Below, piece by piece: positions 1-64,000 of a DNA stretch of 64,000 nucleotides (positions are counted from its first letter, which is position 1; each line of letters begins with the position of its first letter). The notes beneath the pieces were generated by a model. That model was not told the origin of the DNA. It saw nothing but the letters and a program-made list of their open reading frames with translations, and did no database searches. The translations under genes were made by a program, and so were the position numbers. Origin of the DNA: Arthrobacter sp. MYb213 (GTDB taxonomy: Bacteria; Actinomycetota; Actinomycetes; Actinomycetales; Micrococcaceae); contig NZ_PCQA01000005.1 in the NCBI RefSeq assembly GCF_002979915.1, forward strand, positions 124,001 to 188,000, written 5' to 3'.

Positions 1-2
1 TT

Positions 3-533
<531 letters not shown>

Positions 534-548
534 TCTCAAGCTAGTCAA

Positions 549-590
549 CGAAGGCCGCGTAACCACCGATTGGTAGTTACGCGGCCTTCG
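549..590 (+). terminator. Rho-independent-type terminator of icd
   Basis: A 19-bp stem with one mismatch (CGAAGGCCGCGTAACCACC against its complement) closes over a short loop 15 bases after the icd stop. There is a T-containing but not pure T tail (TCGTTAACGTTT). The remaining 130 bases to the next gene show nothing I recognise. Confidence 0.8.
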
Positions 591-719
591 TCGTTAACGT
601 TTGCAGATCACCTGCGTTACCCGTTTAATGTCATTTTGTTGAGAATCTATCCGTGCAGTTAGCCACTGGGCGCAGAGTCTGGTGTTGTCTCTGGTCTGCC
701 GAAATGGAAGACTCGATTT

Positions 720-1331
720 ATGAGTCAGATCTGGGAACTAGTACATGCCGAACGCAAAGCACTGATCAAGGATCTCGCCGAGCTGAGCGAGGAACAATGG
801 GCCACCCCGTCCTTATGCGCCGGCTGGACGGTGCAAGATGTTGCCGCACATCTGATCGATAACGCGCGCACGACAACGCCTCGACTTGTGGTAGCCATGG
901 CAAAGGCCCGCTTTGATTTTGACCGGCAGAACGCCAACGGAGTCGCAGCAGAAAAAGGCGCGACTACCCAAGAAACTCTCACTGGTCTACGCGAAGTGGC
1001 CGCACGTCGCAGCGGACCACCGGCCCCACTAGCCAGCCGCTTGGTAGAAGAAATTGCTCACGGCGAAGACATTCGGCGTCCGCTGGGAATTAAGCGCAAC
1101 TACCCTTCACAGTCAGTGCACCTAGCCATTGGCTACCAGACGCGCACGAGCCAAGCCTTCGGTGGCGCAAAAGAATTGGCGCGCCGAGTCACTCTGGTCG
1201 CCGAGGATGACGATTACACCCTCGGCACGGGAATGGAAATCCGAGGTCCGCTGATTGAACTATTGATGCTGGTTACCGGACGTGAGGAACGTTTAGGTTC
1301 CTTGCACGGACCCGGTGTCGCCTTTATCTGA
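720..1331 (+). CDS. Maleylpyruvate isomerase family (DinB-like, mycothiol-dependent type) protein
   Basis: This 203-residue protein begins with the helix and motif pattern of the TIGR03083 family: an N-terminal four-helix DinB-like bundle with LSEEQWATPSLCAGWTVQDV and AAHLIDN. The histidine of AAHL is one of the usual metal ligands of the fold. Characterised members include mycothiol-dependent maleylpyruvate isomerase, but most are uncharacterised, so the substrate cannot be named. A GGAAG upstream is a modest ribosome site for the ATG at 720. It is a single gene convergent with dgt, with only 35 bases between the stops. Family is confident, function is not. Confidence 0.75.
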   Translation: MSQIWELVHAERKALIKDLAELSEEQWATPSLCAGWTVQDVAAHLIDNARTTTPRLVVAMAKARFDFDRQNANGVAAEKGATTQETLTGLREVAARRSGPPAPLASRLVEEIAHGEDIRRPLGIKRNYPSQSVHLAIGYQTRTSQAFGGAKELARRVTLVAEDDDYTLGTGMEIRGPLIELLMLVTGREERLGSLHGPGVAFI

Positions 1332-1366
1332 TCCTGCGGTTCAACCATCCAAGGAGCCGCGCAGGC

Positions 1367-2899
1367 TTAGAGCCCGCGGCCGGCCTCCCACAAATTATCT
1401 GCGGTACCCGCCAACAGGGCGTTCAACGAGACCGCCTGCGCATCGGTAAACGAGGCAATGTAGTCTACGATCGCGCGGGCTTGGCCTAAGCGTTGCACCT
1501 CATTGGGTCCGGCCTGCAAGAACAGCTCGGGGGAGTGTGCGCGTAATTGCCGATACTCTTCGGTGGCAGCCTGCACTGAATCCAAGAGTCGGCGCGGAGC
1601 TCGCGCCGCATCATCAGGATCGTTTAGCCAAGAATTAAATCCCTCGGCCAAAGATTTGATGATGCGAGTCTGGCCGCGCTGGTACACGGCCAGATCCGAG
1701 CGATCCAGAACGAAGCGCGAGTGCACAAACTTCAGCACCCCGACATCGTGCCAGGCTTCCTTGGTCAGCCGCACATGTCCGCTACGGATCGTCGGGGTGC
1801 GTTCTACTGTCACCGATTCTTGCAGTCGGTCGATCCACCTACGCGTAAAAGCGGTCACCGCACGGTCAGCTTCCAAACCACCATCGTAGGGGACCGCCAG
1901 CAGTCCCTCGACGAGGTCATGCCCTACTCGCTGCACCGAATCACGGAAAGCAGCAGCGTCGGCAATCCACGGATCCTTAGCAAAAGCCCGACGCCAGGTC
2001 ATTTCCAATGCGTGGCCCGGTTTGCGCAGATCCAGATCTGCCTGACGCACCTCGGCCAGCTGTTCGGACTGTTCCAACCAGTTACGGAACTCGGCCGATA
2101 CCGTGGTGTATTGCAAGATTCCCGCACGATAAAAGTCATCCAGATCATGGACCGCGTAAGCGATATCATCGGCGATATCCATAACCGAGCTTTCAACGGT
2201 TTGCTGAAATTTGGTGATCGCTGGGAACACCGAGAGCACGTCGCGCATTTCGGCGGCTTCAATGTCATAGGCGGAGTATTTGATAGCCCCCGCGGCCGGA
2301 TCGGTGCCTACCCCGCGCGGCAGTAACTCCGCGGAAATCGGGGCAAGGGTGCGCCACTCATTGCGCGTCCAAGGATATTTCAGCACCGCTGCACGCACTG
2401 CCCGAGTCAGGTTCATCCCGCGAGCCGTGGCATCACAGCTATCCAGTGCGGTCAGAATACGGAAGGTCTGAGCATTGCCCTCAAAACCGTCGGGCAACCC
2501 CAGGATATTGCGGGCTACCCGGTCGAGCTCTTGCTCACCCAAGTGTCCGAAGGGAGGGTGGCCCAAATCGTGGGCAGCTGCCGCCGCCTGAACGACCACT
2601 GGGTCGCAACCGCCTAAGTCCGCCACCAGCTTGCGAGTTTCTTCGTCTGCGGTGCGTAGCCTAATGGCAATGCTTCGTGCCACGGCGGAGACCTTCAGCG
2701 AATGGGTCAGCCGGTTATGTACCGTGGTGCCCGAACCCGCTTGCGGAATGACTTGGGTGACCGCCGACAAGCGCGAGAAGTACGGAGAGAAGCGGATGCG
2801 TTCGATATCGATACGAAAATCGTCCTCGCCGGTACGATTCTGCTCGATGATTGCGCGCTCTCGGCCGCCGGTGTCATGAGTTTTCTGCCTGATATCCAT
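1367..2899 (-). CDS. dgt: Deoxyguanosinetriphosphate triphosphohydrolase-like protein (dNTPase, HD domain)
   Basis: The 510-residue product is an HD-domain dNTP triphosphohydrolase, a cytoplasmic enzyme that splits dNTPs into deoxynucleoside and tripolyphosphate. The metal site is visible: His66 in RLTHSLKV, the His110-Asp111 pair in AAHDLGHPPFGHLGE, and a later Asp in MDIADDIAYAVHDLDDF. The N-terminal RIDIERIRFSPYFSRLSAVTQV segment is typical of the actinobacterial Dgt branch. Length agrees with the E. coli enzyme (about 505). It is transcribed alone, away from the 2-hydroxyacid dehydrogenase that lies upstream on the same strand. Substrate preference among dNTPs cannot be read from sequence. 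Confidence 0.9.
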   Translation of the reverse strand: MDIRQKTHDTGGRERAIIEQNRTGEDDFRIDIERIRFSPYFSRLSAVTQVIPQAGSGTTVHNRLTHSLKVSAVARSIAIRLRTADEETRKLVADLGGCDPVVVQAAAAAHDLGHPPFGHLGEQELDRVARNILGLPDGFEGNAQTFRILTALDSCDATARGMNLTRAVRAAVLKYPWTRNEWRTLAPISAELLPRGVGTDPAAGAIKYSAYDIEAAEMRDVLSVFPAITKFQQTVESSVMDIADDIAYAVHDLDDFYRAGILQYTTVSAEFRNWLEQSEQLAEVRQADLDLRKPGHALEMTWRRAFAKDPWIADAAAFRDSVQRVGHDLVEGLLAVPYDGGLEADRAVTAFTRRWIDRLQESVTVERTPTIRSGHVRLTKEAWHDVGVLKFVHSRFVLDRSDLAVYQRGQTRIIKSLAEGFNSWLNDPDDAARAPRRLLDSVQAATEEYRQLRAHSPELFLQAGPNEVQRLGQARAIVDYIASFTDAQAVSLNALLAGTADNLWEAGRGL

Positions 2900-2974
2900 C
2901 GTAGGAACTAGCCTAGGTCATGCGTCCCAAACGAGCAGGTAAAAGCGGTGATTGGGAGTTTCTAATTCAAACGA

Positions 2975-3895
2975 CTAACCGCGCACCAGATGGAGCGGTG
3001 CGTCTCCGGCGGCTAGGCGTTTGACCTGTTCTACGGCTAAATTCATCGCAAGATCAATGAACATCGTCGTGTTTCCCGCAATATGCGGGGTGACTAAGCA
3101 ATTTGGTGCCGTCCACAGTGGGTGGCCAGCAGGCAGTGGTTCGGGATCTGTGACATCCAGTGCCGCGGATAGTCTTTCTGACTCAAGCTCAACGAGCAAC
3201 GCCTCGGTATTCACCACCGGTCCCCGTCCCACATTGACCAAAAGACTACCGTTGGGCATCTGAGCCAAGAACTCTTTACCGACTATCCCGCGCGTGTTGG
3301 GACTATCAGGTAAAGCAACGATGACAATCTCGGCGCTAGGCAAAAGCTGAGGTAACTCATCGATGCCATGCACTACTAATCCTTCCTCGGTGGTGCGTGC
3401 CCGGCTAGCTACCGCTAAGATTTTTCGTGGCTTAAAGGGTTGCAAACGCTGGTAGATTTCCTGGCCAACGCCGCCGAACCCCAAAAGCAACACTGTCGAA
3501 CCGTGCAGCGTCCCGCCCCAGAGCGGATTCCAAGCTTGCTGTTGTTGCTGAATTGTAGCGCGCGGAATTTCTCGCAATGACGCGAGGATCAGCGCCAGAG
3601 TATGTTCCGCGGTCGCGTCTTCCACTGCTCCTTTGGAATTACTCAGGCTGACCGTTGAGGGCAGGTGATCGAGAATCCATTCAAAACCAAGGGATAGTAA
3701 GTGCACATGTTGTAAACCCGGAATCTTGGCTACGCGGTCGCGGCGTTCGAAGAGCAACGGACGCTCGGTGATGAGCACTTCTGCTTCGGGAGCTTCTTCA
3801 ACGGAATCATTGATGTGCCAAAAGATTGGCGTGATGCCAGGAACGTCGAGGTGAGCTAATAAGCGTCCGTTGGGAACAAGTACACGTAGAGCCAC
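2975..3895 (-). CDS. D-isomer-specific 2-hydroxyacid dehydrogenase, NAD(P)-binding
   Basis: This 306-residue protein belongs to the D-2-hydroxyacid dehydrogenase family. The Rossmann nucleotide loop is LLLGFGGVGQEI near residue 135. The catalytic triad is present as Arg in NVGRGPVVN, Glu in DVTDPEPLP and His in VTPHIAGN. The start is a GTG at 3895 with a perfect AGGAGG six bases upstream. It is somewhat shorter than SerA or LdhA and lacks a C-terminal ACT domain, so it is not a complete phosphoglycerate dehydrogenase. It is most like the glyoxylate/phosphonate or general 2-ketoacid reductase group; the substrate is unknown. Confidence 0.85.
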   Translation of the reverse strand: MALRVLVPNGRLLAHLDVPGITPIFWHINDSVEEAPEAEVLITERPLLFERRDRVAKIPGLQHVHLLSLGFEWILDHLPSTVSLSNSKGAVEDATAEHTLALILASLREIPRATIQQQQQAWNPLWGGTLHGSTVLLLGFGGVGQEIYQRLQPFKPRKILAVASRARTTEEGLVVHGIDELPQLLPSAEIVIVALPDSPNTRGIVGKEFLAQMPNGSLLVNVGRGPVVNTEALLVELESERLSAALDVTDPEPLPAGHPLWTAPNCLVTPHIAGNTTMFIDLAMNLAVEQVKRLAAGDAPLHLVRG

Positions 3896-4059
3896 GTGGG
3901 GCCTCCTGAAATATTTGCGCTTGTCTGCAGACCAAATGGAGCAGGACCTATCGCCATTTTTACAGTTTATCTTCCTAATGCCAAACTATTTGTCCAGCAT
4001 GGACTAACTGGTGATTAGGGCATACATCCAATTATCGGGGGATGCCCCTATGTTAAAAG

Positions 4060-4323
4060 TCAAGCAATTTTCTGCTCCGGAACATCATAAAGTGAGCCAT
4101 CTCGAATCATCGCAAACAGGACTGTCAGTCGACGGTGCGCCAACGCAATGAGCGCCTGGTTGTGGCGTTTACCTTGAGCTCGCTTCCGGTCATAATATTC
4201 CCGGCTGGTTGGATCGAAACGAATGGACGCGAACGCCGAAAGGAAGAGCGCACGTTTCAGTCGCTTGTTGCCTGAATGGCTGACTCGCTCAGACTTGATT
4301 CTGCCTTTCATGATGGAAGGCAT
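4060..4323 (-). pseudogene. IS110-family transposase, C-terminal remnant
   Basis: The 87 codons match the C-terminal Transposase_20 region of IS110/IS1111 transposases: SGNKRLKRALFLSAFAS followed by DPTSREYYDRKRAQGKRHNQALIALAHRR and a short tail ending after the LFAMIRDG segment. The N-terminal RuvC-like DEDD catalytic domain (about 300 residues in the full enzyme) is absent, and the homology stops near 4300 where unrelated surface-protein sequence begins on the opposite strand. The element is therefore a non-functional 3' fragment. The apparent start is only the first in-frame codon. No complete element ends were identified; IS110 elements usually lack terminal inverted repeats. Confidence 0.85.
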
Positions 4324-4717
4324 TGAGAGCGATGAAGACGCCGCGGAGATTCAAGCATTCCTCGAAGAGGTTGTTGCCAACGACTCCGAACGGCGCGCGT
4401 ACTATCTTGAACTGTTCTTCGGCATCCAAGCAACTCCTGACGAGAACAGTTCTGAAGGAACTGTGAGTGAAGAAGAAGAACTGGTTCCGTCCCAGAGTGA
4501 ATCTCCTTCGGCCAATGCTGTCATCGAGCCCGCAGGCCAGGTAAGAGATGCGTCTTCGGACAAGAAGGAAGAGTCCAAGAAGAGCGCCGACGCTGCTACA
4601 CCTGCACTGGCAAACACCGGTATTGACGGTGTCGCGGCTGCCGGGGTGGGGCTACTACTGGCCCTGGCCGGTGCAGTCGTTGTTGCTCTGGGTCGTAGGA
4701 AATCGGCCAAGCACTAG
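4317..4717 (+). pseudogene. C-terminal fragment of an LPxTG-like (LANTG) cell-wall-anchored protein
   Basis: From about 4317 the plus strand encodes an acidic stretch, then a Ser/Glu/Lys-rich spacer, then LANTG at roughly 4609-4623, a hydrophobic helix (about 20 residues) and the basic tail RRKSAKH. This order is a cell-wall sorting signal; the LAxTG variant is typical of class E sortase substrates in high-GC actinobacteria. No signal peptide precedes it. The in-frame ATG at 4223 lies inside the antisense IS110 remnant, so the N-terminal part of the surface protein has been lost, probably with the IS insertion or a later deletion. A perfect 21-bp hairpin follows the stop. Confidence 0.7.
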
Positions 4718-4745
4718 CGCCGCGAGATATTACTGGCGAAATACC

Positions 4746-4798
4746 AATTGAAGCTGTTCGGCCACCTTCTTTGAGTCGGTGGCCGAACAGCTTCAATT
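4746..4798. terminator. Bidirectional terminator hairpin
   Basis: A perfect 21-bp inverted repeat (4746-4766 with 4778-4798) closes over an 11-base loop between two convergent genes. The right arm overlaps the stop codon of the flavin reductase gene. A-rich and T-rich flanks allow it to serve both strands. Confidence 0.85.
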
Positions 4799-5341
4799 CT
4801 TTATTTGGGAGTTTTCATCCAAACGGTGCCAAGCACGGTTATGGTAGACCAGTCCGTTGCTGGGTTGGCCGGGTTCGCTATCGCGTTCAATGTGCGACTG
4901 AAGCGCTCGGGCCACAAAAACCGTAGAGGTGCCCGCCTGGACTCGTTCTATGACCTCGCAGCGTACCCAAGCGCGGACTCCATCAAATACCGGTTCGCCG
5001 GTGCTCAGCCTTGACCAGGTTTGCTTCTGTGCGAAGCGGTCGATGCCACTGGTCGCACCAAGCTTCGCCACCTCGATGTCGTGCGCATCCAAGCTGTGAA
5101 CGACAAGAGATGTCGCGCGGGTGAGCACTTTGGCTGCCGAGGACAGCGCAGAAATCGAGAAGACGAGCAGTGGTGGATCAACGCTAATCGAAGCCACTGA
5201 TGTCGCGGTGAGGGCAACGGGTCCGTCTCCGGCATCAGTGGTAATCAGGCTGACGCCACCGGGGTGCCCACGGAAGATCGCTTTGAAATCATCTGCGGGC
5301 AACGACGGCGTTGAAGGCTCCGTTACTTTAGACGCGTGCAC
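4793..5341 (-). CDS. Flavin reductase-like domain protein, coupled to mesD
   Basis: The 182-residue product has the FMN-binding split-barrel fold of the flavin reductase-like family: F..HPGGVSLIT, ALTATSVASISVDPPLLVFSI and RCEVIERVQAGTSTVFVARALQ. Such proteins reduce free FMN or FAD with NAD(P)H and often supply oxygenases. I chose the GTG at 5341 because GAGGAG lies seven bases upstream; the longer frame reaching 5446 has no such site and runs inside mesD. With this start it overlaps the end of mesD by 14 bases, so it should be translationally coupled and is the last gene of mesX-mesD-flavin reductase. A role as electron donor to the MesD/MesX reaction is my inference. Confidence 0.85.
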   Translation of the reverse strand: MHASKVTEPSTPSLPADDFKAIFRGHPGGVSLITTDAGDGPVALTATSVASISVDPPLLVFSISALSSAAKVLTRATSLVVHSLDAHDIEVAKLGATSGIDRFAQKQTWSRLSTGEPVFDGVRAWVRCEVIERVQAGTSTVFVARALQSHIERDSEPGQPSNGLVYHNRAWHRLDENSQIKN

Positions 5342-6368
5342 CAACAAGCTCCTCGCGCAGGATGCCAGCGCCAGCGCTGAGCGCGCTGAGCTTGGCCAGG
5401 GCCACATCGCGGCGGAACGGGGCCATGCCGCAGTTGGTGCTGGCAATCAGCTTGCCCGCATCAACATACTCAAGAGCGTTGCGCAGGGTCTGTGCTACTT
5501 CCTCGGCAGTCTCTACAGCGTCGTTGGCCACATCGATGGCGCCGAGCATCACTCGTTTGCCGCGCACCATTTCAACTACCTCAAGCGGGACATTCGAATG
5601 GTGGGATTCCAGCGAAACGGTGTCGATCGAGGAAGCCTGCAACAGCGGGAAGGATTTCTCGTAGTGGCGCCACTGGGCTCCGAGGGTCGCTTTCCAATCA
5701 TTGTTCGCCTTGATGCCGTAGCCAAAGCAGATATGCACTACGGTCTCGGCTTTGAGTCCCTCGCAGGCGCGCTCCAGTGCGGCGATGCCCCAGTCGGCCA
5801 CTTCGTCAAAGAAGACGTTGAAGGCAGGCTCGTCGAACTGGATGATATCCACCCCGGCGGCTTCAAGTTCGCGGGCTTCCTGGTTCAGGATGGTCGCGAA
5901 TTCCCAGGCCAACTTCTCGCGGCTGCGGTAGTGCGCGTCGTACAAGGTATCAACCATGGTCATCGGGCCAGGCAAGGTCCACTTGATCTGGCGGTCGGTC
6001 AGCGTGCGCAGGAATTTCGCGTCCTGAACGAAGACCGGCTTTTCGCGCTCAACGGCACTGACGACGGTGGGAACGCTGGCATCGTAGCGGTTGCGAATGC
6101 GCACCGTCTCACGCTTTTCGAAGTCGACACCGCTCAGGTGCTCGATGAAGGTCGTGACAAAGTGCTGGCGGGACTGCTCGCCATCGCTGATGATGTCGAT
6201 GCCGCGCTGGGCCTGTTCGAGAACCGCGGCACGCATGGCGTCTTGCTGGCCCTCGCGCAATTGCGCGCCTTCAAGCTTCCAAGGGGACCAAAGCTTTTCA
6301 GGTTCGGCAAGCCATGAAGGCTTGGGCAGGCTGCCGACAATCGACGTGGGGATAAGCGGGGAAGTCAT
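5328..6368 (-). CDS. mesD: Core (folate-independent) methionine synthase MesD
   Basis: This 346-residue protein contains only the catalytic barrel of the MetE family and lacks the N-terminal folate-binding half of full-length MetE (about 750 residues). The zinc site is visible as His212 and Cys214 in VVHICFGYG, a Glu in SLESHH at 254 and Cys313 in STNCGM. VDIIQFDEPAF at 173-183 is the conserved substrate loop. The immediately upstream gene is DUF1852 (mesX). Members of this paired family, named MesD, were reported to methylate homocysteine without methyl-folate or cobalamin but to need DUF1852 and oxygen. It starts 18 bases after mesX. A MetE-paralogue of other function is possible but less likely given the pairing. 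Confidence 0.88.
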   Translation of the reverse strand: MTSPLIPTSIVGSLPKPSWLAEPEKLWSPWKLEGAQLREGQQDAMRAAVLEQAQRGIDIISDGEQSRQHFVTTFIEHLSGVDFEKRETVRIRNRYDASVPTVVSAVEREKPVFVQDAKFLRTLTDRQIKWTLPGPMTMVDTLYDAHYRSREKLAWEFATILNQEARELEAAGVDIIQFDEPAFNVFFDEVADWGIAALERACEGLKAETVVHICFGYGIKANNDWKATLGAQWRHYEKSFPLLQASSIDTVSLESHHSNVPLEVVEMVRGKRVMLGAIDVANDAVETAEEVAQTLRNALEYVDAGKLIASTNCGMAPFRRDVALAKLSALSAGAGILREELVGARV

Positions 6369-6386
6369 GAATTATCTTTCGGATTC

Positions 6387-7379
6387 TTAGGCGACGGGAG
6401 CGGGATAGGAAGCAGCCCACTGCTTGAGCAATTCGCGATTTGGAGCGATGAAGTGCTCTTCGGTGAACTTGCCTTGGATCTTGCCCAATTGGGTTCGTTC
6501 TTCACGGTCATAAAAGACGCGGGTAGGGGAGAAATCCTCTACGCCAAGATTCGGGTGATATACCGCTGGCGCCGCTGAATTAGCGCTGTAGATTTCCGGA
6601 CGGTAGATCTTCTGGAATGTCTCCATGGTGCTGATGAGACTGATCAGCTGCAGATTGGTGTAATCGTTGAGCAGATCACCGCGGAAGTAGAAAGCCAGCG
6701 GAGCGGCGGCGCCTGGTGGCATGAAGTAACGTACGCTCAAGCCCATTTTGCCGAAGTACGTGTCGGTTAATGAATTTTCGTCCTGTTGGTATTCCAAGCC
6801 GAGCACCGGATGGCTGTTGCCTGTGCGGAAATAGGTCTTGGAAGTCGAGACGCTGATGCAGACCACCGGCAGCTGGGCAAAACGCTCACCATAGGCCTGC
6901 GAGTTAAGGAAATGCTGGAAAAGTTGTCCGTGGAGATCACCAAAATCTTCGGGAAGCACCGGAGCTCCGCTGTCATTACACGAGGCTGGAAGCACCACAC
7001 TGAAGTCGTAGTCGCGGACGTACGAAGAAAAGTTATTGCCGACTATTCCCTGGGTCCGAGTGCCGGTGAGTTGATCCACAATCGTGGTTTCAAGGACTTC
7101 TAAAAGGGGGAATTGTTGGTCGATATTATCTGCAGTGAAATGCACATTTGCAGAAATGATTTCCAATTCAAGCGTATAACGGTTTCCCTGAGGATTGTCC
7201 CAGTGAGACAAGGAATTGAACCGCCGGTTGATCATCATCAGGGCATTGCGCAGATTCTCTTCACGACGCTCTCCACGTGCCAAATTGGCGAAGTTTGTCG
7301 TGGTTCGAGAATTCGCTGAAGGAGTGTAATTCTCGTCGAATTTGGTGGTGCTAATGCTGAAGGTCAACGCGTCTGCCAT
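6387..7379 (-). CDS. mesX: MesX, DUF1852 partner of MesD
   Basis: The 330-residue product is a DUF1852 protein, recognisable by FDENYTPSANSRTTTNFANLARG near the N terminus (here split by a few substitutions from family consensus) and HWDNPQGNRYTLELEIISA. The ATG at 7379 fits the family start (FTFSI-type residues then FDENY) better than the in-frame TTG at 7388. DUF1852 is known to be required, with oxygen, for MesD methionine synthesis; its chemical role is not known to me. No cofactor motif such as a Rossmann loop or Fe-S cysteines is visible. It is first in the operon mesX-mesD-flavin reductase and is divergent from a LysR gene 123 bases away. Confidence 0.87.
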   Translation of the reverse strand: MADALTFSISTTKFDENYTPSANSRTTTNFANLARGERREENLRNALMMINRRFNSLSHWDNPQGNRYTLELEIISANVHFTADNIDQQFPLLEVLETTIVDQLTGTRTQGIVGNNFSSYVRDYDFSVVLPASCNDSGAPVLPEDFGDLHGQLFQHFLNSQAYGERFAQLPVVCISVSTSKTYFRTGNSHPVLGLEYQQDENSLTDTYFGKMGLSVRYFMPPGAAAPLAFYFRGDLLNDYTNLQLISLISTMETFQKIYRPEIYSANSAAPAVYHPNLGVEDFSPTRVFYDREERTQLGKIQGKFTEEHFIAPNRELLKQWAASYPAPVA

Positions 7380-7502
7380 GATGGCCAATCTGTCTCTAAA
7401 GGGGCCTTGGTGGGCCGAGGGGAAGTCGATGCGTCAATCATGCAGGGTGTTTGTGGATATCAGGTAACTCGATATAACTATGGATTCATATAGACTCTTC
7501 CT
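7380..7502. promoter_or_regulatory. Divergent mesX / lysR control region
   Basis: This 123-base space separates two divergently transcribed genes, the usual arrangement for a LysR regulator and its target operon. An A/T-rich segment at about 7472-7494 contains T-N11-A matches and the imperfect dyad CTATGGATTCATATAG, a plausible LysR-type box. I see no unambiguous promoter hexamers. Confidence 0.4.
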
Positions 7503-8444
7503 ATGGTTCAGGGAACGAGTGGTTTGACACTGCAGCAGCTTCGCTATTTCGTCGCGGTCGCCTCGGAGGGTTCTATCTCCGCTGCCGCCGACCTGATTTA
7601 CGTGGCGCAGCCCAGCATGTCCGCGGCGATGAAAGAGCTAGAAGCGCGGGTGGGACGCACCTTGCTGATGCGCTCAGCCAGGGGAGTGACGCTCACCGCC
7701 GAAGGCGCAGAGTTCCTCGGCTACGCCCGGCAGGTCCTGGAGCAGGTGGAGCTCCTAGAACATCGCTACCTCGGCCGTCCCGCCGCCCGACGACTGCTGG
7801 GCGTCTCCACCCAGCACTACTCCTTTTCGGTGGATGCCTTCGTGCGAATGGTCCAGGCCAGCGGGGCCGAGGAATACCAATTTTCGCTCCGCGAGACCCG
7901 CACCGAAGAAATCATCGAGGACGTGCGCACCCTGCGAAGCGACATCGGAATCCTGTACCGCAATGACTTCAACCGGAAGGTTATCGACAAGCTGCTGCGC
8001 GAATCCCGGCTCGTCTTCCACCCGCTGTTTTTGGCTGATCCGCACATCTTCATCTCACGCAGCAACCCGCTGGCCGCCCGGGCGCAGGTCACGCTCGAAG
8101 ATCTCGAAGATCTGCCGCGACTGACCTTCGATCAGGGTGCAAACAATTCCTTCTACTTCGCCGAAGAGGTCCTCTCCACACGCTCCAGCCAACGCGAAAT
8201 CCAGGTTTCGGACCGTGCCACCATCTTCAACTTGATGATCGGCCTGGGCGGGTACACGATCTCCACCGGCATCATCAGCGATGAGCTCGATCCCTCCATC
8301 GTTGCCATCCCGCTGGCCATCGAGGAGCGCATCGAGATTGGCTGGATCGACCACGCCGCCATTCCGCTGACCGACCAGGCCCAGCGCTACTTGCAAGAAG
8401 TCCGCGCGGTAGTCGCCAGCTTCGGGGTAGAAGTGCTCGACTGA
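7503..8444 (+). CDS. LysR-family transcriptional regulator, probable controller of mesX-mesD
   Basis: This 313-residue protein has the LysR N-terminal winged helix-turn-helix (LQQLRYFVAVASEGSISAAA followed by QPSMSAAMKELEARVGRTLLMRS, residues 8-60). A periplasmic-binding-protein-like effector domain follows from about residue 90. It lies head to head with mesX and upstream of a methionine biosynthesis pair. By position it is a candidate sensor of a methionine pathway metabolite such as homocysteine, as MetR is in proteobacteria; that is inference. The ATG at 7503 is the first start in the frame. Confidence 0.85.
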   Translation: MVQGTSGLTLQQLRYFVAVASEGSISAAADLIYVAQPSMSAAMKELEARVGRTLLMRSARGVTLTAEGAEFLGYARQVLEQVELLEHRYLGRPAARRLLGVSTQHYSFSVDAFVRMVQASGAEEYQFSLRETRTEEIIEDVRTLRSDIGILYRNDFNRKVIDKLLRESRLVFHPLFLADPHIFISRSNPLAARAQVTLEDLEDLPRLTFDQGANNSFYFAEEVLSTRSSQREIQVSDRATIFNLMIGLGGYTISTGIISDELDPSIVAIPLAIEERIEIGWIDHAAIPLTDQAQRYLQEVRAVVASFGVEVLD

Positions 8445-8678
8445 GCCGACAGCAGCGTAACGCTCGGTCATCGAGCAGTGGCGAATCGTCATAAACTTCG
8501 AGAAAAACAGCTAGATCTTGCTGAACTTGGCTCAAAGTGCGCGTCATAAAGTGGTGCCAGCCACCGCGTCATCATGACAAGGCGACGACATATGAAGCAT
8601 GGCGGCCTTGTATGAAGCCTGCCGTCCGATAGCGCTTGCACCGCCGAACGCCCATGGCCAACCATGGAAGAACAACAA

Positions 8679-8765
8679 CCCATCAAGAGCGACTAAGAGA
8701 TCTGGCTCGAAGACGTCGCAGCAACCATCGGGAAACCGAAAGGTGCTAATGCCAGGAACGATGGA
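8679..8765 (+). promoter_or_regulatory. SAM-I (S-box) riboswitch upstream of metY-metB
   Basis: The region contains the S-box core in order: ATCAAGAG at 8682, AGAGATCTGGCTCGAAG, GCAACC at 8721, and AAAGGTGCTAATGCC at 8739. P1 can form between CCATC (8680-8684) and GATGG (8760-8764), and P2 between GCGAC and GTCGC. P4 is reduced to almost nothing, unlike the Bacillus form. It binds S-adenosylmethionine and lowers expression of the downstream homocysteine-forming genes. No U-tract terminator follows, so the switch may act on translation of metY, whose ATG is 95 bases downstream. The 230 bases between the LysR stop and the riboswitch hold no gene that I recognise. Confidence 0.85.
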
Positions 8766-8859
8766 GCAGTTCCGAACGCGTTTTTGCGTGCAGCGCCTTG
8801 TGCCGCGCTGGACTCGAAGCCAATCGGTGCACTCCCTCGCAGAGAATCGAGGAGGAGCT

Positions 8860-10164
8860 ATGAGCCAAGGAACCGACGCGGTCCACGCCGGATATCGCCC
8901 GAGCGGAGAATTCCGTCCGATGCTGCCACCGCTGCACAATAGTGCGGCCTATCAGTTCGCCTCGCACGCCGAGGCGATCGAGAAGTTCGCGTTGCGCCAG
9001 GCTGGCTTCACTTATTCACGCACCGGCAACCCGACCGTCTCCATCCTGGAGCAGCGGGTCGCCGCCTTAGAAGGTGGGGCGCACGCGGTGGCCACGGCCA
9101 CCGGACAATCCGCCGTCGCCCTCTCGCTGCTGGCGCTGACCCAAGGGGCCAAACATATTGTCGCCTCCGCCTCGCTCTACGGCGGCACCGTGGACCTGTT
9201 CACGGACACCTTCGCCGACTTCGGCATTCGAGTTTCCTTCGTAGACCAGGGTGACCCGGCTGCCTGGGAAGCGGCCATCGAGCCCGATACCCGGGCCTTC
9301 TTCCTGGAATCGGTCTCCAACCCGCTGTGCACCGTCGCCGATCTGCCAGCCATCGCGGACATCGCCCACCGGCACAACATCCCGGTGGTGGTCGATAATA
9401 CGTTGGCCACCCCGATCAACTTCAAGCCCCTAGATTTTGGCGCGGACATCGTGGTGCACTCGGCCACCAAGGCGCTGGCCGGACACGGCTCGGTACTTGG
9501 GGGAGTCATCGTGGACTCGGGCCGCTTCGACTTCACCAACGCCACCCGCTGGCCACAGATTGCCGCACCCCGAGATCGCCTCAACGGTGCTTCTCTGCTC
9601 GGTCGCCACGGCCCGGGCGCCTATGCGATGCTGGTGCGCTCCAAATTCCTGCACGACCTAGGGCCAACCCTTGCCCCGGCCAGCGCACAAGCGATCCTCA
9701 CCGGTATCGAAACCCTGGCCGTCCGCGCCGCCCACGTCGGCCGTAGCGTGCAAACAATCAGCATAGCTTTGGCCGCCCACCCGGGAATCAAGGCTATCCA
9801 CCACCCCTCACTGCCCACCCACCCAAGTCACGCGCTCGCCGGGCGGTTACTTCCGCGGGGCACCGGCTGCGTATTGGCCATTGAATTGGCCGACGAGGCG
9901 TTGGTCTCCGCGGTGATCGATGCGCTGGAACTGATCGCCCTGGCCGCGAACATCGGAGACACTCGTTCGATGATTGCCCACCCCGCCACCATGACCCATT
10001 GCCGGCTCTCCGAACAACAACTCGCCGCCGCGGGGTTGAGCACCGCGGTGCTGCGACTGTCTGTCGGCCTCGAAGACCCCGTTGACCTGATCGCCGACCT
10101 CACCCACGCCCTAGATAGCGCGATCGCCGCGCCAACGGAACTGACCCAAGGAGTTTTCTCATGA
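8860..10164 (+). CDS. metY: O-acetylhomoserine sulfhydrylase (homocysteine synthase)
   Basis: This 434-residue PLP enzyme of the Cys/Met metabolism family joins O-acetylhomoserine and sulfide to give homocysteine. The PLP lysine is Lys204 in HSATKAL. FTYSRTGNPT near residue 50 and the length and insertions around 270 match MetY rather than the shorter MetB. The ATG at 8860 has AGGAGG a few bases upstream; the frame stays open back to 8599 but that extension crosses the SAM riboswitch and is not coding. The stop overlaps the start of the next gene by four bases (ATGA). The product homocysteine is the substrate of MesD encoded nearby on the other strand. Confidence 0.88.
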   Translation: MSQGTDAVHAGYRPSGEFRPMLPPLHNSAAYQFASHAEAIEKFALRQAGFTYSRTGNPTVSILEQRVAALEGGAHAVATATGQSAVALSLLALTQGAKHIVASASLYGGTVDLFTDTFADFGIRVSFVDQGDPAAWEAAIEPDTRAFFLESVSNPLCTVADLPAIADIAHRHNIPVVVDNTLATPINFKPLDFGADIVVHSATKALAGHGSVLGGVIVDSGRFDFTNATRWPQIAAPRDRLNGASLLGRHGPGAYAMLVRSKFLHDLGPTLAPASAQAILTGIETLAVRAAHVGRSVQTISIALAAHPGIKAIHHPSLPTHPSHALAGRLLPRGTGCVLAIELADEALVSAVIDALELIALAANIGDTRSMIAHPATMTHCRLSEQQLAAAGLSTAVLRLSVGLEDPVDLIADLTHALDSAIAAPTELTQGVFS

Positions 10165-11375
10165 GCGGCTTTAACACCCTCGCGGTACACGCCGGACAGC
10201 ATAAAGACCCGGCCACCGGCGCGGTCATCCCGCCGATCTACCAGACCAGCACCTTCATCCAGGACGGCATCAACGTGCTGCGCGCCGGACATGAATACTC
10301 ACGCGGCTCTAACCCCACCCGCAATGGTTTCGAAGAACAATTGAATGCGCTGGAACGCGGGGTCGCCGGGTTCGCCTTCGCCTCCGGGATCGCCGCGGAG
10401 GATGCGCTACTGCGGGCGGTGCTCGCCCCAGATGACCATATCATCCTAGGCGCCGACGGATACGGCGGCACCCACCGGCTGATCAACAATCTGCACCGCA
10501 AATGGGGGATCAGCGCTTCCACCGTGGAGCTGACCGACCTGTCCGCGGCTGCCGCGGCACTGCGCCCCAACACCGCGTTGATTTGGGTGGAAACCCCGTC
10601 CAATCCGCTGTTGAAGATCGCCGATCTTAGCGCTCTGGCCAGCCTGGTTCGCGAGCACGGGGCGCTGCTGGTGGTCGATAACACCTTCGCCACTCCCTAC
10701 CTGCAACGCCCGCTTGATTTTGGGGCTCACGCGGTCATCCACTCCACCACCAAGTACATCGGTGGGCACTCCGATGTGCTCGGCGGCGCGGTCATCGTGG
10801 CCGACTACCTGCACCGGGGCCAATCGCTGGCCGAGGCGGTAGGTTACCAACAATTTGCCGGCGGCGCGGTGGCCGGCCCGCAAGATGCTTACCTTGCCGC
10901 CCGCGGACTAAAAACCCTAGGACTGCGCATGGAACGGCACTGCGCCACCGCGCTAGAACTGGCCCGTTGGCTGCAAACCAGGCCCGAGGTATCCCGCGTC
11001 TACTATCCGGGCCTGCCATCGCACCCCGATCACCGGCTGGCCGCCACCCAGCAGCGCGGCTTTGGCGGGATCATCTCGCTGCAACTGGCCGGTGGGGAAC
11101 ACGCGGCCCGCGCGCTGGCCGAATCCATGGAGTACTTCCAGCTTTCGGTATCCCTGGGCGGGGTGGAATCGCTGGTCTGTTACCCGCGGGAGATGACCCA
11201 CGCCTCCACCATCGGCACTCCCCAGCAAATTCCGGCCGATCTGGTCCGCCTCTCCGTGGGCATCGAGGAGCCGGCGGATCTCATCGCCGATCTCACCGCC
11301 GGGCTGGCCGCGGCCCACAGCGCCACTTCCCTCGCCACACAGAACCTGCCACGCCCCGCCATGGCTTCGGCCTAG
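10161..11375 (+). CDS. metB: Cystathionine gamma-synthase (or related trans-sulfuration PLP enzyme)
   Basis: This 404-residue PLP enzyme is homologous to the preceding gene but belongs to the cystathionine gamma-synthase/lyase branch. Indicators are the VHAGQ..DP.TGAVIPPIYQTSTF start, EYSRGSNPTRN, the PLP lysine Lys198 in HSTTKYIGGHSD and SLGGVESLVCYPREMTHA near the C terminus. CGS makes cystathionine from cysteine and activated homoserine; cystathionine gamma-lyase has the same signatures, so the direction of the reaction is not certain. The pairing with metY under one SAM riboswitch favours the biosynthetic role. Start overlaps the metY stop. Confidence 0.8.
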   Translation: MSGFNTLAVHAGQHKDPATGAVIPPIYQTSTFIQDGINVLRAGHEYSRGSNPTRNGFEEQLNALERGVAGFAFASGIAAEDALLRAVLAPDDHIILGADGYGGTHRLINNLHRKWGISASTVELTDLSAAAAALRPNTALIWVETPSNPLLKIADLSALASLVREHGALLVVDNTFATPYLQRPLDFGAHAVIHSTTKYIGGHSDVLGGAVIVADYLHRGQSLAEAVGYQQFAGGAVAGPQDAYLAARGLKTLGLRMERHCATALELARWLQTRPEVSRVYYPGLPSHPDHRLAATQQRGFGGIISLQLAGGEHAARALAESMEYFQLSVSLGGVESLVCYPREMTHASTIGTPQQIPADLVRLSVGIEEPADLIADLTAGLAAAHSATSLATQNLPRPAMASA

Positions 11376-11434
11376 TTATCCACATTCGCCGGCAGCCTGA
11401 GCCGAACACCGCGCCACGGCACCATGCTGTTTTC

Positions 11435-13135
11435 ATGACAGCATCCATGAACGAAGCCTTGAGGCAGCTGGCCGACGCGGCCACGCTGGTCGCCTCAGCC
11501 ACGGCAGCGCTTGCCCAGCCCGATCTTCCGGCCGGGCACGCCGCCTACTTCGCGATGCTTACCGAACACCTCGGGCAACAGCTCACCCGCGCGCAGATTT
11601 ATGCCGCCGAGGCCGCACGCCGCACCGGCGCACATAAACTCGACCAAGAATCTCTGCAGGCGATCAGCGATGCCGGGCCTAACCCATCCGCGCAGGATCT
11701 GGCGGCGACGACGGGACGCACCACCAGTGCACGTACGCACTTTAAGCACACCGCGGACTTCTTACATGGCTGGTTGCGCATCCCGTTGTCCACCGCGCGG
11801 GAGCGTTTGCTGCAGGCCGATTGCCTGGTCGCAGGGGTCAACGATGCCGGCCAAGTCACCGGGCCCTGGCTGCCTGCACTCGCCCAGGAATTTAGCGACG
11901 TGAACACCGACCCCCGGCTGGTGGTGGCCGCCTCCAAGAAGATCCATGCAGTGCGAAATGACCTAGGGCAGGACCACGAGCGCGACGCGGCGAAGACCAA
12001 ACTACAGTCCGAAGCGGTTCACTTCATCAAAAACGAGCCGGAGACCGCGCGGAAACATCTGTCGGATTTGGTGGCCGAGGTCAAGTCTGGAACCCGTGAG
12101 ATGAAGGCGCTGCTGGCGGAAATCGGCTTTTTTAAGGTCGGAATCCGCAACGGACTGGTGGAATACGTACTTCGCGTGCTGCCCTCGCAGGCTTCGGTGA
12201 TCGAGGCATTCCGGCAGCAGCTAAATAACCCGAAGACGATCGCCGGGAATCGCGATGCGCTCCGCGAGCTGGATTCGGAGCTGACCGGAGAGCCAACCAG
12301 CCAATGGGACGACGACCACACCATGCCCGACTGGGCACGAACCGAGGCCACCCCAATCGACCAGCCCACCCCAACCGACCAGCCCTCGCCGCAGAGCAAC
12401 AATAAATCCACCGCAGAACCGGCGGAAGATACCGGGGCACCTGAGCAAATAGAGGCACCATGGGAAAATCTGAGCCCCGAGCGGCGGCATTTGATCGGAT
12501 TCATGGCGTTGCTCATGAGCGACCGCACCGGATCAGGGGGATCGCCGGGGAAACAACCCGGACTTGTCACTCCACAGGTGAGCATCATTATGGATTACGA
12601 GAAGATGCTCGAACGCGGCAAGGACTTCGCGGTAACCTCCTCCGGCTTTGCCTTAACGGTGGGGGAGACGCGCGCGGCGTTATGCAATGCGGGAGTGTAC
12701 CCCTTGGTGCTCAACGGCAAGAGTCTTCCGCTGGATTTGGGCAGGACCCAACGGTTGTACACCAAGGCGCAGGGGCGTGCGATCCGTGCCGCCTATCGGG
12801 GCTGTTCCTATCCGGGGTGCAGTATGCCGGCCGAAAGGTGCGAGCTGGATCATTTGGATGCGTGGGAGAAAGGTGGCAATACCGACATCTGTTCCGCGGA
12901 CCTGGGCTGTCCGGTGCATCATATCGAGCGGCACTGTGGCTTGTTCCACGCGGTAAAAATTCCAGGATGCCGTCCGATGGTGTTGCTCTCTAAGGAGCTC
13001 GATCCCCAGCAGCGGTTGCGGGTGAACACATTTTTTCTATCGCCCAATGAGGCATTGGAGGCTAACCACTTGGCCGATTCCATGACCCGGCTGTGGCGTG
13101 CGGGGAAGCTCGACGTGGAAATAGTCGACCCTTAA
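11435..13135 (+). CDS. DUF222 and HNH endonuclease domain protein
   Basis: This 566-residue protein has the layout of the large actinobacterial DUF222-HNH family. A helical N-terminal DUF222 region (residues about 20-330) is followed by a Pro/Thr/Gln-rich linker and a C-terminal HNH nuclease motif built from CSYPGCSMPAERCELDH, W..GG.TD and CPVHHIERH. The catalytic His of ELDH and the metal-binding HH pair are present. Members occur in many copies in these genomes, often as IS-like or intron-like scattered genes, and their role is unknown. The ATG at 11435 is chosen because the open frame back to 10967 lies wholly within metB. Confidence 0.8.
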   Translation: MTASMNEALRQLADAATLVASATAALAQPDLPAGHAAYFAMLTEHLGQQLTRAQIYAAEAARRTGAHKLDQESLQAISDAGPNPSAQDLAATTGRTTSARTHFKHTADFLHGWLRIPLSTARERLLQADCLVAGVNDAGQVTGPWLPALAQEFSDVNTDPRLVVAASKKIHAVRNDLGQDHERDAAKTKLQSEAVHFIKNEPETARKHLSDLVAEVKSGTREMKALLAEIGFFKVGIRNGLVEYVLRVLPSQASVIEAFRQQLNNPKTIAGNRDALRELDSELTGEPTSQWDDDHTMPDWARTEATPIDQPTPTDQPSPQSNNKSTAEPAEDTGAPEQIEAPWENLSPERRHLIGFMALLMSDRTGSGGSPGKQPGLVTPQVSIIMDYEKMLERGKDFAVTSSGFALTVGETRAALCNAGVYPLVLNGKSLPLDLGRTQRLYTKAQGRAIRAAYRGCSYPGCSMPAERCELDHLDAWEKGGNTDICSADLGCPVHHIERHCGLFHAVKIPGCRPMVLLSKELDPQQRLRVNTFFLSPNEALEANHLADSMTRLWRAGKLDVEIVDP

Positions 13136-13207
13136 TCCTTCGATCATTTCCAACCGCCACCGGTGAGCGGCTAACGCTCTGAACGCGCGAAGTTTGATCG
13201 TTTTGTC

Positions 13208-13253
13208 GTCACAATTGGCGCATGGGTGATCAGTTTGTCAAGATTGACGCATG
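13208..13253 (+). repeat. Imperfect 17-base tandem repeat before the BASS transporter
   Basis: GTCACAATTGGCGCATG (13208-13224) recurs as GTCAAGATTGACGCATG (13237-13253), 29 bases later with three differences. The second copy ends in the transporter's ATG and includes the perfect dyad GTCAA-GA-TTGAC. There is no purine-rich ribosome site before that ATG. The pair could be an operator; that is a guess from spacing and symmetry. Confidence 0.4.
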
Positions 13254-14291
13254 CCTTCTGATCCTTCTGTTCACTCAGCACCCGAACCTCCCCAATCATC
13301 CCAAGAGCGCGATAATACCGAGTCGGCCGGCGAGGAACGCAGCGCCAAAGTAGCCGTCACCCTCTTCCCGCTCCTAGTTCTAGCCGGCGGCGCCATCGCA
13401 CTGCTCACCCCCGGGACCTTCACCGGTTTCTCGAAGTTGATCAACCCGTTGTTAATGGTGATCATGTTCGGCATGGGGCTCACGCTCACCTGGCCAGATT
13501 TCGCCCTTGTGGTGCGTAAGCCACTGCCGGTGATCCTCGGGGTGATCGCGCAATATGTGATCATGCCGCTGCTGGGCCTGGCCATTTCGATCCTGCTTCA
13601 GCTGGACCCGGCCCTGGCTGCCGGCGTGATTCTGGTCGGTTGCGCCCCGGGCGGCACCGCGTCAAACGTCGTCACCTATCTGGCCAAGGGCGATGTCGCA
13701 CTGTCGGTCACGATGACCTCGATCTCCACGCTGCTGGCACCAATATTCACCCCACTGCTCACCCTCTGGCTGGCCGGACAGTACCTGCCGGTGGACGCCG
13801 GCACCATGGCCCTGTCCATTGTGCAGATCGTGCTCATCCCGGTAGTGCTCGGACTCGTTTTGCGCGCGATCATTCCGCGCCTTGTCAACTCGGTTCTCCC
13901 GGCCCTACCGTGGGTATCGGTCATCGCGATCACCGGCGTCGTCCTCATCGTGGTTGCCGGCAGCTCCGCCGCCATTTTCAGCGCTGGGCTACTGATCCTG
14001 CTCGCGGTCATCTTGCATAACGCCGGCGGTATCGCCCTAGGTTATGGCACCGCGAAACTGTTCAAACAGCCGATCGCTAGCCGTCGCACCATGGCCGTCG
14101 AGGTCGGCATGCAAAACTCGGGTCTCGCCTCCGGGCTGGCTAAGCAATTTTTCACCCCCGAGGCGGCACTTCCCGGTGCGGTATTCTCCGTCTGGCACAA
14201 CCTCTCCGGCGCGCTCATCGCAGCATATTGGCGTCGCAGTAGTGCCAAACAGGCGCAGCGCCAACTGGTAGAAGAACAACCGGCAAAGTAG
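13251..14291 (+). CDS. Bile acid:sodium symporter (BASS) family transporter
   Basis: This 346-residue membrane protein has about nine hydrophobic helices from residue 40 onward and the two hallmark BASS motifs: GCAPGGTASNVVTYLA.GDVALSVTMTS near residue 130 and EVGMQNSGLASGLA near 285, which form the crossing helices around the sodium sites. The first 35 residues are polar and probably cytoplasmic. Actinobacterial members carry varied organic anions, often small carboxylates or pantoate-like compounds, and the substrate here is unknown. It stands alone, followed by a perfect terminator hairpin. Confidence 0.85.
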   Translation: MPSDPSVHSAPEPPQSSQERDNTESAGEERSAKVAVTLFPLLVLAGGAIALLTPGTFTGFSKLINPLLMVIMFGMGLTLTWPDFALVVRKPLPVILGVIAQYVIMPLLGLAISILLQLDPALAAGVILVGCAPGGTASNVVTYLAKGDVALSVTMTSISTLLAPIFTPLLTLWLAGQYLPVDAGTMALSIVQIVLIPVVLGLVLRAIIPRLVNSVLPALPWVSVIAITGVVLIVVAGSSAAIFSAGLLILLAVILHNAGGIALGYGTAKLFKQPIASRRTMAVEVGMQNSGLASGLAKQFFTPEAALPGAVFSVWHNLSGALIAAYWRRSSAKQAQRQLVEEQPAK

Positions 14292-14303
14292 CTGACAACT
14301 AAG

Positions 14304-14343
14304 GACTAGCGCCGGCCCCCAAACGTGGGGGCCGGCGCTAGTC
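14304..14343. terminator. Bidirectional terminator hairpin
   Basis: A perfect 17-bp GC-rich stem (14304-14320 with 14327-14343) with a six-base loop lies between the convergent transporter and oxidoreductase genes. It lacks a long T run on either side. Confidence 0.8.
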
Positions 14344-14357
14344 ATCTCGGCGTGAGG

Positions 14358-15416
14358 TTAGTTCGTGATCAGGTCGTTCGGGTAGCGAACTCCCACGGAC
14401 TCACGGATCGTATCGAACAGCTCCATGGTTTTTACCGAGTCATTCCAGGGCATCGTGGGGGACTGGGTGAGACCTTGCTGAATGCAGCGGGTCGCCTCAC
14501 GGAATTCATAGCCGTAATTTTCACCCACCGCAGCGAACTCTTCGACTCGGGCCGGCCCGGACGCCGGGTGAATGAACAGCTTGCTGGCGTTATGTAGTGG
14601 CGCATTGGTGGCGAGCCATCCGGCCGAACCGACCACGCGCGCCTGTTGCGGTGCGGCTCCGTTCAGCGTCACCATAAGTTGCGCGTGGGTTCCGGCGGCA
14701 TAACCCAGGTTGATTGCGGTCTGCGTATCAACCCCGTCTTCGTTCAGCTGCGCCACCGCCTGCACCGAATCCGGGAATCCCAGCGCACCGATAGCCCACG
14801 TCAGCGGGTAAACCGCTAAATCTAGTAGCGCTCCTCCGCCGGCGTTCGGGTCAAAGAGTCGGGAGGTCGGATCGTATTCGGCACGGAATCCCAGGTCCGC
14901 TTGCACCCAGCTGATCTCGCCCAGTTCGCCGGATTCGATGATCGCTAACGCGCGGGCGAAGACCGGGGTGAACCGTGCCCACAGCGCTTCCATCAAAAAC
15001 AGGGAGCGTTCTTCGGCAAAGTTGATCAGCGTGCGAGCCTCGGTGGCGTTGATGGTCAGCGACTTCTCACACACCACATGTTTTCCGGCGGCCAGCGCGG
15101 CCATCGCGATCTCAAAATGCTGCCCATGCGGGGTCGCAATGTAGACGACGTCGACCTGGCTATCGGCCAAAAGCTCCTGATAAGACCCGTAGGCCCGAGC
15201 GATGCCGTGCTCATCGGCGAAGGCACGGGCCTTCAGCTCATCGCGCGAGGACACCGCGCACACATTTGCATCGTCTAAGGCTTGCAGGTCTGCCAGAACT
15301 TTGGCGACGATCCGCCCGGTGGACACCACGCCCCAATTTAGTGTTCGTCCGGTAGCAGCGGAGGATGGTGCGGCCCCTGGCGCGGCGACGGGAGGCGTAG
15401 AAATATGGGAATTCAC
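14358..15416 (-). CDS. Gfo/Idh/MocA family oxidoreductase
   Basis: This product of about 352 residues has the N-terminal Rossmann domain of the family (NWGVVSTGRIVAKVLADL) and the active-site motif AAGKHVVCEKSLTIN with the conserved EK pair near residue 105, followed by the alpha/beta C-terminal domain. Members oxidise or reduce sugars, inositols and biliverdin-type substrates with NAD(P); no substrate can be assigned. I prefer the GTG at 15416, which has AAAGGA eleven bases upstream; an ATG at 15458 would add 14 residues (MRLFPTASQRIVPH) and leave three bases to the upstream gene. It probably shares a transcript with the carbonic anhydrase gene. Confidence 0.8.
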   Translation of the reverse strand: MNSHISTPPVAAPGAAPSSAATGRTLNWGVVSTGRIVAKVLADLQALDDANVCAVSSRDELKARAFADEHGIARAYGSYQELLADSQVDVVYIATPHGQHFEIAMAALAAGKHVVCEKSLTINATEARTLINFAEERSLFLMEALWARFTPVFARALAIIESGELGEISWVQADLGFRAEYDPTSRLFDPNAGGGALLDLAVYPLTWAIGALGFPDSVQAVAQLNEDGVDTQTAINLGYAAGTHAQLMVTLNGAAPQQARVVGSAGWLATNAPLHNASKLFIHPASGPARVEEFAAVGENYGYEFREATRCIQQGLTQSPTMPWNDSVKTMELFDTIRESVGVRYPNDLITN

Positions 15417-15461
15417 GTGGGGTACGATCCTTTGGCTAGCGGTGGGAAATAAGCGCAAACG

Positions 15462-15983
15462 CTAGGAAGCGTTGGCGGCCAAATGTTTGGCGGCAAGCAC
15501 CAGATAGTGTTCGGCGTTGACGTTCAGGCTACGAACTTCCTCGTCACTCAGTTCGCGGCGCACCTTCGCCGGCACTCCGGCCACCAGCGAGCGCGGCGGA
15601 ACCTGGGTCCCTTCGAGTACCAGCGCGCCGGCGGCAACCAACGATTTTTCGCCGATGACCGCGCCGTTCATAATGGTGGCGCTCATTCCGACCAAGCAGC
15701 CGTCGCCCACGGTGGCGCCGTGCACCACCGCACTATGTCCTACGGAAACCCCGGTTCCGATGGTGCAGGGGAATCCCTTGTCGGCGTGCAGCACCACATT
15801 GTCTTGCAAGTTGCTGCCCGATCCGACACGAATCGGTGCTGAATCGCCGCGCACCGAAACGCCGTAGAAGGCGCTCGCGCGATCGCCAAGTTTCACGTCG
15901 GCGCTGAGCGTCGCGGTCGGGGCAAGGAAAACATCGGCGCCCACGGTAGGGGTTGCGCCGTCAATGGTGATTATGTGAGCCAT
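15462..15983 (-). CDS. Gamma carbonic anhydrase family protein
   Basis: This 173-residue protein is a left-handed beta-helix built from hexapeptide repeats. The three zinc histidines of gamma carbonic anhydrases are present as His66 (VVLHADKG), His83 and His88 (GHSAVVHGA). Such proteins may hydrate carbon dioxide, but many bacterial members are inactive or of unknown function (YrdA/PaaY-like). It lies upstream of the Gfo/Idh/MocA gene on the same strand and downstream of purU with a gap of 39 bases, so the three may form an operon. Confidence 0.85.
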   Translation of the reverse strand: MAHIITIDGATPTVGADVFLAPTATLSADVKLGDRASAFYGVSVRGDSAPIRVGSGSNLQDNVVLHADKGFPCTIGTGVSVGHSAVVHGATVGDGCLVGMSATIMNGAVIGEKSLVAAGALVLEGTQVPPRSLVAGVPAKVRRELSDEEVRSLNVNAEHYLVLAAKHLAANAS

Positions 15984-16022
15984 GGCACCATCCTATCGAA
16001 CCCCCGCCACCGAGAACGAAAG

Positions 16023-16868
16023 TTAGGAGAAGACGATGGTGCGCTGCCCATCGAGCATCACCCGATGCTCGGCATGCCACTGCACCGCGCGGGACAGCGT
16101 GCGCCCCTCCACACTGCGGCCCAAGGTCACCAGCTGTTGTGGGGTGCGCGCATGGGTGACCGAGGTGACTTCCTGATCGATGATCGGGCCCTCGTCCAAA
16201 TCCGCGGTCACATAGTGCGCGGTTGCGCCGATTAGCTTCACCCCGCGGGCGTGAGCCTGGTGGTACGGCTTCGCACCCTTAAAGGAGGGGAGGAAGGAGT
16301 GGTGGATGTTGATGACCCGACCAGACATTCGCTCACATAACGCGTCGGAAAGGATCTGCATGTAGCGCGCAAGCACCACCAACTCGATATCGTAGGAATC
16401 GGCCAGGGCCAACAGCTCCGCCTCGGCCTGAGACTTATTGGCCGCGGTCACCGGCAGGTGCACAAAGTCGACCCCGTAAAAGTCTGCCATCGGCTTCAAA
16501 TCTAGGTGGTTGGACACGATCACCGGCACCTCGATGGCCAGGTTCCCGGCGCGCTGGGCGAAGAGCAGATCGTTGAGCGCATGCCCGGCCTTGGAACACA
16601 TGATCATGGTTCGGGTGCGTTTAGCTGCATCATCAACGCGCAGTGACATCACAAATTCTTCACGAATCGGAGCCAAGGCGGCCCGCACCTGGGTCAGCGA
16701 CTGTTCGGTGGCCACCTCGATGCGCATAAAAAAGGTGTTCGAATCCGGGGACTCGTACTGCTGGGATTCGGTGATATTGCAACCAGCGCCCAGCAACCCG
16801 CCGGAAATAGCATGCACGATGCCCGGTCGATCAATGCAGGAAAGGGTCACGATGTACTGGTTACTCAT
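16023..16868 (-). CDS. purU: Formyltetrahydrofolate deformylase
   Basis: This 281-residue enzyme hydrolyses 10-formyl-tetrahydrofolate to formate and tetrahydrofolate. The N-terminal ACT domain (YIVTLSCIDRPGIVHAISG, residues 5-80) is followed by a formyltransferase-type domain with NIHHSFLPSFKGAKPYHQA and the catalytic aspartate region HYVTADLDEGPIIDQE. It is divergent from folD, which is under a ZTP riboswitch, so two opposing one-carbon-folate steps share this intergenic space. Confidence 0.92.
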   Translation of the reverse strand: MSNQYIVTLSCIDRPGIVHAISGGLLGAGCNITESQQYESPDSNTFFMRIEVATEQSLTQVRAALAPIREEFVMSLRVDDAAKRTRTMIMCSKAGHALNDLLFAQRAGNLAIEVPVIVSNHLDLKPMADFYGVDFVHLPVTAANKSQAEAELLALADSYDIELVVLARYMQILSDALCERMSGRVINIHHSFLPSFKGAKPYHQAHARGVKLIGATAHYVTADLDEGPIIDQEVTSVTHARTPQQLVTLGRSVEGRTLSRAVQWHAEHRVMLDGQRTIVFS

Positions 16869-17076
16869 GGTTCGAGGTTAACCTGCGCGGGCATCGGACG
16901 CCGAATCGGTGCGGGTTCTGTTTCTGGCTTCGCGGTGAGCTAGTGCCCATTGCGGCTGGCATCCGCGGCTGTGAGCACCGGGCAAACCTCGGATCGGCCG
17001 GGCAGAAATCACATTTTTCTTGGCTTCATTCACCGGCGCGCACCTGGTGATCTTGGTTAGACTTGGGAGCAGAAGT

Positions 17077-17153
17077 ATCGTGACTGGCGTGAGGTGGAAA
17101 ACCACCGGGGAGCGAGCAACCTGCACTGAATACGGACCGCGCGCCTGGGTCTG
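17077..17153 (+). promoter_or_regulatory. ZTP (pfl) riboswitch upstream of folD
   Basis: The sequence matches the pfl motif in order: CGTGACTGGCG at 17079, GGTGGAAAACCACCGGGGAGCGA at about 17093-17115 (GGTGG pairs with CCACC), and the pseudoknot strand GCGCGCCTGGGT at 17140-17151. ZTP riboswitches sense the purine intermediate ZTP/ZMP, which builds up when 10-formyl-THF is short, and turn on one-carbon folate genes. folD begins 59 bases downstream. The rest of the 343-base purU-folD space shows no gene; minus-strand frames over it are shadows. Confidence 0.9.
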
Positions 17154-17211
17154 GAACCGATCAGCATCGTGAGCCTGCCATTTTTGCGCGGGCCACCACG
17201 GAAGGAACAGT

Positions 17212-18078
17212 ATGAGCGCACGCATTCTCGACGGCAAGGCGACCGCAGCGACGATCAAGGCGGAGCTGACTCAGCGCGTCGCCGCCCTGAAGGAGCAAGG
17301 CCACAGCACCGGGTTGGGAACGATCCTTGTGGGTGATGATCCAGGCTCAAAGTGGTACGTCGGCGGCAAGCATAAGGACTGCGCCGAGGTCGGTATCGAA
17401 TCGATCCGCGTGGATCTGCCCGAGGAAACCACCCAGGAAGAGCTGCTCGCACAGGTGCGCAAGCTGAACGAAAACCCGGATTGCACCGGTTATATCGTGC
17501 AGTTACCTCTGCCAAAACACATCGATACCGATGTCATTCTTGAAGCAATGGATCCTGCCAAGGACGCCGACGGCCTGCACCCGATGAATCTGGGCCGGCT
17601 GGTTGCGAATGTTAACCGTCCGATGACCTCGCCGTTGCCGTGCACCCCGTTGGGCTGCGTCGAACTGGTCTCGCGCCACGGCATCGACCTGAACGGCAAG
17701 CATGTGCTCGTGTTGGGCCGCGGGGTGACCATCGGACGCCCGGTGGGGCTGTTGCTCACCCGTCGCGACGTGAATGCGACTGTCACCTTGGCGCACACCG
17801 GCACCACTAACCTGCCGCAGCTGCTTGCCCAGGCCGACGTGATCATCGCGGCCGCAGGCGTGCCACATATTATTAAGGCCGACGCCATCAAGCCCGGCGC
17901 CATCGTGCTCGATGTGGGAGTATCCCGGGTGGACGGCAAGGTGACCGGGGATGTGGATCCGGCCGCCGCCGAGGTCGCCTCATGGATCTCTCCGAACCCC
18001 GGCGGCGTGGGCCCGATGACCCGCGCCATGCTGCTGAACAACGTGGTCGAGGCAGCCGAGCGCAACGCTGCGAACTAA
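17212..18078 (+). CDS. folD: Bifunctional methylene-THF dehydrogenase/methenyl-THF cyclohydrolase
   Basis: This 288-residue cytoplasmic enzyme interconverts 5,10-methylene-THF, 5,10-methenyl-THF and 10-formyl-THF with NADP. Motifs are [16 protein letters not shown] with the catalytic lysine near 55, [20 protein letters not shown], the nucleotide loop [13 protein letters not shown] and [17 protein letters not shown] riboswitch for ZTP precedes it, which fits its role in supplying formyl groups for purine synthesis. Confidence 0.95.
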
Positions 18079-18100
18079 GCTAAACCCGCAGCAGTGCCTC

Positions 18101-18151
18101 TGAACCCGTGCCGCCATTCCCGCCCTTTTGGACGATGGCTGCACGGGTTCA
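18101..18151 (+). terminator. Possible terminator of folD
   Basis: An 11-bp perfect inverted repeat (TGAACCCGTGC at 18101 and its complement at 18141-18151) spans a long 29-base loop. It lies between the convergent folD and response regulator genes. The long loop and lack of a T run make this tentative. Confidence 0.4.
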
Positions 18152-18207
18152 TACTTTCTGCACTAAGGCTGTCCGCTGAACTGCCTACGCGCTCCCGACG
18201 CCACAGT

Positions 18208-18918
18208 CTAGGTATTTCCCGGGGCGTTTCCGCCAGGATTGTCGACCAAACCAGATTGGTATGCGATCACCACCAACTGCGAGCGATCCCGAGCATTGAG
18301 CTTCGTCATGGCGCGTTGTACGTGGGCGCGCACGGTAAATGGGCTCAGGTACATCCGATCGGCGATTTCGATGTTTGATAGGCCGGTGGCGGCTAAAGCT
18401 ACCATCTCCCGTTCCCGCGGGGTCAGCTCGGCAAGCTGCTCGGGTTGCCGACCCGGATCAGTGTGGGGAGTCGCGAGAAAACGTTCCACCAACGATCGGG
18501 TCGCGGCCGGCGAAAGCAAGGTGTCGCCCCGGGCAATCGTGCGTACCGCCTCGATCAGCCCGTCGGCGTCGATGCCCTTGCCGATGAACCCACTGGCACC
18601 GTTGCGCAGGCCTTTGGCGACGTATTCGTCGGTTTCATAGGTGGTCAGGATCAAGACACGGCAAGCAGCTAGTGCGGGATCTGCGCAGATCTCGGCGGTG
18701 GCACTGAGCCCATCCAGCTCGGGCATGCGAATATCCATGAGCACCACATCGGGGCGCAGCTGCTGGGCCAGACGCACAGCCTCCGTACCCGTGCCGGCCT
18801 CGCCAACGACCTGCACATCAACAGCCGTTTCCAACAGCGTCTTGAAAGCGGTTCGCAGTAGCGCCTGATCATCGGCAACGAGTACCCTGACGAGAGCTAA
18901 AGGCTCTGGTTTCATCAT
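18208..18918 (-). CDS. Two-component response regulator, NarL/FixJ family
   Basis: The 236-residue protein has a receiver domain (phospho-acceptor Asp62 in VVLMDIRMPELDG, conserved DD pair in VLVADDQ, Thr in ILTTYETDEY and Lys in FIGKG) and a C-terminal LuxR-type HTH (LTPREREMVALAATGLSNIEIADRM). The kinase gene upstream ends within its start codon (ATGA overlap), so the two are coupled. The pair is divergent from an ABC transporter operon and is likely to control it. Confidence 0.92.
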   Translation of the reverse strand: MMKPEPLALVRVLVADDQALLRTAFKTLLETAVDVQVVGEAGTGTEAVRLAQQLRPDVVLMDIRMPELDGLSATAEICADPALAACRVLILTTYETDEYVAKGLRNGASGFIGKGIDADGLIEAVRTIARGDTLLSPAATRSLVERFLATPHTDPGRQPEQLAELTPREREMVALAATGLSNIEIADRMYLSPFTVRAHVQRAMTKLNARDRSQLVVIAYQSGLVDNPGGNAPGNT

Positions 18919-20201
18919 TGCCCGTTTCGTGTGGTGGGTTGAATCCGGTCGGGATTATCTGCATTGTGCAATGGCAAACGCACGGTTACGGAAAAACCTC
19001 CGGAGCTAGGCCGTTGGGTGGAAAATTCTCCTCCGACCGCACTGGAACGCTCACCCATGCCGAGTATGCCGTAACCGGAAGAATGTTGCTGGTCTGTGCG
19101 TTTGGCGGGACCCGGATCGATGATTTTGATCGTTAGCCACTTCGCTTCCCACGCCAACTGCACTTGAGCGGTTTTGGCAGTGGAATGCTTGGAGGTATTA
19201 GTCAGGGCCTCTTGCACGATGCGGTAGGCGGTGAGATCCACCGCCGGCGGCAGGGGCCGGGCGCTGCCTTCCGAACGCAGTTCAGTGTCTAAACCAATCT
19301 GCTTGAACGAGCCGAATAAGTGGGGCAGCTGCCCCAGCCCCGGCGCTGGCTCGGGAGCCTCGCTCTGGTCGTCTTGCTGGCGAAGTAGCCCGACCGCGGC
19401 ACGCAATTCATCCAAGGCATTTCGCGTGGTCTGTAATAGGTCTCGCAGAGTGTTGCGCGCCTTGTCCGGTTGACTGTCGAATAAGCGTTCGGCCACGGCG
19501 GCCTGCGCATTAGCCAGTGTGACCTGATGCGCCACCAGGTCATGTAGCTCGCGGGCAATGCGTAGCCGCTCCTCGGCGACTTTCCTGCGTGCTTCGGAAT
19601 CGCGGGTTTCTTCGGCCCTGCGGGCTCTTTCCTGGATGGAATCCAGATAGGCACGGCGATGCCGGGTAGAACGGCCCAGCACTCCGGCCATCAGTGGGGC
19701 GGCCGCGACCGTTCCCAAACGACTGGAGTCCTCCCACGAGATAACACCCTCGAAGAACAGCATCGGTCCGACGATGAGCACCACCGCGGTGAGGATCAGT
19801 AGCCAGGTGGACCCTCGTTCACTTCGGCTGGTCATCGCGTAGGAAACGACAATGACCGGCGCAATAATCAGCGGCGTCGGCAATAGTCCTAGTGGCGTCA
19901 CGAGCAGCGCACACGCGGTGCTAGCCGCCAACGCGATGACCGGGAAACGATGCCGGGCCAAGACTAACGCCGCAGAGAGGGTGGCCAGCACATAGGCCAT
20001 GGCACCCGGTGCGCCGACCGTATCATCGGCGTGGAAGATACCACCGAGCAGGCAGAGGAAAAACGTCGCTAAGGCAACGGCTGCTTCCCGCCAAGGGGTA
20101 TTGGAAGCAGAATCCTGGGACTGTTCCGGGACAAGGCGATTCGGGGCCGAGGGTGGAACATTCCCCGGGAGCGAATCAGCGGTGTTTTTCCGAGGGAGCA
20201 T
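18915..20201 (-). CDS. Sensor histidine kinase, HisKA_3 (NarL-type partner)
   Basis: This 428-residue kinase has a polar N-terminal tail, about five hydrophobic helices between residues 40 and 175, a HisKA_3 dimerisation helix with His220 in RIARELHDLVAHQ, and a C-terminal ATPase domain with GYGILGMGERSSAVGGEF. No large extracellular sensor domain is present, so it probably senses within the membrane or through the transporter. It is the first gene of the kinase-regulator pair. Confidence 0.9.
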   Translation of the reverse strand: MLPRKNTADSLPGNVPPSAPNRLVPEQSQDSASNTPWREAAVALATFFLCLLGGIFHADDTVGAPGAMAYVLATLSAALVLARHRFPVIALAASTACALLVTPLGLLPTPLIIAPVIVVSYAMTSRSERGSTWLLILTAVVLIVGPMLFFEGVISWEDSSRLGTVAAAPLMAGVLGRSTRHRRAYLDSIQERARRAEETRDSEARRKVAEERLRIARELHDLVAHQVTLANAQAAVAERLFDSQPDKARNTLRDLLQTTRNALDELRAAVGLLRQQDDQSEAPEPAPGLGQLPHLFGSFKQIGLDTELRSEGSARPLPPAVDLTAYRIVQEALTNTSKHSTAKTAQVQLAWEAKWLTIKIIDPGPAKRTDQQHSSGYGILGMGERSSAVGGEFSTQRPSSGGFSVTVRLPLHNADNPDRIQPTTRNGQ

Positions 20202-20251
20202 GAGGCGAGGCTACACCACGAGTTCCTGCGACGCTGTCGCTTCGTGGCCTC

Positions 20252-20281
20252 TTGACCTGCAATTAGTGCAGATGCACTAGA
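20252..20281 (+). promoter_or_regulatory. Candidate operator/promoter of the ABC transporter operon
   Basis: TTGACC at 20252 could be a -35 element with ACTAGA at 20276 as a weak -10 (18-base spacing). The spacer holds the perfect dyad TAGTGCA-GA-TGCACTA (20264-20279), and a further CGCACTA occurs about 25 bases downstream. The position between the divergent kinase and ABC genes suits a binding site for the NarL-type regulator. Assignment is by symmetry and position only. Confidence 0.45.
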
Positions 20282-20419
20282 AAACTGAGTTGGTGCTCAA
20301 CACGCACTAGGCGCAAGTTGATAGATACGCACGATGTGCCGAATCCTGCCCGCTGGAATGCTGGATAACTGTAGAGATACGGCAGGAAGCCGCATCGCAG
20401 AAGGGGATGGAAATTCGTC

Positions 20420-21217
20420 GTGAACAGCTCAAACAAGGATGCCGGCACCGTACGGCTGGAATCTGTCAGCAAGGTCTACGGCAGGGGAGAACGTGAGGTC
20501 GTTGCGCTGCGTAATGTCACAACACAGTTTGCCAAGGGGTCGTTCACCGCGTTGATGGGGCCATCAGGCTCGGGCAAGAGTACCTTCTTGCAATGCGCGG
20601 CGGGACTGGATCAGCCCAGTTCCGGGACGGTGTACCTTGAACAGCAAAAAATTAATGAGCTGACCGAGACCGAACTGACCAAGTTACGCCGTGAACGGAT
20701 AGGCTTCGTCTTCCAGTCATACAATCTGCTCCCGGTACTCACCGTGCAACAGAATGCGGCCCTCCCACTCCGGCTGGCCGGCAGAAAACCGAGCCGGCAG
20801 CAGCTGCTGGACGTGCTTAACCAGGTGGGACTCGGACAGCGCAAAAACCACCGGCCCGCAGAACTCTCCGGCGGGCAACAACAACGAGTTGCCATTGCCA
20901 GGGCACTGATCACCGAACCCGCGGTGATCTTCGCCGACGAACCCACAGGCGCCTTGGATACCCGAAGCGCACGGGAAATCTTGGCGTTGCTTCAGCAATC
21001 GGCCAGGGTTATGGGCAGAACCATCATCATGGTGACCCATGATCCTGTTGCGGCTTCCTATGCGGATCGGGTCCTGTTCCTGGCCGATGGACAACTGGCT
21101 GGAGAACTGCAGAACCCGACACCTGTTGCCGTGGCCGAAAGGCTGACCCATCTGGGCGATGCCGACGCTGCCGGGAATCTGGTGCACTCCCTTTCCAACG
21201 CTGGTGGGAAGAACTGA
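20420..21217 (+). CDS. ABC transporter ATP-binding protein (MacB/LolD type)
   Basis: This 265-residue ATPase has Walker [10 protein letters not shown], a Q-loop in [13 protein letters not shown], signature [15 protein letters not shown], Walker [13 protein letters not shown] and an H-loop in MVTHDP. The sequence is of the MacB/LolD/FtsE-like group that energises FtsX-fold permeases. The GTG at 20420 is preceded by a purine-rich AAGGGGATGGAAA. Its stop shares a base with the permease start (TGATG). With the divergent two-component system it resembles antibiotic-peptide or envelope-stress efflux modules; the substrate is unknown. Confidence 0.9.
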
Positions 21218-23469
21218 TGCTGCAGCTTGCCTTGCGTACCCTGCGCTTTCGAGCAGGAACTTTTGTGGCGGCCTTCCTGGCCATGTTCTTCGCCGCCGCC
21301 ATCCTCATGGCGTGTGGAGGGTTGATTGAAACGGGCATTCGCACAGCGGTGGTTCCCGGTCAACTGGAAGTCGCGGACCTCGTTGTGGCCGGAAATCAGC
21401 AGTACTACGGCTCGGGTGGTGACCGCGATGAACCGCCGATCTTGCCCGAACGAGTCAGGATCGACGCGCAGCTCCAGGCGTCTATCGAAGCGTTGCCCGG
21501 GGTGGAGCAAGTCCGTAGTCACACCTTCGAAAATTCAGCACCCGTCGGAAAAATTGATGCCCTGAGCGTGGAGGCGAAGCCCGGAGCAGATCTGGGTACG
21601 CTGCGTGAACGCATTGACGCTGAATTGGATGACTCCGCAGTCACCCTGACCGGAGAAGAACGCGGTCAAGCCGAGCATGGCCAAGCGAAAGCCAGCGGTA
21701 CCACGGTAATGGCCTTGGCCGGAGTCTTCACGGCCTTTGCGTTGCTGGTTTCCATCTTCGGCGTGAGCTCCATGCTCGCCTTGTCTATCACCGGGCGCCA
21801 ACGTGACCTGGCGTTGCTACGCGCCATCGGAGGAACACCGAAACAGGTCCGATCCTTGGTGTTCCGAGAGACGCTGCTGCTGGCCATCATTGCCACCGCA
21901 TCGGCCGTAGTCCCAGGCCAGCTTCTGGGCAGGGCCATGTTCAAGTTGCTAACCAGCGAAGGGATCGCCGCCGAGGGACTGGTCTTTCATCAAGGATGGG
22001 TTCCGACCGTCAGCGCCATGGCGATTGCTCTCGGCGCCGCTTTGACTGGTGCGCTCAGCTCCGGTCGTCGGGCGGCCAACATCAGGCCCACGCAGGCGTT
22101 GGCCGAGGCCTCGGTGCACAACGGTCGTGGATCTAAGGGGCAATTGTTCTTGGGTGCAGGCGTACTCGCCGCCGGAATTGCAATGAGCCTGGTGACCGTG
22201 CTGGCAATGAGCGGTCCGCTGATGGCGGCGACCGGGGCACCGGCAGTGCTCCTGCTCGCCGTGGGATTCGCCTTGCTGTCGCCGATCCTGACTAAGCTGA
22301 GCACCTTCCTCGTGCAGTGGCCTGCCCTTGCTGTGGGCGGGGTGACGGGCCAGCTTGCGGTGCTTAATGCGCGAGGCAGCAGCGGACGGATGGCTGCGGT
22401 CATGGCCCCCGTTATTTTGCTGACCGGGGTGTCTACTGGCTTGCTCTATCTGCAGTCGGCCAATGATGCGGCAGATCGCCAGAGCTTTGCCAGCACCGTG
22501 GTGGCCGATGCGGTGGTGGACTCGGAGGATGGATTTGAACCGGAGGAGTTGGCACAGCTTAATGCGCTGCCCGGTGTTGCAGTCGCATCCGAATTTGTTG
22601 AAAGCACCGGGTTCATCGAACATCCAGAGGACGAGTCTCCCGGTCACGAAGGCTGGAACCTAGTGGGTGTCAGTGCCCGGGGCGCTGACACGCTCACCGC
22701 TGCCACCGTCAGTTCCGGGGCGTTGGGGAATTTTCACGGCAACCGCATCGCCCTTGAGGAGCAACACGCGCAACAACTGGAGGTGCGCCCCGGGGAAAAC
22801 ATCACGCTTCGAATGGGTGACAACACTTCAATAGAGCTGGAAGTTGCTGGCTTGTTCGCCGCGCCGGAAGGTTATGACAGCTTGCTGCTTCCTGCGGAAA
22901 CCCTGGCCTCGCACACCACCACTGGGTTTGCCACGCAGGTGCTGGTTTCGGCTGCCGAAGGTAGCACCACTGAGCAGCTGATGCAGAGCCTAAATCAGTG
23001 GGCCGCAGGGCACCTCGGCATGGAAATTTCCGGAAAGGAGGTCTTGCTGGCCGAATATGACGCCCAGAAGCAGACGGCGAACTTCGCGCTGTACATCATG
23101 GTTCTGATGGTTGCTGGCTATGCCGCGATCACGGTCATCAATACGCTGGCCTCCAGTATAATCGTGCGCCGTCGTGAATTCGGGGTGCAACGTCTGGCAG
23201 GAGCGACCCGCAAGCAGGTGCTGCAGATGGTGTGGCTGGAGGGATGCATCGTATCGATCAGCGGTATAACGATCGGCACCGTGGCTGCAGGGATCATTGT
23301 CGTTCCGGTCAACCTGGAGCGATTGGGCACCATGATACCGGCCGGCTCGCCTTGGAGTTACCTTGCGCTGGTGGTGCTGAGCGTAGCGCTGATCCTGGGC
23401 TCCATGCTCATCCCGGCATTCAAAGTGACCCGCGGACGGCCGGCGGAAGCGGCGCTGTCCGTGGAGTAG
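21217..23469 (+). CDS. ABC transporter permease, FtsX/MacB fold, duplicated
   Basis: This 750-residue permease has a first helix (about 15-35), an extracellular segment, three helices (about 165-290, with the FtsX motif LALSITGRQRDLALLRAIGGTPKQVR), a central pair of helices, a second extracellular domain (about 410-610) and three final helices with a second FtsX motif (SIIVRRREFGVQRLAGATRKQVL). It works with the preceding ATPase. The first extracellular segment is only about 130 residues and is joined abruptly around GKIDALSVEAKPG (111-123), shorter than the matching second one. The C terminus AAEALSVE-like end is typical. Substrate unknown. Confidence 0.88.
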   Translation: MLQLALRTLRFRAGTFVAAFLAMFFAAAILMACGGLIETGIRTAVVPGQLEVADLVVAGNQQYYGSGGDRDEPPILPERVRIDAQLQASIEALPGVEQVRSHTFENSAPVGKIDALSVEAKPGADLGTLRERIDAELDDSAVTLTGEERGQAEHGQAKASGTTVMALAGVFTAFALLVSIFGVSSMLALSITGRQRDLALLRAIGGTPKQVRSLVFRETLLLAIIATASAVVPGQLLGRAMFKLLTSEGIAAEGLVFHQGWVPTVSAMAIALGAALTGALSSGRRAANIRPTQALAEASVHNGRGSKGQLFLGAGVLAAGIAMSLVTVLAMSGPLMAATGAPAVLLLAVGFALLSPILTKLSTFLVQWPALAVGGVTGQLAVLNARGSSGRMAAVMAPVILLTGVSTGLLYLQSANDAADRQSFASTVVADAVVDSEDGFEPEELAQLNALPGVAVASEFVESTGFIEHPEDESPGHEGWNLVGVSARGADTLTAATVSSGALGNFHGNRIALEEQHAQQLEVRPGENITLRMGDNTSIELEVAGLFAAPEGYDSLLLPAETLASHTTTGFATQVLVSAAEGSTTEQLMQSLNQWAAGHLGMEISGKEVLLAEYDAQKQTANFALYIMVLMVAGYAAITVINTLASSIIVRRREFGVQRLAGATRKQVLQMVWLEGCIVSISGITIGTVAAGIIVVPVNLERLGTMIPAGSPWSYLALVVLSVALILGSMLIPAFKVTRGRPAEAALSVE

Positions 23470-23513
23470 GTCGGTCGTGCAAGATGGCTTTGCGAAACCT
23501 CGTGCACGCACGG

Positions 23514-23550
23514 CAACGCCCCGGCAAGGTATGTTCTTGCCGGGGCGTTG
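23514..23550. terminator. Bidirectional terminator hairpin
   Basis: A perfect 15-bp stem (23514-23528 with 23536-23550) and seven-base loop lie between the convergent permease and MFS genes. Stem is GC-rich; the plus-strand flank reads TTAGAG. Confidence 0.85.
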
Positions 23551-23563
23551 TTAGAGATGCTGC

Positions 23564-24964
23564 TTAGTGCTTGGCCAGCTTCTTCGCTGGTTCCGCGGTG
23601 CGCTTGTCAAAGATCAGCGCGCCTACTTCCTGTTCAGCTTGGTTGCGGAAGGACAGGTCGATGCCCTTGCGATCGCGGATCAGGCTGACCGCGGTCAGCG
23701 AGATCGCCACGACGATCAGCAGGTACACGGCCACCGCGTTGGTGCCACCGGTGGCCTGCACCAGCGCCTGGGCGATGGTGGGGGCGAAGGCGCCGCCGAC
23801 GATTGCACCGATCGCGTAGGAGATCGACACCCCGGAGAAACGCACCGAGGCGGGGAACATTTCAGAGTAGAGCGCGGACTGTGCACCGTAGGTCAGGCCT
23901 AGTCCGATGCCGAAGATTCCGAAGGCCAGGTAGAGCAAGCCCAGTGAGCCGGAGTTGACCAGTGCAAAGACCGGGAATAGTGACAGGCCCAGGATGACGA
24001 AGCCCACCTGGTAGGTACGCACACGGCCCAGTACATCGGCCAGCACACCGGCGATCATCGTGAAGATGAGCCAGATCGCCGCGCCAAAGACCACCGCGAG
24101 CAGCACGTCGGTACGCTCTAGTCCGATCGGACCTTCGGGGTTCGTGGTGTAGGACTGGAAGAATCCACCGGTAGTCATGTAGCCGGCAGCATTGTTACCA
24201 GCGAAGACCAGCGCGGCCACCAGCACCAGGCGCCAGTGTTTGCGGAACAGTTCCACGACTGGGACCTTGGTCTGTGCCTTCTGCTCGGCGATTTCCTCGA
24301 AGACCGGGGATTCATCCACTGCACGTCGCACAAAGTAACCAATACCGATCAGCACGATCGAGGCGAGGAACGGTACGCGCCAACCCCACTGCACAAATTC
24401 TTCACCCGGTGAGATAACGCCGGTCATCAGCGCCATGGTTCCCGAGGCGAGCAGCATACCCAGTGGCACACCGATCTGCGGGTAGGAACCGGCACGTCCA
24501 CGGTGCGTATCTGGTGCGTGTTCCACGGCCATCAGTACCGCGCCGCCCCATTCGCCACCTGCGGAAATACCCTGCAAGATGCGTAGCAACAGCAACAGGA
24601 TTGGTGCCCAGATGCCGGCGGTCTCGTAGGTTGGCAGCACGCCGATGAGCATCGTCGCGGCGCCCATGAGGCTTAAGGTCAGCACCAGCATTGCGCGGCG
24701 CCCGATCTTATCGCCGTAGTGACCGGCGAGGAATGCGCCCAGTGGGCGGAAGAGGAAGGACAAGCCCACGGAAGCGAAGGAGATCAGTAGTGCGATGTCC
24801 TTGCCGGCCGGTTCGAAGAACAGGTGGCTGAAGACGAGGCCTGCGGCAGTCGCGTAAATGAAGAAGTCGTACCATTCAACGGTGGTGCCGATGATGGTGG
24901 CAAACGCGACGCGCCGTTGATTGGACTTGGCGGTCCGTCCTGCTGTTGCTGCGGTGTTGCTCAT
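23564..24964 (-). CDS. MFS transporter, metabolite:H+ symporter (MHS) type
   Basis: This 466-residue transporter has twelve predicted helices and the MHS-type start RVAFATIIGTTVEWYDFFIY. The loop 2-3 motif GHYGDKIGRRAML and the helix 4-5 region ILQGISAGGEWGGAVLMAVEHAP are typical of the ProP/ShiA/KgtP group, which imports compatible solutes, shikimate or carboxylates with protons. The ATG at 24964 is preferred because GAGGAG lies just upstream; the frame extends to 25027 without support. It is divergent from a LysR gene 135 bases away, the probable regulator. Substrate cannot be named. Confidence 0.87.
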   Translation of the reverse strand: MSNTAATAGRTAKSNQRRVAFATIIGTTVEWYDFFIYATAAGLVFSHLFFEPAGKDIALLISFASVGLSFLFRPLGAFLAGHYGDKIGRRAMLVLTLSLMGAATMLIGVLPTYETAGIWAPILLLLLRILQGISAGGEWGGAVLMAVEHAPDTHRGRAGSYPQIGVPLGMLLASGTMALMTGVISPGEEFVQWGWRVPFLASIVLIGIGYFVRRAVDESPVFEEIAEQKAQTKVPVVELFRKHWRLVLVAALVFAGNNAAGYMTTGGFFQSYTTNPEGPIGLERTDVLLAVVFGAAIWLIFTMIAGVLADVLGRVRTYQVGFVILGLSLFPVFALVNSGSLGLLYLAFGIFGIGLGLTYGAQSALYSEMFPASVRFSGVSISYAIGAIVGGAFAPTIAQALVQATGGTNAVAVYLLIVVAISLTAVSLIRDRKGIDLSFRNQAEQEVGALIFDKRTAEPAKKLAKH

Positions 24965-25099
24965 GATGCTCCTCGCTGAGCCGTAGCGGCCCCCACGGCC
25001 GATACTGCGTGAGTTGTAAGTCACCAATCAGTGTCGCACCACACACACCTAAGATAAACTTCAAAGATCTGCAGAACAAATGAAGGTGAGCTAAAGAGT

Positions 25100-26032
25100 A
25101 TGTCGAACTTCTCCCTGCGGCACCTGGAAATCATGGCCGAATTGCCCGATCATACAACCCTCGGGTCCGCGGCTAGCGAGCTAAATATTTCGGAATCGGC
25201 CTTGTCGCAGTCGATTACCGCGATCGAAAAGATCGCCCGGGAACCGTTGTGTCTGCGGCGTAAGGCTCATGGCATCACGATGACCGCCTCGGGGGAGTAC
25301 TTCGCGTTGATGGCGCGAAAAATTATTGCCCAGGTCGGCGAACTACAGGCCACCTTTCCGCATCAAGACGGGCAACTGCGCGGTCCGGTGCGCTTTGGTT
25401 GTTTCGCCTCGCTCTCCCCGCATGTGATTCCGGCATTGCTTGAAGGCTTTCCGCGGTTACACCCGAACCTGGATGTCAGCGTTCGGGTAGGCACGCACGA
25501 CGAGCTCATTCCGGCGCTGAACTCCGGAGAACTTGATATCGCCTTCGTCTACGACCTGCTGCTGCCGCTCGAATTGAACAAACAGGTCATCTACGAGACC
25601 GAAATGCAGGTAGTACTGCACCCGGAGCATCCCCTGGCACAACTGCAACGCCCCGTGGAGCTCACGGATCTGGTCGACGAACCGTTGATCATGTATGAAT
25701 CCGTCCCCTCCACCGAGTACACGATGCAGCTGTTCGCCGCCCAAGGGCTGGTCCCGAAAATCACCGCGTCGGTCCCACAAATGATCCTGGTCAACGCGAT
25801 GGTCGGACGCGGGTTGGGTTATGGCCTGCTGATGTCGCGCCCAAATAACGCCGAAATCTCCCTGGAAGGGCGCAAGCTGGCCATTCGCCGGCTCAGCCAA
25901 CCCAATTTCCCCAGTGCGGTGGTAGCCGTTTGGCCGGGGAAGGCACAGCTTTCGGCGCGTGTGCTGGCGCTGATCGATTTCGCAATTACCACGATGAACG
26001 ACTCGTGGCGCGAGAATTCTCCGGGCCACTAG
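25100..26032 (+). CDS. LysR-family transcriptional regulator, divergent from the MFS gene
   Basis: This 310-residue regulator has a LysR HTH at residues 5-62 (LRHLEIMAELPDHTTLGSAASELNISESALSQSITAIE, shortened here in description) followed by an effector-binding domain (GPVRFGCFASLSPHVIPALLEGF). It is transcribed away from the MHS transporter, which it probably controls in response to the transported compound. GGTGAGC upstream of the ATG is a weak ribosome site. Confidence 0.85.
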   Translation: MSNFSLRHLEIMAELPDHTTLGSAASELNISESALSQSITAIEKIAREPLCLRRKAHGITMTASGEYFALMARKIIAQVGELQATFPHQDGQLRGPVRFGCFASLSPHVIPALLEGFPRLHPNLDVSVRVGTHDELIPALNSGELDIAFVYDLLLPLELNKQVIYETEMQVVLHPEHPLAQLQRPVELTDLVDEPLIMYESVPSTEYTMQLFAAQGLVPKITASVPQMILVNAMVGRGLGYGLLMSRPNNAEISLEGRKLAIRRLSQPNFPSAVVAVWPGKAQLSARVLALIDFAITTMNDSWRENSPGH

Positions 26033-26048
26033 AGGTATCTGCTCACCC

Positions 26049-26137
26049 GATAGCCGTTCAGCTCGCGCGGGGAACAATGGGGCCGTGCGAGCTGCGCCGA
26101 AGGCTTTCGGGGCTATCGCCCAGAGGCCGTGCTGGGC
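26049..26137. other. Structured intergenic segment with nested and tandem hairpins
   Basis: GATAGCC (26049) pairs with GGCTATC (26111); inside it CAGCTCGCGCGG (26059-26070) pairs with CCGTGCGAGCTG (26083-26094) with one wobble. Immediately after, GCCCAG (26118-26123) pairs with CTGGGC (26132-26137). It follows the LysR stop by 17 bases and precedes the VOC gene by 54. It could be a terminator with downstream leader, or a small structured RNA; I do not recognise a named family. Confidence 0.45.
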
Positions 26138-26190
26138 ATAATGGGAGGCGAAGCACGCCGTAGGAGCAACATACCGAAGGGGCTAAGGAT

Positions 26191-26547
26191 ATGATTGGCA
26201 TGTGGCAGGCGATGGTCATCGACTGTGAAGATCCCAGCGCGTTGGCAACATTTTACGAGCAACTGCTTGGCATGATTCGCCTCGATGATCAACCCGACTG
26301 GGTGAGCATCGGCGATGCGCCAGATCGACCGGGGCTCGCCTTTGCGGCAGTCACCCCGTATGTCGCCCCAGCATGGCCGGGGCATATTTCCCCGGCGCAA
26401 GCCCATGTGGACGTGAAGGTTAAAGATCTGGATCTGGCCGAGGAGCAGGTGCTCGCACTCGGGGCAACGCTGACCGGGGAGGGCTCGGATACCTTTCGTG
26501 TGTACCTCGACCCGCAGCAGCATCCCTTCTGCCTGGTCAGTTGGTAA
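26191..26547 (+). CDS. VOC-superfamily (glyoxalase/bleomycin resistance-like) protein
   Basis: This 118-residue protein is a two-module beta-alpha-beta-beta-beta VOC domain: WQAMVIDCEDPSALATFYEQLLGM at the start, and HVDVKVKDLDLAEEQVLALGATL, FRVYLDPQQHPFCLV in the second half. The terminal pattern DP..HPFCL is common in actinobacterial Glyoxalase_6-type members whose function is unknown. Possible metal ligands are the His of AHVDV and a few acidic residues, but no full glyoxalase I set can be claimed. It stands alone before a terminator. Confidence 0.8.
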   Translation: MIGMWQAMVIDCEDPSALATFYEQLLGMIRLDDQPDWVSIGDAPDRPGLAFAAVTPYVAPAWPGHISPAQAHVDVKVKDLDLAEEQVLALGATLTGEGSDTFRVYLDPQQHPFCLVSW

Positions 26548-26548
26548 C

Positions 26549-26572
26549 TAAGCACCGCGGCTGTGGTGCTTA
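26549..26572. terminator. Short bidirectional terminator hairpin
   Basis: An 8-bp stem (TAAGCACC at 26549-26556 with its complement at 26565-26572) lies between convergent stops; its right arm contains the stop codon of the response regulator. Confidence 0.55.
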
Positions 26573-27214
26573 ACCCCAGTGCGTGAAGGCGATCTTCGCC
26601 GCCTGCAAGCGTGAGGTGACACCTAGTTTGGACATCACCCGGGACACATGCGTTTTGACGGTGGTTTCACCAATGCCTAAATCCTGGGCGATCTGCGGAT
26701 TGCTCAGCCCCTGGCCCAAACCTCGAAGCACCTGAATTTCCCGATCGGTGAGCGTCGCAGGTACGACGCTGGCTGGCGGTGCCGCGTCGCTGCGCGCGCT
26801 CATCGCCTGCGCGACAACTCGGGCGGTCACCGCCGGATCGAGCACCGAATTCCCACTGGCAGCGGTTTTGACGCCGGCCAGAATCTGCGTCGGCGTGGAG
26901 CTTTTGAGCAGGAAACCGTGAGCCCCGGCCTGCAGCGCACCGAAGAGGTAGTCGTCATCGTCGAAGGTGGTCAACACCAGTACACGCGCCAGTTGCGCGC
27001 CGGTAATTTGCTCGGTGGCAGCCACCCCGTCAAGAACTGGCATGCGCAGATCCATCAACACCACCTCCGGGCGCAGGGCGCGGGTCATGCTCACCGCCTG
27101 ACGTCCATCGGCGGCCTCTCCGACCACCGCTAACTCCGGGTCCGCCTCCAGAATCATGCGGATCCCCATGCGCACCGTCGAGTGATCATCCACGATCAAT
27201 ACCTTCAGACTCAT
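26570..27214 (-). CDS. Two-component response regulator, NarL/FixJ family
   Basis: This 214-residue regulator has receiver residues DD in VLIVDDHS, Asp55 in VVLMDLRMPVLDG, Thr in VLTTFDDDDY and Lys in FLLKSS, then a LuxR HTH (LTDREIQVLRGLGQGLSNPQIAQDLGIGETTVKTHVSRV region, described by its ends). It overlaps its kinase by four bases (ATGA). The regulon is unknown; the nearest candidate target is the GAP-family gene divergent from the kinase. Confidence 0.92.
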   Translation of the reverse strand: MSLKVLIVDDHSTVRMGIRMILEADPELAVVGEAADGRQAVSMTRALRPEVVLMDLRMPVLDGVAATEQITGAQLARVLVLTTFDDDDYLFGALQAGAHGFLLKSSTPTQILAGVKTAASGNSVLDPAVTARVVAQAMSARSDAAPPASVVPATLTDREIQVLRGLGQGLSNPQIAQDLGIGETTVKTHVSRVMSKLGVTSRLQAAKIAFTHWG

Positions 27215-28491
27215 GGGCGGCCGGTCTCTTCCTGTGCGGTCGGGTCGGTTGGCTCGGCCGTTTCGACCGGTGGGTTAGCCGCGTCGGCGCTCAGTGGGAA
27301 TTCGCAGCGCACCCAAAAATCAGTGTCCCCGCCGCGCTCGAAGTGCCCGTCGAGCATCAGGGTGCGTGCACGAATATTCTGCAACCCACTGCCGGCCCCG
27401 GTCACCGCAATTTTGGGCTGCGCCGTGCTGGGCAGCGGATTGTGTGCGTGGATGACCAGCCGCTGAGCACGGCGAGAAAGTTCGAGCGTCAACGGCGTAC
27501 CCGGCGCATGTTTGGCGTGATTGACCAGTAACTCACGCACCGTGCGGTAGATCGCGGTCTGGGTGGGTTCGGGAACCTGCACGGTGTCATGGAGCGTTGC
27601 GGACCGGAAGGTAATGCGCTGACCGGCGGCTTGGAAAGACTGGATCAGCGCGGCTAACCCGCTCAGATCGGCGCGCAGCATCGAGCTTTTCCCGGCATGG
27701 AGCATCCGCACCATAGCGGTCATTTCCTCCAGTCCAGCCACCGATTCGCTGCGAATACTGTCCAAGGGGGTGCGCAGACTTGGCTGCGTGGCCACCGAGT
27801 CACGTTCCAACAATGCAGCGCTCAGTAGTGCGATCGAAGATAAGCGCGCGGAGAGTACATCGTGCATCTCCCGGGCGAGGGCCGTGCGCTCCTCGACGCT
27901 CTGCGCACGATGCTCGGCGACCAGCAGCTCTTCGCGGTTTGCGGCGGCGGCACCCACCGCGGTGGCGCGCGCCGATTCGCTCTCGGCCAGTTCCTTGGCG
28001 GTGCGCACATTTTGCGCCCACAACATCGGGGTGAAAAAGATGAATCCGGCGACAAATACCACCAGCACCGCCTCGCTGGACGAACCGGTTAGCGACCACA
28101 TATATCCGGCGGCGAGCAGGGTCAGCAGGCACAGGATGATCAGCGTCCACCGGCGCACCGGCTCGCTGGCAAGCAGGTAGATGGTGAAGACCGCTTCGAA
28201 GAGCAGGAAGTAACCGCCGATGCTGCCCTGCCCGAGTAGCACCAGCGCGAAGAGCGTCATCCACCCGGCGCTGAGCGTCGGGGCCTTGCGCCGGGTGAAC
28301 ATCGCTGCGACGCCAAGCAGCAGCACCGGGAACCACCAGCTGGCCAGCGGCCCAAACATCGGCCATGGCGGGTTGGCCAGCTGAGACAGGTGAAGCACCA
28401 CGGTGAGCACCACGTACATCCCGGCGGTTTCGGGTTCCTGATCACCACGGCTCAAACGCCGAAACAACGTGGCTAAATTTCTTCTCACCAA
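27211..28491 (-). CDS. Sensor histidine kinase, HisKA_3 type
   Basis: This 426-residue membrane kinase has about six hydrophobic segments between residues 25 and 160, a coiled region, the phospho-acceptor His210 in ALAREMHDVLSARLS, and a C-terminal ATPase domain with GAGSGLQNIRARTLMLDGHF. No extracellular domain is present. It ends with a Pro/Thr/Glu-rich tail. The partner regulator overlaps its stop. Confidence 0.9.
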   Translation of the reverse strand: MVRRNLATLFRRLSRGDQEPETAGMYVVLTVVLHLSQLANPPWPMFGPLASWWFPVLLLGVAAMFTRRKAPTLSAGWMTLFALVLLGQGSIGGYFLLFEAVFTIYLLASEPVRRWTLIILCLLTLLAAGYMWSLTGSSSEAVLVVFVAGFIFFTPMLWAQNVRTAKELAESESARATAVGAAAANREELLVAEHRAQSVEERTALAREMHDVLSARLSSIALLSAALLERDSVATQPSLRTPLDSIRSESVAGLEEMTAMVRMLHAGKSSMLRADLSGLAALIQSFQAAGQRITFRSATLHDTVQVPEPTQTAIYRTVRELLVNHAKHAPGTPLTLELSRRAQRLVIHAHNPLPSTAQPKIAVTGAGSGLQNIRARTLMLDGHFERGGDTDFWVRCEFPLSADAANPPVETAEPTDPTAQEETGRP

Positions 28492-28522
28492 ATAAGTATG
28501 CGCAGAAGCGTAGGCCCGGCGC

Positions 28523-28585
28523 GTCCTCCTTTAGTAGGACTGCCGGTGGACCGTTGCCCGATGTGCGCCGAGGCCGGCGGGCAAC
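28523..28585 (+). promoter_or_regulatory. Dyads in the kinase / GAP-protein intergenic region
   Basis: GTCCT-N8-AGGAC (28523-28540) is a candidate regulator site. A perfect 8-bp stem with a 17-base loop (GTTGCCCG at 28553 with CGGGCAAC at 28578) ends 12 bases before the downstream ATG and could influence its translation. Both are based on symmetry only. Confidence 0.35.
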
Positions 28586-28597
28586 ACACTAGAGACC

Positions 28598-29431
28598 ATG
28601 GATCTCATGACGCAGGCTCCGGGCCTGACACTTATCATCTTGGCGCTGATCGATGCGACGTCCATCGGCACGCTGATCATCCCGATCTGGTTGCTGCTGC
28701 GCCGCGACTATCGACGTGCGATCCCCCGAGTGATCGCCTATCTGGGGATCTTGGCGATCTTCTACGCGGTCGTTGGGTTGTTGCTTCGCTCCGGCTGGGA
28801 ACTAGGTGCCAGCCTGCTTCCCGAAGGGTTTTTTCACCAACCGGTGCTGCGACTATTGGGCTTGGTGCTCGGAGTCGGCATGATTATTTGGGCGCTGACT
28901 TATCAAACTGATGCGCAGAAGGAGGCGACCCGCGCGAAAACCGCCGCGAAGGCCGCTGTGAAAACAGGAGCCGCGGAGGTCCGTGCGCCGCACAGCGGGA
29001 GCAACCCCGGAGCAACTGCTCAACCACAGGTGCCGCGCAGGCTGCGCGCACTGCTGGGCCGCGCCTTGGATAGCAAATCCGGGGTGCTGGTGTTGGCGTT
29101 GGTGGCCGGGTTGCTTGAACTGCCCACGATGCTTCCCTACCTTGGGGCGATGCCGGTATTAAAAAACTCCGGTTGGGCGGAATCGACCCAGCTCATTGCG
29201 CTAGGACTGTACTGCTTGGTGATGATCACCCCTGCGCTGATATTGGTGGGGGTTCGCGCGTTGGCCGGGGCGAGGCTTGATGCCTGGCTGCAACGGATAG
29301 GGACCAAACTTGGTCGGTATGCGCAGGAAACCCTGGGATGGGTGGTGGGGATCGCCGGTTATCTGCTGATCCGCAGCACGCTGAGCGGAACGGATCTAGC
29401 CTCCTTGTTTGACCGAGTCCTGAACTCATAG
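28598..29431 (+). CDS. GAP (Sap/SfLAP) family membrane protein
   Basis: This 277-residue protein has three helices, a long basic Ala/Lys-rich cytoplasmic loop (residues about 105-160) and three more helices. The second half starts with SKSGVLVLALVAGLLELPTMLPYLGA, a signature of the actinobacterial GAP/Sap family, which includes the mycobacterial sulfolipid-1-addressing protein and resembles LysE exporters. It probably exports a lipid or small molecule, but this is from family only. An alternative start is the ATG at 28607. It is divergent from the second two-component system. Confidence 0.75.
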   Translation: MDLMTQAPGLTLIILALIDATSIGTLIIPIWLLLRRDYRRAIPRVIAYLGILAIFYAVVGLLLRSGWELGASLLPEGFFHQPVLRLLGLVLGVGMIIWALTYQTDAQKEATRAKTAAKAAVKTGAAEVRAPHSGSNPGATAQPQVPRRLRALLGRALDSKSGVLVLALVAGLLELPTMLPYLGAMPVLKNSGWAESTQLIALGLYCLVMITPALILVGVRALAGARLDAWLQRIGTKLGRYAQETLGWVVGIAGYLLIRSTLSGTDLASLFDRVLNS

Positions 29432-29506
29432 TCACCGGGGCACGCTGTGGGCGAACCGGGCGCATCTAATTGGTCACCGGTGAGACAAGGTGAGATAATT
29501 GTTAGC

Positions 29507-30010
29507 ATGGAACCTCTAGGCAGCACCGCGAAGCAGGGCAAAAAAGTTACCCTGAACGCATCAACTTTGGCCATGGCCGTGATGGTTGTCGTCCTTTTGG
29601 TGGCGGTAGTCTTCGCCGCTAACTCCAATCAGGTCGTCGGCTGGTTCATCGTCGCGATCTCTGCCGGTTGGCTGCTGCTGGCAGCATTTATGATGTTCGG
29701 CCTCAAACGTGGCGCCGATAAGATCAACAACTCGTTGCGTGAAGCGACCGCGGCGGCCACCGGTCGTGCACAGGGTGCCTCCACCGTCGTCGTCGACGAG
29801 GGCACCAGCCAGCGCGATATGAAGCTGGACCACTCCTTCAAGATCATTCAGGTGCAGACCCGGGTGATCGATGAGCAGCGCGCCAAGAACGATGCCGGCT
29901 CCGCCGAGATGATCGATCGCGCCTTGGAAACTATTCAGATGACCGCGACGAACGCCCGCGACATGATGAAGCCTTCCGGGGACGCCATCGACGGCGAGAT
30001 CGTGAACTAA
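29507..30010 (+). CDS. Small membrane protein of unknown function, two helices
   Basis: This 167-residue protein has two hydrophobic helices (about residues 20-42 and 48-70) followed by a hydrophilic C-terminal half, rich in charged residues and likely helical (FKIIQVQTRVIDEQRAKNDAGS). I do not recognise the family. The ATG at 29507 is preferred over the frame start at 29447 because AAGGTGAGA lies 11 bases upstream and the extra 20 residues are not protein-like. It is followed by a strong terminator and stands as a single gene. Confidence 0.65.
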   Translation: MEPLGSTAKQGKKVTLNASTLAMAVMVVVLLVAVVFAANSNQVVGWFIVAISAGWLLLAAFMMFGLKRGADKINNSLREATAAATGRAQGASTVVVDEGTSQRDMKLDHSFKIIQVQTRVIDEQRAKNDAGSAEMIDRALETIQMTATNARDMMKPSGDAIDGEIVN

Positions 30011-30027
30011 ATATATTTGTTACCGCG

Positions 30028-30067
30028 CAGCGCAACGTTCAGGCAGAACGTTGCGCTGTCTTTTTGT
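30028..30067 (+). terminator. Rho-independent terminator
   Basis: A 13-bp perfect stem (CAGCGCAACGTTC at 30028-30040 with 30046-30058) has a five-base loop and a TCTTTTTG tail. Confidence 0.93.
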
Positions 30068-30078
30068 AAGGTGGAATT

Positions 30079-30921
30079 GTGATACCTACCAGCGTGGAAA
30101 TTTTGAGCAAGAACGCCGGAGCCGTGCGAGTGGCCTCGGTCAACGTCAACGGCATACGTGCGGCCTACAAGCGTAATATGCCCGACTGGATCGACGCGCG
30201 TGACGCGGACATCCTCTGCCTGCAGGAGGTGCGTGCACCGGATGCGATCCTGCGCGAACTGATCGGCGAGGGTTGGTCCATTCTGCACGCCGAAGCCAAG
30301 GACAAGGGCCGCGCCGGGGTCGCCGTGCTTTCCCGCGCCGAACCAACCGCCGTGCGTGAGCACATCGGTGAGGAGTACTTCGCGCAATCCGGACGCTGGG
30401 TGGAGGCCGATTTCACCATGGCCGACGGATCCACCCTGTGCGTGGTTTCCGCCTACGTGCACTCCGGGGAGCTAAACACGCAAAAGCAGGAAGATAAGTA
30501 CCGCTTCCTGACCCGCATGAACGTGCGCCTGGTTGAGTTGAAAAATGAGAAAGACCACGTGCTGGTGGTGGGCGATTTGAACGTCGTGCACACCGAAAAG
30601 GACATCAAGAACTGGAAGCCGAACCACAATAAGCGCGCCGGTGTGATGGACGAGGAGATCGCCTACTTCGACGGGTTCTTCGGCCCGGAGATTGGCTACA
30701 AGGATGTGGCTCGGGAACTGGCCGGCGAGGCTCAGGGTCCGTACACCTGGTGGTCCTTCCGCGGGCAGGCCTTCGACAACGATGCCGGTTGGCGTATCGA
30801 CTACCAGATGGCTACCGCGGATCTTGCCGCGAAGGCTATCAAGTCTCACGTAGACCGCGCCTCGGCCTACGACCTGCGCTTTTCCGACCACGCACCGTTG
30901 GTTGTTGACTACCAGTTCTAA
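30079..30921 (+). CDS. xth: Exodeoxyribonuclease III
   Basis: This 280-residue protein belongs to the Exo III/AP-endonuclease (EEP) superfamily that repairs abasic DNA. Motifs are ASVNVNGIRAA, LCLQEVRAP with the metal Glu, the WVEADF segment, VGDLNVVHTEKDI and the terminal SDHAPLVVDY with the catalytic Asp-His. The start is GTG at 30079 with AAGGTGG five bases upstream. It is 15 bases ahead of trpS and probably co-transcribed. Confidence 0.92.
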   Translation: MIPTSVEILSKNAGAVRVASVNVNGIRAAYKRNMPDWIDARDADILCLQEVRAPDAILRELIGEGWSILHAEAKDKGRAGVAVLSRAEPTAVREHIGEEYFAQSGRWVEADFTMADGSTLCVVSAYVHSGELNTQKQEDKYRFLTRMNVRLVELKNEKDHVLVVGDLNVVHTEKDIKNWKPNHNKRAGVMDEEIAYFDGFFGPEIGYKDVARELAGEAQGPYTWWSFRGQAFDNDAGWRIDYQMATADLAAKAIKSHVDRASAYDLRFSDHAPLVVDYQF

Positions 30922-31959
<1,038 letters not shown>

Positions 31960-31961
31960 TC

Positions 31962-32498
31962 GTGAATGATCAGGCCACGGAAGTTGAGGACCCCCAGTTC
32001 ACCTTGGGGGTCGTCATTCCCGTGCCCGAACCACAGCGCAGCGTCTTGCGTGAATGGCGCCGGAAATTTGGGGGAGCGGACACCGAGTCGATCGACCCCC
32101 ATATCACCCTGGTCTCCGGGGACTACCTGAAATCCTGGGAGCAAGCCGCGACGCAGGTGCATCGGGTGGCGGCTGACAGTTCGCAGTTTAGTGTTCGGCT
32201 GGCCTCTGCACGCTCTTTCCAACCCGCCAGTCAGGTAGTGTATCTGCCGTTAGCTGAGGGGTCGCAGCGTTGCTGGGCGTTGCATGAGGCGCTGCTTGCC
32301 GGGCCGCTGCGTCACGAGTCAACGTTCGACTATCACCCGCACCTGACGATCGCACAGAATGTGCCGGAGGCCGATTTGGCCGCCGCGTACACCGCGTTGC
32401 AGGAGGTAGAGTTGAGCTTCGAGGTGCACAGCGTGCAGCTGTTTGACACGCGCGATGGTGCCTGGAACTTCTGCGAACAAATCGCGTTGGGTCGCTGA
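31962..32498 (+). CDS. 2'-5' RNA ligase / LigT-like phosphoesterase family protein
   Basis: This 178-residue protein carries the two HxT/S motifs of the 2H phosphoesterase superfamily, PHITLVSG near residue 46 and YHPHLTIAQ near 128, spaced as in LigT-like proteins. These hydrolyse or form 2',3'-cyclic or 2'-5' phosphodiester bonds in RNA or nucleotides. The GTG at 31962 lies two bases after the trpS stop, so the gene is coupled to trpS. A perfect terminator follows. Confidence 0.85.
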   Translation: MNDQATEVEDPQFTLGVVIPVPEPQRSVLREWRRKFGGADTESIDPHITLVSGDYLKSWEQAATQVHRVAADSSQFSVRLASARSFQPASQVVYLPLAEGSQRCWALHEALLAGPLRHESTFDYHPHLTIAQNVPEADLAAAYTALQEVELSFEVHSVQLFDTRDGAWNFCEQIALGR

Positions 32499-32527
32499 AC
32501 CCGAACCCGAAAGTGCAAATAGCCAAA

Positions 32528-32563
32528 AAAATCCCGTGGAACAAAAATGTTCCACGGGATTTT
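32528..32563. terminator. Bidirectional Rho-independent terminator
   Basis: A 16-bp perfect stem (32528-32543 with 32548-32563) with an AAAA loop has A-runs before and T-runs after, serving both the LigT-like gene and katA. Confidence 0.93.
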
Positions 32564-32586
32564 TATTGCCCTAAATTAGCGGCGTA

Positions 32587-34053
32587 TTACTTGGCGCGAA
32601 CGTTGGCTTCGATCTTCGCGCCGGTGTCTGCGTCGATGTTCTTCCAGTATTCCAACGCGTTGCTCAGCACTGGCTCGGCAACCCCGTCAAGGGCACCGGT
32701 GACGGTGTTGACCAGTTCGGCGCGCTGGGCGTCGTCCATAACCTCGCGGACCAGGATGCCTGGCTGGACGAAGTCGCCGTCGTCCTCGCGCAGCGTGTAG
32801 GCCGCACGGACCAGCTCACCATCGGACTCGAAGGAGTTATCCACCGGTCCGGTCTGGTCACTGTAGGAATCGCCGAAGGAGTTTGGCGCGTAGACGCTAC
32901 GGTCCCCGGTGTGCTCGAAGGTCATGTTGCCTTCGAAGTTGTACGAGTTGACCGGGCACTTTGGCTTATTGACCGGCAGCTGCTGGAAGTTGGTACCGAT
33001 GCGGTAACGCTGTGCGTCGGCGTAGGCGAAGTTACGGCCCAAGAGCATCTTGTCCGGGCTCATGCCCATACCTGGAACCATGTTCGCTGGCGAGAATGCT
33101 GCCTGCTCGATCTGCGCGAAGAAGTTCTCCGGGTTACGGTTCAGGGTCAGGGTGCCGACCTTGATACGTGGGTAGTCCTTCTTGGACCAGACCTTGGTCA
33201 GGTCAAATGGGTTGTAGCGGTAGGTCTTTGCCTCGTCGTACGGCATGATCTGCACGTAGAGGTCCCACTTAGGGAAGTTACCGGCCTTGATGTTGTCGAA
33301 CAGGTCGCGGCGGTGGAATTCTGCGTCCGATCCTGCCAGTGCCTCGGCCTCGGCGCCAGGCATGGTCTCGAACTTTTCGGACTGCTTGTTCAGGAAGTGG
33401 TACTTAACCCAGAACTTCTCGCCGGCGGCGTTGACCCACATGTAGGTGTGCGAGCCGTAGCCGTTCATTTCGCGCCAGGTCTTAGGTAGGCCGCGCTGGC
33501 CCATGATGTAGGTGACCTGGTGAGCAGATTCAGGGTTCTGCGTCCAGAAGTCCCACTGCATGGTGCCGTCGCGTAGACCGGAATCTGGCAGACGCTTCTG
33601 CGAGCGGATGAAGTGTGGGAACTTCATTGGGTCGCGCAGGAAGAAGACCGGGGTGTTGTTACCGACCAGGTCGAAGTTGCCCTCGGTGGTGTAGAACTTC
33701 ATCGAGAAGCCGCGTACGTCGCGCCAGGTGTCTGGGGAGCCAAGCTCACCGGCGACGGTGGAGAAGCGCATCAGAGTTTCGGTTTTCACGCCTGGCTGGA
33801 ACAGTGCAGCCTTGGTGTACTGCGAAATGTCTTCGGTGGTTTCGAATTCGCCGAAAGCGCCGGCGCCCTTTGCGTGCGGGCGGCGTTCTGGCACGTTCAT
33901 GCGGTTGAAGTGCTGCAGGGTTTCGACCAGGTGGTGGTCGTGCAGGACGATCGGGCCGTCTGCGCCTACGGTCAGGGAGCTGCGGTCACTGACCGCTGGG
34001 ATGCCTGCCTGGGTGGTCGAACCGCCGGGGTTCACGTTCTGATTCTCAGCCAT
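32587..34053 (-). CDS. katA: Heme catalase (small-subunit, clade 3 type)
   Basis: This 488-residue enzyme splits hydrogen peroxide. The distal histidine is His60 in [14 protein letters not shown]. The distal Asn lies in [14 protein letters not shown], and the proximal heme tyrosine in [14 protein letters not shown] (around residue 345). It lacks the C-terminal flavodoxin-like domain of large catalases. The gene is alone. The 298 bases upstream, to the sdh terminator, are A/T-rich for this genome and include the short dyad ATTTG-N8-CAAAT (about 34280-34297), but I cannot name an operator there. Confidence 0.95.
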
Positions 34054-34351
34054 TGTTTCTCCTTTGCATGGATCCTACGTTCTTGTCAGGAAGAGTGCGG
34101 CGGGATAAACGCCGCGGTGCTTCGCCCTGGCAAGAGCCTCATCCACGGGCGCGGAACGCACCGTAGAGGCCTATGAAATTCTTGGGTTCGGGACGGCTCA
34201 AAGTTTGTCCACGCCCAGAGGCGCAGCGTGCAAACTGGTACAAATAACCGGTGAATCCCATAGCTCCCATCATGCCATAAATTTGAATGGATCCAAATAG
34301 GGAATGTGGAATTTACCGCATTGTTGCTAGGCGTTAATTGTTCGGTTAACG

Positions 34352-34391
34352 CACAAAGAGGCTCGAACCAAATGGTTCGAGCCTCTTTGTG
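34352..34391 (-). terminator. Terminator of the sdh operon
   Basis: A perfect 18-bp stem (34352-34369 with 34374-34391) with a four-base loop lies 18 bases beyond the sdhB stop. Confidence 0.88.
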
Positions 34392-34409
34392 AGGACTAGG
34401 GACTAATCC

Positions 34410-35192
34410 TTAGACGGTGCGCGACAAGATTGCCTGCTTGACCTCGGCGATAGCCTGGGTCACCTGGATGCCACGTGGGCATGCTTCGGTGCAGTTGAAG
34501 GTGGTGCGGCAACGCCACACGCCTTCCTTATCGTTCAAGATCTCCAAACGCATATCGCCTGCATCATCGCGCGAGTCGAAGATGAAGCGGTGTGCGTTGA
34601 CGATTGCTGCCGGGCCGAAGTACTGGCCATCGGTCCAGAAGACCGGGCAAGACGAGGTGCACGCGGCGCAAAGAATGCACTTGGTGGTGTCCTCGAACTT
34701 AGCGTGGTCCGCTGCCGACTGGTAACGCTCGCCCGATGGCTCGTGGCCATCGTTGATCAAGAAAGGCATGATCTCGCGGTAGGACTGGAAGAACGGTTCC
34801 ATGTCGACGATGAGGTCCTTTTCAAGGGGCAGGCCCTTGATGGCTTCAACGGTGATCGGCTTGGAGGTGTCTAGATCCTTGAGCAGGGTCTTGCACGCAA
34901 GACGGTTGCGGCCGTTGATACGCATGGCATCCGAACCGCAGACGCCGTGTGCGCAAGAGCGGCGGAAGGACAGCGAACCGTCATGCTCCCACTTGACCTT
35001 GTGCAGGGCATCCAGCACGCGGTCGGTGCCGTACATGGTCAGCTTGAAGTCTTCCCAGTACGCGTCAGCGGTGCTCTCCGGGGTGTAACGGCGAACGCGC
35101 AGGGTGATGTTGAAGGTAGGGATTTCTCCGCCACCGCCAACACCTGGCTTCAGCTCGATCTTTGATGCTGGTTCCGGAAGTTCCGTGCTCAT
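34410..35192 (-). CDS. sdhB: Succinate dehydrogenase iron-sulfur subunit
   Basis: This 260-residue subunit carries electrons from SdhA to the quinone. Cluster ligands are visible: the [2Fe-2S] set in CAHGVCGSDAMRINGRNRLAC, the [4Fe-4S] set in CILCAACTSSCP and the last set in CRTTFNCTEACPRGI. It shares one base with the end of sdhA (TAATG) and closes the operon sdhC-D-A-B. Confidence 0.97.
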   Translation of the reverse strand: MSTELPEPASKIELKPGVGGGGEIPTFNITLRVRRYTPESTADAYWEDFKLTMYGTDRVLDALHKVKWEHDGSLSFRRSCAHGVCGSDAMRINGRNRLACKTLLKDLDTSKPITVEAIKGLPLEKDLIVDMEPFFQSYREIMPFLINDGHEPSGERYQSAADHAKFEDTTKCILCAACTSSCPVFWTDGQYFGPAAIVNAHRFIFDSRDDAGDMRLEILNDKEGVWRCRTTFNCTEACPRGIQVTQAIAEVKQAILSRTV

Positions 35193-36979
35193 TAGTACTT
35201 ACGCTCCATCGGCTGGTAACGGGTAAAGATGACGGGCTTGGTTTCCATGCGAATGCCGGAAATGCCCTCGGTGGTAGCCGTTGCGTCGCGGTAGGACATC
35301 GAGTGCTTCATGAAGTTCTCGTCGTCGCGGTTCGGGAAGTCCTCGCGGTAGTGTCCGCCGCGTGATTCCTTGCGGTGCATGGCGGCAGCGGTCATAACCT
35401 CTGCCATGTCCAGCAAGAAGCCAAGCTCGATGGCTTCCAGAAGGTCAAGGTTGAAGCGCTTGCCCTTATCCTGGACCGAAACGTTCTTGTAACGCTCACG
35501 CAGTTCTTCGATGACAACCAATGCGCGATCCAGCGAATCCTTGTCGCGGAACACCTGAACGTTAGCGTCCATGATGTCCTGAAGTTCCTTACGCAGTACC
35601 GCAACACGCTCGGTACCGGTGGAGTTCAGCATCGCGTCGATCTGGGTGCTGGTGAACTTCTCAGGATCCTCTGGAAGCTCGACGAAGTCTGCGGTAGCCG
35701 CGTACTTCGCTGCCGAGAGGCCTGCGCGCTTACCGAAGACGTTGATGTCCAGCAGCGAGTTGGTACCCAGACGGTTTGATCCGTGGACCGAAACGCAGGC
35801 GACTTCGCCGGCCGCGTAGAGACCTGGGATCACGGTGTCGTTGTCCTGCAGGACCTCGGCATCGATGTTGGTAGGGATACCACCCATGACGTAGTGCGCG
35901 GTCGGGAAGACCGGTACCGGCTCGGTGTATGGCTCTACACCCAGGTAGGTACGAGCGAACTCGGTGATGTCCGGAAGCTTCGCATCGATGTGCGCTGGTT
36001 CCAGGTGAGTGAGGTCAAGCAGTACGTAATCCTTGTTCGGACCACAGCCGCGGCCTTCGCGCACCTCATTGGCCATCGAACGTGCGACGATGTCACGCGG
36101 TGCGAGGTCCTTAATGGTTGGTGCGTAGCGCTCCATGAAGCGCTCACCTTCGGAGTTACGCAGGATTGCGCCTTCGCCACGAGCAGCCTCGGAAAGCAGG
36201 ATGCCCAGACCAGCCAGGCCGGTCGGGTGGAACTGCACAAATTCCATATCTTCCAGGGGGATGCCCTTACGGAAGGCGATGCCCATGCCGTCACCGGTGA
36301 GGGTGTGGGCGTTGGAGGTGGTCTTGAAGACCTTGCCGGCGCCGCCGGTTGCGAAGACAACCGACTTGGCCTGGAAGATGTGTAGCTCGCCGGTAGCCAG
36401 ATCGTAAGATACGACGCCAGCAACGCGCTTCTGCTTGTAGGCGGTGCCATCTTCGCGGTAGGCATCTTCTTCAACCATCAGCATGTCCAGCACGTAGTAC
36501 TCGTTGTAGAACTCAACGTTGTGCTTGACGCAGTTTTGGTAGAGCGTCTGCAAGATCATGTGGCCGGTGCGGTCAGCTGCGTAGCAAGCACGGCGAACCG
36601 CTGCCTTGCCGTGGTCACGGGTGTGACCGCCGAAGCGACGCTGGTCAATCTTGCCCTCTGGGGTGCGGTTGAATGGCAGACCCATTTTTTCCAGGTCGAG
36701 CACGGCGTCAATGGCTTCCTTCGCCATAACCTCGGCTGCGTCCTGGTCAACCAGGTAGTCGCCACCCTTAACGGTGTCGAAGGTGTGCCACTCCCAGTTG
36801 TCTTCTTCGACGTTGGCAAGTGCTGCACACATGCCGCCCTGGGCCGCACCGGTGTGCGAACGGGTTGGGTAAAGCTTGGTTAGCACTGCGGTGTGTGCGC
36901 GCTGACCGGATTCGATCGCCGCACGCATACCTGCACCACCGGCACCGACGATGACTACGTCGTACTTGTGTACCTGCAT
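35192..36979 (-). CDS. sdhA: Succinate dehydrogenase flavoprotein subunit
   Basis: This 595-residue subunit oxidises succinate to fumarate. The FAD loop is IVGAGGAGMRAA, the covalent FAD histidine is His42 in RSHTGAAQGG, and active-site residues lie in FHPTGLAG, the Arg-containing ERYAPTIKDLAPRD and HGSNRLGTNSLLD. Length and motifs are those of a normal SdhA. It follows sdhD by 48 bases. Confidence 0.97.
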   Translation of the reverse strand: MQVHKYDVVIVGAGGAGMRAAIESGQRAHTAVLTKLYPTRSHTGAAQGGMCAALANVEEDNWEWHTFDTVKGGDYLVDQDAAEVMAKEAIDAVLDLEKMGLPFNRTPEGKIDQRRFGGHTRDHGKAAVRRACYAADRTGHMILQTLYQNCVKHNVEFYNEYYVLDMLMVEEDAYREDGTAYKQKRVAGVVSYDLATGELHIFQAKSVVFATGGAGKVFKTTSNAHTLTGDGMGIAFRKGIPLEDMEFVQFHPTGLAGLGILLSEAARGEGAILRNSEGERFMERYAPTIKDLAPRDIVARSMANEVREGRGCGPNKDYVLLDLTHLEPAHIDAKLPDITEFARTYLGVEPYTEPVPVFPTAHYVMGGIPTNIDAEVLQDNDTVIPGLYAAGEVACVSVHGSNRLGTNSLLDINVFGKRAGLSAAKYAATADFVELPEDPEKFTSTQIDAMLNSTGTERVAVLRKELQDIMDANVQVFRDKDSLDRALVVIEELRERYKNVSVQDKGKRFNLDLLEAIELGFLLDMAEVMTAAAMHRKESRGGHYREDFPNRDDENFMKHSMSYRDATATTEGISGIRMETKPVIFTRYQPMERKY

Positions 36980-37027
36980 TCTTGATGCTCTCTTTTCTAA
37001 AAAATCTTTGTGACTAAAAAGCGGGTT

Positions 37028-37471
37028 CTAGCACTGTGGCAACGGGCTGTTCACGATGCATGGATCGAAGGTGAAGATCACCAGGGAGCCAAGCACGATG
37101 ATGAAGATCGTTGCTACGTAGAGCAGACCCTTTAGCCACGCACGGGTTGCGTGCTTCTCGGCGTAATCGTTGATGATGGTACGCACACCGTTGGTGCCGT
37201 GGAGCATCGACAACCACAGCAGTGCCAAATCCCAGAACTGCCATACTGGATCGGCCCACTTGCCGGCAACAAAGCCGAAGGAGAGGCCATTTACGCCCTC
37301 GCCGGTGAGCAGGTTAGCGATGAGGTGCCCGAAAATCAGGATGACCAGCACTACGCCGGAGAGGCGCATAAACAGCCATGCAAGCATTTCGAAGTTGCCA
37401 CGCGACTTTGGTCCGCGAACATACTTCGGATCTAGACGCTGGCTACGTGGTTCAGCAATTTCTGCGCTCAT
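37028..37471 (-). CDS. sdhD: Succinate dehydrogenase membrane anchor subunit
   Basis: This 147-residue protein has three hydrophobic helices. WLFMRLSGVVLVILIFGHLI carries the usual Arg-Ser and His residues near the quinone and heme, followed by HGTNGVRTIINDY, typical of the SdhD side of four-subunit SDH. It lies three bases after sdhC. Confidence 0.92.
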   Translation of the reverse strand: MSAEIAEPRSQRLDPKYVRGPKSRGNFEMLAWLFMRLSGVVLVILIFGHLIANLLTGEGVNGLSFGFVAGKWADPVWQFWDLALLWLSMLHGTNGVRTIINDYAEKHATRAWLKGLLYVATIFIIVLGSLVIFTFDPCIVNSPLPQC

Positions 37472-37474
37472 GGT

Positions 37475-37855
37475 TTAGTGTCCTCCGAATGCAAGCGAGA
37501 GGTGACGGATTGCGAAGCCGGCGAATACAACTACCCAAACGCCGATGACACCCCACAACAGCTGACGCTGGTACTTGGTGCCCTGTTTCCAGAAGTCAAC
37601 CAAGATCAAACGCAGACCATTAAACGCGTGGAAAAGGATGGCAGCGACCAAAGCGGTTTCGCCTAATGCCATCAAGGGGTTTTTGTACGTGGCAATCACT
37701 GCGTCGTATGCACTGGCATCGACGCGTACAAGTGCTGTATCAAGCACGTGCACTAAAAGAAAAAGGAAAATAACGACACCGGTGACCCGGTGTCCCACCC
37801 AGGACCACATGCCTTCACGGCCGCGGTATAGGGTGCCTGACGAAGTCTTCGACAC
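37475..37855 (-). CDS. sdhC: Succinate dehydrogenase cytochrome b556 subunit
   Basis: This 126-residue anchor has three helices, with the family start LYRGREGMWSWVGHRVTGVV and the heme-ligand helix ALVAAILFHAFNGLRLI. The GTG at 37855 is chosen because GGAGG lies nine bases upstream; the ORF extends to 37903 without a ribosome site. It is the first gene of sdhCDAB. The 279-base space to the divergent guanylyltransferase holds the short dyad TGTGT-N7-ACACA at 37888-37904, which does not match the CRP/GlxR spacing. Confidence 0.92.
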   Translation of the reverse strand: MSKTSSGTLYRGREGMWSWVGHRVTGVVIFLFLLVHVLDTALVRVDASAYDAVIATYKNPLMALGETALVAAILFHAFNGLRLILVDFWKQGTKYQRQLLWGVIGVWVVVFAGFAIRHLSLAFGGH

Positions 37856-38134
37856 TGAACTAAACCTCCAAGGCTCGCAACGGCGCATGTGTATATTGCA
37901 CACAATGAGATTTGACGCACTTGTGCGAGCGTTCCTTGTGCGAGTCTAAACCACAAATGAGCCTTGGTTCTATCTTGAGTCTCGTGCTTGTGAGTATGTT
38001 CACCGAATAGTGGCACTTTTGCGCTTAACGGCCGGGAATAACCGCGTAATAACGCATAGTTGCATGGCGTATTTATTGGTGGCGAAACGTCTCAATGACG
38101 GGGTTTGCCCACCGAATGAATTAGTGTAGACCTC

Positions 38135-39247
38135 GTGAATGCAGACCTTTTAGCGCGCTTCCATGGCGTCATCCCGGCCGGTGGCGTCGGAACCCGACTG
38201 TGGCCCCTCTCCCGAGCCTCGGCTCCCAAATTCCTGCACGATCTCACCGGATCGGGCTCGACGCTAATCCGTGCGACCTTTGATCGTTTGGTCCCGCTGG
38301 CCGGCGAACGCATTATGGTCGTCACCGGCAAGGCCCACCGCGGTGCGGTAGTGGCCCAGTTGCCTGAACTCTCCGATGAAAACCTGGTGCTCGAACCCGC
38401 ACCACGCGATTCGGCCGCAGCTATCGGCTTGGCCGCCGCAATTCTTTACCGCCGCGACCCCAACATCATCATGGGCTCTTTCGCCGCGGACCAAGTCATC
38501 GGCCCGGTCGAAATCTTCCAGCAGGCGCTGGTCGAAGCGATCCATACCGCGGCCACCGGCAAGATCGTCACCATTGGTATTCACCCCACTCATGCGTCTA
38601 CCGCTTTTGGCTACATCAAGGCCGGCGAAACTTTGGACGTAGCTAACGCGCCTAGCGCGCGTGGTGTGGTGGAGTTCGTGGAGAAACCAGACGAAGACAC
38701 CGCCCGGCGCTATCTGGCCGGAGGCGGATTCCTCTGGAACGCCGGAATGTTTGTCGCGCCCGTGGGATTGATGCTCAAACATCTTGAGGCCAATGAGCCG
38801 GCGCTTTATGCCGGACTTATGCGCATCGCCGACGCATGGGATACCGAACAGCGCGACGCGGTCATGACCGAGGCCTGGGAAGACCTGCCCAAGACCGCCA
38901 TTGACTATGCGGTGGCCGAGCCGGCCGCGGCCGCCGGAGACGTCGCGGTGATCCCGGGTATTTTCAACTGGGATGACGTGGGAGACTTCGCGGCCATCGG
39001 ACGCTTGAACAGCGAAGACGCCGAAGAGGGCGTCATTACCCTCGGTGAGGCGGTGCGTGTGTACGCCGATAATGCCACCGGCGTGGTCTACAGCGATCGC
39101 CCACGTGTGGTTGCGCTGATCGGTATCGATGACGTGATCGTGGTGGATACCGCCGATGCGTTGTTGGTGACCACCAAGGAGCACGCGCAAAAGGTCAAAG
39201 CGACCGTGGAGCAGCTCAAGGAGCGCGGGGACACCTCGGTCCTCTAG
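38135..39247 (+). CDS. manC: Mannose-1-phosphate guanylyltransferase
   Basis: This 370-residue enzyme makes GDP-mannose from GTP and mannose-1-phosphate, for glycan and lipoglycan synthesis. The nucleotidyl-transfer loop is VIPAGGVGTRLWPLSRASAPKF, with later motifs FVEKPD, FLWNAGMFV and the second metal-site Asp region. It lacks the phosphomannose isomerase domain of long ManC enzymes. The start is GTG at 38135. It is divergent from sdhC and appears to be a single gene. Confidence 0.9.
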   Translation: MNADLLARFHGVIPAGGVGTRLWPLSRASAPKFLHDLTGSGSTLIRATFDRLVPLAGERIMVVTGKAHRGAVVAQLPELSDENLVLEPAPRDSAAAIGLAAAILYRRDPNIIMGSFAADQVIGPVEIFQQALVEAIHTAATGKIVTIGIHPTHASTAFGYIKAGETLDVANAPSARGVVEFVEKPDEDTARRYLAGGGFLWNAGMFVAPVGLMLKHLEANEPALYAGLMRIADAWDTEQRDAVMTEAWEDLPKTAIDYAVAEPAAAAGDVAVIPGIFNWDDVGDFAAIGRLNSEDAEEGVITLGEAVRVYADNATGVVYSDRPRVVALIGIDDVIVVDTADALLVTTKEHAQKVKATVEQLKERGDTSVL

Positions 39248-39345
39248 GCCTAGCAGAGCGCAAGACTATTTCATCGGGTGTCCAAAGATTACGTGCTGGC
39301 TAGGAAGCGCATGGCTCTGCGCGTATCTTCGTTAAGGTGTCTTCG

Positions 39346-40542
39346 ATGAATGAAAATGGCAAGTTAGCATCCGTCCAGCAGTGGACCGAGCCGTTAGTGC
39401 CTGCGCTGTTGGACTTCCGCCGCGAGCTACACCGCAACCCGGAGCTTTCCTTCGCCGAGTTCCAGAGCACCGCACGGATCCTTAGCGCCTTGCGTGAGGC
39501 AGGGCTTGACCCGGTGCCAATGGAGCAAACCGGCGCGTTCGTCGATGTGGGGCGGGGCCCGATTCGTTTAGGTCTACGCGCCGACATTGATGCCTTGCCG
39601 GTGCTCGAAGAAACCGGGCTGGAATTCGCCTCCATGACCGACGGCGTAGCCCACGCCTGTGGCCACGACATTCACACGACGGTGATGCTCGGGGTAGCCT
39701 TGGCGCTGAAATCCATGGATGACGCAGGGGCACTGCACGGCAAAATCCGGGTGATCTTCCAGCCTGCCGAGGAAAAGCTACCTGGTGGTGCGCTCTCGGT
39801 GATCGAACAAGGCATCTTGGACGAGGTGCCCCGCGTGCTTGCACTGCACTGCGATCCGCGCATCGACGTGGGGAAGATCGGTACTCGTATTGGTGCGATC
39901 ACCTCCGCCAGTGACACCATCCGCATCGAGGTTAATGGTCGGGGTGGACATACCTCGCGGCCACATCTGACCGAAGATCTTGTTTTTGCGATGAGTCAGA
40001 TCGCCACCCAGGTTCCCGCGGTGCTCGGACGCAAACTTGATGTTCGTTCGGCGGTCTCGGTGGTGTGGGGTCAGATTCACGCCGGCAGCGCGCCGAACGC
40101 GATTCCGGCCACCGGTTACCTTGCTGGCACCATGCGTTGCCTCGATGGTGAGGTTTGGTATGCCGCCGGAGAGCTGCTGGATGCGACCGTACGCCAAGTT
40201 GCCGCGCCCTATGGCGTGGAAATTAAAATGCAGCACACCCGCGGGGTTCCGCCGGTAATTAATGCTCCGGCCGAGACCGCGTTGATCGAAGACGCGGCGC
40301 GCCGCGAGTTCGGCGCCGCCTCCATCGAGCTAACTCCGCAGTCCATGGGTGGGGAAGACTTTGCCTGGATGACGCAGAAGGTTTCTGGGGCGATGTTGCG
40401 CTTGGGTACTCGCACCCCGGGCGGCAAAACCTTCGACCTGCATCGTGGGGACTACAACCCAGACGAGCGCAGCATCTCCGTTGGCGTCCGACTGATGGCA
40501 GCGGCTGCCATTCAAGCCATCGACGAAGCGCTGGCCAACTAG
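39346..40542 (+). CDS. M20 family amidohydrolase (hippurate/indoleacetyl-amino-acid hydrolase type)
   Basis: This 398-residue zinc enzyme of the M20D group has LRADIDALPVLEETG, the metal site HACGHDIHTTVMLG, the catalytic Glu-Glu in VIFQPAEE, the dimerisation-domain histidine in RGGHTSRP and SMGGEDFAWM. Members cleave N-acyl amino acids such as hippurate or p-aminobenzoyl-glutamate; substrate not assignable. I prefer the ATG at 39346, with AAGGTG six bases upstream, over the GTG at 39337. Confidence 0.88.
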   Translation: MNENGKLASVQQWTEPLVPALLDFRRELHRNPELSFAEFQSTARILSALREAGLDPVPMEQTGAFVDVGRGPIRLGLRADIDALPVLEETGLEFASMTDGVAHACGHDIHTTVMLGVALALKSMDDAGALHGKIRVIFQPAEEKLPGGALSVIEQGILDEVPRVLALHCDPRIDVGKIGTRIGAITSASDTIRIEVNGRGGHTSRPHLTEDLVFAMSQIATQVPAVLGRKLDVRSAVSVVWGQIHAGSAPNAIPATGYLAGTMRCLDGEVWYAAGELLDATVRQVAAPYGVEIKMQHTRGVPPVINAPAETALIEDAARREFGAASIELTPQSMGGEDFAWMTQKVSGAMLRLGTRTPGGKTFDLHRGDYNPDERSISVGVRLMAAAAIQAIDEALAN

Positions 40543-40613
40543 GGGAAACCCGAAATTTTTTAACACTTGTTTGACGCTTTAATAAACTGTCATCTGACTT
40601 GGGTATTGGCGTT

Positions 40614-40751
40614 AAGCGCTTGCCGTAACGTGGTCTGGAAGTTACCGGTTTGTAATCTTCAACGTCTTTACCTACGGCGTATCTCCGATAGGCTATGGAA
40701 ACGATGGGAAAGCTAGTACTTTTGTGCCACTCGCGAAGGTCAACTTCGCGA
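40614..40751 (+). promoter_or_regulatory. Leader of the nucleoside operon with two dyads
   Basis: AAGCGCTT at 40614 is an 8-base palindrome of the kind at the centre of LacI-family operators. TCGCGAAG-GTCAA-CTTCGCGA (40731-40751) is a perfect 8-bp inverted repeat 55 bases before the first ATG and could be an operator or an RNA hairpin. I could not place clear promoter hexamers. Confidence 0.4.
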
Positions 40752-40805
40752 ATCTAAAGGTTCCTCGCCTCCCGGTAATCTCGCACTTCACTCATGGAGG
40801 TTTAG

Positions 40806-41894
40806 ATGCGCTTCTTATCGCGCAAGACCGGTGTGGCCGCGGCCATGCTCGGCATTTCAGCTTTGGCGTTAAGCGCCTGTGGCGCAGCCCCAGAAGAATC
40901 CGGCAAAGCCGCCGGAAACTCTGACTACATTGGCTGCATCGTTTCCGACTCCGGCGGATTTGATGACCAGTCCTTCAACCAGTCCTCGCACCGTGGTCTG
41001 ATGGCTGCTGCCGATGATATTGGTTTTAAGCCACGCGAGGCAGAGTCGAAGTCCAACTCGGACTTCGCCACTAACCTCACTGGCATGATGAATGCCGGTT
41101 GTAATCTGACCGTCACCGTTGGCTTCTTGCTGGGCGATGCGACTGCGCAGGCCGCCGCCTCGAACCCTGAAAAGCACTTCGCGATCGTCGACTTCCAGTA
41201 CGACAAGCCGATCGAAAACGTTAAGCCGATCATTTATGACACGGCTCAGGCAGCATACCTGGCAGGCTACGCAGCAGCTGCAGCCTCCGAAACCGGCACC
41301 GTTGCTACCTTCGGCGGAATCAAGATCCCAACCGTCACCATCTTCATGGACGGCTTCGCCGACGGCGTCGCCAAGTTCAACGAAGACAAGGGCGAGAACG
41401 TCAAGCTCCTTGGCTGGGACAAGAAGAAGCAGGACGGTACCTTCACCGGCGACTTCGAAAAGCAGGATAAGGGCAAGCAGGTGACCAAGAACTTCATCGA
41501 CAACGGTGCAGACGTGGTCATGCCGGTTGCCGGTCCTGTCGGTAAGGGCGCAGGCGCTGCCGTAGTTGACGCAAACAAGGGCGGCAAGGACGTCAAGCTG
41601 GTTTGGGTTGACTCCGATGGTTACGAAACCGCACCTGATTACAAGGCTGTCATGCTCACTTCCGTGGTCAAGACCATGGACAAGGCGGTTGAAGAAGTGA
41701 TCGTCTCCGACGCCGATGGCAAGTTCGACGCCACCCCATACGTGGGTACCTTGGAGAACGAGGGTGTGGCTCTGGCCCCATTCCACGACTTTGATTCCAA
41801 GGTCTCCGATGAGACCAAGTCCGAACTGGACGCACTGAAGGCATCGATTATTTCGGGCGACCTGAAGGTTGAATCGAAGGCTAGCCCTAAGTAG
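40806..41894 (+). CDS. BMP-family nucleoside-binding lipoprotein
   Basis: This 362-residue lipoprotein has a signal peptide with lipobox ALSACG (Cys at residue 25), then the basic-membrane-protein fold: IVSDSGGFDDQSFNQSSHRGL and the repeated lobe motifs typical of PnrA/BmpA purine nucleoside receptors (AYLAGYAAAAAS, VMPVAGPVGKGAG and VWVDSDGYE). It delivers nucleosides to the ABC transporter encoded next. GGAGG precedes the ATG. It is separated from the ATPase gene by 123 bases with a hairpin, consistent with higher expression of the binding protein. Confidence 0.9.
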   Translation: MRFLSRKTGVAAAMLGISALALSACGAAPEESGKAAGNSDYIGCIVSDSGGFDDQSFNQSSHRGLMAAADDIGFKPREAESKSNSDFATNLTGMMNAGCNLTVTVGFLLGDATAQAAASNPEKHFAIVDFQYDKPIENVKPIIYDTAQAAYLAGYAAAAASETGTVATFGGIKIPTVTIFMDGFADGVAKFNEDKGENVKLLGWDKKKQDGTFTGDFEKQDKGKQVTKNFIDNGADVVMPVAGPVGKGAGAAVVDANKGGKDVKLVWVDSDGYETAPDYKAVMLTSVVKTMDKAVEEVIVSDADGKFDATPYVGTLENEGVALAPFHDFDSKVSDETKSELDALKASIISGDLKVESKASPK

Positions 41895-41923
41895 GGTTTG
41901 CTGCACCACAAAGTAAGTCATCT

Positions 41924-41970
41924 GAGCGCGTCACCGCTCACCGCCTGAGCGGTGAACTGGTGACGCGCTC
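41924..41970 (+). terminator. Nested hairpin between binding-protein and ATPase genes
   Basis: An outer 12-bp stem (41924-41935 with 41959-41970) encloses a 6-bp inner stem (41935-41940 with 41946-41951). There is no T run after it. It may be a partial terminator or a 3' stabiliser of the lipoprotein message rather than a full stop. Confidence 0.55.
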
Positions 41971-42017
41971 TATGACTGCCCACCGCCCAACAACCGAACA
42001 ACAAAGATGGTGGAATC

Positions 42018-43649
42018 GTGAAACTCGAACTACGAGGAATCTCGAAAGCCTTCGGTTCTTTCTACGCCAATAAGGATATCGACCTAGTGGTCGATAATGC
42101 CCAAATCCACTGTTTGCTCGGTGAAAATGGCGCGGGAAAGTCCACGCTGATGAACGTGCTCTACGGCCTGTATCAGCCGACCGAGGGTCAAATCCTGATC
42201 GACGATAAGCCCGTGCAATTCTCCGGGCCAGGCGACGCGATGGCAGCGGGCATCGGCATGGTGCACCAGCACTTTATGCTGATCCCGGTCTTCACCGTCG
42301 CCGAAAACATTGCTCTGGGAGCCGAGGCCACAAAGGCCGGCGGCGTCCTGGACCTTCAAATTACGCGCAAGAAGATCCGCGAAATCTCCGATCGTTACGG
42401 GTTCGACGTTGACCCCGACGCGATCGTCGAGGATTTGCCGGTCGGCGTGCAGCAGCGCGTGGAAATTATCAAGGCCCTGGTCCGTGAGGCGAAGGTGCTC
42501 ATCCTTGATGAGCCGACCGCGGTGCTGACCCCGCAGGAAACCGACGAGCTGTTGGACATCATGCGACAGCTCAAGGCCAATGGCACCTCGATCGTGTTTA
42601 TCTCGCACAAACTGCGCGAGGTCCGTGCGGTCTCCGACGTGATCACCGTGGTGCGCCGCGGTTTGGTGATCGATTCGGTGCCCCCCGAAACTTCCACCAC
42701 CGACCTGGCTAACCTGATGGTCGGCCGTGCGGTGCAACTAAACCTGAACAAGGAAGCGGCCACCCCGGGCGCCGCCAGCTTGATGGTGCGCGATGTGAGC
42801 GTGGTTAACGCTGCGGGCACCACCACCTTGGACCACGTCTCCTTCGAGATCCACCAGGGCGAAATCCTCGCCGTGGCAGGTGTGCAGGGCAACGGGCAGA
42901 CCGAGCTGACCGAGGCGATCTTGGGTACTCAGCCGGTCACCGCCGGGTCGATCAAACTTGATGGGCAAGAACTTGTGGGCAAGTCGGTCAAGGCGGTCTT
43001 GCGTGCCGGAGTCGGCTTTGTCCCCGAGGACCGCTCGGTGCATGGGCTGGTCACCCAGTTCTCCATCGAAGAGAACCTGATTCTGGACCTGTATGACCGC
43101 AAACCATTCGGCAAGGGCATCTCGATGAACCTTGACGCGATGAAAAAGAACGCGACCAAGCAGATCGCCGACTTTGACGTGCGTACCGATAACCCGTTGA
43201 ACCCGGCCTCAAGCCTGTCCGGTGGTAACCAGCAAAAGGTCGTGATGGCCCGCGAGCTCAGCCGCGACTTGAAGCTGTTCATCGCCTCGCAGCCTACCCG
43301 CGGGGTGGACGTGGGTTCCATTGAATTCTTGCACCGGCGCATCGTCGCCGAACGCGACAAGGGAACCCCGGTGATGATCGTGTCCACCGAGCTGGACGAA
43401 GTGATGGAACTGGCGGACCGCATCGCGGTGCTCTACAAGGGCAAGATCAACGGCATCGTGCCGGGCAACACCTCCCGCGAGGTGCTTGGCCTGATGATGG
43501 CCGGAGTCTCCCAAGAGGACGCGATCAGCCAGGCCGACTTCGTCAAGGCCGATGCCGAACCGCTCGAAGCGCAACCGGTAGTTAGCCAAGCGCCGCCGAG
43601 CCCCCACAAACCTAAGCACAGCACCACAGCGGAAGGAGATGCGCAGTGA
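42018..43649 (+). CDS. Nucleoside ABC transporter ATP-binding protein, two ABC domains
   Basis: This 543-residue protein contains two ABC domains in tandem, as in sugar and nucleoside importers of the CUT2/BMP class. The first has Walker A LGENGAGKST and Walker B VLILDEPTAVL. The second has a degenerate Walker A (VQGNGQTEL), signature SLSGGNQQKVVMAREL and SQPTRGVD. The C-terminal 50 residues are Pro/Glu/Ala-rich. The stop overlaps the permease start (GTGA). Confidence 0.92.
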   Translation: MKLELRGISKAFGSFYANKDIDLVVDNAQIHCLLGENGAGKSTLMNVLYGLYQPTEGQILIDDKPVQFSGPGDAMAAGIGMVHQHFMLIPVFTVAENIALGAEATKAGGVLDLQITRKKIREISDRYGFDVDPDAIVEDLPVGVQQRVEIIKALVREAKVLILDEPTAVLTPQETDELLDIMRQLKANGTSIVFISHKLREVRAVSDVITVVRRGLVIDSVPPETSTTDLANLMVGRAVQLNLNKEAATPGAASLMVRDVSVVNAAGTTTLDHVSFEIHQGEILAVAGVQGNGQTELTEAILGTQPVTAGSIKLDGQELVGKSVKAVLRAGVGFVPEDRSVHGLVTQFSIEENLILDLYDRKPFGKGISMNLDAMKKNATKQIADFDVRTDNPLNPASSLSGGNQQKVVMARELSRDLKLFIASQPTRGVDVGSIEFLHRRIVAERDKGTPVMIVSTELDEVMELADRIAVLYKGKINGIVPGNTSREVLGLMMAGVSQEDAISQADFVKADAEPLEAQPVVSQAPPSPHKPKHSTTAEGDAQ

Positions 43650-44878
43650 GTGAGCAAACCATCGGTCAACCGCCTGCCGGCGAGAAGCCGGTAGCGCCGC
43701 CCGAGGCCAAGAACTCGAATAACGAGCTATTTCGTAAAATCACGCAGGGTCCGGGTCTCGTCTCGGTGCTCGGTGTTTTTGTTGCGCTGGTCATCGGCGG
43801 ACTGCTGGTGGCTGTCACCGACAAAAAAGTCATCGAGACCTCAAGCTACGTCTTCGCCCGCCCCAGCGATTTTTTCAGCCAGCTGTGGCGCGCCGGCACC
43901 GAGAGTTATGTGGCGCTGTTTAACGGCTCCATTTACAACTCCGCACAGGGTTTTTCCCCCTTCCTGGAGACGCTTACGGTCTCCACTCCGCTGATTTGTG
44001 CGGGTTTGGGCGTTGCCCTAGCCTTCCGCGCTGGCATGTTCAACATCGGTGCCCAAGGTCAGATCATTATCGGCGCCACCATGGCCGGTTATGTCGGATT
44101 CGCTTGGCATCTACCGTTGGTGCTGCACCTATTGCTGGTAGTGCTCTTCGGTCTGCTCGGCGGCGCACTATGGGGCGGGCTGGTAGGCCTGCTTAAAGCT
44201 CGCACCGGCGCGCACGAAGTGATCTTGACGATCATGTTCAACTACGTGGCGCTGTACCTGCTGGACTTCTTGATGAATACCACCGCCTTTAGGCGTCCCG
44301 GTGAGACCAACCCGATCTCCCCGATCCTGGATGCTAATGCGACCTTCCCGGCAATGACCGGCTCGCGTTTGCACCTAGGTTTTGTGATGGCAATCTTATT
44401 GACGGTGCTGGTGGCCTGGATGCTTAAACGCTCCACCTTGGGCTTCGAATTCCGTGCGGTGGGGCATAACCCTGAAGCCGCACGCACCGCCGGCGTGAAC
44501 GTCGCGCGCACCACCATCTTGGCGATGGCCTTTGCCGGCGCGCTGGCAGGCGCCGCTGGTGTTGCGCAGGTAGCCGGCACCGAGAAGGTGCTCACCGTCG
44601 GCGTGGCAGGTTCGCTGGGCTTTGACGCGATCACCGTCGCGCTGCTTGGCCGCTCCACCCCGTGGGGAACCTTCTTTGCTGGTTTGCTCTTCGGTGCCTT
44701 CCGCGCCGGTGCGGTCAACATGCAGATTTCCACCGGAACCCCGATCGATATTGTCTTGGTGGTGCAGTCGCTGATCGTGCTGTTCATCGCCGCCCCACCG
44801 CTGGTGAAGTCGATCTTTGGGATGAATCCTAAAAAGCGCGTCCGCAAAACCGAAACCATCAAGGCAGGTGCCAAGTGA
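43646..44878 (+). CDS. Nucleoside ABC transporter permease
   Basis: This 410-residue permease of the BPD_transp_2 family has about eight to ten helices after a 40-residue polar N terminus. Motifs include AGMFNIGAQGQIIIGA, EVILTIMFNYVALYLL and VAGTEKVLTVGVAGSLGFDAITVALLGR, typical of the nucleoside-type permeases that act in pairs. The GTG start is preceded by GGAAGGAG and overlaps the ATPase stop. The next permease overlaps it by four bases. Confidence 0.9.
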   Translation: MSEQTIGQPPAGEKPVAPPEAKNSNNELFRKITQGPGLVSVLGVFVALVIGGLLVAVTDKKVIETSSYVFARPSDFFSQLWRAGTESYVALFNGSIYNSAQGFSPFLETLTVSTPLICAGLGVALAFRAGMFNIGAQGQIIIGATMAGYVGFAWHLPLVLHLLLVVLFGLLGGALWGGLVGLLKARTGAHEVILTIMFNYVALYLLDFLMNTTAFRRPGETNPISPILDANATFPAMTGSRLHLGFVMAILLTVLVAWMLKRSTLGFEFRAVGHNPEAARTAGVNVARTTILAMAFAGALAGAAGVAQVAGTEKVLTVGVAGSLGFDAITVALLGRSTPWGTFFAGLLFGAFRAGAVNMQISTGTPIDIVLVVQSLIVLFIAAPPLVKSIFGMNPKKRVRKTETIKAGAK

Positions 44879-46155
44879 CCACCACGACCTCAGCCGCCCT
44901 GCAGCCGTCGATCTCCCTGTTACCCAGCAAGAAGACTCCGATAGTGCTCAGCGTGATCGCCTTGATCACGCTGATCAGCTTCGGTTTCTTAGGTAGCAAT
45001 CAGGCCGCGAACTTCTCGCTGAGCACTAACACCGATGCGTTTAAGATCCCCGACCTAGTCTTCCCGGGGATGGCCACGAATATCGTCTTCGGTGTGCTGC
45101 TGCTCGCGGTGGCCGGCTACTCCTGGTGGTTGCGTTCCAAGGGACGCACCTTGCCCACCTACGCGGTAGTCCTTGCCGCCGTGCTGTTTGTGCTCGGCTT
45201 CCTGATTTGGGTGGTCTCTGGCGCGAATATCAACAGTATTTCGCTGGCCAGCCTGCTGGCCGGTGCGGTAGTGCTTGCCGTCCCACTGGTGTTCGGTTCG
45301 CTGTCCGGGGTGCTCTGTGAGCGTGCCGGCGTGGTCAACATCGCCATCGAAGGCCAGCTGCTCGGTGGCGCGTTTACCGCGGCGATTGTCGCTTCGATCA
45401 CCAAGAGCGCCTTTGCCGGGCTGATCGCAGCGGGTATCGCCGGCGCGCTGGTCTCCCTGGTGCTCGCGTTATTTGCAATCAAGTACATGGTCAACCAGAT
45501 CATCGTCGGTGTGGTGCTCAACGTGCTCGTCTCGGGTATCACCGGGTTCCTATTTACCACGGTGATGCAAGAAGATCCCGAACTGTTCAACTCCCCGGCG
45601 CACCTGCCGGTAGTCGCGATCCCTGGGCTGAGTGCCATTCCGGTGCTGGGCCCGATCCTGTTCAAGCAGTCGGTCATCGGCTACCTGATGTATCTTGCGG
45701 TCTTCCTGGTCTGGTTCGGGTTGTTCAAAACCCGTTGGGGCCTGCGGGTACGTGCGGTCGGCGAACACCCGAAGGCGGCCGACACCCTAGGCATCAAGGT
45801 CAACGCCACCCGCTTCTGGAATGTCACCCTCGGCGGCATCATCGCCGGTATTGGCGGCTCCTTCTTCACCCTGGTGGCCATCGACTCCTTCACCAAGGAA
45901 ATCTCTGGCGGACGTGGCTTCATCGCGTTGGCCGCGGTGATCTTTGGACGCTGGAACCCGATCGGCGCCTTCGCCGCAGCGTTGCTCTTCGGCTTCGCTG
46001 ACAACCTCCAGGTGATCCTCACGATCATCGGCACCCCGGTGCCAAGCCAGTTCATGGCAATGATGCCGTATCTGGTGACGATCTTCGCCGTCGCCGGTCT
46101 GGTGGGCCGCTCACGCGGACCTGCGGCCGCCGGCGAACCATATGTGAAGGAATAA
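44875..46155 (+). CDS. Nucleoside ABC transporter permease, second subunit
   Basis: This 426-residue permease is the partner of the preceding one, with ERAGVVNIAIEGQLLGGAFTAA, KYMVNQIIVGVVLNVLVSGITG and GGRGFIALAAVIFGRWNPIGA. It has about ten helices. The start GTG overlaps the previous stop. The cytidine deaminase gene begins eight bases after its stop, tying import to salvage. Confidence 0.9.
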   Translation: MTTTTSAALQPSISLLPSKKTPIVLSVIALITLISFGFLGSNQAANFSLSTNTDAFKIPDLVFPGMATNIVFGVLLLAVAGYSWWLRSKGRTLPTYAVVLAAVLFVLGFLIWVVSGANINSISLASLLAGAVVLAVPLVFGSLSGVLCERAGVVNIAIEGQLLGGAFTAAIVASITKSAFAGLIAAGIAGALVSLVLALFAIKYMVNQIIVGVVLNVLVSGITGFLFTTVMQEDPELFNSPAHLPVVAIPGLSAIPVLGPILFKQSVIGYLMYLAVFLVWFGLFKTRWGLRVRAVGEHPKAADTLGIKVNATRFWNVTLGGIIAGIGGSFFTLVAIDSFTKEISGGRGFIALAAVIFGRWNPIGAFAAALLFGFADNLQVILTIIGTPVPSQFMAMMPYLVTIFAVAGLVGRSRGPAAAGEPYVKE

Positions 46156-46163
46156 CAATTCTC

Positions 46164-46574
46164 ATGGAAAACAACACCGCGCCGTGGTCGCAGCTTGAAG
46201 CTGCGGCCGCGGCGGCGCTGTCCAAGGCGTACGCACCCTACTCGAAGTTCCGGGTCGGCGCCGCGGCACTGACCACCGAGGGACGGTTGATCTCCGGTTG
46301 CAATATTGAAAACGCCGCATATGGGGTGACCCTGTGCGCTGAATGTGCCATGGTCGGTGAACTATTTGCCGGTGGCGGCGGGAAACTTCAATACTTTTTG
46401 TGCTTGGGCCAGCTCGAAGATGGTGCGGTTGCGCTGATCACCCCTTGTGGCCGCTGCCGTCAGCTGCTCTTTGAACATCGCGCGCCGGGTATGGAAGTAC
46501 AAACCGATACCGGGGTACTGAGCATGGAGCAGTTATTGCCCTATGCCTTTGGACCCAACGACATTTCACTGTAA
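46164..46574 (+). CDS. cdd: Cytidine deaminase
   Basis: This 136-residue homotetrameric-type enzyme deaminates cytidine and deoxycytidine. The zinc and catalytic site is CAECAMVGELF (Cys and Glu of the CAE motif) with TPCGRCRQLL. AYAPYSKFRVGAA and GCNIENAAYG are the substrate segments. It sits between the nucleoside permeases and thymidine phosphorylase in the same operon. Confidence 0.95.
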   Translation: MENNTAPWSQLEAAAAAALSKAYAPYSKFRVGAAALTTEGRLISGCNIENAAYGVTLCAECAMVGELFAGGGGKLQYFLCLGQLEDGAVALITPCGRCRQLLFEHRAPGMEVQTDTGVLSMEQLLPYAFGPNDISL

Positions 46575-46631
46575 GCAGTAGTTTCCCAACGGTCTCAAAC
46601 ACCGACGATTTTCACCAGTAAGGAGCCGAAA

Positions 46632-47945
46632 GTGGCTACCGAAGCATTCAGCACCGTTGACATCATTCGTACCAAACGCGATGGCGGAATCCTCAGCGAT
46701 GAGATGATCGACTGGACCATCGACGCCTACACCCGCGGGGCCATCGCCGAAGAACAAATGTCCGCGCTGAATATGGCGATTTTTTTCCAAGGTATGAACC
46801 GCAAGGAAATCTCGCGCTGGACCCACGCGATGATTAACTCCGGTGAGCGCATGGATTTCTCCGGGCTCAAGGATGCCACCGGGAAAATCTTGGCTACCAC
46901 CGACAAGCACTCCACCGGTGGGGTAGGGGACAAGATCACCTTGCCCCTGGCACCCCTGGTCGCCAGCTTTGGTGTTGCCGTTCCGCAGCTTTCGGGCCGC
47001 GGACTGGGCCACACCGGCGGCACCCTGGACAAGCTCGAAGCGATCCCGGGCTGGCGCGCGGCGCTATCCAACGAGGAAATGTTTGCTCAGCTTTCCGGTG
47101 CTGGAGCGGTCATTTGCGCGGCCGGAACTGGGCTGGCTCCGGCCGATAAAAAACTCTATGCACTGCGTGATGTGACCGCGACGGTAGATTCGTTGCCATT
47201 GATTGCTTCCTCGATTATGAGCAAGAAGATCGCCGAGGGCACCGGGACGCTGATCTTGGATGTGAAGGTCGGTTCCGGCGCATTTATGAAGGACGAGGCC
47301 ATGGCTCGCGAGCTGGCCGAAACGATGGTCTACCTAGGTACGGACGCCGGGGTGAATACCGTGGCGCTGCTGACAAATATGGACACCCCACTGGGCTTGA
47401 CCGCCGGTAACGCGATCGAGGTAGATGAATCCGTGGAGGTGCTCGCCGGCGGGGGACCGGAAGACGTGATCGAGCTGACCGTCGCCTTGGCCACCGAGAT
47501 GCTGGCAGGAGCCGGGATCACCGACGTGGACGTGCGCGGCGCGCTCAATAATGGACAGGCCATGGACCGTTGGCGTCAGATGATCATCGCTCAGGGTGGC
47601 GACCCGGATGCGAAGTTGCCGGTGGCCAAGGAATCGCACACCGTATACGCGCAGGCGGAAGGTGCGTTGTTAAAGCTCGACGCCATGGATATTGGTCTGG
47701 CTGCCTGGAGCCTGGGTGCTGGGCGTGCGCGCAAGGAAGACTCGGTGCAGGCAGGAGCCGGCGTGCGCTTGCACGTGAAGCCAGGCGCCCTGGTGCGCCG
47801 CGGACAGCCAATCGCCACCTTGCTCACCGATACCCCGGAGAAGTTCCCGCGTGCTATCGAACTGGTGGAAAAAGCGATCCTGATCGGCTCGGATACCGAC
47901 CGTGCAGATACCCGACTGATCTTGGGTCGGATCGCAGCAAAATAA
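46632..47945 (+). CDS. deoA: Thymidine phosphorylase
   Basis: This 437-residue enzyme splits thymidine or deoxyuridine with phosphate. The phosphate-binding signature is DKHSTGGVGDK near residue 95, with SGRGLGHTGGTLDKLEAI following; the C-terminal domain is the PYNP type. The start is GTG at 46632 with AAGGAG upstream. It ends the nucleoside operon before a strong terminator. Confidence 0.95.
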   Translation: MATEAFSTVDIIRTKRDGGILSDEMIDWTIDAYTRGAIAEEQMSALNMAIFFQGMNRKEISRWTHAMINSGERMDFSGLKDATGKILATTDKHSTGGVGDKITLPLAPLVASFGVAVPQLSGRGLGHTGGTLDKLEAIPGWRAALSNEEMFAQLSGAGAVICAAGTGLAPADKKLYALRDVTATVDSLPLIASSIMSKKIAEGTGTLILDVKVGSGAFMKDEAMARELAETMVYLGTDAGVNTVALLTNMDTPLGLTAGNAIEVDESVEVLAGGGPEDVIELTVALATEMLAGAGITDVDVRGALNNGQAMDRWRQMIIAQGGDPDAKLPVAKESHTVYAQAEGALLKLDAMDIGLAAWSLGAGRARKEDSVQAGAGVRLHVKPGALVRRGQPIATLLTDTPEKFPRAIELVEKAILIGSDTDRADTRLILGRIAAK

Positions 47946-47987
47946 TTTTGTTGAATTAGGTCGAAGTCACTTTGACTTGTTTTATAT

Positions 47988-48032
47988 CCGGCGACAGCAG
48001 TGAAGTTGATTCCCTGCTGTCGCCGGTTTTTT
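47988..48032 (+). terminator. Rho-independent terminator of the nucleoside operon
   Basis: A perfect 13-bp stem (CCGGCGACAGCAG at 47988-48000 with 48014-48026) with a 13-base loop is followed by six T. Confidence 0.93.
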
Positions 48033-48376
48033 CTGTCCGCTGACCTGTTCCAAACAGCTAAGACAGCTAACGTTGCATATCTAGAAACTTGCGAGGTTTG
48101 TCGTGTCAGCATTTTTATCCCAGAGCTTCGACTTGAGAAGTGCTAGCCAGGGCGAGTAACTTCATCCAGGGAACTCAAAATGATGCTCACCAGTAACTCC
48201 CAGCAAACTCGCGGGAACCAAAATGCCATAGTCAATCGTTCAATAGGTGAGTCCGCCGGGAGGTGTGTCTCAAGAAATTCCACAATACGACGAAGGTTGG
48301 ATGCCAAGGCACCAATCCTCGAGTGAGAATGGATAATCGGCGCACACGCGCATGCTCGGGGAAGAAGTAAAGATTA
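48033..48376. other. Gene-free spacer before the DedA gene
   Basis: About 340 bases hold no convincing gene. Open frames here are short or continue antisense into the DedA gene and have no recognised protein sequence. No hairpins or repeats beyond chance stood out; the DedA promoter is presumably in this stretch. Confidence 0.5.
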
Positions 48377-49051
48377 ATGGAACTGATCAACGAGGCAATC
48401 ACGCAGGCTGCAAGTGCGTGGTGGGTTTTGCCGTTGCTGTTCTTATTCTGCATGGTTGATGCTTTCTTCCCGATAGTGCCTTCCGAATCTTTTCTCGTCT
48501 CGCTTGCTGCCGTGGGCATCAGCACCGGGACGCCCAACTTGTTCCTCGTCGCGTTGCTCGGCATCACCGGAGCAATTCTGGGCGACCAAATCACCTTCTT
48601 CATCGGGCGCAAACTGGGTGCGAAGGGATTCCTTTGGATGCGCGGTGCCAGAGCCCAGCGGGTGCTGCGGTTCTCCGCACGAAAGCTTGAAACCTCCGGC
48701 GCACTTTTGATCTTCACCGCAAGATATATCCCCATTGGCCGGGTGGCGGTGAATCTGACCGCCGGGGCTACCGGCTTCAGCCACCGCCGGTTCACGCTCT
48801 TCGACATGATCGGCTGTATCACCTGGGGTGCCTATTCGGTAGGTATCGGAGCGCTGGCGGGAAACTGGCTGGCACACAACAAACTGGTCGGAATCATCGC
48901 CTCAGTAGTGATCGCCGTGGTCTTGGGTTACCTCATTGATTTGCTGGTTAATCGTGTGTTGAAAAAGTACGGTAAGCGTCCGCAAAAGGCCGATACCGTG
49001 CAATCGACCGGGGTATTGGAACTTGTTCCGCCGGAGCATAAGCAGGGTTAA
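48377..49051 (+). CDS. DedA family membrane protein
   Basis: This 224-residue protein is a DedA/SNARE-associated family member, thought to be a lipid flippase-like or proton-dependent transporter. Motifs are the FFPIVPSESFLV loop, GDQITFFIGRKLG and FTARYIPIGRVAVNLTAG with the conserved Arg residues, then WGAYSVGIGALAG. About four or five helices are seen and a basic, polar C-terminal tail. It is a single gene. Confidence 0.88.
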   Translation: MELINEAITQAASAWWVLPLLFLFCMVDAFFPIVPSESFLVSLAAVGISTGTPNLFLVALLGITGAILGDQITFFIGRKLGAKGFLWMRGARAQRVLRFSARKLETSGALLIFTARYIPIGRVAVNLTAGATGFSHRRFTLFDMIGCITWGAYSVGIGALAGNWLAHNKLVGIIASVVIAVVLGYLIDLLVNRVLKKYGKRPQKADTVQSTGVLELVPPEHKQG

Positions 49052-49141
49052 CCTGCTAGCTTGACGATGGTCACATACAGGCTCGCAGATCTTTACCCAT
49101 TAGAACTATCTGTGCGGACAAAATACGACTAGGCTCGACCT

Positions 49142-50335
49142 GTGACTGAAGAAATGATTCATCTTGCCTATGATCCCGAGTTCGACTTCCGGGATCTGCC
49201 CAAAGTTTCGCTACATGACCACCTAGACGGTGGCTTGCGCCCGCAAACCATCATCGAGTTGTCGGCGGAGGTCGGCCATGAGCTACCTGCCACCGAGGCT
49301 GAAGCCTTGGCTGACTGGTTCCATGAATCGGCTGACTCCGGTTCATTGCCACGCTACTTAGAGACCTTCGAACACACCCTTGCGGTTATGCAGACGCGTG
49401 ACGCGTTGATCCGTGTGGCTCGCGAATTCGTAGAGGACCTCGCCGCCGACGGCGTGATCTACGGCGAAGTACGCTACGCACCAGAACAACACCTACGCGA
49501 AGGTCTGAGCCTGGACGACGTCGTTGATGCCGTACAAGAAGGCATGGAGCAGGCCGTAGAGGCGCTCAACAACGAGGGCCACCCAATTCAGGTGGGTCAG
49601 GTCATCTCTGCCATGCGCCAGGCTGACCGCGGTCTGGAAATCGCACAGCTAGCCTTGCGTCACCGTGGACATGGTGTTGTCGGGTTCGACATCGCCGGGC
49701 CCGAAGAAGGATTCCCGGCCTCGCGGATGAAGGAAGCCTTCGACCTGCTAGCGGAAAACCTCTTCCCGACGACCGTGCACGCTGGCGAAGGCGCCGGCCT
49801 AGACTCGATCAAGGACGCGATCTTGGCTGGCCGTGCCACCCGTTTGGGCCATGGCGTACGCGTTGCCGAAGATATCGAAATTGAATTCGGTGGCGTTGAT
49901 GATGACGGGGAAACCCTGGATCAGGACACCGGACTGGTTGCCTTGGGCCCAGTGGCCAACTGGGTTCGTGAACGTGGAATTCCACTGGAGATCTGCCCAT
50001 CGTCCAACCTGCAGACCGGTGCTACCGCCTCCTTCGGCGAGGGAATTGAATCCCACCCGATCGACCTGCTGGTGCAGACCGGTTTTAACGTCACGATCTC
50101 CCCGGATAACCGTCTGATGAGTGGCACCAGCCTGTCCGACGAGTTCGAACTGCTGGTCGAAGCCTTCGACTATGACCTCGAAGACCTGCTGGATCTGACA
50201 TTGAACGCAGCCGAGGCTGCCTTCGTACCGTTGGAAATGCGTGAACTGCTGGTTGAATACATCAACGATTACTACGCCGACTTGCTCGACGAAGACGACG
50301 ATGATGATGACGACGAGGAATACGAAGAGATCTAA
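49142..50335 (+). CDS. add: Adenosine deaminase
   Basis: This 397-residue amidohydrolase deaminates adenosine. Zinc histidines are in SLHDHLDGG, THVHAGEG-like TTVHAGEG and the catalytic region RLGHGVRVA; CPSSN and TISPDNRLMSGT carry the remaining site. The C terminus ends in an unusual acidic run, eight Asp/Glu-type residues then EEYEEI, absent from shorter homologues. Start is GTG at 49142. It fits the nucleoside salvage cluster upstream, though a DedA gene and its own promoter region separate them. Confidence 0.9.
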   Translation: MTEEMIHLAYDPEFDFRDLPKVSLHDHLDGGLRPQTIIELSAEVGHELPATEAEALADWFHESADSGSLPRYLETFEHTLAVMQTRDALIRVAREFVEDLAADGVIYGEVRYAPEQHLREGLSLDDVVDAVQEGMEQAVEALNNEGHPIQVGQVISAMRQADRGLEIAQLALRHRGHGVVGFDIAGPEEGFPASRMKEAFDLLAENLFPTTVHAGEGAGLDSIKDAILAGRATRLGHGVRVAEDIEIEFGGVDDDGETLDQDTGLVALGPVANWVRERGIPLEICPSSNLQTGATASFGEGIESHPIDLLVQTGFNVTISPDNRLMSGTSLSDEFELLVEAFDYDLEDLLDLTLNAAEAAFVPLEMRELLVEYINDYYADLLDEDDDDDDDEEYEEI

Positions 50336-50356
50336 TTCTCGACGCATCTTTTGATC

Positions 50357-50394
50357 ACAAGGGTCACCTTTACGGTGGCCCTTGTTGGTTTTTA
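50357..50394 (+). terminator. Rho-independent terminator of add
   Basis: A 12-bp stem (50357-50368 with 50374-50385, one wobble) is followed by TGGTTTTT. The next 256 bases, to the GNAT gene, hold nothing recognised. Confidence 0.85.
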
Positions 50395-50650
50395 ACGACC
50401 TGCATCAGGGATGGAAATATAACTTTTGCGAACACCGTCGTGGATTTATCGTTGTCAGCGTTTAACTTCGAATACCACCGGCGAGAAGTAATGATGTTCT
50501 GTGAGCCTTTTTCAGCTGAGCAATGATGGCTGCTCACCCCTGCCTTCGCCGTTCCTTGAAACAAGCGCAAGAACGTGAGCACGGCCCTTGGCTGACTGCC
50601 TTGGTGCATTTTTCAGGCACGGTTTGAGCTCAAGCAGATAAGGTCGACTC

Positions 50651-51193
50651 ATGCCCATCACTTTTGTCGTCATGAACGAAACTGATACCGACGAAGTCGT
50701 CGCCTTCTTGGTATCCAACTCATTCCCCTTTCATGTTCAGCCCGCGGCACAGGAGCCGGGTACCAGAGCAAAAGTTGTTGCGGGACGCTTCTGGAACGAA
50801 GATACCCAAGGCTACTGGATCAATAACGATGGCCGCCGAGTGGGAATGGTCGCCTTGGAAGACCTGCAAGATGAAGACTCTCCAGTGTTTGATCTGCGGT
50901 TGGCCGAAGATCAGCGGGGTAAGGGACTTGGGTTAAAAGTCCTTCGCGCGCTTTGTGATCTAGTTTTTCAGACTATGCCTCAGGTGTTGCGATTTGAAGG
51001 TCAGACGAGGGAGGACAACATCGCCATGAGAAAGACGTTCTTGCGTGCCGGGTTTGTGAAGGAAGCGCATTATCGGATGGCGTGGCCGACCAGTGATGGG
51101 CGATACCTCGCCTCGGTGGCATACACCATGTTGCGCCAAGACTGGGCAAATCACACAGTCACCGCTTTTGACTGGGATGACCTCGCACCTTAG
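50651..51193 (+). CDS. GNAT family N-acetyltransferase
   Basis: This 180-residue protein has the acetyl-CoA-binding motif of GNAT enzymes: FDLRLAEDQRGKGLGLKVLRALCDLVF (Q/R-x-x-G-x-G), followed by NIAMRKTFLRAGFVKEAHYRM. Substrate (small molecule or RimJ/RimL-like protein N terminus) is not known. The ATG at 50651 is the first; it probably stands alone or with the next gene 27 bases downstream. Confidence 0.85.
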   Translation: MPITFVVMNETDTDEVVAFLVSNSFPFHVQPAAQEPGTRAKVVAGRFWNEDTQGYWINNDGRRVGMVALEDLQDEDSPVFDLRLAEDQRGKGLGLKVLRALCDLVFQTMPQVLRFEGQTREDNIAMRKTFLRAGFVKEAHYRMAWPTSDGRYLASVAYTMLRQDWANHTVTAFDWDDLAP

Positions 51194-51219
51194 GTTTCTA
51201 CGTCAACTATGCTCATAGC

Positions 51220-51765
51220 GTGGGTAAAATATACGAGGAAATCGACGAGAACCTGAAGGCTTGGATCGGGCAACAGCCAATGTGGTTTGTGGCCACCGCG
51301 CCACTTTCCGCCCAAGGGCATGTGAATATGTCACCACGGGGTTTGGATTCCTTTTCGATTTTGGGACCCAACCGGGTCGCCTGGGTGGACTACACCGGAA
51401 GCGGCGTAGAAACGATTGCGCACCTGCGCGAAAACGGTCGGATCTGCCTGATGTTTAACTCCTTCGAGCAACGGCCACGCATTGTTCGGCTACATGGTCA
51501 GGGAACGGTACACGTTCCGGGTGATCAAGTATTTGACCAAGTAGTTGCCTTGCACCCCACAAACTTGGGTACCCGCGCTGTCATCGAGGTAGAAGTGACT
51601 CGGATCAGTGACTCTTGCGGCTGGGGTGTTCCACAAATGGAGCTGACCGGTGAACGCGACACCATGGATCTCTGGGCGCAGAAAAAGGGCGAAGCGGGGC
51701 TGAAAGAATATCGCGAGCAGAAGAATTCTTTGAGCATCGATGGCCTGCCGGGGCTGGGCTCATGA
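51220..51765 (+). CDS. Pyridoxamine 5'-phosphate oxidase family protein
   Basis: This 181-residue protein has the FMN-binding split barrel: FVATAPLSAQGHVNMSPRGLD, then WVDYTGSGVETIAHLRENGRICLMF and IVRLHGQGTVHVPG. It belongs to the uncharacterised PNPOx-like group, which is not true PdxH. GTG at 51220 is the start. A MazG gene follows by 18 bases. Confidence 0.85.
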   Translation: MGKIYEEIDENLKAWIGQQPMWFVATAPLSAQGHVNMSPRGLDSFSILGPNRVAWVDYTGSGVETIAHLRENGRICLMFNSFEQRPRIVRLHGQGTVHVPGDQVFDQVVALHPTNLGTRAVIEVEVTRISDSCGWGVPQMELTGERDTMDLWAQKKGEAGLKEYREQKNSLSIDGLPGLGS

Positions 51766-51783
51766 TGTGATTAGCTTGTCTTT

Positions 51784-52452
51784 ATGCGAAGTGAGAGCGA
51801 ACTAGACCGGCTCATCGGGATTATTGAAACCCTGCGAGAACGCTGTGCCTGGACCGGCGCGTTGACTCACGAGTCGCTGCGCACCTATTTAGTTGAGGAA
51901 TCCTATGAGGTGCTCGACGCTATCGGAGCGAAGGATCCGCAACTGTTGTGCGAGGAACTTGGAGACTTGCTCTTCCAGATTTTATTGCATGCACAAATCG
52001 CAAAAGAGCAGGAAAACTTCGGTCTACAGGACGTAGCTAAAGCCCTGGCCGACAAACTTTTGCGGCGTAACCGCCACGTCTTTGATGCTCAGGGAAATCT
52101 CGAGCCGGTAATCACCGAAGATGTTGCGCAGATTATTCGCATTTGGGATGCGGCGAAACAAGCCGAACGTGCCGGGGCGCCAAAACGAAAGAATGCAGGG
52201 CTTCCTGCAGGTCTTCCCGCGCTGACCTTGTCACAAAAGTTATTGGATCGCCACCACCGTGCAGGTGCCACAAATCTTCCCGAGGCCACCGAGCAAATGC
52301 GTGCCCGGGTGCACGATGAGCAGGGTCTTGGCGCAGAATTACTGGCCTTGTCTGCCCGCGCCGAAGAGCTGGGGTTAGACGCCGAATCGGTGCTGCGTGA
52401 TGCCTTGACGAAAAAATATGCAGGGATGAAGAACGAAACAACGTCGCCCTAA
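51784..52452 (+). CDS. mazG: MazG-family nucleotide pyrophosphohydrolase
   Basis: This 222-residue protein has the MazG motif: LRERCAWTGALTHESLRTYLVEESYEVLDAI followed by EELGDLLFQILLHAQIA, where the acidic EExxE and EExxD sites bind magnesium. It hydrolyses nucleoside triphosphates and cleans the nucleotide pool. One domain is complete; the second half is degenerate, as often in actinobacteria. In place of the usual CPWD it has CAWTGA. It lies just upstream of eno with a 107-base gap. Confidence 0.82.
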   Translation: MRSESELDRLIGIIETLRERCAWTGALTHESLRTYLVEESYEVLDAIGAKDPQLLCEELGDLLFQILLHAQIAKEQENFGLQDVAKALADKLLRRNRHVFDAQGNLEPVITEDVAQIIRIWDAAKQAERAGAPKRKNAGLPAGLPALTLSQKLLDRHHRAGATNLPEATEQMRARVHDEQGLGAELLALSARAEELGLDAESVLRDALTKKYAGMKNETTSP

Positions 52453-52529
52453 CAAGGTGTGACGCGCTAGGCTAGGAGCAGGCAATGGTGCCAACGGTCG
52501 ATCGGACCGCTGGATCGACCAGCCCTTAG

Positions 52530-53840
<1,311 letters not shown>

Positions 53841-53858
53841 TATTCAGGTAAAACGCAT

Positions 53859-53893
53859 AAGCTCGTCGGTAGTGGATACCGACGAGCTTTTCG
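53859..53893 (+). terminator. Rho-independent terminator of eno
   Basis: A perfect 13-bp stem (53859-53871 with 53877-53889) with a five-base loop is followed by a T-rich tail. Confidence 0.92.
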
Positions 53894-53940
53894 TTATTTA
53901 ATGAAGATACCGTTGGAAGTACGAGTTTGAATGGGGGAGT

Positions 53941-54792
53941 ATGGCGCAGCGACCACCGCGTATGCCGCGACGAAATACCCCTACAGGTGATCAGCCACCT
54001 GAGGTGGCTGCGACGCACACGGATCCACAGGGCCACGAATCGGCAGGTCACAAGCCGCAGGCCCCACGCGGAGCCCACGAAGCCGATCCAAGCACCGACG
54101 CGTTGCACATTGTGCCAACGCCGTCGCCGAGCACCCCTAGCGCACGCCGGGTTCGGCAGTTGCCTTCCGAAGAGCGCAAAGCATCGCGAACACCTTCTTT
54201 TGGCGCGCCCAAAGCCGGTTCGCGCAGTAGTACGGCCAAAAGCCAGGGCGCTCAGGAAAATAAGTCGAAAACTCCTTTGCGGGAGCGCGCTAAAGAGAAA
54301 CAAAACGAACGCCGTCGTGATGACCGTGTGAAGTTCTCCGCAGCGGTGCGCCGCAAACCGGGGGAGAAGGCGCAGGCCACACAGCAGACTCCGGCCGGAG
54401 CTCCGGTAGCGGCCCACCGTTTTTCCGGACGTGTGGCTGCGCTACTAGTGGTACTCGCATTTTTTGCCGTGATGTTGGTACCTACGGTGAATTTTTACCG
54501 GACCCAGATGACCGAGATTAGTGAACTGCGAGCCTCGATCAGTGATAAAGAGGCACAGCGCGACGAGCTGAAGGCAGAGATCGCGCGCTGGGATGATCCG
54601 TTGTACATCAAGCAACAGGCTCGTGAGCGGATAAACTTGGTTATGCCCGGAGAAAAGCTTTACAAGGTTGTTGGTCAACTTCCTACCGAGGAAGCTAGCG
54701 CAACACCTAACGGCAGCACCTATGAGGTGCGCGCAGATCTTCCTTGGGTAGATGCGCTGCTTGATTCGGTACATCGCTCAGCGACTGACTAA
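53941..54792 (+). CDS. Septum formation initiator (FtsB/DivIC family)
   Basis: This 283-residue divisome protein has a long, disordered, charged N-terminal cytoplasmic region (residues 1-160, rich in Pro, Ala, Arg), one membrane helix (about 163-185) and a short extracellular coiled coil (SELRASISDKEAQRDELKAEI) with the family motif DDPLYIKQQARERINLVMPGE. It acts with FtsL/FtsQ-type proteins at the septum. GGGGGAG precedes the ATG. Placement after eno and before DUF501 and ppx is the conserved actinobacterial order. Confidence 0.9.
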   Translation: MAQRPPRMPRRNTPTGDQPPEVAATHTDPQGHESAGHKPQAPRGAHEADPSTDALHIVPTPSPSTPSARRVRQLPSEERKASRTPSFGAPKAGSRSSTAKSQGAQENKSKTPLRERAKEKQNERRRDDRVKFSAAVRRKPGEKAQATQQTPAGAPVAAHRFSGRVAALLVVLAFFAVMLVPTVNFYRTQMTEISELRASISDKEAQRDELKAEIARWDDPLYIKQQARERINLVMPGEKLYKVVGQLPTEEASATPNGSTYEVRADLPWVDALLDSVHRSATD

Positions 54793-54840
54793 TAAGCAAA
54801 CATACTCAAGCCGAACCACACGACGCGAAAAGACAAAAAC

Positions 54841-55533
54841 TTGACTGATAAGCCCATCCGCGAAGCCCTCGACGCCGCCGGACGAGTTCCGAGCGAACAG
54901 GATCTAGACACGCTCAGCCGCCAACTCAACCGTCCGGTGCGTGATGTGGTGGAGATTGGTGCACGCTGCGTGTGTGGCAACCCCCTGGTGGCGACCACGG
55001 CACCACGACTTTCTAGTGGTATTCCGTTCCCCACCACGTACTACCTGACGCACCCGGTGATTACCGCCGCTGTGTCTCGGCTGGAAGCCGCGGGACTGAT
55101 GGGCACGATGAACGAACGCCTCGGGGATGACACCGCGTTGGCTGCCGAGTACGTGTTGGCCCATGAGGCTTACCTGGCGAACCGTGACGCCATCGGCGCG
55201 CGCTCCGGTACCGGTGAGGTCCCGGAGATCACCGGCGTCTCCGCTGGCGGTATGCCTACTCGCGTTAAATGTTTGCACGTGCTGGTGGGCCATTCGCTGG
55301 CCGCCGGCGAAGGTGTTAACCCCTTAGGGGATGAAGCGATCGCGCAGATCGCCGAGTGGTGGACCAAAGACAAATGCTTCTGTGAAGGTGCGTGGGAGAC
55401 TACCGGCCAGGCACCAAGCCAGGATCGTTCACGCCATGTGAAGACTCAGGAAAAGGTTGACCCTTCGGTCAAGCGGGCCGAACGTGCGCGGAAGCGTGCA
55501 GAGCGTGAAGCCAACGAAGCGGATCAGGCCTAA
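54841..55533 (+). CDS. DUF501 family protein
   Basis: This 230-residue protein belongs to DUF501, found next to divIC and ppx in actinobacteria. Conserved segments are GARCVCGNPLVATTAPRL, GIPFPTTYYLTHP, GGMPTRVKCLHVLVGHSLAAG and WWTKDKCFCEG; the cysteine and histidine spacing suggests a metal site but this is unproven. The TTG at 54841 is the apparent start, and the C terminus is a charged, Arg/Ala-rich tail. The ppx start shares one base with its stop. Confidence 0.9.
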   Translation: MTDKPIREALDAAGRVPSEQDLDTLSRQLNRPVRDVVEIGARCVCGNPLVATTAPRLSSGIPFPTTYYLTHPVITAAVSRLEAAGLMGTMNERLGDDTALAAEYVLAHEAYLANRDAIGARSGTGEVPEITGVSAGGMPTRVKCLHVLVGHSLAAGEGVNPLGDEAIAQIAEWWTKDKCFCEGAWETTGQAPSQDRSRHVKTQEKVDPSVKRAERARKRAEREANEADQA

Positions 55534-56456
55534 TGCGCGTCGCGGGAATTGATTGCGGCACCAACTCCATCCGTCTGCTGATCGCCGACGCTGTGGAAAC
55601 CGACAGTGGCGTGAAGCTAAGCGATGTGTTTCGTACCATGCGCATAGTACGCCTGGGCCAAGATGTGGATGCGACCGGCGGCTTTGCCCCCGAGGCTCTG
55701 GAACGTACCTTTGCAGCGGTTCGTGAATACAAGGCACTATGTGATGAGCATGCGGTCCAGCAGATTCGTTTTGCTGCGACAAGTGCCGCGCGTGACGCGT
55801 CAAATCGTGATGTTTTCCTTTCCACCGTCACCGACCTGTTAGGTGTCACCCCGGAGGTGATCACCGGAGATGAGGAAGCAAATCTTTCATTCACCGGTGC
55901 TGCCTCGGTACGCGCAGGCAAAGACGGCAAAGTACTCGTCATCGACCTTGGTGGGGGATCGACCGAGTTTGTGCTCGGTGACGGATCTGGAATGCTGGCG
56001 GCTACCTCCCTGGATATGGGTTGCGTGCGAGTGACCGAACGCTTCGCCCAGCGTCGTGACGCGGTCGAGTTTATCGATCAGACGCTGGCCACTTTGGATA
56101 ATCGTGTGGATGTGTCAGAAGTTGACGCGGTGATTGTGGTGGCGGGGACATTTACCACGCTGACCGCGCAGGCCTTGGGACTTACCGCTTATGACTCGGC
56201 TGCCATTCACGGGGCCGAACTTAGCTTTAGCGACATGCGTCGAGCAACCACGCAGATGCTCTCCTATAACCGCGAAGAGCGCCAAGCCCTAGGATTCATG
56301 CATCCTGGACGCGTCGATGTGATTCAGGCGGGAGCGATAATCGTGGAACGCATACTGGATTACCTTGAACGAACTAGCGCGCAGCGCCCAATGACGTTGA
56401 TTGCTTCAGAACACGATATTCTCGATGGAATTGCGGCTTCGGCCGCGAGCAACTAG
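55533..56456 (+). CDS. ppx: Ppx/GppA phosphatase family (exopolyphosphatase-like)
   Basis: This 307-residue protein is a short actinobacterial Ppx/GppA phosphatase. ASKHA-fold motifs are GIDCGTNSIRLL, RIVRLGQDVDATG, FAATSAARDASN, GDEEANLSF and VIDLGGGSTEFVLG. Enzymes of this family hydrolyse polyphosphate or pppGpp; the single-domain form does not carry the C-terminal HD-like domain of E. coli Ppx. It overlaps the DUF501 stop by one base. Confidence 0.9.
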   Translation: MRVAGIDCGTNSIRLLIADAVETDSGVKLSDVFRTMRIVRLGQDVDATGGFAPEALERTFAAVREYKALCDEHAVQQIRFAATSAARDASNRDVFLSTVTDLLGVTPEVITGDEEANLSFTGAASVRAGKDGKVLVIDLGGGSTEFVLGDGSGMLAATSLDMGCVRVTERFAQRRDAVEFIDQTLATLDNRVDVSEVDAVIVVAGTFTTLTAQALGLTAYDSAAIHGAELSFSDMRRATTQMLSYNREERQALGFMHPGRVDVIQAGAIIVERILDYLERTSAQRPMTLIASEHDILDGIAASAASN

Positions 56457-56517
56457 TCAACTGCAACACTTTGCCTTATCGGCTAGGTGTGCCGGAGCCC
56501 CTTGCGAGGAGATGATT

Positions 56518-58047
56518 GTGGGTTACATGAGAACCGGTAAGCCCGTTGCGGCGCGGACCTGGATGGCCGCCGTGCTCGCGGCATTGCTGATCAGCGCGAC
56601 CTTTGTTGGTGCCGTTCCGGCTCATGCAGACGACATTCGCAGTAGTGAATACTGGCTCAAAGCACGCGGTATTAGCGACGCGCACAAGGTGACTAAGGGC
56701 AAGGGCGTTAAAGTCGCCATCATTGACACTGGCATCGATACCAGCCACCCGGATCTGAAGGGTGCGGTCACCGGTGGCGCCGATATGTCCGGTTCCGGCG
56801 GACCACAAGGTGACAAACCGATCGGCGTGATGAGCGAACACGGCACGCTGGTAGCTACGCTGCTGGGTGGCCGGGGAAATAACAAGCAAGAAATCGAACG
56901 GGTTAAATCCGAGAACGAACGATTAAAAACCGCTTGGGAAAAGGCGAAGAAACACGCCGAAGACGAAAATAAAGACAAAAAAGACGACGAAGAAAAAGTA
57001 GAGGTCCCCGAGGAACCCGAATACGAAAAGATCCCTATTCTGCGCGCAGGTAGTGATGGGGTGCTTGGAGTGGCTCCGGAGGCGGAACTGCTTTCTGTGT
57101 CTTTGTGGATGGGCGGGGAAAACCCCTCGGGCATCCCGGTGGAAGAACAGATTCCTAAGGCAGTGCGTTGGGCGGTTGATTCCGGTGCCAAGGTGATCAA
57201 TATGTCTCTAGGATCTACCTCGCCGGCCTGGCCCGAGAGCTGGGATGACGCGTTCAAATACGCCGAAGATAAGGACGTGGTGATCGTGGCCGCCGCCGGT
57301 AACCGCTCCGGTGGAATGAGCCAGGTTGGCGCTCCGGCAACAATCCCCGGTGTGTTGACCGTGGCCGGTGTTGATGAGTCGGGCAAGGCTTCGAAAGATT
57401 CCTCCACCGAGGGGATCTCCATCGGTGTCGCCGCTCCGGCTGAACAACTTGTAGGTGGTTTGCCAGGCGGTGGTTATGCACGCTGGTCAGGAACATCTGG
57501 TGCAGCTCCGCTTGTCGCCGGAGTGGCAGCTTTGATTCGTGCGGAGCATCCACAGATGAAGGCCCCGCAGGTGATCAACCGAATCTTGCAGACCGCTAGG
57601 GATACCGGAGCACCGGGCGTGGATAATCTGTATGGCTACGGAATTATTGATGCCCACGCAGCGGTGACCGCAAATGTGCCGGTGGCCAAAGAAAACCCGT
57701 TGAATACCATTACTGAATGGATTCGAATTCACCGTCGTAATGTCGACAGCACCACCGAGGCCCCGGATCCGGGTGTCTCGATGGAGAAGTCCACACTCAA
57801 CCCAGTGGCCGCACCAAAACCCATCCTTCCTGACGATTCGACCCCCGTCTTGCAACCGGTAATCGTTGTTGGCGGCGGGGTGTTGCTGCTGCTCGCGCTT
57901 CTGCTCGGCGGAACTCAAATAGGGGTTAGTGCGCGCCGGCAGAAAAAAATTCGTGAGGTTGAACTTGCCGCGGTGAGTACACTCCCGGTGGATGAACCAA
58001 ACGATGGGCGTGATTTCTTCGACGAGATTCCCGAAGACGAAAAATAG
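56518..58047 (+). CDS. Secreted, membrane-anchored subtilisin-like serine protease (S8)
   Basis: This 509-residue protein has a signal peptide (hydrophobic 15-30, cleavage after AHA at 37), an S8 domain with triad Asp70 (IIDTGID), His108 (SEHGT) and Ser327 (SGTSGAA) with oxyanion Asn262, and a C-terminal membrane helix (about 455-478) with a charged cytoplasmic tail. Residues about 122-172 form a very charged, helix-prone insert between His and the rest of the fold. The GTG at 56518 is six bases after GAGGAG; the frame to 56401 overlaps ppx. It resembles mycosins in layout but no ESX genes are near. Confidence 0.88.
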   Translation: MGYMRTGKPVAARTWMAAVLAALLISATFVGAVPAHADDIRSSEYWLKARGISDAHKVTKGKGVKVAIIDTGIDTSHPDLKGAVTGGADMSGSGGPQGDKPIGVMSEHGTLVATLLGGRGNNKQEIERVKSENERLKTAWEKAKKHAEDENKDKKDDEEKVEVPEEPEYEKIPILRAGSDGVLGVAPEAELLSVSLWMGGENPSGIPVEEQIPKAVRWAVDSGAKVINMSLGSTSPAWPESWDDAFKYAEDKDVVIVAAAGNRSGGMSQVGAPATIPGVLTVAGVDESGKASKDSSTEGISIGVAAPAEQLVGGLPGGGYARWSGTSGAAPLVAGVAALIRAEHPQMKAPQVINRILQTARDTGAPGVDNLYGYGIIDAHAAVTANVPVAKENPLNTITEWIRIHRRNVDSTTEAPDPGVSMEKSTLNPVAAPKPILPDDSTPVLQPVIVVGGGVLLLLALLLGGTQIGVSARRQKKIREVELAAVSTLPVDEPNDGRDFFDEIPEDEK

Positions 58048-58061
58048 TTGACGCAACGTTG

Positions 58062-58106
58062 TGGCGGCAGATAAACGAAGGCATATCCCTTGTTTATCTG
58101 TCGCCA
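58062..58106 (+). terminator. Probable terminator of the protease gene
   Basis: A 15-bp stem with one G-T pair (58062-58076 with 58092-58106) and a 15-base loop lies 15 bases after the stop. No T run follows. Confidence 0.65.
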
Positions 58107-58248
58107 TAATGCGTTAACTGCTGTGAAAACGGTGGTGCGCAGGAGCCGAACTCAGCAGAAAACCTCGTGTGGTTGAAGAGTTAAAAGTAGCTAGGGCCGG
58201 ACCGCGTGCAGACCGCGTACTTGGCTGGAGACGAAGCCAACACAAAAA

Positions 58249-58298
58249 GTTAGTGAATGTTTTCACTAACTCCGAAAACCCGCGTAGAATAAGGAATA
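58249..58298 (+). promoter_or_regulatory. Rex-like operator and promoter of ndh
   Basis: The perfect dyad GTTAGTGAA-TGTT-TTCACTAAC (58249-58270) has the GTGAA-N4-TTCAC core of Rex (redox repressor) sites. TTCACT (58262-58267) and TAGAAT (58285-58290), 17 bases apart, are a plausible -35/-10 pair; the dyad overlaps the -35. The predicted transcript begins at or next to the ATG at 58298, so the message may be leaderless. Site identity is inferred. Confidence 0.6.
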
Positions 58299-59680
58299 TG
58301 TCGATCATCGAAAGCTCCCAGAAGCGTCCGCGCATTCTTGTCGTTGGCGGTGGCTATGTTGGCCTTTACGTCGCGATGAAGTTGCAGAAGAAGGTCAAGG
58401 ATCACGGTGGCATTGTCACCGTCGTAGACCCGAACCCATATATGACTTACCAGCCATTCCTGCCAGAAGTTGCAGGTGGCCAGATTGAACCGCGCCACGT
58501 GGTGGTTTCCCACCGTGCGCACCTGAAGCACTCCGAACTGGTTAACGGTCGAGTGTTGAGCATTGACCACGCAGCAAAGAAGGCACTCGTCGCTCCTGTG
58601 AGCGGCGAAGAATTCGAGCTGGAGTACACCGATATTGTGATGTCTGCAGGTGCGATCACTCGTACCTTCCCGATTCCGGGACTAGGCGACGCCGGTATCG
58701 GCCTGAAGACCATCGAAGAGGCCGTAGCGCTGCGCAACCAGGTTGCAGAGCGCATCGAGTCCGCCTCAAACATGACTGATCCGGTAGCGCGCAAGCGTGC
58801 CCTGACCTTCGTTGTAGTCGGTGGCGGCTTCGCCGGCATCGAGACCATCGCCGAGCTCGAAGACATGGCTCGTCACCTGATCAAGCTCAACGATCGCATC
58901 GATGAGAAGGAAGCACGCTTCGTTCTTGTTGAGGCCATGGGCCGCATCATGCCAGAAGTTACCGAAGAGCAGGCGTTGTGGGTTGTTGACCACTTGCGCA
59001 GCCGCGGTATTGAGGTTCTGCTCAACACCTCGTTGGCAGATGCCACCGACGGTGTCCTGCAGCTCATCAACATGGCTGACAAGTCCCCAGCAGGAACCTT
59101 TGGTTCTGACACCTTGATCTGGTGTGCCGGTGTGATGGCGAACCCAATGGTTCGCTCCACCGACTTCCCTATTGAGCAGCGCGGTCGCATCGAGACCCGC
59201 ACCGATCTGCGTATCAAGGACGAGAACGGTAACCCGCTGGAAGGCGCATGGGCTGCCGGCGACATCTCGGCCGTCAAGGACGTCACCGGCGGCCTGCCGG
59301 ACGGTACCTGCGTTCCAAACGCACAGCACGCGGTACGCCAGGCGAAGTTGCTGGCGAAAAACCTCTACGCTTCGCGTTACGGTGTGGGCACCATCAAGGA
59401 ATACAAGCACAAGAACCTCGGCGCAGTTGCAGGCTTTGGTCGCAACAAGGGCGTGGCGAAGGTTGTTGGCCTGAAGCTCAAGGGCTGGCCAGCATGGATG
59501 GCTCACCGCGGTTACCACGGTATGGCCATGCCAACCTTCGAACGCAAATTCCGCGTCGTAGGCGACTGGATGGTTGCGTGGTTCTTCTCGCGCGACGCAC
59601 TGCAGCTGAACAACCTAGAGACCCCACGTGCGGTTTTCGAAGAGTCGGCTAAGCCAAAAAAGGCTCCAGCCGCTAAGTAA
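58298..59680 (+). CDS. ndh: Type II NADH dehydrogenase (NADH:quinone oxidoreductase)
   Basis: This 460-residue single-chain flavoenzyme oxidises NADH and reduces menaquinone without pumping protons. It has two Rossmann loops: ILVVGGGYVGLYVAMKL for FAD near the N terminus and FVVVGGGFAGIETIAEL for NADH near residue 175. WCAGVMANP, AAGDISAV and PNAQHAVRQA are typical of NDH-2. The C-terminal amphipathic part attaches it to the membrane. The ATG at 58298 fits the family start; the frame to 58169 is extension across the promoter. A Rex-like operator upstream would link it to NADH/NAD ratio. Confidence 0.94.
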   Translation: MSIIESSQKRPRILVVGGGYVGLYVAMKLQKKVKDHGGIVTVVDPNPYMTYQPFLPEVAGGQIEPRHVVVSHRAHLKHSELVNGRVLSIDHAAKKALVAPVSGEEFELEYTDIVMSAGAITRTFPIPGLGDAGIGLKTIEEAVALRNQVAERIESASNMTDPVARKRALTFVVVGGGFAGIETIAELEDMARHLIKLNDRIDEKEARFVLVEAMGRIMPEVTEEQALWVVDHLRSRGIEVLLNTSLADATDGVLQLINMADKSPAGTFGSDTLIWCAGVMANPMVRSTDFPIEQRGRIETRTDLRIKDENGNPLEGAWAAGDISAVKDVTGGLPDGTCVPNAQHAVRQAKLLAKNLYASRYGVGTIKEYKHKNLGAVAGFGRNKGVAKVVGLKLKGWPAWMAHRGYHGMAMPTFERKFRVVGDWMVAWFFSRDALQLNNLETPRAVFEESAKPKKAPAAK

Positions 59681-59703
59681 GTTTCGCTGATCGACGATCG
59701 CTG

Positions 59704-59739
59704 GCCACGGGAGCTGGAAAAAATTCCAGCTCCTGTGGC
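59704..59739 (+). terminator. Terminator of ndh
   Basis: A hairpin with a 15-16 bp stem (GCCACGGGAGCTGGA at 59704 with its near-complement ending at 59739, one G-T pair) closes on a short A-rich loop. Confidence 0.75.
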
Positions 59740-59798
59740 ACCAAGCGGTGCGGTAATTTCCGAAAATGCGAAGTTATCGCGTAAGATTTTAGAGTCTT

Positions 59799-59880
59799 GC
59801 CCTCATGGTGGAATTGGCATACACGGCTGACTTAAAATCAGCTGCCGAAAGGCTTGTGGGTTCGAGTCCCACTGGGGGCA
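59799..59880 (+). tRNA. tRNA-Leu (anticodon UAA)
   Basis: The acceptor stem is GCCCTCA (59799-59805) with TGGGGGC (59873-59879), plus discriminator A at 59880. The D arm, an anticodon loop CTTAAAA giving anticodon TAA, a long variable arm (TGCCGAAAGGCTT region) typical of leucine tRNA, and the T-arm GGGTTCGAGTCCC all fold. CCA is not encoded. A terminator follows. Confidence 0.96.
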
Positions 59881-59887
59881 CTTGTGA

Positions 59888-59932
59888 AAAGACCGCTACA
59901 ACCCTGAATTATCGGGGGTGTAGCGGTCTTTT
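59888..59932 (+). terminator. Terminator of tRNA-Leu
   Basis: Stem AAAGACCGCTACA...CCC pairs with GGG...TGTAGCGGTCTTT (one bulge), followed by TTGTTTTG. The next 200 bases, to 60142, hold nothing recognised. Confidence 0.88.
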
Positions 59933-60141
59933 GTTTTGCTCGGCATAGACTCTTGATCAGCACAAGCGTGCAGGATTTCTTTCGAGCCTTATTCGCTGGC
60001 ACGCTCTAGGCATAATTCGCTTGAAATATACCGATATCATCCCTATGGCTGAGTCGATTCACAGCAAACCCCAATAAGATCATTTATACAAAGCAGAAGA
60101 ACTCTCTGCACTTGAACTCACGACTTATGGGGGAATTTAGG

Positions 60142-60951
60142 TTGAGCGGTAACCCGATCTTCGGTTCCAAGAACCAGTCTGCAAGCTGGGGCACTGGCTC
60201 CAATGCAGGCAGCCCGGTCGGATTCCACGAATCCGGCAACCTGAGCGCCGATCAGTTGCAGGGAATGTACCAGCAGCCATCGGCCAACAGCCAAGACACC
60301 GGTCGCATGACCATTGGTGACACCATCAACAAGACCATCCTGTGCTTGGCTCTGGTTGTTGTAGGTGCCGCCGTAGGTTGGGCCGTACCAGCTTTGATGT
60401 TGCCAGGCGCACTCATCGGCTTTGTCCTTGGTCTAGTAAACGTCTTCAAGAAAAAGCCATCACCGGCTCTGATCCTTCTTTACGCGGCAGCCGAAGGCCT
60501 GTTCCTCGGTGGACTGTCCGGGGTCCTGGAGAGGATGTACGACGGCATTGCGATCCAGGCAGTCGTCGCGACCTTCTGTGTCGCCGGCGTAACCCTGGCA
60601 CTGTACCGCTCGGGTAAATACCGGATGACGCCGAAACTGAACAAGATGTTCATGATCGCGATGATCGGTATGGTTGTCTTCTCGCTGGCCAATATGGTCA
60701 TGATGATGACCGGCACCGTCGATGGCATGTTCGGCATGCGAAGCGGCGTCTTTGGGCTAGTTATTGGTGTTATCGCGGTACTACTGGCTACCTACGCGCT
60801 CGTTTCAGACTTCACCATGATCGAGGAGCTGTCCCGCCAGGGAGCCCCAGCCATCATGGCTTGGCGCGGTGCTTTCGGCCTGACCATGACCCTAGTCTGG
60901 CTGTACCTGGAGATTCTGCGCATTCTGGCTATTCTACGTGGCGACGAATAA
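60142..60951 (+). CDS. Bax inhibitor-1 / YccA-like membrane protein
   Basis: This 269-residue protein has a polar N-terminal region (1-65, with repeats of Gly/Asn/Ser) and seven membrane helices from about residue 70 to the end, in the pattern of the actinobacterial Bax1-I family (PALILLYAAAEGLFLGGLSGV, then TKY-type loops and ending ILRGDE). The family is related to calcium-leak channels; the bacterial role is unknown. I chose the TTG at 60142: GGGGGAA is six bases upstream and LSGNPIFGSKN resembles the usual family start; an ATG at 60112 would add ten residues. Confidence 0.85.
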   Translation: MSGNPIFGSKNQSASWGTGSNAGSPVGFHESGNLSADQLQGMYQQPSANSQDTGRMTIGDTINKTILCLALVVVGAAVGWAVPALMLPGALIGFVLGLVNVFKKKPSPALILLYAAAEGLFLGGLSGVLERMYDGIAIQAVVATFCVAGVTLALYRSGKYRMTPKLNKMFMIAMIGMVVFSLANMVMMMTGTVDGMFGMRSGVFGLVIGVIAVLLATYALVSDFTMIEELSRQGAPAIMAWRGAFGLTMTLVWLYLEILRILAILRGDE

Positions 60952-60970
60952 GCATATTGAAATAAATTTC

Positions 60971-61009
60971 TAGAACCAGTGCCCAATACGGGCACTGGTT
61001 CTATTTTTT
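60971..61009 (+). terminator. Rho-independent terminator
   Basis: A perfect 14-bp stem (60971-60984 with 60990-61003) with a five-base loop is followed by TTTTTT. Confidence 0.95.
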
Positions 61010-61067
61010 ATGTCACAATTCCGACATGGATCCCGGTTGGGTGTCAAAGTCACGGTAACTTAGAGGG

Positions 61068-62348
61068 ATGAAGAGTAATCGACTGTCGCGATTGCGACGG
61101 TTTCGCGTGGTGTTACCAGCTAAAACAGCTGGCGACCCGGCCCCTGTATCGGCGAACCTAGATTTCCACGAGGCCGAAGATACGCCCTATGGGATGCGTT
61201 TGGCGGCCTGGTGGTCCTGGCGTTTCCTGGTGGTGGTTGCCGCCGTGGGTGTGCTCGTCTGGTTGCTCTCAAAGCTTTCCTTGCTGCTCATCCCGGTGAT
61301 GATTGCCGCGCTAATCAGTGGCTTACTTTCACCTGTCGTCAACGTGCTGAACCGCAAACTGGCGCTGCCACGGGTACTTTCTGTAGCAATCACCGTCATT
61401 GCATTCTTGGCACTGGTGATTAGTGGATTGTCGATGGCAGGGCAACGCCTTACCGCCGGATTTGCTGCCCTTTGGAATCAAGCAATTGTCGGTGTGGAAC
61501 AGATACAAACGTGGCTCTTCACAGGCCCCTTGCAACTTACCAACGCCGACCTGCAAAACGTCTTTGACGATGCGCTGCGTGAACTGCGTTCCAACGCGAC
61601 AAATATCCTGAGCGAAGCCATTAGCTGGGGCTCGGCCTTAGGCCAGATCCTTACCGGCGTATTGTTGGCGCTGTTTACCTTGATCTTCCTGCTTCTCGAC
61701 GGACGGAAGATTGGACTTTTCCTGATCAACCTCCTGCCACGCCGTGCGCGACCGGCCATGGACGGCGCAATGACCCGTGGCTGGTCCGCATTGGTCAGTT
61801 ATGTCAGAGTGCAGCTGTTGGTGGCATTTATTGATGCGGTCGGCATTGGCTTTGGCGCCTTCTTCCTAGGCGTACCTTTGGCCATGCCGTTGGGAATCAT
61901 TGTTTTTGTCGGTTCCTTCATTCCAATTATTGGTGCACTGGTAACCGGTGCACTGGCCGTCCTGCTGGCGTTGGTAGCCAACGGCTGGGTCAATGCGCTG
62001 ATCATGCTCGGCGTAGTTTTGCTGGTACAGCAAGCCGAATCAAATATCCTGCAACCGCTGATTATGGGTAAAGCAGTAAGCCTGCACCCGCTAGCGGTTG
62101 TCTTGGCTGTCGCCGGAGGCACCATGGTCGCAGGCATTCCCGGAGCACTTTTCGCGGTACCAATTATGGCCGTATTAAATGCGGTGGTGAAATATCTGGC
62201 TCGACGCGGATGGGACGATGACCCGTTCGTCCGCGATCAATATGGGGTTGGTGAAGACCCTCACGCCCCTCCGGAGCCATCCACCGAAAAATCCCCCGAA
62301 CTTTCGCCGGCGCGTGAGCGCCCAGAGCACATCGCAACTGAGGACTAG
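61068..62348 (+). CDS. AI-2E family transporter
   Basis: This 426-residue membrane protein has about eight helices and the UPF0118/AI-2E (PF01594) layout: two N-terminal helices, a soluble segment, then the signature FLGVPLAMPLGIIVFVGSFIPIIGALVTGALAVLLALV and LLVQQAESNILQPLIMGKAV. The family is named for AI-2 export but includes sodium/proton antiporters, so substrate is open. A charged Pro/Glu-rich tail ends it. The threonine ammonia-lyase gene follows four bases later. Confidence 0.9.
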   Translation: MKSNRLSRLRRFRVVLPAKTAGDPAPVSANLDFHEAEDTPYGMRLAAWWSWRFLVVVAAVGVLVWLLSKLSLLLIPVMIAALISGLLSPVVNVLNRKLALPRVLSVAITVIAFLALVISGLSMAGQRLTAGFAALWNQAIVGVEQIQTWLFTGPLQLTNADLQNVFDDALRELRSNATNILSEAISWGSALGQILTGVLLALFTLIFLLLDGRKIGLFLINLLPRRARPAMDGAMTRGWSALVSYVRVQLLVAFIDAVGIGFGAFFLGVPLAMPLGIIVFVGSFIPIIGALVTGALAVLLALVANGWVNALIMLGVVLLVQQAESNILQPLIMGKAVSLHPLAVVLAVAGGTMVAGIPGALFAVPIMAVLNAVVKYLARRGWDDDPFVRDQYGVGEDPHAPPEPSTEKSPELSPARERPEHIATED

Positions 62349-62352
62349 ATAG

Positions 62353-63624
62353 ATGAGTAACAAGCCCGAACTACCTGTGACATTGGCAGATATCGAACAA
62401 GCCGCGAAGGTGCTCGAGCCGGTTATCGCCCGCACCCCCATTGAACACTCCCGAGTGCTCTCCCTGCACGCCGGAGCGGAAGTATTCTTGAAGTGCGAGA
62501 ATCTGCAGCGTGCGGGATCCTTCAAGATTCGTGGCGCGTACGTACGCATGGCCAAACTTAGCGACGAAGAGCGCGCCCGAGGCGTGGTAGCCGCTTCGGC
62601 GGGTAACCACGCCCAAGGTGTGGCTCAGGCGGCATCACATTTAGGAATCAAGGCACGCATTTACATGCCCCGCGGTGTCGCGTTGCCTAAGCTGGCGGCC
62701 ACCGAAGACCACGGAGCGCAGGTGGTATTGCATGGTGACACGGTCGATGAGGCCTTGGCCGAGGCGCAAAAATTTGCCGATGAAACTGGCGCCGTGTTTG
62801 TGCATCCCTTTGACCACCCGGACATCATTGCCGGTCAGGGCACCATTGGCTTAGAGATCCTCGAACAACTTCCGCAGGTTCAAACCGTACTGATGGGTGT
62901 CGGCGGCGGCGGTTTACTCGCCGGTGTTGCCATTGCGATCAAGGAAAAGGCCCGCCAACTTGGCCGCGAAATCAAGGTGGTGGGGGTGCAGGCCGAAAAC
63001 GCCGCAGCCTACCCGCCATCCTTGGCCGCCGATGCGCTGGTTCCATTGGATACCGTGCACACCATTGCCGACGGTATCGCAGTTGGTAAGCCAGGCCAGC
63101 TGCCCTTCGCGATCATCAAAGAACTTGTCGACGAGGTCGTGACTGTCTCCGAGGACGCGCTTGCCCAAGCGCTGGTAGTACTGCTGGAGCGCAATAAGCT
63201 CGTCGTGGAGCCAGCTGGAGCCGTGGGAGTTGCAGCGCTCTTAGAAGGACGCTTGCAGGAGCATGGAATCGACCCGGCCACCACCGCGGTGATTCTCTCC
63301 GGCGGTAATATCGATCCACTGCTGATGCTCAAGGTGATCCAGCGTGGTTTGAACGCCGCTGGACGTTTCCTCACCGTGCGCATCATGCTGCCAGATCGCC
63401 CCGGCGCACTGGCCACCATTTCCCGGGTCATCGCCGAGTCCGACGCCAACGTGACTCGTTTGGACCACACGCGGATCGGTGGCTCACTATCCATGGGAGA
63501 CGTAGCCATCACCATCGATCTGGAAACCAAGGGGCATAAGCACTCTGAGCAGGTCCTGGATAACCTGCGAGCCGAGGGCTTTGACCCGCACATCACCAAT
63601 AGTGCCGGCGGTTCGGTCGCCTAA
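62353..63624 (+). CDS. ilvA: Threonine ammonia-lyase (dehydratase)
   Basis: This 423-residue PLP enzyme converts threonine to 2-oxobutanoate and ammonia. The PLP lysine is in GSFKIRGA (about residue 58), with SAGNHAQGVA and the phosphate loop GVGGGGLLAG. A single ACT-type regulatory domain lies at about residues 335-415 (LTVRIMLPDRPGALATISRVI). This is the TdcB-length-plus-ACT form, so it may be a biosynthetic IlvA or a catabolic enzyme; the effector (isoleucine, valine) cannot be read. It is coupled to the transporter gene upstream and convergent with greA. Confidence 0.9.
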   Translation: MSNKPELPVTLADIEQAAKVLEPVIARTPIEHSRVLSLHAGAEVFLKCENLQRAGSFKIRGAYVRMAKLSDEERARGVVAASAGNHAQGVAQAASHLGIKARIYMPRGVALPKLAATEDHGAQVVLHGDTVDEALAEAQKFADETGAVFVHPFDHPDIIAGQGTIGLEILEQLPQVQTVLMGVGGGGLLAGVAIAIKEKARQLGREIKVVGVQAENAAAYPPSLAADALVPLDTVHTIADGIAVGKPGQLPFAIIKELVDEVVTVSEDALAQALVVLLERNKLVVEPAGAVGVAALLEGRLQEHGIDPATTAVILSGGNIDPLLMLKVIQRGLNAAGRFLTVRIMLPDRPGALATISRVIAESDANVTRLDHTRIGGSLSMGDVAITIDLETKGHKHSEQVLDNLRAEGFDPHITNSAGGSVA

Positions 63625-63646
63625 CGGCACAAAATAAGCGTAAAAA

Positions 63647-63679
63647 AGTGGCTCGACACCTCGGAGGTGTCGAGCCACT
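63647..63679. terminator. Bidirectional terminator hairpin
   Basis: A perfect 15-bp stem (63647-63661 with 63665-63679) and three-base loop lie between the convergent ilvA and greA genes, with an A run before it. Confidence 0.88.
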
Positions 63680-63697
63680 AATTTAATACGAGGAGAA

Positions 63698-64000
63698 TTA
63701 GCCCTCGAAAGGTGTCGCGGAAACAATTTCCACGGCGATATCGCGTCCGTTAGGCGCGGTGTAAGTCAGCTTGTCGCCAACCTTCTTGCCATGAACGGCC
63801 TGACCGATAGGGGACTGCTCGGAGTAAACCTCTAGGTCGCTGTCGCCAGCAACCTCGCGGGAACCAAACAAGAAGGTGGTCTCATCGCCGGCGATGGTGG
63901 CAACTACCAACATGCCTGGCTCGACGACTCCGTCATCTGCAGGCGCTTCGCCAACGTGGGCGCGGCGCAGTAGATCCTTCAGGTACAAGATACGGGCCTC
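63698..64000 (-). CDS. greA: Transcription elongation factor GreA (C-terminal part)
   Basis: The frame is open to the right edge, giving the last 100 residues of GreA. Visible are the end of the N-terminal coiled coil (EARILYLKDLLRRA) and the C-terminal FKBP-like domain: VVATIAGDETTFLFGSRE, SEQSPIGQAVHGKKVGD and VEIVSATPF. GreA helps stalled RNA polymerase by stimulating transcript cleavage. The N-terminal tip with the active acidic residues is beyond the window. Confidence 0.93.
   Translation of the reverse strand, partial: EARILYLKDLLRRAHVGEAPADDGVVEPGMLVVATIAGDETTFLFGSREVAGDSDLEVYSEQSPIGQAVHGKKVGDKLTYTAPNGRDIAVEIVSATPFEG

Follow-up and report, generated by a model that had tools for sequence, protein, structure and literature searches.

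The mesX–mesD locus of Arthrobacter sp. MYb213 probably encodes an aerobic methionine synthase module that depends on neither folate nor cobalamin, in an actinobacterial form equipped with its own flavin reductase and LysR-type regulator. The locus lies in the window analysed here, a 64,000-nt stretch of NZ_PCQA01000005.1 (positions 124,001–188,000), and the host is taken to be a member of the genus Glutamicibacter. As judged from gene content and comparison with related genomes, the module would use FMN, be controlled by the LysR protein and serve as the only synthase of a cell whose methyl groups bypass methyl-folate. MesD and MesX themselves are already known; what is new here is the apparent sole-synthase status, the exchange of the module for metF–metE, and the linkage to a LysR gene and a palindrome.

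The published systems are those of Acinetobacter baylyi (ACIAD3523/ACIAD3524) and Sphingomonas koreensis (Price 2021, PMC7857596). In these other species, MesD activity needs MesX and is independent of MetF, methyl-folate and cobalamin, a dependence on O2 was predicted, and in E. coli the two genes mesX and mesD were enough (Price 2021, PMC7857596). The original prediction, which ascribed to the MesD family a need for DUF1852 and oxygen but not for methyl-folate or cobalamin, agrees with that report. It had also called the methyl donor unresolved; Price 2021 leaves the methyl source of MesX/MesD open (PMC7857596), and we found no later paper resolving it in the open-access literature, preprints excluded. 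Like the published systems, the present locus has genes of the same two families next to each other, with a putative flavin reductase gene close by, and is predicted to depend on O2. What sets it apart is a LysR gene accompanied by a conserved palindrome, a PF01613-family reductase gene that overlaps mesD, and an exchange with metF–metE at one locus within the genus. The term 'LysR' occurs 0 times in the main text of Price 2021 (PMC7857596).

The core methionine synthase gene mesD (5328–6368, minus strand; 346 aa) was identified by profile matches and residue alignment. Its product matched the NCBIfam model PRK09121 'methionine synthase' best (622 bits; cut-off 392) and Pfam Meth_synt_2 (PF01717) with 124 bits, while Meth_synt_1 (PF08267) scored 22 bits, under its cut-off of 27, leaving the core MetE domain alone. 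MesD residues H212, C214, E254 and C313 align with MetE positions that we take to be the zinc ligands, and S13, E64 and D179 align with positions of the MetE homocysteine site. Among 109 distinct MesD sequences, all of these residues except S13 are on the list of invariant positions, which omits serines. The catalytic zinc core is common to MesD and to MetE, the enzyme that works with MetF, and the earlier description of mesD as only the zinc-bearing core of MetE holds. The gene mesX (6387–7379, minus strand; 330 aa), placed directly upstream of mesD in the original prediction, lies there and encodes a putative oxygenase whose presumed role is to provide the methyl group. MesX matched PF08908 (formerly DUF1852) over its full length (556.4 bits; model positions 1–323 of 323; cut-off 25).

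We then considered the closest 80 named loci among the matches listed, which were found via MesX and comprise 56 actinobacterial and 24 proteobacterial loci (847 kb in total). The two genes adjoin in the window and in 80/80 of these loci, so their pairing is not a matter of chance. With this pairing, and with PRK09121 far over its cut-off, a grouping of the 346-residue protein with MetE-like paralogues unpaired with DUF1852 is not borne out.

To which extent the host has other methionine synthases was addressed by model searches of its genome, which returned 0 matches for MTHFR (MetF), 0 for the MetE folate domain and 0 for the MetH activation domain. Its sole S-methyl_trans (PF02574) protein is a 341-aa frame, too short to be MetH. 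This protein adjoins an ORF that by eye resembles an amino-acid permease, an arrangement that fits S-methylmethionine salvage. Given this lack of matches for MetF, the MetE folate domain and MetH, we infer that MesD/MesX is the only de novo methionine synthase of the host genome. Paenarthrobacter aurescens TC1 likewise has MesD as its seemingly sole synthase and is without MetF (PMC7857596). Among 58 relatives, MetE or MetH occurred in 0/21 MesX-positive genomes versus 29/37 MesX-negative ones; in a sample of 159 genomes of the order, a long MetE or a MetH occurred in 3 of the 18 MesX-positive genomes versus 124 of the 141 MesX-negative ones.

The opposite reading, that the mes module is redundant here and methionine is made mostly by a different synthase, could draw on those three MesX-positive genomes, on the S-methyl_trans protein of the host, and on the report that most organisms with MesD also have MetH or MetE (Price 2021, PMC7857596). 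We consider it quite improbable, as the MetE, MetH and MetF models are without match in the host genome and the S-methyl_trans protein stands beside the permease-like ORF, which fits salvage. Outside the window's genus, a methyl-folate route may exist alongside MesX, because 12 of the 18 MesX-positive genomes of the order sample contain an MTHFR-family match at the Pfam cut-off (3 strong, 9 weak). MTHFR-like proteins akin to a weak match of G018 were found at E ≤ 0.001 in 17 of the 58 relatives and in 0/18 genomes of the window's genus; they might be of the flavin-independent kind.

The homocysteine-forming genes that had been predicted nearby are present downstream of lysR. They are a metY-like gene for an O-acetylhomoserine sulfhydrylase, a PLP enzyme (8860–10164, plus strand; best NCBIfam model TIGR01326, 443 bits, below the cut-off of 495), and a metB-like gene for a cystathionine gamma-synthase (10161–11375, plus strand; PRK07811, 561 bits, cut-off 513). 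The metY frame is open from 8599, and the start at 8860 was assigned visually, on the basis of a GA-rich ribosome-binding site. Ahead of metY–metB lies a SAM riboswitch that had gone unnamed in the original prediction (RF00162; 8677–8767, plus strand; 59.1 bits, gathering threshold 44.4).

Another gene not named before, at 4793–5341 on the minus strand, encodes a flavin reductase (PF01613, 101 bits) with a presumed GTG start at 5341; with this start, the first 14 bases of the gene coincide with the last 14 of mesD, and its product is a candidate supplier of reduced FMN. In two-component FMNH2-dependent monooxygenases, reductases of the MsuE/SsuE or HpaC type are encoded beside the O2-dependent partner. 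The present locus would resemble them in having a putative FMN reductase gene close to a putatively O2-dependent partner, and differs in that MesX shows detectable similarity to no other Pfam family or PDB sequence. Among the 80 named loci of the matches listed, a PF01613-type reductase was encoded near mesX in 25, an MsuE-type reductase in 16 and both in 0, giving 41/80 with either type. The type largely follows taxonomy: the MsuE-type enzyme, which belongs to another family than PF01613, occurs in 16 of the 24 proteobacterial loci. In the remaining 39/80 loci, the available flank, short in some cases, contains no intact reductase gene of the PF01613 or MsuE type, and in the G. soli locus the reductase frame is broken. 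An adjacent reductase is therefore not essential, in keeping with the sufficiency of mesX and mesD in E. coli. In A. baumannii, B12 reportedly lowers the MesX gene together with a gene for a flavin reductase whose locus tag is two numbers away (PMC12892962).

The recurrence of FMN reductases of two families near mesX supports FMNH2 chemistry for MesX, short of proof. MesX might instead be a metal-dependent oxygenase, for instance of the non-haem iron type, with the FMN reductases acting to maintain its metal, or a partner, in the reduced state or being present for another reason. Among 110 distinct MesX sequences, the histidines H150 and H190 and several acidic residues are invariant, as a metal site would have it, and profile searches detected no similarity of MesX to any flavoprotein, oxygenase (FMN-dependent ones included), other Pfam family or PDB sequence of solved structure. 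The loci without an intact adjacent FMN reductase (39/80 among the matches listed) point the same way. However, invariance of such residues is not enough to establish a metal site, and FMN reductases of two distinct families recur in the mesX neighbourhood, so that we regard a metal-dependent MesX as rather unlikely and keep FMNH2 as the probable reductant. In the search of the PDB with the MesX profile, the single match was EVM001 (2grk; E = 0.035), which we took as chance. A far bolder idea, to which we give very little credence, is that MesX founds a new enzyme class that uses O2 and reduced FMN to turn a central metabolite into an electrophilic methyl donor, the flavin N5 itself possibly acting as methyl carrier; in Glutamicibacter, it would then be the entry point of all de novo SAM methyl groups, with no methyl-folate in the cell.

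Divergent from mesX, as had been predicted, is the gene for a LysR-type regulator of 313 aa (7503–8444, plus strand; HTH_1, 72 bits, cut-off 26.6; LysR_substrate, 42.6 bits, cut-off 28). It adjoins mesX in 56/56 named actinobacterial loci among the matches listed and at 16/16 further loci of the order sample. Its ortholog is present in 17/17 MesX-positive congeners and absent from the MesX-negative one; among the 58 relatives, it is missing in three MesX-positive genomes (G018, G031 and G033). The shared promoter region contains a CTAT-N8-ATAG palindrome (7478–7493), our candidate LysR operator. A palindrome of this form lies within 200 nt of mesX in 55/56 actinobacterial and 0/24 proteobacterial loci among the matches listed; in the 847 kb of these loci it occurs 56 times, 55 times upstream of mesX and once elsewhere. 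It is missing in 7 of the 16 order-sample loci and in G041. The longer form CTATA-N6-CATAG occurs once in the host genome versus twice for its backwards control; because of the latter, its rarity alone says little.

Several elements around the palindrome may belong to the two promoters. TATAGA (7489–7494, plus strand), at −14 to −9 from the lysR ATG, could be the −10 element of a leaderless lysR transcript, and its overlap with the palindrome led us to propose autoregulation of lysR. On the minus strand, the TTAC-nn-GAT block TTACCTGAT (7459–7467; conserved in 59/68 distinct mesX–lysR intergenic sequences) is a possible LysR activation half-site near the mesX −35, and CATGAT (7437–7442), within a GCAnnAT block conserved in 56/68, is a possible mesX −10. 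Sigma-70 promoter and terminator scans of 7370–7520 and 4690–4830 gave no matches. Two candidates in the mesX leader were rejected: a conserved GGCC hairpin showed no stem and no covariation in the consensus fold of 25 intergenic sequences, and a small upstream peptide was judged noncoding by eye, the spacing varying by non-multiples of three.

The regulator had been called dedicated, a view that its co-occurrence with mesX and the conserved operator-like site support. It resembles MetR in being a LysR-family protein near methionine synthesis genes; it differs in that the MetR model PRK15421 (cut-off 382) is not among its 25 best of 52 NCBIfam families, the last of which scored 43.7 bits. MetR-like proteins are encoded near mesX in 18/24 proteobacterial loci among the matches listed, and the two that we scanned scored 221 and 199 bits, below the same MetR cut-off. 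A wider role of the regulator in methionine or sulfur metabolism appears improbable. Homologues of 47–48% identity do occur in two MesX-negative relatives (G054 and G038), each about 13–16 kb from metE and metF, although no methionine gene directly adjoins them as read by eye, and the genome-wide site count is close to that of the control. Against such a role stand the absence of the regulator from the MesX-negative congener, its position beside mesX in all the named actinobacterial loci, and the concentration of the palindrome upstream of mesX in the same listed matches.

Under the preferred reading of a mes-dedicated regulator, we propose the following scheme. MetY and MetB, encoded behind the SAM riboswitch, would make homocysteine, onto which MesD, the zinc core of MetE, would move a methyl group. 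MesX, using O2 and probably FMNH2 delivered by the neighbouring flavin reductase, would produce or carry this methyl group from a non-folate source. LysR would bind CTAT-N8-ATAG in the shared promoter region, activate mesX–mesD–frd, and repress its own gene from the site overlapping the proposed lysR −10. We further infer that methyl groups in the host do not pass through methyl-folate. The methyl source could thus be traced in Glutamicibacter without first removing a folate route, and the adjoining regulator and flavin reductase make that source easier to test.

The same locus carries another module within the genus. In G008, the sole MesX-negative genome among 18, it reads SAM riboswitch–metF–metE–metY–metB, showing that the mes genes and metF–metE are exchanged at one locus, a module swap. 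The 17 of 18 genomes that carry MesX without MetF, MetE or MetH, and this one metF–metE genome, form a natural control pair. A MetY tree placed G008 inside the genus (100/99), and the MetB tree left its position without resolution. The GC content at the G008 locus is 69–75%, versus 53–66% in the window. Two flanking genes are in swapped order at the G008 locus.

The MesX/MesD enzyme system is already known, and the locus in the window is one member of it. Our additions are the context of the mes genes in actinobacteria, with their regulator and flavin reductase; the observation that, within this order, MesX nearly excludes MetE, MetH and strong MetF; and an exchange with metFE at one locus inside a genus. 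Together these make a clean natural setting for seeking the methyl donor. The mesX gene (6387–7379) lies upstream of mesD (5328–6368) on the reverse strand, and lysR (7503–8444, forward strand) is divergent from mesX, their start codons being 123 bases apart; all three were found where the original prediction had placed them. To its gene list we add a reverse-strand flavin reductase gene (4793–5341; start inferred), sharing 14 bases with the end of mesD, and a SAM riboswitch (8677–8767, forward strand) downstream of lysR, followed on the same strand by metY-like (8860–10164) and metB-like (10161–11375) genes. A small ORF at 4223–4717 ends in an LPXTG-like anchor (LANTG, by eye) and may be shortened relative to a 388-aa relative in the compared genome G012 (L153:3907–5073). 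A ZMP/ZTP riboswitch (RF01750) is located at 17070–17157, and a second one past the metFEYB genes of genome G027 (L118:15333–15416).

The PF08908 model covers MesX end to end. Matches of 43 MesX relatives to other Pfam families reached E = 0.057 at best, each in a single member, and a PDB sequence search with MesX gave no match above chance. Of the 330 residues of the window's MesX, 79 do not vary across 110 distinct sequences; H150 and H190 are among them, as are many Arg, Tyr, Asp and Glu residues. MesX can travel, because matches occur on plasmid records (209 of 72,556). MesD scored far over cut-off in profile searches with NCBIfam PRK09121 and the catalytic domain of MetE; the folate-binding half of MetE is absent, and a relative has a solved structure (3rpd, E = 1.1e-165). 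Alignment with three MetE proteins from relatives placed MesD H212, C214, E254 and C313 at positions that we take to be the zinc ligands of MetE. In the same alignment, S13, E64 and D179 occupy positions fitting Ser433, Glu484 and Asp599, residues named by Price et al. (2021; PMC7857596). The printed list of invariant MesD residues contains H212, C214, E254, C313, E64 and D179; S13 is absent from this list, which shows no serines. G012 has a second mesD copy, N-terminally shortened (L153:5591–6580; 84% identity over 300 residues), together with a short remnant of a flavin reductase, about 1.8 kb past the point where the intact flavin reductase gene ends.

Judging by the named relatives nearest to it, the own genome is Glutamicibacter-like. 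Profile searches of this genome (completeness, 99.93%) for MTHFR, the MetE N-domain and the MetH activation domain returned no match. The divergent MTHFR-like protein of genome G018 likewise had no match in any of the genus's 18 genomes. The own genome encodes one S-methyl_trans protein (341-aa frame) next to an ORF resembling, by eye, an amino-acid permease, an arrangement that fits S-methylmethionine salvage. Among 58 relatives, 21 carry MesX. MetE or MetH was found in none of these as against 29 of the 37 MesX-negative relatives, and MetF above 100 bits in none as against 28 (2 of 21 and 30 of 37 with weak matches counted); 17 of the 21 belong to one genus and are therefore not independent events.

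Of 159 genomes sampled from the order, 18 carry MesX. With nothing set aside, the MetE N-domain exceeded its cut-off in 6 of these 18 and in 93 of the 141 others. Inspection at the DNA level, which covered MesX-positive genomes, revealed that the MetE matches of G059, G076 and G187 align with the N-terminal half only, and that MetE of G146 is scattered across broken frames. When these were set aside, along with one weak MetE match and twelve weak MetF matches (nine of the twelve in MesX-positive genomes), long MetE or MetH remained in 3 of 18 MesX-positive versus 124 of 141 MesX-negative genomes, and strong MetF in the same 3 versus 120 of 141. At Pfam's own cut-off, 12 of the 18 MesX-positive genomes have MTHFR-family proteins, the weak matches included; the weak ones do not occur in the window's genus. 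The survey of MesD organisms across all bacteria by Price et al. (2021; PMC7857596) reports MetH in 75%, MetE in 32% and MesD as sole synthase in 22%, a larger overlap than this order shows. Three MesX-positive genomes of one genus (L147, L148 and L149) encode a protein aligning only to the N-terminal half of MetE, at about 36% identity.

Within the genus, G008 alone (1 of 18) is without MesX. Its locus, L111, keeps the neighbours of the window locus: a dGTPase (assigned by eye; 79% identity) and a hydroxyacid dehydrogenase (59%), in reversed order relative to the window, and MetY (73%), MetB (84%) and the ORF past metB (43%). Between the shared neighbours, a SAM riboswitch, metF, metE, metY and metB stand in a row. 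In the window, metY-metB keep the riboswitch, and the mes genes are located upstream, on the opposite strand. Of seven stretches from other genera of the family (L115–L121), all with metF beside metE, one (L118 of G027) has the same riboswitch-to-metB order, and one further stretch (L120) has the riboswitch.

We examined the regulator in the best 80 of 585 confirmed MesX relatives, thus the nearest kin, hand-grouped by titles into 56 actinobacterial and 24 proteobacterial loci. An ortholog of the window LysR adjoins mesX in all 56 actinobacterial loci of these best 80, divergently in 55 and on the same strand in one (L097). It also lies beside mesX in 16 of 16 further loci from the order sample (same strand in L145 and L146) and is present in all 17 MesX-positive genomes of the genus; G008 is without it, as are three more distant MesX-positive genomes. 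MetR-like LysR proteins occur near mesX in 18 of the 24 proteobacterial loci among the best 80; for the two scanned, MetR was the best NCBIfam match, yet under its cut-off. A literature search found no paper joining LysR, MesX and methionine. In G013, lysR (L130:7942–8878) is divided between two reading frames; the cause may be a genuine frameshift or an error in sequencing. LysR homologues of 47–48% identity exist in two MesX-negative genomes (G054:C11:478251–479171 and G038:C1:581038–581964), about 13–16 kb from metE and metF. Two Rhizobiales loci have a cobalamin riboswitch just upstream of mesX on the opposite strand (L088:4530–4720 and L091:4487–4690); in L088 the gene past it encodes a thioesterase-like protein.

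Of 68 distinct intergenic sequences, 67 (all but L018 of G041) have the palindrome CTAT-N8-ATAG at a distance of exactly 9 bases from the start codon of lysR. Among the best 80 of 585, 55 of 56 actinobacterial loci have it no more than 200 bases from mesX, and none of the 24 proteobacterial loci does; the 847 kb of these loci contain one match elsewhere. Nine of the 16 order-sample loci carry the palindrome; it is missing from five loci of G041's genus and from the two with same-strand lysR. The genome-wide count used the stricter CTATA-N6-CATAG instead of the looser form: the own genome of 3.79 Mb has a single match, at this locus, and two matches to the backwards control, so that rarity alone is no evidence, though the single match is rightly placed. 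Positions −14 to −9 from the lysR ATG read TATAGn in 57 and CATAGn in 11 of the 68 sequences. This pattern suggests a leaderless lysR transcript with its −10 element inside the palindrome, a placement that would imply autoregulation. Two blocks beside the palindrome are also kept, TTAC-nn-GAT (59/68) and GCA-nn-AT (56/68), which could be a candidate activation half-site and a candidate −10 of mesX, respectively. A sigma-70 consensus scan of 7370–7520 found no promoter.

A putative flavin reductase near mes genes was already noted by Price et al. (2021; PMC7857596). Among the best 80 of 585, the PF01613 type occurs in 25 loci (22/56 actinobacterial and 3/24 proteobacterial), and 16 of the 24 proteobacterial loci have a PF03358 FMN reductase instead; the one scanned (L062) matched TIGR03566 MsuE (252.6 bits; cut-off, 212.5), and membership of the other loci was assigned with profiles built in this analysis. 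None of the 80 loci has both types, and in 39 the available flank contains no intact gene of either. The presence of two FMN reductase families near mesX is consistent with MesX needing reduced FMN; which type is present largely tracks taxonomy. For A. baumannii, PMC12892962 gives a drop with B12 of log2 8.3 in the MesX gene ABUW_3198 and of log2 2.5 in the flavin reductase ABUW_3196. The flavin reductase gene beside mesD in Glutamicibacter soli (L024:7061–7600) carries stop codons within its frame and looks decayed. This broken reductase speaks against such a need being filled by the adjacent gene, as does the finding that mesX plus mesD are enough in E. coli (Price et al., 2021; PMC7857596), so a general cellular reductase can serve.
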